From positions 1 to 33,072 of IMG/VR virus record IMGVR_UViG_3300012920_000135: a stretch of DNA of 33,072 nt. One strand, given 5' to 3'. The notes beneath the pieces are model-generated. The model worked only from the letters and a program-made list of their open reading frames with translations. It was not told where the DNA came from and ran no database searches. This DNA is from a virus. Position numbers and translations under genes: made by a program. The first letter of the stretch is position 1; each line of letters begins with the position of its first letter. This document shows, piece by piece, positions 1 to 33,072 of this stretch.

Positions 1-228
1 CCTCCAACAGCAACTTTTACTTTAACAGGTAATCCAGTCATATTTGGTTTTGACATTGACGCAGATGTTGGAACTTTTGCGTTAACTGGAAACAGTGCAA
101 CTCTTCGTCATGGAAGAATTTTATCTGTAGATAGTGCATCACAATTTACTTATGCATTTCAAGAATTTAAAGTTAGAGGTTGGTTTAGTCCAACAGTGCC
201 ACCAGCAATATGGACGGAAGCAGCTTAA
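1..228 (+). CDS. Repeat-containing virion protein, C-terminal fragment
   Basis: Open from the first base in frame 1 to a TAA at 226-228; the start lies outside the window. The 75 visible residues hold short repeats of about 20 residues built on an F-[TA]-L-T-G-N core (ATFTLTGNP, then GTFALTGNS), then a tail rich in aromatic residues (KVRGWFSPT, IWTEAA). I know such FTLTG-type beta repeats from marine phage structural proteins encoded next to fibers, so a tail or fiber-associated role is inferred from family resemblance and from the fiber gene 30 bp downstream. The frame would also stay open if the last base of the window were joined to the first, but the truncated gene at the other end looks like a different family. 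Confidence 0.6.
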   Translation, partial: PPTATFTLTGNPVIFGFDIDADVGTFALTGNSATLRHGRILSVDSASQFTYAFQEFKVRGWFSPTVPPAIWTEAA

Positions 229-258
229 CGTGGTACTATTATTAAATAGGAGATTTTA

Positions 259-1101
259 ATGGCTATTACTATTACAAAACCAACTGTTGGCGGTAGTGAA
301 GGAACGTGGGGTCAAACCATAAATGATGCACTTGATGTTATTGTAGACGCTGCAAATGGTACAACAGGAACACTTGCGCCTGATTTAACAAAGCTTACGA
401 TTAATGGCACAGACGTTACCTCTACGGCTTCAGATATAGTGCTGCAATCAGACCTGTCTGCTTTAATGACAAGTTTTCAGCTAGAAGATGGTGATGGTAC
501 TGAAGTTACTATTTCAAATGGTAAAGAGGTAAAATTCGTTGAAGGAACTGGCATAGATATAAACTGGACTGATACATCTACTGGTTCAGACGGTGATCCT
601 TACGATTTAACTTTTTCTCTTAAAGAAGATTTACGGTCTACAAGCAACGTGGATGCTTATACTGGCAATAATAGTGATTATGTTCACTATGATGCAGATG
701 TTGGGATGCGTTTTTACACTGCTGGTAACGAAGATATGAGGTTAACTGATGGCGGTGATTTGCACGTTGACGCAAACATTATTGGGTACTCAACAACAAT
801 TTCAGATCAAAGACTAAAGCACGATATTAATAAAATTGATAACGCATTAGATAAAGTTTCTCAAATAAATGGCTATACATTTACTTACAATGAAAATGGA
901 AAACTTAGTGCAGGGGTTGTGGCACAAGAAATTGAAAATGTTTTACCTTCTGCGGTAGAAAACAAAAAATTAGCTTTTAGCGGTCAAGAAGATGTTGAAT
1001 ATAAAACAGTACAATACGATCAGCTTCATGGACTTTTGATAGAAGCCATAAAAGAACTAAAGGCTGAAATAGAGGAACTTAAAAATGGCATTGCCAAGTA
1101 G
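259..1101 (+). CDS. Tail fiber with C-terminal S74 intramolecular chaperone
   Basis: 280 residues. The N-terminus (ITKPTVGGSEGTWGQTINDALD) is a common attachment end in phage fibers; the middle is a beta-rich shaft. From about residue 180 it is a peptidase S74 (endosialidase-type) chaperone domain: the motif ISDQRLKHDI supplies the expected Ser182/Lys187 pair, followed by GYTFTY and GVVAQEIENVLPSAV, and it ends in the usual helix (LIEAIKELKAEIEELK). In this family the chaperone drives fiber trimerisation and then cuts itself off just before the Ser, here leaving about 181 residues in the mature fiber. Start ATG 259 follows TAGGAG. The 3' end overlaps the next gene by 17 bp. Host-receptor specificity cannot be read from the sequence. 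Confidence 0.88.
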   Translation: MAITITKPTVGGSEGTWGQTINDALDVIVDAANGTTGTLAPDLTKLTINGTDVTSTASDIVLQSDLSALMTSFQLEDGDGTEVTISNGKEVKFVEGTGIDINWTDTSTGSDGDPYDLTFSLKEDLRSTSNVDAYTGNNSDYVHYDADVGMRFYTAGNEDMRLTDGGDLHVDANIIGYSTTISDQRLKHDINKIDNALDKVSQINGYTFTYNENGKLSAGVVAQEIENVLPSAVENKKLAFSGQEDVEYKTVQYDQLHGLLIEAIKELKAEIEELKNGIAK

Positions 1102-1915
1102 TGGTCAAATAACAATAAATCAAATCCACGTTGAGGCAGGGGGGTCTAGTGGTTCTGAAGCAACAATAAATGATGGTGATATTCGATCTTTGATTGGTAA
1201 AGATAGTGCAGTGCAAAACGCATTTAATGAATATTATGGTTCTGCTTCAACTTCCCCTACCGCAAACTATATAGGAAGATTAACAACAACAAATGACGGT
1301 TTTCCAAGCTCACCAAATGCTGGTTATATTACACTTAGCTCTGATTACATTAATAATACTTATTATCCAAAAACAAAGTTGGTTGTAATATGCACCCAAT
1401 TAGCTGGGACAGCTACACCTCTTAATTCAACGTGCAGTATACAAGGTCAATTTGGAAACACTTCGGTTCAAAGTATGACTTTAGCAGTTAGGCAAAATAC
1501 CCCTCATCAAACCGCAATATATTATTTAGAAACAAACGCATCAGGTCAAACACTTGTACTTGGGCAAGGGGGAACTGGTAGATCATCTTTAGATGTATAT
1601 GAGCTTTACGATTATGGAAGCACAACACCTTACACAACAGATACAGCATCAAATAGTAATTCAAACAGCCAAACTATTACTGTTAATAGTAATTATAATG
1701 GCGTAACTATTGGTTGCGGAATGTCATCGTTTGGTGGAACAAATACAACAACTGTATCTAATGCTGACGCAGTGCAACAAATTCAATTAGAGAGTGCAAC
1801 AGCACATTTTTCTTGGAAAGATGAAGGTACGCCATCAGGAAACAGAAGTTATGCTGCTTCCACTTCTGGAGCTTCATCTACTGGAGTAGACTTATGTACA
1901 GCATCGTGGAAATAA
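1085..1915 (+). CDS. Putative tail tip or fiber protein (MALPSSGQI type)
   Basis: 276 residues. The opening MALPSSGQITINQIHVEAGG and the following ATINDGDIRSLIG are the typical start of a marine phage structural family in which this short N-terminal module is joined to variable beta-rich receptor domains. The rest is rich in Ser, Thr, Asn and Gly with few charged residues, like exposed fiber domains. The start ATG lies inside the end of the S74 fiber gene, preceded by GAGG, so the two are probably translationally coupled. No enzymatic motif is visible. Structural role is inferred from the N-terminal pattern and position between a fiber and the tail stabilisation protein. Confidence 0.65.
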   Translation: MALPSSGQITINQIHVEAGGSSGSEATINDGDIRSLIGKDSAVQNAFNEYYGSASTSPTANYIGRLTTTNDGFPSSPNAGYITLSSDYINNTYYPKTKLVVICTQLAGTATPLNSTCSIQGQFGNTSVQSMTLAVRQNTPHQTAIYYLETNASGQTLVLGQGGTGRSSLDVYELYDYGSTTPYTTDTASNSNSNSQTITVNSNYNGVTIGCGMSSFGGTNTTTVSNADAVQQIQLESATAHFSWKDEGTPSGNRSYAASTSGASSTGVDLCTASWK

Positions 1916-1916
1916 T

Positions 1917-3743
1917 ATGCCTTTAGTACCATTAGATTTAAAAGCAGGATTTTACAGAAACGGCACTGATCTTGATGCTAGTAATAGATGGCGTGATGGT
2001 AGCCTTGTAAGATGGCGTGATGGCTCTTTGCGGCCAATAGGAGGATGGCAAGACTTCAAAAAGGGTTTTTGTACTAATCCAGTTAGAGGCGCACACGCTT
2101 GGGAAAGTAACAATGGTGATGCTTATTTTGCGGCTGGAAGCTACAATGAATTAACAGCAATGCTTGGTTCAGGAACAGTTTATGATATTACGCCTGTCAC
2201 AATGTCTACTGGCAGAGAAGATGCAGGAATTAATTTAGGTTTTGGTGGTGGTTTTTATGGCACTGGATATTTTGGTACGCCAAGACCATCAACGGGTACA
2301 TATTCAGAAGCAACATCGTGGTCACTTGATAACTTTGGTCAGTTTTTGGTTGGGGTTCATTATGATACAGGTACGCTTGTAGAATGGCAGCTTGGTTCTA
2401 GTGCCGTAGCTGCGCCTGTTTCAAATGCTCCTACAAACAATCTTGGCTTGGTTGTTACAGAAGAAAGATTTATATTTTTATTAGGCGCAGGTGGTAATCC
2501 CAGAAAGGTACAGTGGTGTGATAAAGAAGCAAACACCACTTGGACACCTGCGGCAACTAACGAAGCAGGTGATTTTACTTTGCAGACAAGTGGTCAAATA
2601 ATGCAGGGTTTAAATACCAGAGGTCAAACCTTAATTATTACAGATAGTGATGCTTTTGCTGCAAAATATCTTGGACCGCCTTATGTTTATGGTTTTAATC
2701 GTGTGGGAACGTCTTGCGGTGCAGTTTCGCGTATGTCAGCAGTTGATACTGATATGGGTGCTTTTTGGATGGGTCAAAAAGGTTTTTTTGGTTTTGATGG
2801 TAACACTGTTAAAGAGATACCTTGCGAAGTACATGATTATGTTTTTGACGATATAAATGTTAACCAACAATCTAAAATTTGGGCTTTTAGCAACACTGAG
2901 TTTAGTGAAGTTTGGTGGTTTTATCCATCGGCAGGTAGTTTAGAAATTGATAGATATGTAGCTCTTGATTTATTAGAAAATCATTGGTTAATTGGTAACT
3001 TATCAAGAACAGGCGGCGTATCTAGGGGTGTATTTAGAAGTTGTATTATGAGCGGTGAATACGTTGAAAATTTAACGTATAATGTAACTGTTGCAAACGA
3101 TAGTGGTAATAAATATTATATTTCTAGTTACTCTGGGTCTGCGCCAACAATAAGTTTTAGAAAAGGAAATACTTATCGGTTTGACCAATCAGATAGTAGT
3201 AATTCTTCGCACCCGTTTCAGTTTTCTACAACGTCAGATGGCACACATGGAGGTGGAAGCGCCTATACAACAGGTGTCACAGTAGTGGGAACGGCTGGAA
3301 CGGCTGGCAGTTATGTAGAGATAGCAGTTACAGACAGCACACCTTCAACGCTGTATTATTATTGTTCTAATCACGCAGGTATGGGGGGAACGATTAATAT
3401 TATAGAGCCAGTAATAGTTTATAACCATGAACAAGGTTTAAATTATGAAAATGGATCAATTTTTTGTGAGACTGGACCTATCTCAATAGGTAGTGGTGAT
3501 CAGGTTGCAAAAGTAACTGACGTAATACCAGACGAAAAAACACAAGGCGATGTTGATTTAAAATTTAAAACACGATTTTACCCAAACGACACAGAAACAA
3601 CACATGGACCATTTAACCCAAGTAATCCTACTTCAGTAAGGTTTACTGGAAGACAGTTGAGGATGAGAGTTGAAGGTGATCAGCCTACTGCTTGGCGTGT
3701 TGGAACAATGCGGCTTGAAACAAAAGCAGGGGGTAGGCGATAA
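1917..3743 (+). CDS. gp10-like tail/DNA stabilisation protein with inserted cupredoxin-like domain
   Basis: 608 residues. The N-terminus (LDLKAGFYRNGTD, WRDGSLVRW, LRPIGGW) matches the P22 gp10-like stabilisation or nozzle family of podoviruses, which plugs the portal-tail channel as a beta-propeller-like hub. Residues about 382-496 do not belong to that fold. They read as a cupredoxin-like domain: TYRFDQSD, SSHPFQFS with His432, and a closing YYYCSNHAGMGG with Cys483, His486 and Met489. The C-x2-H-x2-M spacing equals that of the type-1 copper protein amicyanin. The parent fold appears to resume at VYNHEQGLNYENG. Start ATG is one base after the previous stop, and the end overlaps the next gene by TAATG. 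The tail role is well supported by pattern; copper binding is inference. Confidence 0.75.
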   Translation: MPLVPLDLKAGFYRNGTDLDASNRWRDGSLVRWRDGSLRPIGGWQDFKKGFCTNPVRGAHAWESNNGDAYFAAGSYNELTAMLGSGTVYDITPVTMSTGREDAGINLGFGGGFYGTGYFGTPRPSTGTYSEATSWSLDNFGQFLVGVHYDTGTLVEWQLGSSAVAAPVSNAPTNNLGLVVTEERFIFLLGAGGNPRKVQWCDKEANTTWTPAATNEAGDFTLQTSGQIMQGLNTRGQTLIITDSDAFAAKYLGPPYVYGFNRVGTSCGAVSRMSAVDTDMGAFWMGQKGFFGFDGNTVKEIPCEVHDYVFDDINVNQQSKIWAFSNTEFSEVWWFYPSAGSLEIDRYVALDLLENHWLIGNLSRTGGVSRGVFRSCIMSGEYVENLTYNVTVANDSGNKYYISSYSGSAPTISFRKGNTYRFDQSDSSNSSHPFQFSTTSDGTHGGGSAYTTGVTVVGTAGTAGSYVEIAVTDSTPSTLYYYCSNHAGMGGTINIIEPVIVYNHEQGLNYENGSIFCETGPISIGSGDQVAKVTDVIPDEKTQGDVDLKFKTRFYPNDTETTHGPFNPSNPTSVRFTGRQLRMRVEGDQPTAWRVGTMRLETKAGGRR

Positions 3744-4090
3744 TGCCAGTCACGCCACCAGTCATAGGAACAGATATACGTCAATGGGGTAGAGAGCTTA
3801 ACCTTTTTCTAAGCAGAAATTTAGGAAAGTTATTCTTTAAATCATCGGGTGATACTCCTGCGGATAATGGTATTTTCTTGTGGGATGATGAGAATAATTA
3901 TCCTGTAGTTTCCTCAGACGGTGTTTTTAGACAGGTTGCCATGAAGCAAGCCACGCCAAGTAGTAGCACTGGTGCGGCTGGTGATGTGGCAGGCATGATA
4001 GCTTGGGATACTAATTATATTTATATTTGTACGGCTGCACATGATGGCTCAACAGCAATTTGGAAGAGGGTAGCATTGTCTACATATTAA
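3743..4090 (+). CDS. Small virion-associated protein
   Basis: 115 residues, overlapping the previous stop as TAATG. The N-terminal half (IRQWGRELNLFLSRNLGKLFFK) is helical. The C-terminal half (GDVAGMIAWDTNYIYICTAA, IWKRVAL) is a short beta motif that I recognise from many phage fiber and neck proteins, where it occurs as a generic module. No enzymatic residues are evident. Its place between the tail stabilisation protein and the GNAT-like protein suggests a minor structural or assembly component. Confidence 0.6.
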   Translation: MPVTPPVIGTDIRQWGRELNLFLSRNLGKLFFKSSGDTPADNGIFLWDDENNYPVVSSDGVFRQVAMKQATPSSSTGAAGDVAGMIAWDTNYIYICTAAHDGSTAIWKRVALSTY

Positions 4091-4477
4091 ATGCCTAAAG
4101 ATACAATACTATCAGATGATTTAGAAAAATGCCGCCCTTGGATTGAGGCGGCTTTGGATTATACAGGCGGTACACATGCTTGGGAAGATATAGTAAATAG
4201 CATAGCTTCTGGGACAATGCAGTTATGGGCCGCTGACAGGGGGTGTATTGTGACTGAAATTGTGGTATATCCTAGAAAGAAAGTTTTAAATATTTTTTTA
4301 GCTGGCGGCGAATTGGATCAAATACTAGATATGGATCACGACGTAAAAAGATGGGCAAAAGAGCATGGCTGTACAGCGGCTACAATGATGGGTCGCATGG
4401 GATGGAAAAAACCGTTGGCAGCATTGGATTGGAAGCTGCAACACGGATGTTTTTTAAAGGAGTTTAATGATGGCTAA
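4091..4477 (+). CDS. GNAT-like acyltransferase-fold phage protein
   Basis: 128 residues, starting directly after the previous TAA. The order helix (DLEKCRPWIEAAL), beta pair (MQLWAADRGCIVTEIVVYP, VLNIFLAGG), then the helical ILDMDHDVKRWAKEHGCTAATMMGRMGWKKPL resembles a compact GNAT-fold protein found in the structural operons of many podoviruses. The usual acetyl-CoA loop Q/RxxGxG/A is not clear here, so catalysis is doubtful and a structural or assembly role is equally possible. The family call rests on pattern and context only. Confidence 0.55.
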   Translation: MPKDTILSDDLEKCRPWIEAALDYTGGTHAWEDIVNSIASGTMQLWAADRGCIVTEIVVYPRKKVLNIFLAGGELDQILDMDHDVKRWAKEHGCTAATMMGRMGWKKPLAALDWKLQHGCFLKEFNDG

Positions 4478-4907
4478 AGGTGGTAGAGAAAGTACAGATC
4501 AAACATTGCCTAAATTTTTTGAAACTGCTCTTCAGCAAGGAGTAGGAATGGGCACAGATTTGGCAGCAATGCCTTATGCGGAGTATAGGGGGCCAGATGT
4601 AGCAGCTTTTTCTCCGATGCAGCAAGCGTCATTTCAAAACACTCAAGATGCAGCGGCTGCATTTGGAATGAACTCAGGCGCAGGATCTTACATGCCTACA
4701 CCCGTTCAAGATGGTGGTATAATAGGATATTCGGCAGCGCCATTGTACGATGCTGCAAAAGCAAATTTAGAGGCAAGCTCCCCAGCAACGGCTGATTACA
4801 TAGCAAGCTTTGGAATAGATCCAGTTACTGGCGAAATGGGTGTTAGAGCCCCAGATAGTCAGCCAGTAGCGTTAGAAATGCAATCAAGAGGAAGAAGGGG
4901 TAAATAA
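4470..4907 (+). CDS. Putative internal virion protein (small)
   Basis: 145 residues from ATG 4470. AAAGGAG at 4456-4462 favours this ATG (spacing 7) over the ATG at 4467 (spacing 4). The protein is Ala/Met/Gln-rich and contains YAEYRGPDVAAFSPMQQASFQNTQDAAAAFGM, a pattern I associate with small ejection or internal virion proteins of marine podoviruses. The C-terminus is basic (SRGRRGK). It overlaps the preceding gene slightly and sits one base before the next, which shares the same composition. Function beyond virion association is unknown. Confidence 0.6.
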   Translation: MAKGGRESTDQTLPKFFETALQQGVGMGTDLAAMPYAEYRGPDVAAFSPMQQASFQNTQDAAAAFGMNSGAGSYMPTPVQDGGIIGYSAAPLYDAAKANLEASSPATADYIASFGIDPVTGEMGVRAPDSQPVALEMQSRGRRGK

Positions 4908-4908
4908 T

Positions 4909-5541
4909 ATGGCTGGCAGTGCAAATCCTTCAATGGTTCAACCAGTAATGAACCCATATCAGAGAGCATCGAGCGCAAACATGCAAGCGTTCAGCACATA
5001 CTCAAATCCAGCGGCTGCGGCTGCTAATATGATGAACCCGTATCAACAACAAGTGGTTGACGCCACAATTCGTGACGTAGGTAATGCGGCGCAAGTGGGG
5101 CTAAACCAAATAGGCGCACAAGCGCAAGGCGCAGGGGCTTTCGGTGGTTCTAGGCAAGGTATTGCAGAAGCTGAAGCACTCAAGGGCTTTAATCAGCAAG
5201 CTTTAGATCAAGTAGCAAGATTAAATCAACAGGGCTACCAGCAATCGATAAACAACGCATTCACCGCAGCATCAGGACTGCAAAATGTTGGTAATCAAGC
5301 TTTTGCAATGGGTAACACTTTAGCTGACAGGCAAATGCAGCAAGGACAAATGCAACAGGCAGCAATGCAAAACTTGATAAATTCTGGCAAACAACAATTT
5401 GCAGGATATACAGGTCAACCTCAGCAAAATCTAAATGCTCTGTTGTCTACAATCTCAGCGCAACCTAATTTAGCTGGCGAAACTAAGAGCTTCCAGCCAG
5501 GATTGTTTAACTATCTACAGTTTGCGGCTGGTCTAGCCTAA
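4909..5541 (+). CDS. Putative DNA ejection / internal virion protein, Gln-Ala-rich
   Basis: 210 residues, very rich in Gln, Ala, Asn and Met, with almost no acidic clusters. Motifs NPYQQQVVDATIRD and GAGAFGGSRQGIAEAEA are typical of internal virion proteins encoded beside the transglycosylase in this kind of genome. Repeating QQ/QA helices (RQMQQGQMQQAAMQN) suggest an amphipathic assembly that could line a conduit through the cell envelope. Located between another small internal protein and the SLT protein, consistent with a three-protein ejection set. Exact role is inferred. Confidence 0.65.
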   Translation: MAGSANPSMVQPVMNPYQRASSANMQAFSTYSNPAAAAANMMNPYQQQVVDATIRDVGNAAQVGLNQIGAQAQGAGAFGGSRQGIAEAEALKGFNQQALDQVARLNQQGYQQSINNAFTAASGLQNVGNQAFAMGNTLADRQMQQGQMQQAAMQNLINSGKQQFAGYTGQPQQNLNALLSTISAQPNLAGETKSFQPGLFNYLQFAAGLA

Positions 5542-5542
5542 G

Positions 5543-7018
5543 ATGCATAATCGCGCACATATAATGCAGATGGCTGCACAAATTGCGCGGAATGAGGGCA
5601 TCGATGAGGATTTATTTTTATCTCTCATACAGCAAGAAAGTAATTTCAATCCAGACGCTGTTAGCTCAAAAGGGGCTATAGGTTTATCTCAGTTGATGCC
5701 AGAAACAGCCAAAGAGCTTGGCGTCAATCCAAACAATATGATTGAAAACTTAACGGGTGGTGCGCGATATTTAAAACAACAGCTAGACGCATTCCCTAGC
5801 AGAGAACTAGCGCTGGCTGCATACAACGCTGGGCCAACAAGAGTAAGAGATTTAGGTGCAATACCTGACATACCAGAAACGCAAAATTTTGTTAAAAATA
5901 TTCTTGCACGAATGCAAAACACAAACAAACAAATGCCGCTAAATGCGACAGGATTACTAGCTCAAGATCAAACAGACGGGAATAAGCCAATGTCACGAAA
6001 CTATAATTTTTTAGATTATCTTATGGGCAACGCACGTCAACAGCCAAACAATACAACTCCAAGAATGTCCCCGTTACGAAGGGCTGGAATAGCGGCTGAT
6101 GCTTTAATTTTGCGAGGTTATGGACAAGGCCAACAGCTTCGTGAGCAAGGAATGGAACAGTTAGCACTAGAGAAGCAGACAAGGGATAGAAACGATACAA
6201 TTAAAATGTTCGAACAAAGGGCAGCGGCTGGTGATACCGTAGCATCTCAAATATTGCAGGGATTGCGAAGCGGTTCTCTAACGGTCAAAGATGCAATGAG
6301 CTTGTATTACGGGCAGATGTTTAAAAAGGATGATAGTACCTCGTTTATGAAAAACTATAAATACCTAACTGAAGAATTGAAGATGGCTCCCGAAGAGGCT
6401 CTTGCACAAGCTGGTAAGGTTACAGGCAGTAATACAAATATTGATATGGGTGGCTCTGGCGATCAGGATAAGTTTGCTGAGTTAGATGCCAAAAAACTAA
6501 ACGATGTAGGCGCAATCGGTTTAGATGCTGGTGGAACTTTAGCAAGAATTAATAGGCTAGAAGGTTTGCTGCAAAATATTGATACTGGTTTGGGTACTTC
6601 TATAAAAGCGTTTGCTGGACGTTTTGGAATACAAACAGAAGGACTTTCAAATATACAGGCCGCTGAAGCTTTAATTAACAGTTTGGTTCCCATGCAGCGT
6701 CCAGCAGGGTCTGGCCCCATGTCTGACGCAGACTTGGCACTATTTCAGAGGTCGTTACCTTCATTAATTAATAGTCCACAAGGTAACCAGCTTATTATAG
6801 ATACGATGCGTGGAATAGCAGAGTATGATAGGCAGGGAGCGGATATTGTGCAAAGGTATAGAAGCGGAGAGATTACAGTTGCTCAAGCTTTCGGTGAACT
6901 AAACGCTAGATCAGACCCATTGGGTTGGTTAGATAAATCTGGAGCTACTGGTGAGGGCAACCAAGAAGTTTCAACCTTCACAACAGAAAATGGCTTAACA
7001 TTCGAGATAATCAAATGA
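5543..7018 (+). CDS. Internal virion protein with lytic transglycosylase (SLT) domain
   Basis: 491 residues. Residues about 15-120 form a GH23 soluble lytic transglycosylase domain. Catalytic Glu32 lies in LIQQESNFNPDAVSSKGAIG, followed by LSQLMPETAKELG, the glycan-binding GGARYLKQQL, and LALAAYNAGPTRV. Such domains cut the peptidoglycan beta-1,4 link so the ejection apparatus can cross the wall. The remaining about 370 residues are mostly helical and lack a known enzyme motif, as in large ejection proteins. ATG 5543 lies one base after the previous stop but has no good ribosome site, so translational coupling or a start at a nearby ATG is possible. The stop overlaps the next gene as ATGA. 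Confidence 0.88.
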   Translation: MHNRAHIMQMAAQIARNEGIDEDLFLSLIQQESNFNPDAVSSKGAIGLSQLMPETAKELGVNPNNMIENLTGGARYLKQQLDAFPSRELALAAYNAGPTRVRDLGAIPDIPETQNFVKNILARMQNTNKQMPLNATGLLAQDQTDGNKPMSRNYNFLDYLMGNARQQPNNTTPRMSPLRRAGIAADALILRGYGQGQQLREQGMEQLALEKQTRDRNDTIKMFEQRAAAGDTVASQILQGLRSGSLTVKDAMSLYYGQMFKKDDSTSFMKNYKYLTEELKMAPEEALAQAGKVTGSNTNIDMGGSGDQDKFAELDAKKLNDVGAIGLDAGGTLARINRLEGLLQNIDTGLGTSIKAFAGRFGIQTEGLSNIQAAEALINSLVPMQRPAGSGPMSDADLALFQRSLPSLINSPQGNQLIIDTMRGIAEYDRQGADIVQRYRSGEITVAQAFGELNARSDPLGWLDKSGATGEGNQEVSTFTTENGLTFEIIK

Positions 7019-9198
7019 GTGAAACAACAGCATCAGACGTTCAAAAATTATCTGCAATTCCAACAGGCAAGGCTGGCATTCGCATAAAGGATAACAGGAT
7101 TTTCATAGACGGCGTCAATGACGGCAACCCGATCATTGTGACAGATCCCAAGTGGAAAGACATGACCCTTGAGGAAAAAGGTAAAGCAATCGAGGAAATA
7201 ATTAAAATTGTTAAGCCTACAGAGTTTGGCAGGGCTTACGCTCAAGGTGCTTCCGTAGGTACTAGTGATGAGGTTATTGCAGCGGCAACCAATCCTAGAG
7301 CGGCATTGAGTGCAGCAATATCTGGTGAAGGTCCAGAAAGCCAAGCATACTATGATAGGTTAGCAGAAGAGCGACGCAGATTAGCTCAGTTTAGAGAGCA
7401 ATATCCAACAGATGCATTAGTTGCTGAAGCTGGTGGCGCATTGACAACGGGTGCTCTCGCAGGAATTGCAACGGGTGGTGGCAGTACAGTCGCGACAGGT
7501 TCTCAACTTGCGCGTCTTGGCAATTTAGCTAAGACAGGTGCAAAAGTAGGCGCAGTTGAGGGTGGCTTGTACGGGTTTGCTCAAGGTGAGGGTGGCCTTG
7601 GGAATAGGTTGAAAAACAGTGCTATAGGTGCATCACTAGGATTGACGATAGGCGGCGCAATGGGACCAGCGGCACTTGGTTTGCAAATTGGTGGTCAGCA
7701 AGTCATCAAAGGAGCAAAAAGATTATTTGGTGGCAAAGGTGGTCAGGCAGTTGAAGCTGAGTTGCAAAGACTAGCAAAAGCTACAGATTTGAGCATTGAC
7801 GAAATTGTAGAGGGCGTTGCTAACGGATCAATTATGGCAGAAAATGAAACTCTGCGAATGACTGTCAGAGCTCTTATGAAAGAGGGCGGCGTCCCAGAAA
7901 CCATGATCCGTAGAGTGTTTCAAGAGAGCCAACAGCGGATGACGCCACTAGGCACGACTAGAGATCCTGCAAGACAAGCCGTAAAGCGAAAAGAATTATT
8001 CGACGAAGTTGAAGGTTACCTACAGCGTAACAACGAGCTTACAGAGAAAAATCCACTTGTTGTCGAAAAAGAATTTGATGCAGCGGTACGCAAGGCAGAA
8101 GGAGAAGATTACGCAAAAATCAAAGGTTATAAAACAGACACTGTACCGCTTGAAATAAATCGTCCAATCATTGAAGCTGTAAGTGCTTTCCCACAGATAG
8201 CCAAAGAGCTAGAGCAAGTTGTTTTGTCAAGGTCCAGAGGCTCAAGATTTTTCAACGTACAGACTGTGGATGGCGAAAAAGTTGTTAGCATGAACAGGCC
8301 ATTAACATTAGAGGAAGCGGAATTAGCGAGGCGCTGGTTTAGGGACGAAGCACAAAGTCTCCAACAGGGCAACGCAATGAAAAGTAGACTAAATGAGTAC
8401 AGGTTCCAGATCCAAAATCCTTTATTTGATTTTTCTGATGATTTAAGAGTAGCAAATTCCAAAGCAGCACAGACAAGAACTGCCAAGGATTTATTTGAGT
8501 TTGGTAAAACGATATTTAACAAGTCGTTTGATGAAGTAGACGCTATGCTGCGTCCACATCAAGACAATCCGCAAATGATGAAAGCTTTACGGGCTGGAGC
8601 TCTGGTAGATTTTAGAAAGAAAACTGGTCAGCGAGGCAACAAAGCATTTGCCAGCAAACTAAACAATCCAGACAACAAAGAAGCACAAATTTTTGATATG
8701 ATATTTACAGCGGATGAACGAGAGGTGCTTATTCCAAAAGTTGCTCAAGCTGCGTATTCTCAGGAAGCGGCTAACGCAATTATTCAAGGGTCTCCAACAT
8801 CACTTACAGACGCCGCTGGTAAACGAGTAGGTGCAGAAATTACCGCTGGTGAAGTTGCTACAGCATTATCAACCCCAGTAAATCCAATTGGTGGAGCTAA
8901 TGCGATGGCTTCTATGGCAACAAAATTTGTAGCAAGTATCAATCCAAACTTGAGTGAAAGACAACGTGTCAGAGTTGTAGAAGTGTTGCTATCAGAAAAT
9001 CCAGAGTTGGTCAGACGGGCTCTATCTGACAACAGAGGTATGGATGCTCTTGTTTCTGCAATCAACAGAATTTCAAAAGGTTTGGCTGTTGGCCCAAGAC
9101 AGGCGACTATTCAACAGCAAACTCAAAGTGAGGGTACTTTAAATCAGCTTGCCGTCGGTGGTGCTCAAGCAGCCCGTGGTTTGTTATCTGGTCCATAG
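7015..9198 (+). CDS. Large internal virion / DNA ejection protein
   Basis: 727 residues, overlapping the transglycosylase stop by ATGA. After a charged N-terminus there is a segment (about 135-240) of small hydrophobic and glycine-rich helices (GGALTTGALAGIATGGG, GASLGLTIGGAMGPAALGLQIGG) typical of membrane-inserting ejection proteins. The rest is long charged helix (residues about 240-650) ending in a Gln/Ala-rich tail. The preceding motif YYDRLAEERRRLAQFREQYP recurs in marine phage ejection proteins. Together with the two neighbours it would form the channel that carries DNA into the cell. No catalytic motif is seen. Confidence 0.7.
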   Translation: MSETTASDVQKLSAIPTGKAGIRIKDNRIFIDGVNDGNPIIVTDPKWKDMTLEEKGKAIEEIIKIVKPTEFGRAYAQGASVGTSDEVIAAATNPRAALSAAISGEGPESQAYYDRLAEERRRLAQFREQYPTDALVAEAGGALTTGALAGIATGGGSTVATGSQLARLGNLAKTGAKVGAVEGGLYGFAQGEGGLGNRLKNSAIGASLGLTIGGAMGPAALGLQIGGQQVIKGAKRLFGGKGGQAVEAELQRLAKATDLSIDEIVEGVANGSIMAENETLRMTVRALMKEGGVPETMIRRVFQESQQRMTPLGTTRDPARQAVKRKELFDEVEGYLQRNNELTEKNPLVVEKEFDAAVRKAEGEDYAKIKGYKTDTVPLEINRPIIEAVSAFPQIAKELEQVVLSRSRGSRFFNVQTVDGEKVVSMNRPLTLEEAELARRWFRDEAQSLQQGNAMKSRLNEYRFQIQNPLFDFSDDLRVANSKAAQTRTAKDLFEFGKTIFNKSFDEVDAMLRPHQDNPQMMKALRAGALVDFRKKTGQRGNKAFASKLNNPDNKEAQIFDMIFTADEREVLIPKVAQAAYSQEAANAIIQGSPTSLTDAAGKRVGAEITAGEVATALSTPVNPIGGANAMASMATKFVASINPNLSERQRVRVVEVLLSENPELVRRALSDNRGMDALVSAINRISKGLAVGPRQATIQQQTQSEGTLNQLAVGGAQAARGLLSGP

Positions 9199-9207
9199 GA
9201 GAAATAA

Positions 9208-11325
9208 ATGCAGTTAGAACCATTAGATAAAGACGAAATCGAAAGCATTGTTTCCAAAGCAATACAGGACGCTGTGGATTTTATCCAAGCAGAAATAGAG
9301 CCTCAGAGAACAAAAGCCCAGCGCTACTATGACCTAGAATGTGATCTTGGTTACGAAGAAGGTAGAAGCAGTGTTGTTTCAAGCAAATGTCGGGAAGTTG
9401 TTCGTGGCATCAAACCTTCACTGCAACGAGTTTTTTTGCAAAATGACAAGCCAGTAGAATTTATCCCACGGGGTCAGGAAGACGTAGCAGCGGCTGAACA
9501 GGCGACACAATTTATCAATTACAAGTTTGGTCAGTTAGATGGATACAAGTTGATTAGCGATGTTTTCCAAGATGCTTTAGTTAAGAAAACAGGTATTGCT
9601 TACTGCTATTACAACGAAGAAATGAAACAGGAAACGCACACGATGCGTGGTCTGTCAGATGATGAGTTTGCTTTGGTTACCCAGCCAGATGAAGTTGAAA
9701 TTGTTGAGCATGAGCAAACAATGAAAATCGACATGGATCAAGATGGTGTCGAAATAGAAATGCCTACGCATGATGTAACCCTTGTCAAAAATTATGAGGA
9801 TGGTGAGATTTGCATTGAAAGCATCCCACCAGAAGATTTTTTTGTAGACAGAAATGCTAGATCAATCGAAGACTTTTACGTGTGTGGTCATAGCACAGAA
9901 ATGCGTATTGCAGATTTATTGGCAATGGGCTTTGACTTGGATGACTTGGCAGACATCGATAAAACTGAATATTCCGTTACAGATGACGAAGCGGAGTTTG
10001 AACGTCGTGGTTATGCTGTTGACGATACTGAAGACGAAAATCCTACTGTTTCGTCAACAAAAGTAACCGTTACGCAAGCTTTTATGGAGCTTGACGTGCA
10101 AGGAACAGGCGTCCCCCAGCTTTATCAATTTCTTTGTGTAGGTGCTCAATACAAACTTTTAAATTTTTACGAAGCAGATACCGCTCCGTATGCAATTTTT
10201 GAAATAGATCCAGAGCCTCACGCATTCTTTGGAACCAGCTTGGTAGACCTAACGATTACAGATCAGGATGCATCTACGTCGATGCTTCGTGGCATTTTGG
10301 ATAATGCGGCTTTGACAAACAATCCAGCCGTTCAGATACTTGACGGTCAGGTTGCCGTAGAGGATTTACTTAACAACGAAATAGGACGGGTGGTCAGAGT
10401 TAAGTCGCCAAATGCGATAACAGAAATGGCGGTTCCATTTACAGCGGCTCAGACACTGCCAGCCCTACAGTATTTTGACCAGCTAGTAGATAACAAAACT
10501 GGCGTTAGCAAAATGGCGCAAGGCTTAGATCCAGAGGTTCTCAAAAGCGCTACAGCTACCAGCGTTGCTGCATCGATGGAAGGACAGGCTGGGCAAGCGG
10601 AAGTCATTGCCAGAAATTTAGCTGAAGGTGGCATGAAACGTCTGTTTAGGATGATGTTAGATCTTTACGTCAAAAATACTGACAAAGAAGAAATTATGCG
10701 TATGAACGGTTCGTTTATCCCCGTAGACCCACGTGCATGGTCCACAGACATGGATTTGATGGTTAACGTAGGGTTGGGTACTGGAAGAGAAAACGAGCGT
10801 CTAGCGTCCCTTCAGATGGCTTTTGGGGTGCAACAGCAAATTTATCAAACATATGGCCCAATGAACGGGGTTGTTACTCTTACGCAGATTAGAAATACAT
10901 TAGCGGATATTTTAGCTATCGGTGGCATTCGAAATCCAGATCGGCACTTTATGCCAATGTCACCAGAGATTGAGCAACAAATGATGATGCAAGCGCAGCA
11001 ACAGCAAATGATGATGGCACAACAGCAACAGCAAGCAGATCCAGCGCAAGCATTGATGCAAGCTGAAGCAATGAAAGCCCAAACAAAAGCTCAGATTGAC
11101 ATGGCTAAAATGTCTATGGATAATCAGTACAAAATGCATGAGCTTGCAATGAAAGATGATTTAGAGCGAGATAAGATGGTTCAAGATTTAGCTGTAGAAG
11201 TTGCCAAAGTGCTTGGTCAATATGGAACGGCTGTTGATGTTGAAGGAATTAAACAAGAGCAAAATGCTGTTCGCCAGCATAATGAACAAATGATGGGTGG
11301 AATGAATGGATCTGGCGGCTATTGA
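9208..11325 (+). CDS. Portal protein (P22-like)
   Basis: 705 residues, close to the usual 650-750 of P22-type portals. Family-like blocks: RSSVVSSKCREVVRGIKPSLQRVF near residues 50-75, the VEFIPRG wing segment, IESIPPEDFFVDRNARSIEDFYVCGH near 200, and the long stem/clip region KSATATSVAASMEGQAGQAEVIARNLAEGGMKRLF near 450. The C-terminus is Met/Gln-rich helix (MMMAQQQQQ), like the extended barrel of P22 portals. The portal is the dodecameric gate for DNA packaging at one capsid vertex and the docking site for terminase and tail. Start ATG follows TAGGAG. The last 20 bp overlap the next gene. Confidence 0.9.
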   Translation: MQLEPLDKDEIESIVSKAIQDAVDFIQAEIEPQRTKAQRYYDLECDLGYEEGRSSVVSSKCREVVRGIKPSLQRVFLQNDKPVEFIPRGQEDVAAAEQATQFINYKFGQLDGYKLISDVFQDALVKKTGIAYCYYNEEMKQETHTMRGLSDDEFALVTQPDEVEIVEHEQTMKIDMDQDGVEIEMPTHDVTLVKNYEDGEICIESIPPEDFFVDRNARSIEDFYVCGHSTEMRIADLLAMGFDLDDLADIDKTEYSVTDDEAEFERRGYAVDDTEDENPTVSSTKVTVTQAFMELDVQGTGVPQLYQFLCVGAQYKLLNFYEADTAPYAIFEIDPEPHAFFGTSLVDLTITDQDASTSMLRGILDNAALTNNPAVQILDGQVAVEDLLNNEIGRVVRVKSPNAITEMAVPFTAAQTLPALQYFDQLVDNKTGVSKMAQGLDPEVLKSATATSVAASMEGQAGQAEVIARNLAEGGMKRLFRMMLDLYVKNTDKEEIMRMNGSFIPVDPRAWSTDMDLMVNVGLGTGRENERLASLQMAFGVQQQIYQTYGPMNGVVTLTQIRNTLADILAIGGIRNPDRHFMPMSPEIEQQMMMQAQQQQMMMAQQQQQADPAQALMQAEAMKAQTKAQIDMAKMSMDNQYKMHELAMKDDLERDKMVQDLAVEVAKVLGQYGTAVDVEGIKQEQNAVRQHNEQMMGGMNGSGGY

Positions 11326-11563
11326 ATTAAAGGCTAAAAAATCCAAATCTTTATTAGAAGATGAACGATTTTTGGAAGTCTTACAGGATTTGCGAAAAAC
11401 TCAATTTGACGTTTTCGCAAGTAGCAGCGCCTCAGAGGTGGAAAAACGTGAGGATGCTCACGCCATACTTAGGGCATTAACTGAAATCGAGAGATTACTA
11501 AACGCGAATGTAGACGCTGTAACTCTCTTAGCAAAGAAGGGAAAGCACCGTGGAAACGACTAA
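11306..11563 (+). CDS. Small helical protein downstream of portal
   Basis: 85 residues, starting inside the portal gene (20-bp overlap) and ending inside the scaffold gene. Highly charged and helical (IELKAKKSKSLLEDERFLEVLQDLRKT, EREDAHAILRALTEIERLL). Comparable short helical proteins lie between portal and scaffold in many podoviruses; their job is not known to me. Context suggests capsid assembly. No cysteines, no membrane segment. Confidence 0.6.
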   Translation: MDLAAIELKAKKSKSLLEDERFLEVLQDLRKTQFDVFASSSASEVEKREDAHAILRALTEIERLLNANVDAVTLLAKKGKHRGND

Positions 11564-12548
11564 CCCATTAGGTGGCAATTTAATGGATGTTGCCGACAGC
11601 CTAATTATGGAAAATCCATCTAATCCAGAACCAAAAGCAGAGGAAGCTGTTGAGGCAACTGAGGACACTCAGACTGAAGCAGTAGAGGATGCCGATGTAG
11701 TAGAGGATGTCGATGATACATCAGACATCGATGAGGAAGTTTTAGAAACTGAACAAGCTGATGTTGAGGATGTTGAGGAAGAAGAGCCAACAGTTGATCC
11801 AGAGCCTTATTACACTGTCAAAGTTGATGGTGAGGAACGAGAGGTAACCTTGGAAGAGCTGAAAAGGGGCTACTCAGGACAAAAGTACATCCAAAAGGGC
11901 ATGACCGAAGTTGCAGAAACACGCAAACAATTCGAGCAAGAGCAACAAGAAACTGCCCGTGAACGTCAATTGCTGAAAACTTTAATTACTCAAATGCAGC
12001 AAGGTGGTATGCCTGTTGTGCCTGAGTATCCAAGCGAGGAGCTTGCAGAGAGTGACCCTTGGGGATACCAGAGAGCAACGGAGCAATATCGTCGCGCCGT
12101 AGATTTACGTCAGCAATGGGAACAAAACGTAAAGTATATTGCTCAAAGAGAGCAAGAAGCGCAGGATCGTGCATACGCAGAAAATCTAGAACAGCAACAT
12201 TTAAGGTTAGCTGAATGGATGCCTGAGTTTAAGGACGAAACTAAACGTAAAGAACTCATTGCGGATATGACCAAAAAAGCGAAAAAGCACTATGATTTGA
12301 CAGATGATCAAATCAGTACAGTACAAACCGCTGAAGAGGTTCGTATTCTTAACGACGCGCTGAAATGGCGAGAACTTCAGTCCAACAAACCAACAGCTAA
12401 GAAAAAAGCTGAAGGGGCGAGACCAGTTGTTAAGCCAGCGGCTAAACGAGCGGCAGGGTCTGCAAAGGCAAATAGAAGGACTAAGGCAACGACGGCAATG
12501 AAACAATCAGGAAGCACAGATGATGTTGCAAACTGGTTATTATCTTAA
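11550..12548 (+). CDS. Scaffolding protein
   Basis: 332 residues from a GTG at 11550; an ATG at 11583 (residue 12) preceded by AGGTGG is an equally good start. The first 80 residues are strongly acidic (repeated VED, DVEDVEEEE). A short beta module YYTVKVDGEEREVTLEELKRGYSG follows, then about 170 residues of Gln/Glu/Lys/Arg coiled coil, and a basic Lys/Ala-rich C-terminus. This acidic-to-coiled-to-basic layout directly before the capsid gene is characteristic of scaffolding proteins, whose basic C-terminus binds the capsid protein during procapsid assembly. The assignment rests on position and composition. Confidence 0.8.
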   Translation: METTNPLGGNLMDVADSLIMENPSNPEPKAEEAVEATEDTQTEAVEDADVVEDVDDTSDIDEEVLETEQADVEDVEEEEPTVDPEPYYTVKVDGEEREVTLEELKRGYSGQKYIQKGMTEVAETRKQFEQEQQETARERQLLKTLITQMQQGGMPVVPEYPSEELAESDPWGYQRATEQYRRAVDLRQQWEQNVKYIAQREQEAQDRAYAENLEQQHLRLAEWMPEFKDETKRKELIADMTKKAKKHYDLTDDQISTVQTAEEVRILNDALKWRELQSNKPTAKKKAEGARPVVKPAAKRAAGSAKANRRTKATTAMKQSGSTDDVANWLLS

Positions 12549-12572
12549 TCTTTTGTCAAAAGGACTAAAATC

Positions 12573-13562
12573 ATGGCTGTAACAGCTAACACAAATGAGA
12601 CATATGATGTCACAACAATTCGTGAGGATTTGCAAGAAGCATTAACCTCGATAACTCCAACAGAAACTTTGCTGATGAGCACAATTGGCTCTAAGAATGT
12701 TGACAACACCTACTTTGAGTGGGCAGAAGTTGACCTTGCGGCAACTAGTGCAAATAGGGCCGTTGAGGGCGATTCTGGACTTTCCAATACGGCAGCCACA
12801 AATGCCGTGAGAAAAGGCTCATATACCCAGATCTCAACCAAGGTCGTGGAAGTGTCTTCAACAGCAAATGCTGTAAACGGCGTTGCAAACGCTCAGACAA
12901 CCGCTAAACAGGTCGCCTATAAGCTTGCCGAGCTAAAACGTGACATGGAAGCTATGCTCCTTGATAACGTAGCCAGCGCGGCTGGTAGCAGCGGTACGGC
13001 CCGTCAGACGGCTGGTTTGCCAGCTTACCTAACCACAAACGTATCACGTGGTACAGGTGGTGCTAATGGTACAACTTCTGGTACTGGTGAGGCTGGTTCT
13101 GTTAACGCAGCGGCTACTGATGGCACTCTCAGAGCAATTACTGAAACACTTTTAAAATCAGTAATTAAATCTTGCTGGGAGCAAGGTGCAACACCGTCTA
13201 TCGTCATGTGTGGTGCGTCACAGAAGCAGACAATCTCTGGTTTTACAGGTAATGCTACCAAATTCCAAGAGGTGGACCAGAAGCGCTTAACAGCCGCCGT
13301 AGACGTCTATATTTCCGATTTCGGAAGTTTAGAAATCGTGCCTAATCGCCATATGCGTACCCGTACAGTCTCTAGCGTGGACCACACACCAGATGTATTG
13401 GTGCTTGATCCTAGCTACGCTGAAGTAGCTTACCTACAGACAGCTAAGCAGGAAGCGTTGAGTAAGACTGGTTTGTCAGAGCGTAGATTAATTTCTTGCG
13501 AATATGGCTTACAGGTTACTTCGCAGAAAGCTCACGGTATCGTAGCTGACGTTTCTAACTAA
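12573..13562 (+). CDS. Major capsid protein, SU10/DUF5309 family (HK97 fold)
   Basis: 329 residues, usual for this family. Diagnostic blocks: TTIREDLQEALTSITPTETLLMSTIG near the start, SYTQISTKVVEVSSTANAV, then LAELKRDMEAMLLDN (spine helix), and C-terminal FGSLEIVPNRHMRTR, VLVLDPSYAEVAYL and SERRLISCEYGLQV. This set marks the SU10-type major capsid family, which assembles the icosahedral head. The start ATG is preceded by AAAGGA. Gly/Thr/Ala-rich residues about 150-185 look like an inserted surface loop. A GNRA-capped hairpin follows the stop. Confidence 0.9.
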   Translation: MAVTANTNETYDVTTIREDLQEALTSITPTETLLMSTIGSKNVDNTYFEWAEVDLAATSANRAVEGDSGLSNTAATNAVRKGSYTQISTKVVEVSSTANAVNGVANAQTTAKQVAYKLAELKRDMEAMLLDNVASAAGSSGTARQTAGLPAYLTTNVSRGTGGANGTTSGTGEAGSVNAAATDGTLRAITETLLKSVIKSCWEQGATPSIVMCGASQKQTISGFTGNATKFQEVDQKRLTAAVDVYISDFGSLEIVPNRHMRTRTVSSVDHTPDVLVLDPSYAEVAYLQTAKQEALSKTGLSERRLISCEYGLQVTSQKAHGIVADVSN

Positions 13563-13571
13563 TTGAAAAAA

Positions 13572-13593
13572 GGTGGGGCAGAAATGCCCCATC
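13572..13593 (+). other. Stem-loop after capsid gene
   Basis: Perfect 7-bp stem TGGGGCA / TGCCCCA around a GAAA tetraloop (13574-13591), extended to 9 bp by one G-T wobble and a G-C pair. No T-tract follows, so it is not a classic intrinsic terminator. It may stabilise the abundant capsid mRNA 3' end or cause partial termination, lowering expression of the following genes. Visible directly; function inferred. Confidence 0.6.
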
Positions 13594-13611
13594 ACTTAAC
13601 AGGAGATAGAG

Positions 13612-13875
13612 ATGAGAATTAAAATTACTTCCGATAAAAATCCTTGGGCGGCTGGTTCGCCGTGTGCCAAGGGTCAAGAGATTGAAATAGATGATGCTGA
13701 AGGTGCAATCTTAGTAGAAGCTGGAATGGCACTGGAAATAGGAGCGTCAAAACCTAAAAGAGCTAGAACAGCAAAAGGTAAATTGAAAGCTGATGATCCT
13801 AGCACCCCAGATGTAAACGAAGCTTGGGAAGGTGGCGTAGCTCCTAAAAAACGTGGAAGGCCAAAAAAGAAATGA
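13612..13875 (+). CDS. Small head-associated protein with C-terminal AT-hook
   Basis: 87 residues with strong ribosome site AGGAGA. The first 50 residues look like a small beta domain (MRIKITSD, CAKGQEIEIDDAEGAILVEAGMALEI), a type often encoded after capsid genes. The last residues are basic with an AT-hook core KKRGRPKKK, which in known proteins binds the minor groove of AT-rich DNA. A head-completion or DNA-contacting role inside the capsid fits the position. The stop overlaps the next start as ATGA. Confidence 0.65.
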   Translation: MRIKITSDKNPWAAGSPCAKGQEIEIDDAEGAILVEAGMALEIGASKPKRARTAKGKLKADDPSTPDVNEAWEGGVAPKKRGRPKKK

Positions 13876-14150
13876 GTGAGGTTCAAACCAAATATTTTGA
13901 TGAGGACGGCAAGGTAATCATTCAGAGAACCCAAGACGTTTCTCGCATCTTAGATTTCAATAAGGAACGCAACATTGACGGACACAACAGAAAATCAGAC
14001 TTGCGGCTGGTTGGCTCTATTCCTTTTGTCGTTATTGAAATGTGGATGAAAGAGTGCGGCGCAAAACTTGGGAGCCAAGAGCTCAATGAGTATATCAAAA
14101 AAAAGCTCACTTCTGGTGAGTTTAGTAAGTTGATAGCTAACGGTTACTGA
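13872..14150 (+). CDS. Conserved phage protein of unknown function
   Basis: 92 residues, ATGA-coupled to the AT-hook gene. Contains NIDGHNRKSDLRLVGSIPFVVIEMWMKECG, a block I recognise from uncharacterised proteins of marine T7-like and related podoviruses encoded near the capsid genes. Mostly helical at the C-terminus (ELNEYIKKKLTSGEFSKLI). No catalytic signature is visible. Overlaps the next start by TGATG. Confidence 0.65.
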   Translation: MSEVQTKYFDEDGKVIIQRTQDVSRILDFNKERNIDGHNRKSDLRLVGSIPFVVIEMWMKECGAKLGSQELNEYIKKKLTSGEFSKLIANGY

Positions 14151-14566
14151 TGGAACTTCCCAAGGTAAATATACTTACCGCTGGGACAATGGTGGTGGCT
14201 ATCGTGGGAACAATCAGCGGAGCCATATGGTATGCCTCAAGCCAAGCATCAATCATTGAAGGACTTACAGAACAGGTCGAAACTTTGACCATTGAAAATA
14301 ATGCTACTGACCGCACCAATTTGATCAGAGATGTAGAACATAATGCGGAACAAATTGATGAAATAATTGATTATATCGTAGAACTTGAAGAAGAAGGTGA
14401 AGAAACTTTAGAGGATGTAATGTCCGAATTTGACGACGTGTACGAAACGCAGGAGGGTTTTCTACTGCAATTTAATCAGATCGTAAAATTACAAGCTAGA
14501 GTAAAAACTTTAGAAAATACTTTAGAATATTTGACAAGAAGCCCTGCACTTTCTGACGGGAGGTAA
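14150..14566 (+). CDS. Single-pass membrane protein with acidic coiled coil
   Basis: 138 residues. One membrane segment at about residues 7-27 (NILTAGTMVVAIVGTISGAIWYA) is followed by about 100 residues of acidic coiled coil (IIEGLTEQVETLTIEN, YIVELEEEGEETLEDV, VKTLENTLEYL). A short N-terminus, a membrane anchor and a coiled-coil ectodomain resemble inner-membrane spanin subunits or small holin-like proteins. Its place at the head of the lysis block supports involvement in lysis, but no lipoprotein partner is clear. Function inferred. Confidence 0.6.
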   Translation: MELPKVNILTAGTMVVAIVGTISGAIWYASSQASIIEGLTEQVETLTIENNATDRTNLIRDVEHNAEQIDEIIDYIVELEEEGEETLEDVMSEFDDVYETQEGFLLQFNQIVKLQARVKTLENTLEYLTRSPALSDGR

Positions 14567-14568
14567 AT

Positions 14569-15024
14569 ATGGACCCGTTAACGATATTGGGCGTTGTCAA
14601 ATCTTCTTTGATGGCTGGCAAAACCGTCGCAAGTTTGTCCAAAGAAATAGGACAATTTTTTGATGCTACCGATAACGCAAAAAAGAAACTTCAACAAAAA
14701 GGTGTATCTGGCTCGAATGTGAACGCCATAGCAATGGAACGGTTCGCCAAATTAAGACAGGCGGCTGAAGCTGAAGAGGAATTGAAAAAATTTATTTCGG
14801 AGCAATTAGGGCCATCGCATTGGCAAACTTTGCTAAAAATAAGACGGGAAGTTTTGCAGGAAAAAAGGGAAGCTGAAGCTAGAGCCAGAAGAGAAGCAAT
14901 TGAAAGGCAAGAATTGGCAATTACAATAGCTGGGATCGTTGTGCTCCTCTTGTTCTCTGCAATCGGCTCAATGGCGTATCTCCACTACATGAATTGGATC
15001 GACGTAAGAGATTTATTCAGATGA
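14569..15024 (+). CDS. Helical protein with C-terminal membrane segment
   Basis: 151 residues with ribosome site GGGAGG. A mildly hydrophobic N-terminus (DPLTILGVVKSSLMAGKTVASL) is followed by a long Lys/Glu/Arg helix (EAEEELKKFI, REVLQEKREAEARARREAIER) and one strong C-terminal membrane helix at about residues 117-140 (LAITIAGIVVLLLFSAIGSMAYL). I recall similar tail-anchored proteins from marine podoviruses near holins, without known function. Possible roles are lysis timing or virion maturation. The stop overlaps the next start (ATGA). Confidence 0.6.
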   Translation: MDPLTILGVVKSSLMAGKTVASLSKEIGQFFDATDNAKKKLQQKGVSGSNVNAIAMERFAKLRQAAEAEEELKKFISEQLGPSHWQTLLKIRREVLQEKREAEARARREAIERQELAITIAGIVVLLLFSAIGSMAYLHYMNWIDVRDLFR

Positions 15025-15197
15025 TATACGTTTTGGTTTTTATTCAATTTGTAAATACAGATAATTTACGTTTTTACCAAATAGCCACATTTCCAAGTAT
15101 GGACGAATGCCTAGAAGAAAAAAAGAAAGCAAGCGTGATGAAAAACCACACAAGTCAGGAACTTTTGTGTTTGGAGATAGTGACCCAGTTGCAGTAG
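15021..15197 (+). CDS. Small protein with hydrophobic N-terminus and two cysteines
   Basis: 58 residues from ATG 15021, chosen because it overlaps the upstream stop as ATGA. The hydrophobic start (MIYVLVFIQFV) looks like a signal or anchor. It then has FYQIATFPSMDECLEE and a second Cys in QELLCLEI, so an exported, disulfide-linked micro-domain is plausible. The Phe-Pro-Ser-x-x-Glu/Asp-Cys pattern also appears in the leftward 68-residue gene at 16929-17135. In the lysis block, but function unknown. Confidence 0.5.
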   Translation: MIYVLVFIQFVNTDNLRFYQIATFPSMDECLEEKKKASVMKNHTSQELLCLEIVTQLQ

Positions 15198-15304
15198 AGC
15201 ATGGCAAAAAATGGGGTGTTTATGATAAAAATGGACGGCTCATAATTTTAGGTTATAATAGGCGCATATGTCAGGAGTATGCCAATGCCCAAAAAAAAGT
15301 ATGA
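15107..15304 (+). CDS. Possible small basic protein overlapping both neighbours
   Basis: 65 residues in a different frame, overlapping the previous gene by 91 bp and the next by 20 bp. The N-terminus is very basic (MPRRKKESKRDEKPHK). The C-terminal half, HGKKWGVYDKNGRLIILGYNRRICQEYANAQ, looks like a genuine small beta-alpha fold rather than noise. ATG 15107 has no good ribosome site, and the real start may be a later GTG. Without it the 80 bp before 15285 would be non-coding. Tentative. Confidence 0.4.
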   Translation: MPRRKKESKRDEKPHKSGTFVFGDSDPVAVEHGKKWGVYDKNGRLIILGYNRRICQEYANAQKKV

Positions 15305-15593
15305 TTTTAACGACAATGGAAAAATAGACCCCGAAGAGCGTGAAATAATGCTTGAGGATCGTCGTCGCATTATGAGTGACAATGATGCCCGTCGCGATGC
15401 TCAGCGTAGAATGTGTTGGTTCAGTTTGTTTGGCATGTTGCTCTTTCCCTTCGGCGTCGTTTTCACCGAATGGATGGAGTTACCGCAAGCTTCAGTAATG
15501 CTCAGTAGTATGAGTAATATTTATTATGTCAGCATTGCTGCTATAGTTGCAAGCTATTATGGTTTCACAAATGTAGGGAGTAAAGACAATTGA
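15285..15593 (+). CDS. Putative holin-like membrane protein with EF-hand loop
   Basis: 102 residues. AGGAG at 15273-15277 gives spacing 7 to ATG 15285 but only 1 to the ATG at 15279, so 15285 is chosen. The N-terminus carries a canonical 12-residue EF-hand calcium loop beginning at Asp7 (DFNDNGKIDPEE; positions 1, 3, 5, 7, 8 and 12 fit). A basic linker and two membrane segments follow (CWFSLFGMLLFPFGVVFTEW; IYYVSIAAIVASYYGF). I know this arrangement from marine phages next to holin and endolysin genes. It may be a holin, a holin regulator or a calcium-sensing membrane protein. The stop overlaps the next TTG start. Confidence 0.65.
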   Translation: MPKKKYDFNDNGKIDPEEREIMLEDRRRIMSDNDARRDAQRRMCWFSLFGMLLFPFGVVFTEWMELPQASVMLSSMSNIYYVSIAAIVASYYGFTNVGSKDN

Positions 15594-15967
15594 TAGATAA
15601 GCTGATAGAACCTGTAAGTGGCTTACTTGGGAAGGTAATACAGGACAAAGATCAAGCTGCTAAACTAGCTCACGAGGTGGCTACGATGGCAGATCGCCAT
15701 TCTCAGGAGCTTGCCCTCGCACAGTTAGAAATACTTAAAGCTGACGCCAAGGGCAACTGGTTCCAGTCGTCGTGGCGTCCACTCATCGGATGGCTGGGTG
15801 GAATAGGGTTAGGTGTGAATTACATTGTGAGCCCAATATGCGCTGGTTTTGGGGTAATTATTCCGCAAGCCGATATGTCAGTTATGATGCCTCTTTTATT
15901 AGGAATGCTTGGCATGGCTGGCGCTAGATCATTCGACAAACTAAAAGGAACGGATAGTAAAAAATGA
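15590..15967 (+). CDS. Holin, 3-TM family (Holin_3TMs-like)
   Basis: 125 residues from a TTG start inside TTGA, where the upstream stop overlaps; GGGAG at 15575-15579 supports it. An amphipathic first 50 residues (KLAHEVATMADRHSQELALAQLEILKADA) precede SSWRPLIGWLGG, the signature Trp-Arg-Pro of the 3-TM holin family. Hydrophobic segments (WLGGIGLGVNYIVSPICAGFG; MMPLLLGMLGMAGARSF) follow. Holins form inner-membrane lesions that release the endolysin. The amidase gene downstream overlaps by ATGA, giving a clear holin-endolysin pair. Confidence 0.8.
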   Translation: MIDKLIEPVSGLLGKVIQDKDQAAKLAHEVATMADRHSQELALAQLEILKADAKGNWFQSSWRPLIGWLGGIGLGVNYIVSPICAGFGVIIPQADMSVMMPLLLGMLGMAGARSFDKLKGTDSKK

Positions 15968-16392
15968 GAGAAATAGACGAAATAATTATTCACGCTACGG
16001 CAACAAACCCTAGTTGGATGGCAGACAAACCTGTTGAGGATGTTGTCGCAGAAATCAGGCGCTGGCACGTCGAGGAAAGAAAATGGAGCGACGTGGGGTA
16101 TCATGCTATTATTCATAGAGATGGATCTGTTGGTTACGGACGGCCTGTAGAGCGTACAGGAGCCCACGTAGGGGGCCGAAACAAGACAACCATAGGTGTA
16201 AGTCTAGTTGGTGGTAGAGGTGGAATTGCTGATGGCGATTTCAGCGACAACTTTACTCCAGAACAAGAAGCATCTTTACGTCAGTTAATCGAGGATTATA
16301 AAAAACAATTTCCAAGCATTACCAAAGTGTCTGGACACAATGAGTATGCTTCAAAAGCTTGTCCTTGTTTTTCTGTTAAGGCTTGGCTATAG
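15964..16392 (+). CDS. N-acetylmuramoyl-L-alanine amidase endolysin (T7 lysozyme-like)
   Basis: 142 residues, an Amidase_2 domain slightly shorter than the 151 of T7 lysozyme. Zinc ligands His10 (IIIHATAT), His125 and Cys133 (GHNEYASKACPCF), plus Tyr46 in VGYHAII and Lys131, match T7 His17, His122, Cys130, Tyr46 and Lys128, with the same H-to-K-to-C spacing. The enzyme cuts the amide between MurNAc and L-Ala in peptidoglycan. It has no signal peptide, so it needs the upstream holin. No phage RNA polymerase is present for it to inhibit, unlike in T7. Last gene of the rightward late block. Confidence 0.92.
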   Translation: MREIDEIIIHATATNPSWMADKPVEDVVAEIRRWHVEERKWSDVGYHAIIHRDGSVGYGRPVERTGAHVGGRNKTTIGVSLVGGRGGIADGDFSDNFTPEQEASLRQLIEDYKKQFPSITKVSGHNEYASKACPCFSVKAWL

Positions 16393-16399
16393 AATATAA

Positions 16400-16468
16400 G
16401 TGACCAGAGTAGTTTCCTGTTTTCTCACACACAAACAGTCAAACCTGCTTTTTTGCTACTCTGGTCAC
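16400..16468. repeat. 13-bp perfect inverted repeat in the convergent junction
   Basis: GTGACCAGAGTAG (16400-16412) and CTACTCTGGTCAC (16456-16468) are exact inverted copies separated by 43 bp. They lie between the convergent ends of the late block and the leftward block. No T-tract follows either arm, so it is not an ordinary intrinsic terminator. It could form a long-loop RNA hairpin that protects or terminates the convergent transcripts, or be a paired protein-binding site next to the parS site 5 bp away. Confidence 0.6.
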
Positions 16469-16473
16469 ACGAA

Positions 16474-16489
16474 TGTTTCACGTGAAACA
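16474..16489. promoter_or_regulatory. Canonical parS site (host ParB-binding palindrome)
   Basis: TGTTTCACGTGAAACA is a perfect 16-bp palindrome identical to the consensus bacterial chromosomal parS, the loading site at which ParB binds and spreads as a CTP-dependent clamp. A perfect 16-mer is very unlikely by chance in 33 kb. It sits in the only non-coding junction between the convergent blocks, one base from the end of a small HTH gene. No ParA or ParB is encoded in the window, so the ligand would be host ParB. Identity is read from sequence; function is inferred. Confidence 0.8.
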
Positions 16490-16490
16490 A

Positions 16491-16736
16491 TTACGAAGCT
16501 TTTAATTCCTTCGATGTTTGATAGCCATTGACTAAGATATGATTTGTTCTCTGGCCCTGCTTAACGACACGCCAGTGGATCTTATACCTCTTAGCGTATG
16601 TGTTTAAGTGCGACAGGCTACAACCCAACTCACGGGCTGCTTCTGTCTGTGTCAGACCCTGTTCGTTTAGACGATCAATAGCCTGTATACGTTCCTTTTT
16701 ATGGCGTTCTACCATTTCATCCCAAGTCTCACTCAT
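16491..16736 (-). CDS. Small helix-turn-helix DNA-binding protein
   Basis: 81 residues. Residues about 15-50 (RIQAIDRLNEQGLTQTEAARELGCSLSHLNTYAKRY) form a clear HTH of the homeodomain-like or Fis-like type: Gly-Leu-Thr-Gln-Thr-Glu-Ala-Ala turn, then recognition helix. The C-terminus is short and basic. It is the last gene of the leftward cassette from P1, and its stop codon lies one base from the parS palindrome. Regulatory target unknown; binding in the adjacent junction is an attractive guess. The start overlaps the upstream stop (ATGAG/TAATATGA region). Confidence 0.75.
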   Translation of the reverse strand: MSETWDEMVERHKKERIQAIDRLNEQGLTQTEAARELGCSLSHLNTYAKRYKIHWRVVKQGQRTNHILVNGYQTSKELKAS

Positions 16737-16927
16737 ATTAAAACACCTCTCTGTCTAAGTTTGGATGTGAACTCTTTGAGCTCCTGTTGAGCCCTAAATA
16801 AGTCCTGTTGAACATTTGGGTGAGCATCAAGTCGGTAACGCTCATCCTGTAATCTATCTACGACTTGCCTCAAAAATCGTAGCTCTGCTTCCTGCGCTGG
16901 TGTAATCTCTTGCCTGTATCCCATCAT
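16733..16927 (-). CDS. Small helical protein of unknown function
   Basis: 64 residues from the ATG at 16927, just after the upstream TGA at 16931-16929. A second ATG at 16924 is slightly better spaced from GGTGA. A longer reading from a GTG at 16975 has no ribosome site and would overlap the upstream gene. The protein is one charged coiled coil (ITPAQEAELRFLRQVVDRLQDERYRLDAH, LFRAQQELKEFTSKLRQRG). No known family. Overlaps the HTH gene start by 4 bp, so the two are coupled. Confidence 0.55.
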   Translation of the reverse strand: MMGYRQEITPAQEAELRFLRQVVDRLQDERYRLDAHPNVQQDLFRAQQELKEFTSKLRQRGVLI

Positions 16928-16928
16928 A

Positions 16929-17135
16929 TCACCAAGGCCGTAGAACAGGTTTGACCAATTTGGAAATGACTTCACTTACGTCACAATATCCTTCTTGGGC
17001 ATTTATCTGATCGTAGAGTGTGTTATTATTCAGTAACACGCTCCAGCAATCTTCTTCGCTGGGAAACCAAATGCTGACGTACATAGTGTGTTCGAGCACC
17101 TTGTATCCCAGTGTCAGAAGCGTCCAGTATTCCAT
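16929..17135 (-). CDS. Small protein with two cysteines, unknown
   Basis: 68 residues with a hydrophobic start (MEYWTLLTLGYKVLEHTMYVSIWF) and the motif WFPSEEDCW, followed by a second Cys in EGYCDVSEV. The FPS-[DE]-C plus distal Cys arrangement resembles the 58-residue protein in the lysis block (15021-15197). The start overlaps the stop of the 326-residue gene upstream by one base (TAATG). Possibly a small secreted or membrane-associated protein; function unknown. Confidence 0.5.
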   Translation of the reverse strand: MEYWTLLTLGYKVLEHTMYVSIWFPSEEDCWSVLLNNNTLYDQINAQEGYCDVSEVISKLVKPVLRPW

Positions 17136-18115
17136 TACGCCGTGTCCTTCTTTTTACGGGGTTGCCAATATTGTTTCTTAATGCCGAACATCGGATGACC
17201 AGCCCAGTAGCCGTCTATCCACATCCACCATAGAAAACGGTCCCGATAGTTTGGAGCCTGTAGCCTACGTTCAGCCCGTGGATTATCCTTATCGCACTTT
17301 CGCCAGTAACCACGTCTGTAATGATATGGCATTTTGTGGAATGTCTCGTCGTGCGGCGTTTTAGCTTTCACTGGTTTATCAATGTCCCAAGCTACTCTAT
17401 GCATGGCGTCCATTGCTGTACCCATTCCACGGTGTGCTAATTTTCGTTTGGTTCGATTTGCCGCTGGCACGAAAGTCACATGTCTTGGATTGTTCATTGT
17501 GGCTAACGCTGCCGCACATTGATAGGAAAGCTGATTGAAAAATATTTCTGAATGTCTTTCGTTGTCAGTAGGAGCTCTGTCTCTCCAATTGGAAATGTAT
17601 CTCCCGTCGGGTGAAAGAAAACACAATTGAGTTTCTGTTAATCCATGTGAACTAAGGCTGATACAAAAGACAACAAACTGACCATCTACGGGTGCGTTTT
17701 TTCTGTGGAATAAAACAAAAGCACTCCACCCATCTCCTTGGTGGTTCATTAAATCACTGTGTTCGGTAAACAATAATGTTGGCCTGTCAAACGGCATCCT
17801 AACGTCGTTAGAAACTTTGCCGTCAAATGTTTCTGGCAACATACCAAATTTTTCACTAACGAAACTGCTTTCCCGATCAATGTCAGGTTTGTAATTAAAC
17901 ATTGTAGGCGCAACATGTTTATAAGAAAAATCCCAAATATCTGACACATCAACCAAATGACAGTCAGATAGATTGAAGTGATAAATCTCTTTAACTTTGC
18001 CACGCTCCTGTAACGGCTCTGATACGTTCAGTACAAAACGCAATACGTTTTCTTTACTGCCAGTATCACGTGAACTGTGATTGTTCACTCTATTTACAAA
18101 ATCCATCATTTCCAT
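17135..18115 (-). CDS. Uncharacterised phage protein with C-terminal RRGYWRK motif
   Basis: 326 residues from ATG 18115. AGAAGGGAG lies 8 bases upstream, whereas the GTG at 18124 is only one base from it. The middle (WSAFVLFHRKNAPVDGQFVVFCISLSS) looks like a compact alpha/beta core. The end (KMPYHYRRGYWRKCDKD, WWMWIDGYWAGHPMFGIKKQYW) resembles the H-x-R-R/V-G-H/Y-W/F-R tail common in uncharacterised phage proteins, which closes with a Gly-His-Pro-x-Phe-Gly block. I do not know its function. Largest gene of the P1 cassette; being on the leftward side suggests early or host-takeover rather than virion use. Confidence 0.6.
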   Translation of the reverse strand: MEMMDFVNRVNNHSSRDTGSKENVLRFVLNVSEPLQERGKVKEIYHFNLSDCHLVDVSDIWDFSYKHVAPTMFNYKPDIDRESSFVSEKFGMLPETFDGKVSNDVRMPFDRPTLLFTEHSDLMNHQGDGWSAFVLFHRKNAPVDGQFVVFCISLSSHGLTETQLCFLSPDGRYISNWRDRAPTDNERHSEIFFNQLSYQCAAALATMNNPRHVTFVPAANRTKRKLAHRGMGTAMDAMHRVAWDIDKPVKAKTPHDETFHKMPYHYRRGYWRKCDKDNPRAERRLQAPNYRDRFLWWMWIDGYWAGHPMFGIKKQYWQPRKKKDTA

Positions 18116-18116
18116 T

Positions 18117-18371
18117 TTACACACTCCCTTCTAGGCTTTCTGCCAATTCTTGTTCGTAGTAACGATAGATATAATCTGAGATACGCTTTGGTATTTTGTA
18201 CGCATCGGTTGCTTTGAGGAAAGCTTTATGCTTCCTGCCATGTTCGAGAACGATCTCCTCTACTGTAATTTCACGGGTATCGTAATCGACTATGCCGTGG
18301 ACGCAGATGGGGATTTCCCACCTGTCGTCGATTGTCACGGTCATATAAGAATGAGTAATGTGAGCACTCAT
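18117..18371 (-). CDS. Unknown small protein
   Basis: 84 residues from ATG 18371, preceded by AAGG at spacing 7 and two bases after the upstream stop. The ATG at 18392 has a poorer ribosome site and would overlap the upstream gene. A beta-rich first half (SYMTVTIDDRWEIPICVHGIVDYDTREITVEEIVLEHG) and helical second half (YKIPKRISDYIYRYYEQELAESLEG) look like a folded domain. The opening strands resemble small phage proteins starting with a VTI.DD.EI.V.V.G pattern. Function unknown. Confidence 0.55.
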   Translation of the reverse strand: MSAHITHSYMTVTIDDRWEIPICVHGIVDYDTREITVEEIVLEHGRKHKAFLKATDAYKIPKRISDYIYRYYEQELAESLEGSV

Positions 18372-18373
18372 AT

Positions 18374-18628
18374 CTAAACCTTCAGCTTCCATTTTTTACC
18401 GTTAAGCCCTGCAACCCGTCTGCCAGTTACATTGATTTCTATTGTAGGCTCGTAGGTTTTATTAGGTGCTTTGAAAGTTGTTGCTTGGCAAAATCTTAAA
18501 ACTTGTTCAACATTTATTAAATCAAGTCTGTCTTCTGTTGTTTCAACTACTCCATTAGTCAAATTATCCAGACCAATTTTTGCACATTCGAATATTATTC
18601 GAGCTTCGTTTTCAGTTAGTTTTATCAT
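18374..18628 (-). CDS. Unknown small protein, first gene of cassette P1
   Basis: 84 residues, with ribosome site AGAAAGGGA shared by all cassette-leading genes. Helical N-terminal half (TENEARIIFECAKIGLDNL, LINVEQVLRFCQATTF), beta C-terminal half ending WKLKV. Not recognised. It is transcribed from P1 about 30 bp upstream and followed closely by five more leftward genes down to 16491. Confidence 0.55.
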   Translation of the reverse strand: MIKLTENEARIIFECAKIGLDNLTNGVVETTEDRLDLINVEQVLRFCQATTFKAPNKTYEPTIEINVTGRRVAGLNGKKWKLKV

Positions 18629-18655
18629 GTGGTTTCCCTTTCTTTCTACATAATA

Positions 18656-18684
18656 AACTTAGTATCTTTTACGATACTTGTCAA
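18656..18684 (-). promoter_or_regulatory. Promoter P1 with internal operator
   Basis: Minus strand: -35 TTGACA (18684-18679), 17-bp spacer, -10 TAAGTT (18661-18656), the weakest -10 of the set. The spacer and first -10 base form the perfect operator AGTATC-N6-GATACT at 18661-18678. Upstream is an A/T-rich stretch resembling an UP element, and the conserved AGGTG precedes TTGACA. Drives 18628 leftward. Confidence 0.75.
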
Positions 18685-18711
18685 CACCTGTTTAGAAGTT
18701 TTTTTATTTTT

Positions 18712-18897
18712 TTACAGTCCAATCTGATCCATTAACGCATCACCAGCCTCTGGTCCTTCACGCTCAATGAACACTTCAATCAAAGCTGCGCGAACCATAG
18801 TTTCTTCAGTTGGCAGATGTTCACCACCCAACATTTGCACAGCACCCTTAATTGTCTGGGTGCTTTGCTTTCTTGCATGTGCAATTAACTTTTCCAT
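18712..18897 (-). CDS. Unknown small helical protein
   Basis: 61 residues, coupled to the upstream gene by TAATG. Helical and acidic (TIKGAVQMLGG, ETMVRAALIEVFIEREGPEAGDALMDQIG). Not recognised. Last gene of the P2 cassette; an A/T-rich stretch follows before P1. Confidence 0.5.
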   Translation of the reverse strand: MEKLIAHARKQSTQTIKGAVQMLGGEHLPTEETMVRAALIEVFIEREGPEAGDALMDQIGL

Positions 18898-19148
18898 TAG
18901 TTACGCTCCTTTGCGACGTGCTCTGCAAAAAGAAACAAACTATGAAAAGTTAAAGCTTCTTTTTTTGTAGCAAAAGACCAATGACCCGTATTTTTACCTT
19001 CTTTTGTTTCGGGTGCTTCGTCACGATCTAAATGCCAAGCCTTACCGTCTATTGTTCCACATTTTTCGTGGTCTAATATCCAGTGTCCTTCGTCATCTAG
19101 CTCCCATGAGGTGCGCCATTTATTATCGAATGTCTTTTTCATTTCCAT
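18897..19148 (-). CDS. Unknown small protein, Trp/His-rich
   Basis: 83 residues. Blocks NKWRTSWELDDEGHWILDHE and KNTGHWSFATKKEALTFHSLFLFAEHVAKE look like a beta sheet packed on one helix. Many His and Trp but no clear metal-binding spacing. The ribosome site AGAAAGGGA lies directly below the GC-rich hairpin at 19159-19176. Second gene of the P2 cassette. Not recognised. Confidence 0.5.
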   Translation of the reverse strand: MEMKKTFDNKWRTSWELDDEGHWILDHEKCGTIDGKAWHLDRDEAPETKEGKNTGHWSFATKKEALTFHSLFLFAEHVAKERN

Positions 19149-19158
19149 GTCCCTTTCT

Positions 19159-19176
19159 GGGGAGCCGAAGCTCCCC
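19159..19176 (-). other. Leader hairpin H1 (UUCG loop)
   Basis: Minus strand: perfect 7-bp stem GGGGAGC / GCTCCCC closed by a TTCG tetraloop, immediately before AGAAAGGGA of the next gene. One of four such hairpins in the block. No T-tract, so probably an mRNA-stabilising or translation-tuning element rather than a terminator. Confidence 0.65.
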
Positions 19177-19182
19177 TGTTAA

Positions 19183-19374
19183 TTATTTCGCTTGATATTC
19201 GTCAAACATTTGATTGATGTAATCGTTGGATGGTTCCCAACCTTGCTCACTACTGTCTAGCCAGATGTCACTATCAACGAAATTCCAGTTGATGCTGCCG
19301 TCCTGATTGATGTTTTCTGGGTTTACAATCGCTTTGGCAAATGCTGCTTTGTGCTCTTTGATATATAGTGTCAT
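19183..19374 (-). CDS. Unknown small acidic protein, first gene of cassette P2
   Basis: 63 residues, with ribosome site AGAAAGGGA. Acidic and Asn/Trp-rich (NPENINQDGSINWNFVDSDIWLDSSEQGWEPSNDYINQMFDEYQAK). Net negative small proteins of this kind in early phage regions often inhibit host proteins, but no specific family is recognised here. Followed by hairpin H1. Confidence 0.5.
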   Translation of the reverse strand: MTLYIKEHKAAFAKAIVNPENINQDGSINWNFVDSDIWLDSSEQGWEPSNDYINQMFDEYQAK

Positions 19375-19401
19375 TTCTTTTCCCTTTCTTTCTATATATT
19401 A

Positions 19402-19430
19402 TATATAGTATCTTACGAGCAACTTGTCAA
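19402..19430 (-). promoter_or_regulatory. Promoter P2 with internal operator
   Basis: Minus strand: TTGACA (19430-19425), 17 bp, TATATA (19407-19402). The operator at 19407-19424 reads AGTTGC-N6-GATACT: one arm perfect, the other altered at two to three positions. It has the same CAGGTG before the -35 and the same A/T-rich upstream tract as P1 and P3. Confidence 0.78.
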
Positions 19431-19448
19431 CACCTGTCGATAACTTTT

Positions 19449-19634
19449 TTACGAATATTTGTAAATATTTTCTTTTATTTTTTCCTCATAGAGCTCTTTG
19501 TCCATGTCACCGATGAGCTCACCTAGCTCAGATGTTAATGCTGGGTTGAAACGTGTTTCTCCAGCGGCCTGATTGAGCCGAGAGATCTCATCTTTGATTT
19601 CACGTAGTAAACGATATTGTTCCTCTAACTGCAT
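19449..19634 (-). CDS. Unknown small coiled-coil protein
   Basis: 61 residues, almost entirely charged helix (QYRLLREIKDEISRLNQAAGE, ELGELIGDMDKELYEEKIKENI). Ribosome site AGAAAGGA sits next to hairpin H2. Third gene of the P3 cassette; its end lies just upstream of P2. Not recognised. Confidence 0.5.
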   Translation of the reverse strand: MQLEEQYRLLREIKDEISRLNQAAGETRFNPALTSELGELIGDMDKELYEEKIKENIYKYS

Positions 19635-19649
19635 TGTACGGTCCTTTCT

Positions 19650-19665
19650 GGGGGCCGTAGCCCCC
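19650..19665 (-). other. Leader hairpin H2 (UACG loop)
   Basis: Minus strand: 6-bp stem GGGGGC / GCCCCC around TACG, a UNCG-class tetraloop, directly preceding the ribosome site of the gene at 19634. Same design as H1, H3 and H4. Confidence 0.62.
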
Positions 19666-19671
19666 TGTTAA

Positions 19672-19890
19672 TTAGCTATTTCTAGCTTTGCGATTTAATT
19701 CCCAAAATTTTGCGATAGCCATTTCCTTAACGGTATCTTTGATAAAAGTTGCTTTTTTACGATCATCATCATCGATTGCTATCTCGTAAAGATCTCCAAC
19801 TTGGTTGGTCCATCGACTTACAAACTCTCGCAAAGTTACTTCGACTTTTGTTCCGTCCCAGTTGTCTACAATAATTGTTGGTCTAGCCAT
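19672..19890 (-). CDS. Unknown small protein
   Basis: 72 residues. MARPTIIVDNWDGTKVEVTLREFVSRW reads as a beta hairpin plus helix, followed by an acidic loop (IAIDDDDRKKATF) and a final basic helix (VKEMAIAKFWELNRKAR). Not recognised. Ribosome site AAAGGGA follows hairpin H3. Second gene of the P3 cassette. Confidence 0.5.
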   Translation of the reverse strand: MARPTIIVDNWDGTKVEVTLREFVSRWTNQVGDLYEIAIDDDDRKKATFIKDTVKEMAIAKFWELNRKARNS

Positions 19891-19904
19891 TTTTTTCCCT
19901 TTCT

Positions 19905-19921
19905 GGGGGGCTCAGCCCCCC
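19905..19921 (-). other. Leader hairpin H3
   Basis: Minus strand: 7-bp stem GGGGGGC / GCCCCCC with a TGA triloop, immediately upstream of the ribosome site for the gene at 19890 and downstream of the stop of the gene at 19925. No T-tract. Confidence 0.62.
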
Positions 19922-19924
19922 TGT

Positions 19925-20134
19925 TTATTTGCCCCAAATATCTCTTGCGATTTCTTCGGGAGTTTTGTTTGGATTTTTGATCAACTTATCTGAGATCTGT
20001 AACAACTCATCTTCGTCTTTTGCGTAAACGCCAACATAACCAGTTTCTGAGTGATACACTCCGTAGCAATCGTCACCAAAATCAACGACAATGTTTGCAG
20101 TGTTGAAATCTATTGAAGTCATTCTTAAAATCAT
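19925..20134 (-). CDS. Unknown small protein, first gene of cassette P3
   Basis: 69 residues with ribosome site AGAAAGGGA. The first 40 residues are beta-rich (TANIVVDFGDDCYGVYHSETGYVGVYA), the rest helical (DELLQISDKLIKNPNKTPEEIARDIWG). Not recognised. Directly under P3. Confidence 0.5.
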   Translation of the reverse strand: MILRMTSIDFNTANIVVDFGDDCYGVYHSETGYVGVYAKDEDELLQISDKLIKNPNKTPEEIARDIWGK

Positions 20135-20156
20135 TTTTTTCCCTTTCTATACATTA

Positions 20157-20185
20157 TATATAGTATCTTATGTGATACTTGTCAA
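20157..20185 (-). promoter_or_regulatory. Promoter P3 with perfect operator
   Basis: Minus strand: TTGACA (20185-20180), 17 bp, TATATA (20162-20157). The perfect operator AGTATC-N6-GATACT lies at 20162-20179. Upstream it abuts the T-rich tail of the terminator at 20197-20236, so cassette 4 ends exactly where cassette 3 begins. Confidence 0.8.
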
Positions 20186-20196
20186 CACCTGTATAC

Positions 20197-20236
20197 AAAA
20201 AAAATAAAAAAAATTTAGTGGGGGATTTCTCCCCCA
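20197..20236 (-). terminator. Intrinsic terminator of cassette P4
   Basis: Minus strand: 7-bp stem TGGGGGA / TCCCCCA around a GAAA loop (20236-20219), followed by CTAAA and two runs of eight T. Lies 5 bp after the stop of the C39-like gene and directly before P3. Confidence 0.8.
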
Positions 20237-20240
20237 GCTA

Positions 20241-20993
20241 TTAGGCTGCTTGCCTGTAACCATGCTCCCTTCTGTATTGGGCAATGCTTTCGATTGCGTC
20301 ACACACTTCCCACCACTCGTAACAGCAATGGTATTCGATCACGCCGAGCTCAGTGAAGTCGATGTCCTCACCGTTTTCATCGACGTCCTCATAGCCAATC
20401 CACTTCTGACTTTCGCCATTATGGAGCCTGTTGATTTCGATGTCGATGTCGTGCTCTTTGCAAAGCTTCTGAGCCTCACGATAAAACTCAGGTTGAACAC
20501 GTTTGGGTTTACGAGCTTCCTCTGGTATGACCAGCTTGCCAAAGCAGAATAGCTCATAGACTTCAGCGACACGGGCCCGACGCCGAGCACGTTTGTCACG
20601 GACCGATGTGGGCTCCTTCAGAATGCCACAGACAATTCGTCTGCCTTGAACAACTTGCCAGTGCCAGCCTGACACGATTAGGAATACACGATTGGCAGTG
20701 CGCTCCTTGACGGTTGCCTTGAGCCAGCCAGCCAATGTTGGGCCAGTGCGACGGTGAAGTGATAGCCCAAAATTTTGGGGCTCAGAAATCACGTTACATC
20801 TTTTGAGAGCTTCACGGATGTTACGTGTTGATGTGCCAGTGACTTTTCGCTTGCCACTTACGTGTCGGATCAACCGAGCGGCTTCACCAGTAGTCATGCC
20901 AGTGATAGCGCTGATTGCTGATGGTCCACAGTAACGGTTTTTATCCGCTTTGACTTTGCCGTGGTTGACAGGTTTGATTTGAAGTTGTGCCAT
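20241..20993 (-). CDS. Putative papain-like (C39-type) cysteine peptidase-fold protein
   Basis: 250 residues. The opening KNRYCGPSAISAITGMTTGEAARLI puts Cys22 in the YCGPxA box at the start of a helix, as in C39-like and related papain-fold peptidases. His111 lies in IVSGWHWQVVQGRRIVCG, where these families place the catalytic His; the usual following Asp/Asn is not obvious. TGPTLAGWL between them also fits the fold. The C-terminal 110 residues (acidic, ending CCYEWWEVCDAIESIAQYRRE) are unrecognised. In phages such proteins are mostly uncharacterised; a target among host proteins is possible. Second gene of the P4 cassette, after hairpin H4. Confidence 0.6.
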   Translation of the reverse strand: MAQLQIKPVNHGKVKADKNRYCGPSAISAITGMTTGEAARLIRHVSGKRKVTGTSTRNIREALKRCNVISEPQNFGLSLHRRTGPTLAGWLKATVKERTANRVFLIVSGWHWQVVQGRRIVCGILKEPTSVRDKRARRRARVAEVYELFCFGKLVIPEEARKPKRVQPEFYREAQKLCKEHDIDIEINRLHNGESQKWIGYEDVDENGEDIDFTELGVIEYHCCYEWWEVCDAIESIAQYRREHGYRQAA

Positions 20994-21007
20994 GTTGGCC
21001 CCTTTCT

Positions 21008-21024
21008 GGGGGGCAGAGCCCCCC
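21008..21024 (-). other. Leader hairpin H4
   Basis: Minus strand: 7-bp stem GGGGGGC / GCCCCCC with a TCT triloop, followed by AGAAAGGGG, the ribosome site of the peptidase-like gene. Nearly the same sequence as H3. Confidence 0.62.
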
Positions 21025-21039
21025 TGTTGCTTGTTAACT

Positions 21040-21231
21040 TTATTTACGTTTCTTTTCGGCTCTTATGAAATCTTTTGCCTCTTCAAGTGTTTCAAAATCG
21101 TAGACCCATCCAGCCCAGATAAGTCTGAAACCAGCATCAACTTCAGTCTCGTCAAAAATTTCAACGCCCCAGAAATTTGTAATTCCATCGTCGCCTGTAA
21201 GTTGTTTTTTGCAGTTTGCTAGTTGTCTCAT
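21040..21231 (-). CDS. Unknown small protein, first gene of cassette P4
   Basis: 63 residues. Beta-rich middle (TNFWGVEIFDETEVDAGFRLIWAGWVYDF) and a helical Lys-rich end (LEEAKDFIRAEKKRK). The ribosome site GAAAGGGA and the P4 promoter lie just upstream. Not recognised. Confidence 0.5.
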   Translation of the reverse strand: MRQLANCKKQLTGDDGITNFWGVEIFDETEVDAGFRLIWAGWVYDFETLEEAKDFIRAEKKRK

Positions 21232-21259
21232 TTGTTTCCCTTTCGCTTTCTATACATTA

Positions 21260-21288
21260 TATATAGTATCTTTTAAGCTACTTGTCAA
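21260..21288 (-). promoter_or_regulatory. Promoter P4 with near-perfect operator
   Basis: Minus strand: TTGACA (21288-21283), 17 bp, TATATA (21265-21260). The operator at 21265-21282 reads AGTAGC-N6-GATACT, one mismatch from perfect symmetry. A/T-rich tract upstream. Confidence 0.8.
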
Positions 21289-21318
21289 CACTTGTTTATA
21301 AAAAAGTTTAAATTTTTT

Positions 21319-21411
21319 TTACTGAATTACAAAAAAATGATCGATATTTAAGCCAGCAATGACCATTACAAATGTAAAGATAATCAAGATTGCTACTTCC
21401 TCTCTATCCAT
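21319..21411 (-). CDS. 30-residue single-TM microprotein
   Basis: Starts at ATG 21411, overlapping the upstream stop as TAATG, with GGAG six to seven bases upstream. It reads MDREEVAILIIFTFVMVIAG and continues 10 more residues to TAA at 21321-21319. A charged N-terminus is followed by about 17 hydrophobic residues, a plausible membrane micro-peptide. The evidence is start coupling, a good ribosome site and hydrophobicity. Function unknown. Confidence 0.5.
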   Translation of the reverse strand: MDREEVAILIIFTFVMVIAGLNIDHFFVIQ

Positions 21412-21761
21412 TATTTCTCTCCGCAAAATGCTGTTGAACACAAAGCTATTGTGTATTGAAACCCATGATGGGTGATACCCACGCCGTCAAAAGTTGACTT
21501 TGATGGGTTGCCGATTGTTTTGGTTTTTCTGTAGTAATGATCTCCCTTGTTGATTTTAGCTCCACAGCAATCGCATGTGTATTCCTGACGAGCTCTGATT
21601 AAATTTAGTGATGGGTCAAGCTTAACATTTTTAACCTCTACTTTACTCTTTAGCTTGGAGCCCCATGTGTTCATGGCCTCGATAGCAGCTTCTCTGGCGT
21701 TACTAGCTTTCACTGGTAGTGATAGTTTGCCGTCTAATGATGAAACTAAAAAATTTGCCAT
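21411..21761 (-). CDS. Putative zinc-binding protein, first gene of cassette P5
   Basis: 116 residues. YTCDCCGAKINKGDHYYRK supplies Cys63 and Cys65/66, and ALCSTAFCGEK supplies Cys108 and Cys113. The two pairs, with His-His at about 97-98 between them, suggest a treble-clef or ribbon zinc site. The N-terminal 55 residues are an alpha/beta segment (LSLPVKASNAREAAIEAMNTWG). The family is not recognised. Ribosome site AGAAAGGGA and P5 lie upstream. Confidence 0.55.
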   Translation of the reverse strand: MANFLVSSLDGKLSLPVKASNAREAAIEAMNTWGSKLKSKVEVKNVKLDPSLNLIRARQEYTCDCCGAKINKGDHYYRKTKTIGNPSKSTFDGVGITHHGFQYTIALCSTAFCGEK

Positions 21762-21788
21762 TTGTTTTCCCTTTCTGCTTATATTATT

Positions 21789-21817
21789 AATATAGTATCA
21801 GATAAGATACTTGTCAA
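21789..21817 (-). promoter_or_regulatory. Promoter P5 with perfect operator
   Basis: Minus strand: TTGACA (21817-21812), 17 bp, TATATT (21794-21789). The perfect operator AGTATC-N6-GATACT lies at 21794-21811. The bases before the -35 (AACTA) differ from the AGGTG of P1-P3. Divergent from the rusA gene. Confidence 0.78.
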
Positions 21818-21918
21818 TAGTTGTTTACAAAAAAAGTAAAAAAACTTACGGTAAAAGAAATAACACTGACCCTGGGAGTAAGTCATTGAAAACATTGAAT
21901 AAAATTGAGGACGGTATT

Positions 21919-22359
21919 GTGCAGGAACTTAAAAAAGTTGAGATTGAGATCTCAGGTCAGCCTATTGGCAAGGGTAGGCCGCGATTTACGAGGGCTGGAC
22001 ACGTTTACACACCACCCAAGACAAAAGAGTACGAAAACCGCATACAGGCCGCTGCATGGGCCAAAATGCAAGAGCTCAAGTTTAAACCTACGGGAAAGTT
22101 TGTTCACCTCAAGCTCATAGCGTTTATGGACATTCCAAAGTCGTGGAATAAGATCAAAAGATTAGAGGCAGAATACGGTGTTCTCAAGCCAGTTTCTAAG
22201 CCTGATTTGGATAATATCTGTAAGATAGCCAAAGATGGGATCTCAGGAATGGACGGGATTATCTTGGACGACAAACAGGTAACCAGCATAGATGCACAAA
22301 AAGTTTTCTGTCACCCAGATAAGGGGCCGTTACTCTACATCTGCGTTACTTGGACGTAG
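21919..22359 (+). CDS. rusA: RusA-like Holliday junction resolvase
   Basis: 146 residues from GTG 21919 (GAGGA at 21907-21911, spacing 7). A TTG at 21886 with GGGAG upstream is an alternative start. Family blocks: ISGQPIGKGRPRFTR at the N-terminus, KPDLDNICKIAKDGISG with Asp96 and Asp98, and ILDDKQV with Asp117/118, matching the acidic metal-binding residues of E. coli RusA (Asp70, Asp72, Asp91). RusA cuts four-way junctions symmetrically and would resolve replication or recombination intermediates before packaging. It is the only rightward gene within the leftward half and overlaps the HNH gene tail-to-tail by 25 bp. Confidence 0.88.
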   Translation: MQELKKVEIEISGQPIGKGRPRFTRAGHVYTPPKTKEYENRIQAAAWAKMQELKFKPTGKFVHLKLIAFMDIPKSWNKIKRLEAEYGVLKPVSKPDLDNICKIAKDGISGMDGIILDDKQVTSIDAQKVFCHPDKGPLLYICVTWT

Positions 22360-22661
22360 CTCCAATCGGGCCCGTAGAGAGCTCTCCATTTAGCCTTATT
22401 ATTGTGTATTGCTACTTCCTGCGAGTTGTCCCATAGTGCTTGGTGATGTCCATCGCAGAGGGGCACAGCATCATAATCGCTGGTTTTGCGAGAGCCATAC
22501 CTGTCGTGTATACAATGGTGAGCGGTTGTTGGGCTCCTCTGTACCAGCCCAAATTTTTTGCAGACGCAGCATGGCATCTGTCTAATTAAGTCTAAGTGTT
22601 TTTTGTTTTTTTTTGGCTTCTCTGTTTTTTTGTATAATTTTTGTCCAGTTAAATTCGTCAT
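22335..22661 (-). CDS. HNH-type nuclease (DUF968-like)
   Basis: 108 residues. KHLDLIRQMPCCVC (Cys31/32, Cys34) matches the usual HL-x-IR-x-LPC-x-C start of phage DUF968-type HNH proteins. AHHCIH (His48, His49) gives the catalytic His pair, and PLCDGHHQALW (Cys69, His72, His73) completes the beta-beta-alpha metal site. ATG 22661 is preceded by GAGG at spacing 6-7; a later ATG at 22577 would remove the diagnostic N-terminus. It overlaps the upstream gene by 80 bp. Possible roles: recombination, DNA processing or host DNA attack. Confidence 0.75.
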   Translation of the reverse strand: MTNLTGQKLYKKTEKPKKNKKHLDLIRQMPCCVCKKFGLVQRSPTTAHHCIHDRYGSRKTSDYDAVPLCDGHHQALWDNSQEVAIHNNKAKWRALYGPDWSYVQVTQM

Positions 22662-22869
22662 TTATCAACCTCATTCGCCAGCCTTTAGGTGGGGGCCAAG
22701 GCACATCCCATTGTGCTAAAGTTTCTTTTGTCCAGCCACCTTTAGGTGTTCGCTGGCTATCAATAATAGCTTTGATAGTATTTCGTTTACTATTACTATG
22801 TCGGCAATCCTCATTTGGTGCGGCCCCACATTTTGGGCAATCTTGATTTAGTTGTCTCAAATTACTCAT
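22582..22869 (-). CDS. Zinc-finger phage protein
   Basis: 95 residues. DCPKCGAAPNEDCRHSNSKR has the C-x2-C-G-A-x5-C-x-x pattern of small phage zinc ribbons, often followed by a His. The C-terminal GWTKETLAQWDVPWPPPKGWRMRLI is a recurring block in phage proteins (W...L..W.V.WPPPKGW). The last 80 bp overlap the HNH gene in another frame. Nucleic-acid binding is likely; function unknown. Confidence 0.6.
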   Translation of the reverse strand: MSNLRQLNQDCPKCGAAPNEDCRHSNSKRNTIKAIIDSQRTPKGGWTKETLAQWDVPWPPPKGWRMRLINDEFNWTKIIQKNREAKKKQKTLRLN

Positions 22870-23297
22870 AATTTAACAAAACTTTCTATTGGTATTTTGC
22901 ATAGTAACTCTGATATTTCTGGGTTGTCTCTACGGCTCCATTTTTTACCGCTTCTTGTCAAATCAAAATGCTGGTCAAGATTAACGTAGCCAATTCTATC
23001 TTCCCAAGCCACAACAAAAAAACACATGAGCCCTGTAGCTCTGGTCAATTCGTCAGCCCTAATTTTTTTGGTTAGTGATACAAAGCAGTCAGGAAATTTG
23101 CCGTAAGGATGAGATCGACACCTAATTTCTACAAATGCTGAAATCTTGTCGTTTCGTTTTGCGATATAATCAAACTTGTCATAGTGACCCTGCTTGACCA
23201 TTTCACACCGCCATCTGTACCCCAGATAGGCGCTGATCTCTTCCTCACTCTGCTCGTCACCCTTCTTGTATATGCCGTCATATTTCGAGTGGGTCAT
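22866..23297 (-). CDS. Putative PD-(D/E)XK-like nuclease-fold protein
   Basis: 143 residues. YDKFDYIAKRNDKISAFVEIRCRSHPYGKFPDCFVSLTK has the layout of a restriction-endonuclease-like core: an acidic residue in a beta strand, about 10 residues, then E-x-[RK] in the next strand, followed by a helix. The rest (FFVVAWEDRIGYVNL) fits the third strand. The usual Lys is Arg here, so activity is uncertain. It overlaps the next gene by 4 bp and sits among nuclease and SSB genes. Confidence 0.5.
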   Translation of the reverse strand: MTHSKYDGIYKKGDEQSEEEISAYLGYRWRCEMVKQGHYDKFDYIAKRNDKISAFVEIRCRSHPYGKFPDCFVSLTKKIRADELTRATGLMCFFVVAWEDRIGYVNLDQHFDLTRSGKKWSRRDNPEISELLCKIPIESFVKL

Positions 23298-23509
23298 AAC
23301 CTAGCCAATTCTTGATGTTTGGTTATCAAATCATTTATATTGGGTTTTGGGGGAATTTCTATTACTTTGCTGTCTACTTTGCCGTTTATTATTTTATCAA
23401 CAACTACTGACGAACTTTTATCGTCAAATAAATTGAGTGTAAAAACCATGTTATTTTCGTGGTCAACAAAAGTAGTATAACTCCATCTTTTTTTATGTGA
23501 GTGGGTCAT
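23294..23509 (-). CDS. Unknown small protein
   Basis: 71 residues. Beta-rich (WSYTTFVDHENNMVFTLNLFDDKSSSVVVDKIINGKVDSKVIEI) with a short helical tail. Both this gene and its downstream neighbour begin with the same 11 bases, ATGACCCACTC, each overlapping the end of the gene before. Not recognised. Confidence 0.5.
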   Translation of the reverse strand: MTHSHKKRWSYTTFVDHENNMVFTLNLFDDKSSSVVVDKIINGKVDSKVIEIPPKPNINDLITKHQELARL

Positions 23510-23894
23510 ACCCGATTGCCTCTGCTAGTTTTTCCATAGCTAAATCAAAATATGCGTGAAACTCTTTTTGATCCATTTGATCAAAGTTGATGCTATCAAT
23601 CATTCTCATGTGAGCACCAGCCAAACTGTTCCAGCGCATCTTAACGTATCCACATGCCCACTTGAGCTCGTTGTGTAGGTGGGCAGATGTAGGCCAGCGT
23701 CCTGTCGCTTTGCAGACGTTTGCCAGCGTAGCCCAGTACAGATTGTGATGTGGGTTTGAGCGATGAGCGGTTCGAGTTACATTGAACACTGTCCCGTCGC
23801 TGTATTCTTCAATCTGTTGGGCATCGTGTAAAGTAACGGGGTGTAGAACCCCGTCCTTCATTTGAACTTGGATTTTAGAACGGGATTTCGTCAT
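23493..23894 (-). CDS. DUF1367/NinB-like recombination-associated protein
   Basis: 133 residues. RTAHRSNPHHNLYWATLANVCKATGRWPTSAHLHNELKWACGYV, then SINFDQMDQKEFHAYFDLAMEKLAEAIGYDPL, is the typical skeleton of phage DUF1367 proteins (R-S-x-x-Q/H-x-x-YWA-L, LH-x-x-LK, SI-x-FD-x-M). They are found near SSB and recombination genes and are thought to act in recombination. It overlaps the ssb gene by 20 bp. Function inferred from family and context. Confidence 0.7.
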   Translation of the reverse strand: MTKSRSKIQVQMKDGVLHPVTLHDAQQIEEYSDGTVFNVTRTAHRSNPHHNLYWATLANVCKATGRWPTSAHLHNELKWACGYVKMRWNSLAGAHMRMIDSINFDQMDQKEFHAYFDLAMEKLAEAIGYDPLT

Positions 23895-24279
23895 CGCCTA
23901 GATCATCTGCTACTGACTGTCCTTCAGCCATTCTATTTTGCAATCCTACATCTCGATCTTTTTTAACAAACTCGTCAACAGTCATATCACGTTGCCTAGT
24001 TTCACCAGCGCCCAACTCAACTTTGTAAGCTTGGATTTTGAGATAAGTTTTATCGTTGTGAACAGTGGTTTTGAAATCTCCGTGGACAGTAACCTGTTTG
24101 CCTTTTGTTAAATACGGCGCAATCCCTTCTTTATTATAAGCTACGTCGAAGTAGATTGTTGTTTGATTTTCTTTATAGCCGTCGTTAACCGCGACAGAAA
24201 AGGTAACAAACTTCCCTCTCGATGTCTCACGAACTTCACCGTCTTTGGTAAGACGCCCGAATATTGTAATAACTTTCAT
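23875..24279 (-). CDS. ssb: Single-stranded DNA-binding protein
   Basis: 134 residues. OB-fold features in about residues 1-105: VITIFGRLTKDGEVRET, GKFVTFSVAVNDGY, TIYFDVAYNKEG, LTKGKQVTVHGDF and YLKIQAYKVEL. The C-terminus is the acidic SSB tail (DDLGDDEIPF), which in bacterial SSBs binds partner proteins. It coats ssDNA during replication and recombination. It is ATGA-coupled to the upstream annealing-like gene. Confidence 0.9.
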   Translation of the reverse strand: MKVITIFGRLTKDGEVRETSRGKFVTFSVAVNDGYKENQTTIYFDVAYNKEGIAPYLTKGKQVTVHGDFKTTVHNDKTYLKIQAYKVELGAGETRQRDMTVDEFVKKDRDVGLQNRMAEGQSVADDLGDDEIPF

Positions 24280-24860
24280 AATCCTAACTCCAATTTTCTT
24301 TTCTGGTGTGCCTCAACAGCCGCTTGAAATTGCGGCTCAGTAATATCTCTACTATTCAATAAATTTTGAAAGCGCTTTTCATTTGCCTCAAATTTTTCAG
24401 CAGAACAAGTTTCATAAAATTCTACGGCAGCATCTACTCTAGCCGCAGTGTCCAACTCCATCAGAGGCTTTGGTTGAGCTTCTTGAAACTCATCAGCTTC
24501 TGATTGGCTGTATACGTCGCCGTGGAGCCCCATCAATTTTAAGATCACTCGATCCTTGGCTCTTTTCTCAGCCATAGCAAACGGATAAGTGTTCTTGTTG
24601 TTGTAAGGTGCAGCTTCGCCAATGGACCATTCTGATTTGTCTTTCTTATGGCCTGTAACCATGACAACGCATATTTTTTTCTCTGCATTACTTTCAAGAA
24701 CTTTTGGTTCATCAAAAACAATGTCATGCATTGCTGCTATTTTTTCACATGCTTTGTGGAGAACCACGGGTGTTCCGTGGCAATCCCAAGTCGCTTGTTT
24801 TTCAGTTAAACCAGCTTCTTTAATAAGCTTGGCTAATTTTTCTGGTAGTGGTTTACCCAT
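24276..24860 (-). CDS. Putative recombination mediator / annealing protein
   Basis: 194 residues. VVLHKACEKIAAMHDIVFDEPKVLE, VVMVTGHKK, WSIGEAAPYNNKNTYPFAMAEKRAKDRVILKLMGLHGDVYSQSEADEF form a conserved pattern that I know from marine phages and prophages, encoded beside ssb. The AMAEKRAKDRVILKL-MGLHG block is reminiscent of the 'A-KRA' helix of Erf/Rad52-like annealing proteins, so a single-strand annealing role is proposed. This is not certain, as the family is not definitely assigned. The C-terminal 60 residues are helical. The start overlaps the upstream stop by 8 bp. Confidence 0.55.
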   Translation of the reverse strand: MGKPLPEKLAKLIKEAGLTEKQATWDCHGTPVVLHKACEKIAAMHDIVFDEPKVLESNAEKKICVVMVTGHKKDKSEWSIGEAAPYNNKNTYPFAMAEKRAKDRVILKLMGLHGDVYSQSEADEFQEAQPKPLMELDTAARVDAAVEFYETCSAEKFEANEKRFQNLLNSRDITEPQFQAAVEAHQKRKLELGL

Positions 24861-25098
24861 TCGATACCCCTTTCAATGTATCTAAAATTTGTTGTTGAGC
24901 CCGTTCTAATCTGGCAAGCTCACTTTGCTCGTATTCGTCATAGGCTTTATTGATAGCCTCACCGATTACATTATTAGCATCCATTGGGAACATTTCCTGC
25001 AATGGTGCACCCTTCTCTGCTTTCTCTAGCATATGCTTCAAGATTGCATCTGAGATAGCAACTTTAACAGCGATTGCTGGTGGTCTGTGTTTTACCAT
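24853..25098 (-). CDS. Unknown helical protein, first gene of the recombination operon
   Basis: 81 residues from ATG 25098, preceded by GAGGA at spacing 5. The upstream extension to 25137 would overlap the divergent promoter and is rejected. Mostly helix (VAISDAILKHMLEKAEKG, VIGEAINKAYDEYEQSELARLERAQQQIL). Not recognised. First gene transcribed leftward from the promoter at 25156-25128. Confidence 0.6.
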   Translation of the reverse strand: MVKHRPPAIAVKVAISDAILKHMLEKAEKGAPLQEMFPMDANNVIGEAINKAYDEYEQSELARLERAQQQILDTLKGVSNG

Positions 25099-25124
25099 GT
25101 TTTCCTCTTTTCTCACTTTACCTC

Positions 25125-25156
25125 TTGCATATAGCAAGTAAGTATCGTATATGCAA
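25125..25156. promoter_or_regulatory. Symmetric overlapping divergent promoters
   Basis: A 9-bp perfect inverted repeat, TTGCATATA (25125-25133) and TATATGCAA (25148-25156). Each strand reads TTGCAT, 17 bp, TATATG: rightward -35 at 25125-25130 and -10 at 25148-25153; leftward -35 at 25156-25151 and -10 at 25133-25128. The two promoters occupy the same DNA, so polymerases would exclude one another. An operator half-site AGTATC lies at 25141-25146. They drive the small HTH regulator rightward and the recombination operon leftward. Confidence 0.65.
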
Positions 25157-25183
25157 CCTATAAATTAAAAAAAGGTGAAAAAA

Positions 25184-25375
25184 ATGAACGACAATATGAT
25201 CTACAGTTTAGATTATATAAGAACCAAATTAAAAGGAGTTGACCCTGCAACCGTGTGGCATTCTACTGGATTGTCTAGGCATACAGTGTATCGAATACGG
25301 GACGGTAAGGCAGATAATTTTGTCCGTTACGACACAGTTAAAGCTTTATCGGATTACTTTAAAAGGGTAGAATAA
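25184..25375 (+). CDS. Small Cro/CI-like HTH regulator
   Basis: 63 residues from ATG 25184 (AAAAGGTG, spacing 6); the in-frame GTG at 25175 lies within the ribosome site. SLDYIRTKLKGVDPATVWHSTGLSRHTVYRIRDGKADNFVRYDTVKALSDYFKRVE is a compact XRE-type HTH: helix, turn and recognition helix in VWHSTGLSRHTVYRIRDG, then a supporting helix. It has no C-terminal oligomerisation or cleavage domain, so it is Cro-sized rather than CI-sized. Its own promoter holds one half of the operator found in P1-P5, making it the best candidate ligand, possibly as a dimer. No lysogeny genes confirm a temperate switch. Confidence 0.75.
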   Translation: MNDNMIYSLDYIRTKLKGVDPATVWHSTGLSRHTVYRIRDGKADNFVRYDTVKALSDYFKRVE

Positions 25376-25403
25376 AAAAACCCCCCAGCGAGAACTGAGG
25401 GGC
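25374..25403 (-). terminator. Leftward intrinsic terminator
   Basis: Minus strand: stem CCCCTCAG / CTGGGGGG (8 bp with one T-G wobble), loop TTCTCG, then seven T. On the plus strand the stem has a C-A mismatch and lacks a T-tract, so it is oriented leftward. It would block leftward read-through into the antisense of the HTH regulator. Confidence 0.65.
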
Positions 25404-25455
25404 TTGAACAGTGTTAAGAGGTGAAAAACCAAAAGACCGAAAGAAAGGATTTCAC

Positions 25456-26136
25456 ATGAGCCATTATATGACGGCTTTAGCAATGAAGCAACCAAATTTA
25501 AGACCAGCAACAAAAATAGTTTTGTACTGGTTAGCGGACCACCACAACGGAGAAACAGGCGATTGTTTCCCAAGCATAGGCAGATTAGCCAAATGTTGCG
25601 AAATGGACAAAAGCGCAGTCCACAGACATATAGGCACACTAACCACTAAGGGTTTGATTTCAGTAAAACGTCGCCGTCGGGATGATGGTGGTTTTACATC
25701 AAATTACTACATTTTACATCTGGAAGATCCCATGTTGCAAAATGAGAGAGACCCTAGTGGCAAAATGCTATACCCCCCTGTTGCAAAAAGCGACACTAAC
25801 CTTGGAAATATAAACCTTGGAAAGAATGAAATAGTAGTGGTCAGAAATATTGATGAAACTATTAAAGATTTTGAAAAATGGTGGAGAATATATCCACGTA
25901 AGGTTGGTAAAGCTAAAGCAGCCCCATTGTTTGCAAAAGTACGTGAACAGATGAATGTAGAGGAGCTCATGGAAGCTACAGTAAAATTTGCTCAATCTAT
26001 GGACGGGCAAGAAAAAAGATTTATTCCACATCCAACTACTTGGTTGAACCAAGAGCGATGGAATGATGAAATAGATTTACCTGTCCAAAACATGCAGCAA
26101 AATATTTTAAATGAAATGGGGTTGAGTTATGAATAA
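25456..26136 (+). CDS. O-like replication initiator (winged-helix)
   Basis: 226 residues from ATG 25456 (AAAGGA, spacing 6); the GTG at 25411 has no ribosome site. The N-terminal 95 residues are a winged helix: KQPNLRPATKIVLYWLADHHNGETGDCFPSIGRLAKCCEMDKSAVHRHIGTLTTKGLI, as in phage O-type initiators. After a linker of about 40 residues, the C-terminal domain (FEKWWRIYPRKVGKAKAAPLFAKVR, FIPHPTTWLNQERWND) matches a block found in many phage replication proteins. It presumably binds the origin and recruits the host helicase. The linker DNA holds the candidate iterons, as in lambda O. Overlaps the next gene by 8 bp. Confidence 0.8.
   Translation: MSHYMTALAMKQPNLRPATKIVLYWLADHHNGETGDCFPSIGRLAKCCEMDKSAVHRHIGTLTTKGLISVKRRRRDDGGFTSNYYILHLEDPMLQNERDPSGKMLYPPVAKSDTNLGNINLGKNEIVVVRNIDETIKDFEKWWRIYPRKVGKAKAAPLFAKVREQMNVEELMEATVKFAQSMDGQEKRFIPHPTTWLNQERWNDEIDLPVQNMQQNILNEMGLSYE
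25733..25801 (+). repeat. Candidate origin iterons (three 23-bp repeats)
   Basis: Three direct repeats with exactly 23-bp spacing begin at 25733, 25756 and 25779. The shared core is GCAAAA, with TTGCAAAA in the first and third copies and TGGCAAAA in the second, and further matches across the unit. 23 is not a multiple of 3, so protein repetition cannot explain the period. They lie in the linker of the initiator gene and are followed by an A/T-rich stretch (about 25802-25880) that could unwind. This mirrors the lambda origin inside gene O. Function inferred. Confidence 0.5.
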
Positions 26137-26611
26137 TCAGAGAAATGATGAGCTTAAAAATTTGACTATGAAAATGCTGGCTAGGTTAAACGCTCCAAGA
26201 GCGGTGGCTGGAAACACTGAGGCAATGAAACAGGAAGCAGAGTTTCTTTGTAATTCGGTAATAAAGCTTGGACCATCCAGAGGTTATGTGGATTGGTTTG
26301 CAGAATTTGAATTGGAAGTGTTTAATAATTTAGAAACTAGGTCATGGCCTACCGCGAAAGAGTTAAACAAAGCAGCAAAGACAATAGCACCTAGACGTCC
26401 TGAGTTTAATTTATTGGTCCATCCAATGGGACAAGAAAAATATGAGCCCGATCCATATAAAATAAATGCAGCCAGAATTAAAAATCATCAGCCTGTTTGC
26501 GAAAAGTATGTGCAAGGCTCTCATGCTGAAAAAATGATAAGAAAAGGTTTAATTACAGAGGATGACTTGCAGCCGTATCAAGAGAGCTTGACATATTTAA
26601 AAGAAGTGTAA
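26129..26611 (+). CDS. Putative replication partner protein
   Basis: 160 residues, overlapping the initiator stop by 8 bp. LARLNAPRAVAGNTEAMKQEAEFLCNSVIKLG, ETRSWPTAKELNKAAK and C-terminal KYVQGSHAEKMIRKGLITEDDLQPY form a pattern common directly after O-like initiators in phages. Position suggests a helicase loader or initiator cofactor, comparable in place to lambda P, but no ATPase motif is visible, so the role is inferred. The strong terminator at 26674-26725 closes this operon. Confidence 0.55.
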   Translation: MNNQRNDELKNLTMKMLARLNAPRAVAGNTEAMKQEAEFLCNSVIKLGPSRGYVDWFAEFELEVFNNLETRSWPTAKELNKAAKTIAPRRPEFNLLVHPMGQEKYEPDPYKINAARIKNHQPVCEKYVQGSHAEKMIRKGLITEDDLQPYQESLTYLKEV

Positions 26612-26673
26612 ATTATGTTAGGATACTATGTAGGGTGGACATGTCACCTCCCTGCATGTTCGCTTGTTAACTT

Positions 26674-26725
26674 GCCCTCTAGAGTGTTCCCTTTCTTATT
26701 TGTTAACTCTAGGGGGCTTTTTTTT
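26674..26725 (+). terminator. Intrinsic terminator before the late terminase operon
   Basis: 12-bp stem GCCCTCTAGAGT (26674-26685) / ACTCTAGGGGGC (26706-26717) with one T-G wobble, a 20-nt loop, then eight T. It separates the replication operon from the late genes. The 62 bp before it hold a weak imperfect dyad around GACATGTC. I see no convincing promoter between it and 26782. Confidence 0.88.
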
Positions 26726-26781
26726 GCCAATCTTTTACGCTATGTTACATATATATCGACGCACCCTGTAAGGACGGACAT

Positions 26782-27078
26782 ATGAGTACAGAACAAGAAC
26801 AAACGAATAAAATAGGCCAAAATACGGGAAATCGTGGTAAGGGCAGACCTAAAGGCGCTATGAATAAAAATAGCAAATTGCTGAAGGATGCTATACTTGA
26901 GGCCGCTGAACGGGCTGGTAGTAAGTTTGGGAAAGATGGGCTCATTAGCTATCTAGAGCACCAAGCAGAAGAGAACCCGTCAGCTTACATGTCATTAATG
27001 GGCAAAGTGTTACCGCTTCAGTTGGCTGGATCAGGTGATGATGGCGAACATAAGTTTATTATCAAATGGCAAAAATAG
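26782..27078 (+). CDS. Terminase small subunit-like protein with AT-hook
   Basis: 98 residues with ribosome site AAGGA. NRGKGRPKGAMNKNSKLLKDAILEAAERAGSKFGKDGLISYL, then SAYMSLMGKVLPLQL, is the standard skeleton of small DNA-binding phage proteins placed before the large terminase (GRPKG-x-x-N AT-hook plus helices, ending in L-x-GKVLP). It would recognise phage DNA and regulate packaging. Overlaps the large subunit by 13 bp. Assignment rests on pattern and context. Confidence 0.75.
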   Translation: MSTEQEQTNKIGQNTGNRGKGRPKGAMNKNSKLLKDAILEAAERAGSKFGKDGLISYLEHQAEENPSAYMSLMGKVLPLQLAGSGDDGEHKFIIKWQK

Positions 27079-28349
27079 ATGATAACTGGGAAGTTATAGA
27101 GCATCCCTACAAGCCCAGAGAACATCTCAAAGATTTTCATAGCAGAACCGAACGGTTTTCTATCATTGTAGCTCATAGACGTTTTGGTAAGACAGTAGCC
27201 GCTGTAAACGATTTGATTAAGTCCTGCTTCGAGATAGATCAAAAGAACGTCAGAGTGGCTTACATAGCGCCGTATCTCAGTCAAGCAAAAGCAGTCGCTT
27301 GGGATTATGCGCTGGAATACACCAGAGATATTCCATTTATCAAGGTAAATCATTCAGAGCTCAGAATAGATTTTCCGAACGGCGCAAGGTTTAGGTTGTT
27401 TGGGGCCGATAACTTTTTAGCACTTAGAGGATTATACTTTGACCACGTGGTGCTTGATGAGTTTGCCGACTTTCCTGTCTCAGCATATCCCAGCGTGATA
27501 CGTCCAGCCACAGTAGAGCGCAAAGGCAGGATCACAGTCATTGGTACGCCCAAGGGCCGCAATGAATTTTATGAAATGTACGAGAGTGCCAAGAATGACC
27601 CCAAGTGGTTTAGTCGAATGTACAAGGCATCAGAGACAGATATTCTAGATCCAGAGGAATTAGAGGAAGCAAAACGCACAATGGGTGTGGACCGTTACGA
27701 GGCTGAGTTTGAGTGCAGCTTCGATAGTGCTATAGCTGGAGCTTACTACGCTGTAGAAATGAAGCTGGCTAGGGATGAGGGTAGAATAACGAAGGTTCCA
27801 TATGATCCAGCCATGTCAGTTATCACCTCATGGGATTTAGGAATTGGTGACAGTACGTCGATATTTTTTGCCCAGTTTCATTCGGGTGGTGAGGTTAGAA
27901 TAATAGATCACTACGAAAACAGCGGTGTTGGTTTAGATCATTATGCAAAAGTTTTGTTGGATAAAGGTTATCATTACGAGCAACACATTCTGCCCCATGA
28001 CGTGCAAGTTAAAGAGCTTGGGACAGGTAGAAGCAGATTAGAGGTGTTAGATGATCTTGGTATTCGTAATATCGAAATAGCGCCAAAGCTAAACATTGAG
28101 GATGGAATACAGCAAGTCAGGACCATGATACCTCGATGCTGGTTTGATGAGGAAAAGTGTGAAAGAGGCATTGAAGCACTGCGTCAGTACCGTAGAGATT
28201 TCGATGAAAAAAACAAAACTTGGAGAGGCCGTCCACTTCACGATTGGACTTCTCATAGCGCAGATAGCTTTCGATACCTAGCAATTGGCTACAGGAAGCA
28301 AGAGGATTGGGGTGAGCCCATAAGAAGGAATTTGCGTGGCATTGCATAA
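27066..28349 (+). CDS. terL: Terminase large subunit
   Basis: 427 residues, usual length. N-terminal ATPase: Walker A AHRRFGKT (residues 36-43), Walker B VVLDEF (Asp131, Glu132) and the coupling motif VIGTPKGRNEFYEM. C-terminal RNase H-like nuclease: Asp257 in ITSWDLGIGDSTSIFF, a middle acidic region around the HDVQVKEL segment, and Asp400 in SHSADSFRYLAIGY. It powers DNA translocation into the procapsid and cuts the concatemer. The packaging type (cos, pac or direct repeats) cannot be read from the gene alone. Confidence 0.93.
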   Translation: MAKIDDNWEVIEHPYKPREHLKDFHSRTERFSIIVAHRRFGKTVAAVNDLIKSCFEIDQKNVRVAYIAPYLSQAKAVAWDYALEYTRDIPFIKVNHSELRIDFPNGARFRLFGADNFLALRGLYFDHVVLDEFADFPVSAYPSVIRPATVERKGRITVIGTPKGRNEFYEMYESAKNDPKWFSRMYKASETDILDPEELEEAKRTMGVDRYEAEFECSFDSAIAGAYYAVEMKLARDEGRITKVPYDPAMSVITSWDLGIGDSTSIFFAQFHSGGEVRIIDHYENSGVGLDHYAKVLLDKGYHYEQHILPHDVQVKELGTGRSRLEVLDDLGIRNIEIAPKLNIEDGIQQVRTMIPRCWFDEEKCERGIEALRQYRRDFDEKNKTWRGRPLHDWTSHSADSFRYLAIGYRKQEDWGEPIRRNLRGIA

Positions 28350-28387
28350 TGTGTTAGGGTGGCGGTAATTATTCGGAGATTTTACGA

Positions 28388-28567
28388 ATGGCTGCTAAAA
28401 CTAAAAAATCAAAATCCAAAAAAACTAGTGGTCCCAAACCGAAAAACCCAGCGTTATATGCTAGGGTAAAAGCGGAGGGTAAACGAAAATTCAAGGCATG
28501 GCCCAGCGCTTATGGTTCAGCATGGTTGGTGCGTGAATACAAAAAGCGTGGCGGTACTTATGCCTAA
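28388..28567 (+). CDS. Small basic protein, DUF5872-like
   Basis: 59 residues with GGAG nine bases upstream. A Lys-rich start (MAAKTKKSKSKKTSGPKPK) is followed by NPALYARVKAEGKRKFKAWPSAYGSAWLVREYKKRGGTY, a pattern typical of DUF5872-type small phage proteins (NP-x-L-x-x-x-K-x-x-x-K...WPSAYAS-x-W-x-x-x-EYK-x-RGG-x-Y). Function unknown. It opens a cluster of tiny basic proteins after the terminase and overlaps the next gene by 8 bp. Confidence 0.75.
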   Translation: MAAKTKKSKSKKTSGPKPKNPALYARVKAEGKRKFKAWPSAYGSAWLVREYKKRGGTYA

Positions 28568-28781
28568 ACGGGGTGGTGGCTTAACAAAATGGTTCAAGGA
28601 AGATTGGCGCGATGTTAAGACAGGCAAGAAATGTGGTCGAAGTGGGAAAAAAGACAAACGGCGTGGTTATCCTGCATGTAGGCCAGCAAGCCAAGCAAAG
28701 TCGGCAACGGCAAAGCGGATGGCTAAAAAGAAAACTGGTCCAGCTAGGATCAGTTGGAAACCCAAAAAAAGGAGAGCGTGA
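28560..28781 (+). CDS. Small basic protein
   Basis: 73 residues from ATG 28560, preferred over the ATG at 28512 because the product then starts MPKRGGGLTKWFKEDWRDVKTGKKCG, as in related phage proteins. GLTKWFKEDWRD and a basic tail full of Lys/Arg (KSATAKRMAKKKTGPARISWKPKKRR) follow. It contains two Cys, and its chemistry suggests nucleic-acid contact. It overlaps the next start by one base (TGATG). Function unknown. Confidence 0.65.
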   Translation: MPKRGGGLTKWFKEDWRDVKTGKKCGRSGKKDKRRGYPACRPASQAKSATAKRMAKKKTGPARISWKPKKRRA

Positions 28782-28876
28782 TGCCTCATGGTAAAGGTAC
28801 TTATGGAAGTAAAAGAGGAAGACCCCCAAAGAAAAAGAAAAAGGGCGGTAAGAAAAAGGGCGGTATGAAAAAATGA
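28781..28876 (+). CDS. 31-residue Lys-rich AT-hook microprotein
   Basis: Begins MPHGKGTYGSKRGRPPKKKK and ends in Lys/Gly repeats, 31 residues in all. KGTYGSKRGRPPK is a motif seen in very short phage proteins; RGRPP is an AT-hook core. Ribosome site AGGAG at spacing 6 and coupling at both ends (TGATG, ATGA) support translation. Probably contacts DNA; function unknown. Confidence 0.65.
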   Translation: MPHGKGTYGSKRGRPPKKKKKGGKKKGGMKK

Positions 28877-29601
28877 AGTTTTTGGACAACCTTTTCAAAA
28901 AGCCTGACGAGGACAGGAAAGCTGCTTATAAGCCATCTAGCCCAGAAACAAAAGCTGTTCAGAATAACGGCGGTGGTAGCAAGGGCTCTCGTAAAGATAT
29001 GGATTTCGGGGAAGGTGGTCCAAGCAAAGAACAGCGTAAAAGAATATTAGCCAGCCAGAACGACAACAGGTTTGGCTACTATGATATGAACACTGGTAAA
29101 TATATCCCAGCATTTATTGACATGTTTGATGGCGGTGGAAAAAATACTTCTGGTGAATTTTTTGAGGGTGCAGGACTTTACAGCGCAGCGCTGAATGCGG
29201 CTGGTGTGGCTCCGTATGGGTTTAATCGTCCACGGACTTATGCTCAAGCTGGGATGGAAAATCGTCCAGAACTTCCCAGAGCCACTAATGTTCCAACTCC
29301 AGAGCCCCCAAGAAACTACAGTAATATGAGCTTTGGCATGGACCCATCAAATGCTTATGTCCCAACTACTCCAAGAGTTGGAATGGTTGAATTACCACCA
29401 GCAAATTTAGATCCAGTAGATGCAAACATGGGTGTTGGAAATATGCGCCGTGGATTGATGGAAGTGCCTAGCCCCTACGGACCGATTTCTTTGCAGGGAG
29501 ATGTAATGTCAACAACAGATGACCCAGCGGTAATGATTGCTATGCTTCGTGAGGAAATGAGGCGCAGACAGAATGCACAACCTACCTTAATGGGCGCGTA
29601 A
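28873..29601 (+). CDS. Disordered structural-type protein
   Basis: 242 residues, ATGA-coupled. Pro/Asn/Gly/Met-rich and largely disordered (NNGGGSKGSRKDMDFGEGGPSKEQ, PRATNVPTPEPPRNYSNM). One ordered-looking block in the middle (FIDMFDGGGKNTSGEFFEGAGLYSAALNAAGVAPYG) and a C-terminal helix (DPAVMIAMLREEMRRRQ). Not recognised by name. Its place between packaging and adaptor genes suggests a virion component. Confidence 0.55.
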   Translation: MKFLDNLFKKPDEDRKAAYKPSSPETKAVQNNGGGSKGSRKDMDFGEGGPSKEQRKRILASQNDNRFGYYDMNTGKYIPAFIDMFDGGGKNTSGEFFEGAGLYSAALNAAGVAPYGFNRPRTYAQAGMENRPELPRATNVPTPEPPRNYSNMSFGMDPSNAYVPTTPRVGMVELPPANLDPVDANMGVGNMRRGLMEVPSPYGPISLQGDVMSTTDDPAVMIAMLREEMRRRQNAQPTLMGA

Positions 29602-29870
29602 TGGCAGAAAAGAAAAAAGATAGTCGATTAAAACGGGCTGGTGTTAGTGGTTACAATAAGCCCAAGCGTACACCAAATCACCCGACAAAATCACACGTTG
29701 TTGTTGCCAAGGAAGGTGACAAAATCAAGACTATTAGGTTTGGTCAGCAAGGCAAAACTGGCGATAAAACAATGACTAAACGTGCAAAATCATTCAAGGC
29801 ACGACACGCCAAAAACATTAAAAAAGGTAAAATGTCAGCGGCATATTGGGCCAACAAGGTTAAGTGGTAA
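29601..29870 (+). CDS. Conserved small basic phage protein
   Basis: 89 residues, TAATG-coupled at both ends. RLKRAGVSGYNKPKRTPNHPTKSHVVVAKEGDKIKTIRFGQQG, then SFKARHAKNIKKGKMSAAYWANKVKW, is a distinctive family found in many marine phages, often encoded between terminase and structural genes. Rich in Lys with a small beta core (HVVVAK, IKTIRF). A nucleic-acid or capsid-associated role is plausible; function unknown. Confidence 0.7.
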   Translation: MAEKKKDSRLKRAGVSGYNKPKRTPNHPTKSHVVVAKEGDKIKTIRFGQQGKTGDKTMTKRAKSFKARHAKNIKKGKMSAAYWANKVKW

Positions 29871-32233
29871 TGGCTGTATTAGATTTCTTTTCACGTGAAG
29901 CTGGGCAGCGTCGTAGGAAGTTACTAGACGAATATATAGGCGATAACATTGAGCAATTCATACCGCCAAATCTACGGGCTCTAGCTGGTTTTGTATCTGA
30001 AGCAAACCCAGTGCGTGGTATGCAAAATACGGTAACATCAAGCAGAGTTGTTTTTGATCCAGAGCAAACCAGAGAGGCTAGACTTCGTGCAGCGGCTGAC
30101 ATGGGTATGGAAATGGCTTTTGCAGTTTCCCCAGCGGTACTTGCTAGAATGGGATACCTAACACCAGTAGCAGGGGCTATGGAAAGTCTACTTGGTGGAT
30201 CTCCAACTACTGAGGCAATTAAAGAGCAAGCTGGCAAAACAGTAGCTGATGCTACAGGTATTGCAAGAAGTGTTGCGTCGGCTGATACAGAAATGCTTGG
30301 AGAAATATTTCAACGTGGCGCTGACGAAGCAAAACCGCTAAGTGCATCTGTGCCGTCGGATCAGTTTCCTCTTGTTATGGATTATGAGGATATTGAAGTT
30401 GTTGATCCCAAAGATTTAGTCGGGGCAACATTTACGCCAACTCCAGCGGATTTGTTATCAGCAGGAACTGTATCAACAGGGACAACAGCGGCTGGTAATA
30501 CCAGACAAACACAAAGGCAAGGCGGCATTTTGTTTCCATTACAAGAACCTTACTACAATCGAGATATTGCTTGGTTGGTTGATGCTGAAGGAAAAGCTAC
30601 GACTAAGCTTGGAAAAGATGCAGATTTCATTGGTGTTACGGCAATGGGTCAACAAGCTCACCAATCAAATAGGACCGTTGCAGAAGAATATTTAGGGGAG
30701 ATAGAAGCATTTGTAAAAAGCGGTAGAATGTCGCCAGAAAATGTTAAAGCAATTAACGAAGAAATTAGAAAATTTGGAAAAAATACAAAACAAGATAAAC
30801 TCAAAAGATTAAAAGATTTTGTTGGTTTTGATAATCCAAATTTAGCAGCTTATATGGAATCGATACCATTTGATGCAAGAGCGGCAATATCAAAACAAAT
30901 GTCTGCACCAAAGATGGAAAAGTATGGAGTGCCTAACTTTCAAAGAGTTTTAGATGACACATTGGAACAGCAATTTTTTGGACAAAATCAAGGCGATACA
31001 ATGTTGTTTTTTAGGCCAGATAGAGAAAGAGGTATAATAGATTTAGAGGCTGAAGGTATACCAAAACACACTTCATACGATTATGGATTTGGTAGACAAG
31101 GTCAATTGTTTAGATTTAACAGGCCAGTTTCAAGAAGTTTGATGTATCCTGACTTTGAAGCAGAATATGCCAACAGGCCAACAATGCGAACAAAAAGCGG
31201 TGAATTAGATCAGGCTAGATTAAATTATTCTTTTGGAAATACTTTGCCTGTACAAGAATTTACAGCGGATCAGGCTCGAAACATTGAGGAGGCCGTATCT
31301 TTAGAAGCTCTACGAAATCCTTCACAAGCCAAAATGATTGATGCCGCGCTTAATGGACAGTGGTCAACATCATTAACGCCGAAAAATCAAGGTGGTGTAT
31401 CATCAGTAGATTATGAAAGGGCTCTTAAAAGAAACCCATCCTACCCATCATTAGAGCCATATACAGCGGCTGACATAAATGCTGGGAAAAAGTCAGGTGA
31501 TTTGGTTACACAACAGCTAGGTGGCGGTGATATTTACTTCAGTTTAAAGAAAAACCCTGATTATACGTGGATGAACGACGGGAAACCTATTCCAGAGCTT
31601 GGGCCCAATGAGGTTGATTTGGTGGGAGTAATTAACAATGAAAGAGGCGCAAAGGGCATTGCTGGGCCATCTATACTAGGAAAAGCCATAGAAGATGGGG
31701 CTACAGTGCTAAATGCGTTTGCAGTGCCCTCAAAAGCACACCCAGACGGTTTTTTAAATAATTTGTACGGTGGGTATGGATTTGAAGAGATAAAACGTGT
31801 ACCATTCAGCAAAGAATTTTATATTCAAGATCGTGGGCAGGATGCTTACGACGATTTACTACGCCAATGGCGGTCTGAGGGTTGGGACGAAAGTCAAGGC
31901 TTTCCAGACGTTGTTTTGATGAAATGGAAGGGAACAGATGAACAACGAAGAAATGCAAGTCAACGAGTTTTCGAAAAAGGTTTCGAGGGCTTTGGGTCAG
32001 GAACAACTAGAGGCGTTGTCGCCAAGGCAAGAGGTACATCTAGACAAGGCGCTAGATCGCCTGATGGACAGGAAACCTCTGGACAAAATAACCGACGAGG
32101 AAATACAGGGGCTGTACAGTCTGGTGGTGGATCACCTATCTCCAGCCGCCTACGAGGTGCGTTAGACGAGTATGAAAACTTGACGTCCCTTCAAAGAAGA
32201 AATTTAGGTTTATTAAGTGACAGGGGCAGATAG
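29870..32233 (+). CDS. Large virion-associated protein with possible GNAT-like C-terminal domain
   Basis: 787 residues from ATG 29870 (TAATG with the previous stop); an in-frame GTG at 29864 is less likely. The N-terminus (about 1-130) resembles membrane-active ejection proteins (RRRKLLDEYIGDNIEQFIPPNLRALAG, DMGMEMAFAVSPAVLARMGYL). The C-terminal region (about 570-680) reads VDLVGVINNERGAKGIAGPSILGKAI, LNAFAVPS, FLNNLYGGYGFEEIKRVPF and PDVVLMKW. That order resembles an acyltransferase-type fold seen in phage polyvalent proteins. The last about 95 residues are low-complexity and share their DNA with the embedded ORF at 31938-32165, so they are probably overprinted. Functional call tentative. 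Confidence 0.6.
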   Translation: MAVLDFFSREAGQRRRKLLDEYIGDNIEQFIPPNLRALAGFVSEANPVRGMQNTVTSSRVVFDPEQTREARLRAAADMGMEMAFAVSPAVLARMGYLTPVAGAMESLLGGSPTTEAIKEQAGKTVADATGIARSVASADTEMLGEIFQRGADEAKPLSASVPSDQFPLVMDYEDIEVVDPKDLVGATFTPTPADLLSAGTVSTGTTAAGNTRQTQRQGGILFPLQEPYYNRDIAWLVDAEGKATTKLGKDADFIGVTAMGQQAHQSNRTVAEEYLGEIEAFVKSGRMSPENVKAINEEIRKFGKNTKQDKLKRLKDFVGFDNPNLAAYMESIPFDARAAISKQMSAPKMEKYGVPNFQRVLDDTLEQQFFGQNQGDTMLFFRPDRERGIIDLEAEGIPKHTSYDYGFGRQGQLFRFNRPVSRSLMYPDFEAEYANRPTMRTKSGELDQARLNYSFGNTLPVQEFTADQARNIEEAVSLEALRNPSQAKMIDAALNGQWSTSLTPKNQGGVSSVDYERALKRNPSYPSLEPYTAADINAGKKSGDLVTQQLGGGDIYFSLKKNPDYTWMNDGKPIPELGPNEVDLVGVINNERGAKGIAGPSILGKAIEDGATVLNAFAVPSKAHPDGFLNNLYGGYGFEEIKRVPFSKEFYIQDRGQDAYDDLLRQWRSEGWDESQGFPDVVLMKWKGTDEQRRNASQRVFEKGFEGFGSGTTRGVVAKARGTSRQGARSPDGQETSGQNNRRGNTGAVQSGGGSPISSRLRGALDEYENLTSLQRRNLGLLSDRGR
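31938..32165 (+). CDS. Embedded out-of-frame gene in the large virion protein
   Basis: 75 residues in another frame wholly inside the preceding gene. It has a strong ribosome site (GAAGGGA, spacing about 4-5 to ATG 31938). The product (MNNEEMQVNEFSKKVSRALG, ALSPRQEVHLDKALDRLMDRKPLDKITDEEIQGLYSLVVDHLSPAAYEVR) looks like a normal soluble helical protein, whereas the host frame here is Gly/Ser/Arg-rich low complexity. That asymmetry suggests this ORF is the older, functional one and the long frame was extended across it. No family recognised. Confidence 0.6.
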   Translation: MNNEEMQVNEFSKKVSRALGQEQLEALSPRQEVHLDKALDRLMDRKPLDKITDEEIQGLYSLVVDHLSPAAYEVR

Positions 32234-32857
32234 ATGGCACTAACGACTTACGACGAGCTCAAAGCTTCCATAGCAGATACTTTAAATCGTGATGATTTAA
32301 CGGCGCAGATACCTGATTTTATTACGATGGCAGAAACTCAAATTAACCGCGATGCAAGGCATTGGCGTATGGAAGATAGAGTTATTGCTACAGTTGATAG
32401 TCAGTATACAGCGTTACCAGCTAATTTTGTTGAGCCCATTAGAATTACAATACCAGCTAATGAAAGCCATATTTTAGAATTGATGGGCCCGTTAGAATTA
32501 GCAAAAATCAGGCAAGAAAATTCAGATACAACAGGACGCCCTCAGTATTATGCGATAGTTGATGGGGCTTTTGAGGTTTATCCTACGCCAGATGCTGATT
32601 ATGTTTTAGAGTTGGTTTATTACGAAGCAATCCCTCACATGAGCTCTTCACTGCAATCAAATTGGGTTCTGGAACATAATCCTGATGCAATTTTATATGG
32701 TAGCTTGCTGCACTCAGCGCCATATTTACAGGAAGATAATAGAGTGCAAGTGTGGGGAGCGTTGTATCAAGCAGCAATTTCTGCTATAAATTTCGAAGGA
32801 GAGCGTGCTAGATCGTCAGGTTCTGGTCGTAGAATAAAAATTAGGAGTTATGCATAA
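32234..32857 (+). CDS. Head-tail adaptor protein (SU10 adaptor-like)
   Basis: 207 residues. LTTYDELKASIADTLNRDDLTAQIPDFITMAETQINRDARHWRMEDR, then YTALPANFVEPIRI, YYAIVDGAFEVYPTPDADYVLELVYYEAIP, and WVLEHNPDAILYGSLLHSAPYLQEDNRVQVWGALYQAAI, follow the typical order of podovirus/SU10-type adaptor proteins that dock under the portal. It starts directly after the upstream stop and overlaps the next gene by TAATG. Confidence 0.82.
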   Translation: MALTTYDELKASIADTLNRDDLTAQIPDFITMAETQINRDARHWRMEDRVIATVDSQYTALPANFVEPIRITIPANESHILELMGPLELAKIRQENSDTTGRPQYYAIVDGAFEVYPTPDADYVLELVYYEAIPHMSSSLQSNWVLEHNPDAILYGSLLHSAPYLQEDNRVQVWGALYQAAISAINFEGERARSSGSGRRIKIRSYA

Positions 32858-33072
32858 TGGCAAGTTTTACTAAAGTAAATGACTTTGTGGTCAACTTAGC
32901 AAACGCAATGGATATGAACGCTGACACGTTTAAAGTTGCGTTATCTAACACAGACCCAACATCAGGCACAGATGCAAGTGCAGACGGTAATGGAGTATTG
33001 GCAAATATTACAGAGATTGCTTATACAAACCTATCATCACGAACCTTGGCAAACGTCACAAGCACACAAACA
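32857..33072 (+). CDS. Tail/virion protein, N-terminal fragment
   Basis: The 72 visible residues run off the end of the window. MASFTKVNDFVVNLANAMDMNADTFKVALSNTDP, then LANITEIAYTNLSSRTLANVT, is the usual N-terminal half of a phage tail family in which the second half contains a domain of the type TFRYVYLYND...WYDYGS. That second half is absent, so the gene is truncated by the window edge. Confidence 0.7.
   Translation, partial: MASFTKVNDFVVNLANAMDMNADTFKVALSNTDPTSGTDASADGNGVLANITEIAYTNLSSRTLANVTSTQT

Follow-up and report, generated by a model that had tools for sequence, protein, structure and literature searches.

A perfect chromosomal-type parS site at a convergent gene junction of a marine phage, and stand-alone parS sites across unrelated phages

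Our analysis of a 33,072-nt stretch of viral DNA (the window) identified one perfect parS palindrome of chromosomal type, TGTTTCACGTGAAACA, in a phage without recognisable partition genes (Table 1). The best explanation, to which we give even credence, is that the chromosomal ParB (Spo0J) of the host loads at this 16-mer, a functional site recently captured by the phage lineage. The palindrome matches exactly the parS consensus TGTTNCACGTGAAACA of bacterial chromosomal ParABS systems (PMC7022226), as the first-pass annotation of the window had proposed, and is the sole match in the window when up to three mismatches are allowed. Markov models of orders one to three, built on the window, give 1.5-1.9e-5 copies expected by chance (around 1.7e-5). 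Because the site is identical to the one recognised by ParB in many bacteria, host ParB would be expected to bind it. The phage differs from the chromosomal ParABS system (ParB/Spo0J-parS), whose 16-bp palindrome it shares, in that it holds the cis site alone and would rely on the host for ParA and ParB.

Table 1. Features at the parS junction of the window
Feature	Coordinates	Strand	Basis or remark
Amidase (endolysin), final gene of the rightward late operon	15964..16392	+	PF01510, phrog_822
Inverted repeat, left arm GTGACCAGAGTAG	16400..16413	+	Conserved, adjoins parS region
Inverted repeat, right arm CTACTCTGGTCAC	16455..16468	+	Conserved; ends 5 bases before parS
parS, chromosomal-type perfect palindrome TGTTTCACGTGAAACA	16474..16489	.	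Exact match and chance expectation
Small HTH_23 protein, 81 aa; stop codon 1 base from parS	16491..16736	-	PF13384 above cut-off

The site lies between the 3' ends of the amidase and HTH genes, and the spacing of a single base from the latter, reported at first sight, is correct. The junction had also been described as the only convergent one. It is the only one with intergenic space, because the members of a second convergent pair, RusA (21811-22359, +) and an open reading frame at 22335-22661 (-), overlap. The window site is thus intergenic, at a gene end and at a convergence of transcripts. It is accompanied by an inverted repeat of 13 bp (14 pairs if the G-T at its end is counted), whose loop is conserved in part and which is perhaps a bidirectional terminator or a small RNA; an Rfam search at the junction gave only matches at the level of chance. 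One pair of this repeat (16400-16468) has changed on both sides, and another is broken in two sequences.

The window encodes SU10-type portal and capsid proteins, the amidase, an O-like replication protein, RusA and NinB-like proteins, has a GC content of 42%, and belongs to a podovirus-like marine phage of SU10 type. The linear record probably lacks part of the genome: its relatives measure 36-38 kb, so that some kb of the tail region, roughly 3-8 kb, may be missing. Within this record, profile searches gave no match to ParB_N (PF02195), to the ParA-type AAA_31 (PF13614), to the tyrosine integrases (Phage_integrase, PF00589) or to the serine recombinases (Resolvase, PF00239), in agreement with the first description of a phage without Par or integrase genes. 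What we see is therefore neither a plasmid prophage with its own ParABS nor, as far as a record that may lack some kb can tell, an integrating temperate phage. Tyrosine integrases were also absent from 34 of the 35 related records tested. ParB_N matches occur in 6 of 27 relatives. In one of these (G005), the ParB_N domain of the protein (L234:14662-15939, 425 aa) is followed by a methyltransferase-like DPPY motif, which suggests a DNA methylase and does not support a role in partition; such a combination of ParB/Srx-like and DPPY methyltransferase-like domains is easily mistaken for a partition ParB. The ParB_N protein of a second relative has 176 aa and little outside the domain.

An alphaproteobacterial host is plausible, since most genome matches of the capsid are alphaproteobacterial MAGs. 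Most of the capsid relatives, with identities of about 30-42%, come from alphaproteobacterial MAGs and phages, and the cultured phages among them include Sinorhizobium phiM5 and Pelagibacter HTVC106P. A match of 83% is on a contig binned as Euryarchaeota, probably by misbinning. Seven of eight alphaproteobacterial genomes containing a capsid relative also contain TGTTTCACGTGAAACA.

A consensus parS in a phage without Par or integrase genes argues for dependence on the ParB of the host, and this earlier suggestion gains support at the level of the class of stand-alone parS sites in unrelated phages. At parS, ParB is loaded as a clamp in a CTP-dependent manner and connects the DNA with ParA and SMC. 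On reaching the palindrome, host ParB would bind and load onto the phage DNA as a sliding clamp of this kind, joining the molecule to host ParA, to SMC, or to both. Unintegrated phage DNA might then be positioned, or kept close to the origin or pole of the host, and in a stalled infection (a carrier state) it could be shared between daughter cells without Par genes of its own, as phi29 gives reason to think. The location of the site just after a stop codon, where two transcripts meet, would leave promoters clear of the ParB complex. Given the lack of integrase and Par genes, such positioning or sharing of unintegrated DNA in a stalled infection would be the simplest benefit to the phage. Plasmid prophages, such as P1 and those of mycobacteriophages (PMC7157519), would draw the same benefit, partition without integration, but encode their own Par proteins, none of which was found in the window phage.

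The closest precedent that we identified is phi29, which has four copies of TGTTTCACGTGGAACA, each one mismatch away from parS, whereas shuffled palindromes have a mean of zero occurrences within two mismatches in the same genome. Like the window phage, phi29 combines stand-alone sites of host type with an absence of Par genes, and one of its sites (17243-17258) starts directly after the stop codon of gene 16 (17242), opposite gene 16.6 (17383-17547, -), in the convergent junction between late and early genes. Spo0J of the host reportedly binds these sites and helps phi29 genomes to become entrapped in the spore (Meijer et al. 2005, EMBO J). With this precedent, the window phage joins an already known type of phage-borne parS, with the difference that phi29 has four one-mismatch sites and a sporulating host, and the window phage a single perfect site in a marine SU10-type genome. 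In the phi29-like Chedec 11, an exact site (1587-1602) abuts the stop codon of the packaging gene in a convergent gap. The Ruegeria phages DSS3P8 and vB_RpoS-V10, whose host is alphaproteobacterial, resemble the window in having perfect sites and no ParB_N or AAA_31 match; they differ in size (about 147 kb), in belonging to an unrelated phage group, and in carrying three sites each near the genome ends, one of them at the identical place in both. Finally, an inovirus (L301, PQ006149.1, bajarodino virus 6) has six perfect sites in 5.9 kb, most of them at or just past gene ends; three begin within 0-2 nt of a preceding stop codon. Against our reading of the window site stand its absence from the relatives examined and its single copy, compared with several in phi29, DSS3P8 and the inovirus.

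The first-pass annotation had raised the conservation of the site at the same junction in related phages, and this was not borne out. With up to two mismatches allowed, no parS was found in any of 44 related records or at 80 amidase loci. The site is also absent from the 35 HTH loci inspected (from 42 in a wider scan for the HTH gene) and from the homologous junctions of five different relatives (L124, L125 and its twin L127, L131, L132 and L173). All five junctions share the inverted repeat GTGACCAGAGTAG...CTACTCTGGTCAC, and most have the HTH gene, 58-62% identical to that of the window. At the position of parS, they carry different sequence, and their HTH protein lacks the last 17 residues, a C-terminal tail encoded in the window by 16494-16544 and identified by alignment. 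A motif scan showed the repeat to be confined to the phage group of the window (six IMG/VR contigs in addition to the window itself), and these six known contigs, the only ones recovered in the search for a relative with parS beside the repeat, are all without the site. Across all parS-bearing loci, the only protein similarity to the window was distant. Conservation within the group would be expected of a retained site, without strictly defining one; its absence in close relatives, which had been set in advance as evidence against the initial reading, rules out an ancestral, conserved element of the group. The window parS, being missing from related records and from homologous junctions, is, to judge from these comparisons, a recent and lineage-specific gain. 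This leaves room for a function, since stand-alone parS is strongly enriched and intergenic across unrelated phages and has the same placement in phi29.

The exact 16-mer occurs in 286 of 50,697 annotated phage records (about 0.6%; the Listeria and actinophage records among them are highly redundant), and three shuffled palindromes of matched composition had no match in the same records. At least 120 IMG/VR stretches contain it, against four with a control palindrome; these counts may include some host DNA, to which the data from phage isolates are less exposed. From the rates of the 16-mer and of the controls, we estimate that chance accounts for a few per cent of phage parS sites or less. 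Sixty-two IMG/VR stretches have GGTCAC within 30 bases of parS, from which one may roughly infer a total of thousands of sites in IMG/VR. Among the annotated phages, the hosts of the carriers include Listeria, Microbacterium, Arthrobacter, Gordonia, Lactobacillus, Bacillus and Enterococcus, together with Ruegeria, Vibrio, Clavibacter, Butyrivibrio, Glutamicibacter and Spiroplasma; uncultured microviruses and inoviruses also carry the exact site. No phage of Enterobacteriaceae was seen among the matches listed, and those of Pseudomonas, a host with ParB, were not prominent either. ParB_N exceeded the cut-off in three of 50 parS-bearing IMG/VR records (18 of the 50 matched the PHROG-2 terminase) and in none of eight annotated phage records bearing parS.

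Placement was studied on 191 distinct sites from 180 IMG/VR loci and the window, with a simple self-trained gene finder. Of these, 123 (64%) were intergenic, whereas random positions are so in 13.4% of cases (p about 1e-59). Among the intergenic sites, convergent gaps were over-represented (33/123 versus 11.7%, p = 4e-6), and 21 of 95 sites lay within 3 nt of a gene 3' end (versus 5.4%).

The recruitment of ParB within the lytic cycle, for loading SMC/condensin, for compaction or placement of replicating DNA, or for protection from host DNA-processing or defence complexes, is the alternative that survives best, and we regard it as rather unlikely. It draws on the nature of the carriers: Listeria P100 and the phi29-like phages Chedec 11 and Athos are virulent or non-integrating, the inovirus and Spiroplasma phage 4 are carriers too, and tyrosine integrases are lacking in the window and nearly all related records tested. 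For the same reasons (many carriers virulent, others filamentous or with ssDNA), the partition of a plasmid prophage proposed at the outset is not specially favoured. On the other hand, SMC loading on phage DNA and its protection lack direct evidence, and the window has a single site in about 33 kb that its relatives do not conserve. Our data do not separate partition from a lytic-cycle role, and the virulent carriers make the latter possible as well.

It might also be that the palindrome has no role and came in when a short sequence was inserted at a variable junction. The absence of the site from all relatives sampled fits this idea, with parS and the 17-residue HTH tail marking a short lineage-specific stretch, but the minute chance expectation in the window and the frequency of the 16-mer in phages, where control palindromes are nil, make it improbable. 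We consider slightly less probable still that ParB spreading regulates the HTH or amidase gene, or that ParB serves as a roadblock where the genes converge. In favour, two gene ends and a conserved inverted repeat adjoin the site, and in Pseudomonas aeruginosa ParB is reported to repress genes near parS (PMC7022226, PMC5521831); against this, the site lies at the 3' ends of the genes, distant from promoters, and parS is lacking in relatives that retain both the repeat and the HTH gene. A decoy that titrates ParB and thereby disturbs host chromosome segregation would profit from the many copies offered by a replicating phage, and some phages do have several sites, yet the window has just one and no anti-segregation gene was seen in it, which makes this very improbable. 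Least probable of all is an RNA hairpin or terminator for the convergent transcripts: the palindrome folds as a 6-bp hairpin beside the strong 14-pair stem, and phi29 has terminators at its corresponding parS-bearing convergent junction, but a T-run is missing after the palindrome and the enrichment is specific to the letters of parS itself, palindromes matched in composition and close in pairing strength being absent.

The breadth of the class of stand-alone sites is the more interesting result; it appears to be little described in the literature that we searched, where we found no account of stand-alone parS across phages (preprints and subscription papers were outside its scope). Capture of the host centromere may be a general phage strategy, a proposal that we hold with a little less than even confidence. 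Sites would be gained and lost repeatedly in the phages of ParB-bearing hosts, whether tailed (including virulent), filamentous or with ssDNA, and phage DNA would be handled by host ParB, ParA and SMC; the window would then be one such case, recently acquired, from a Gram-negative marine lineage. Should borrowing of the host centromere prove widespread among phages, the proteins of host chromosome segregation would count as infection factors, and there would be a testable mechanism for carrier states or pseudolysogeny in integrase-free phages. Cultured carriers make direct experiments possible, including DSS3P8, Chedec 11, P100-like phages and the phages of Gordonia and Arthrobacter.

Some carriers stand out by their genomes. 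Spiroplasma phage 4 (L356) and further Microviridae records are small ssDNA microviruses of about 4-6 kb with a perfect parS. In the T5-like Vibrio phage phi 3 (L357, positions 1-6000), parS lies in the terminal repeat (exact at 2934, one mismatch at 821), which by analogy with T5 is expected to be the first DNA to enter the cell. Two uncultured viral contigs (L016 and L043) each have five parS sites clustered in about 1 kb.
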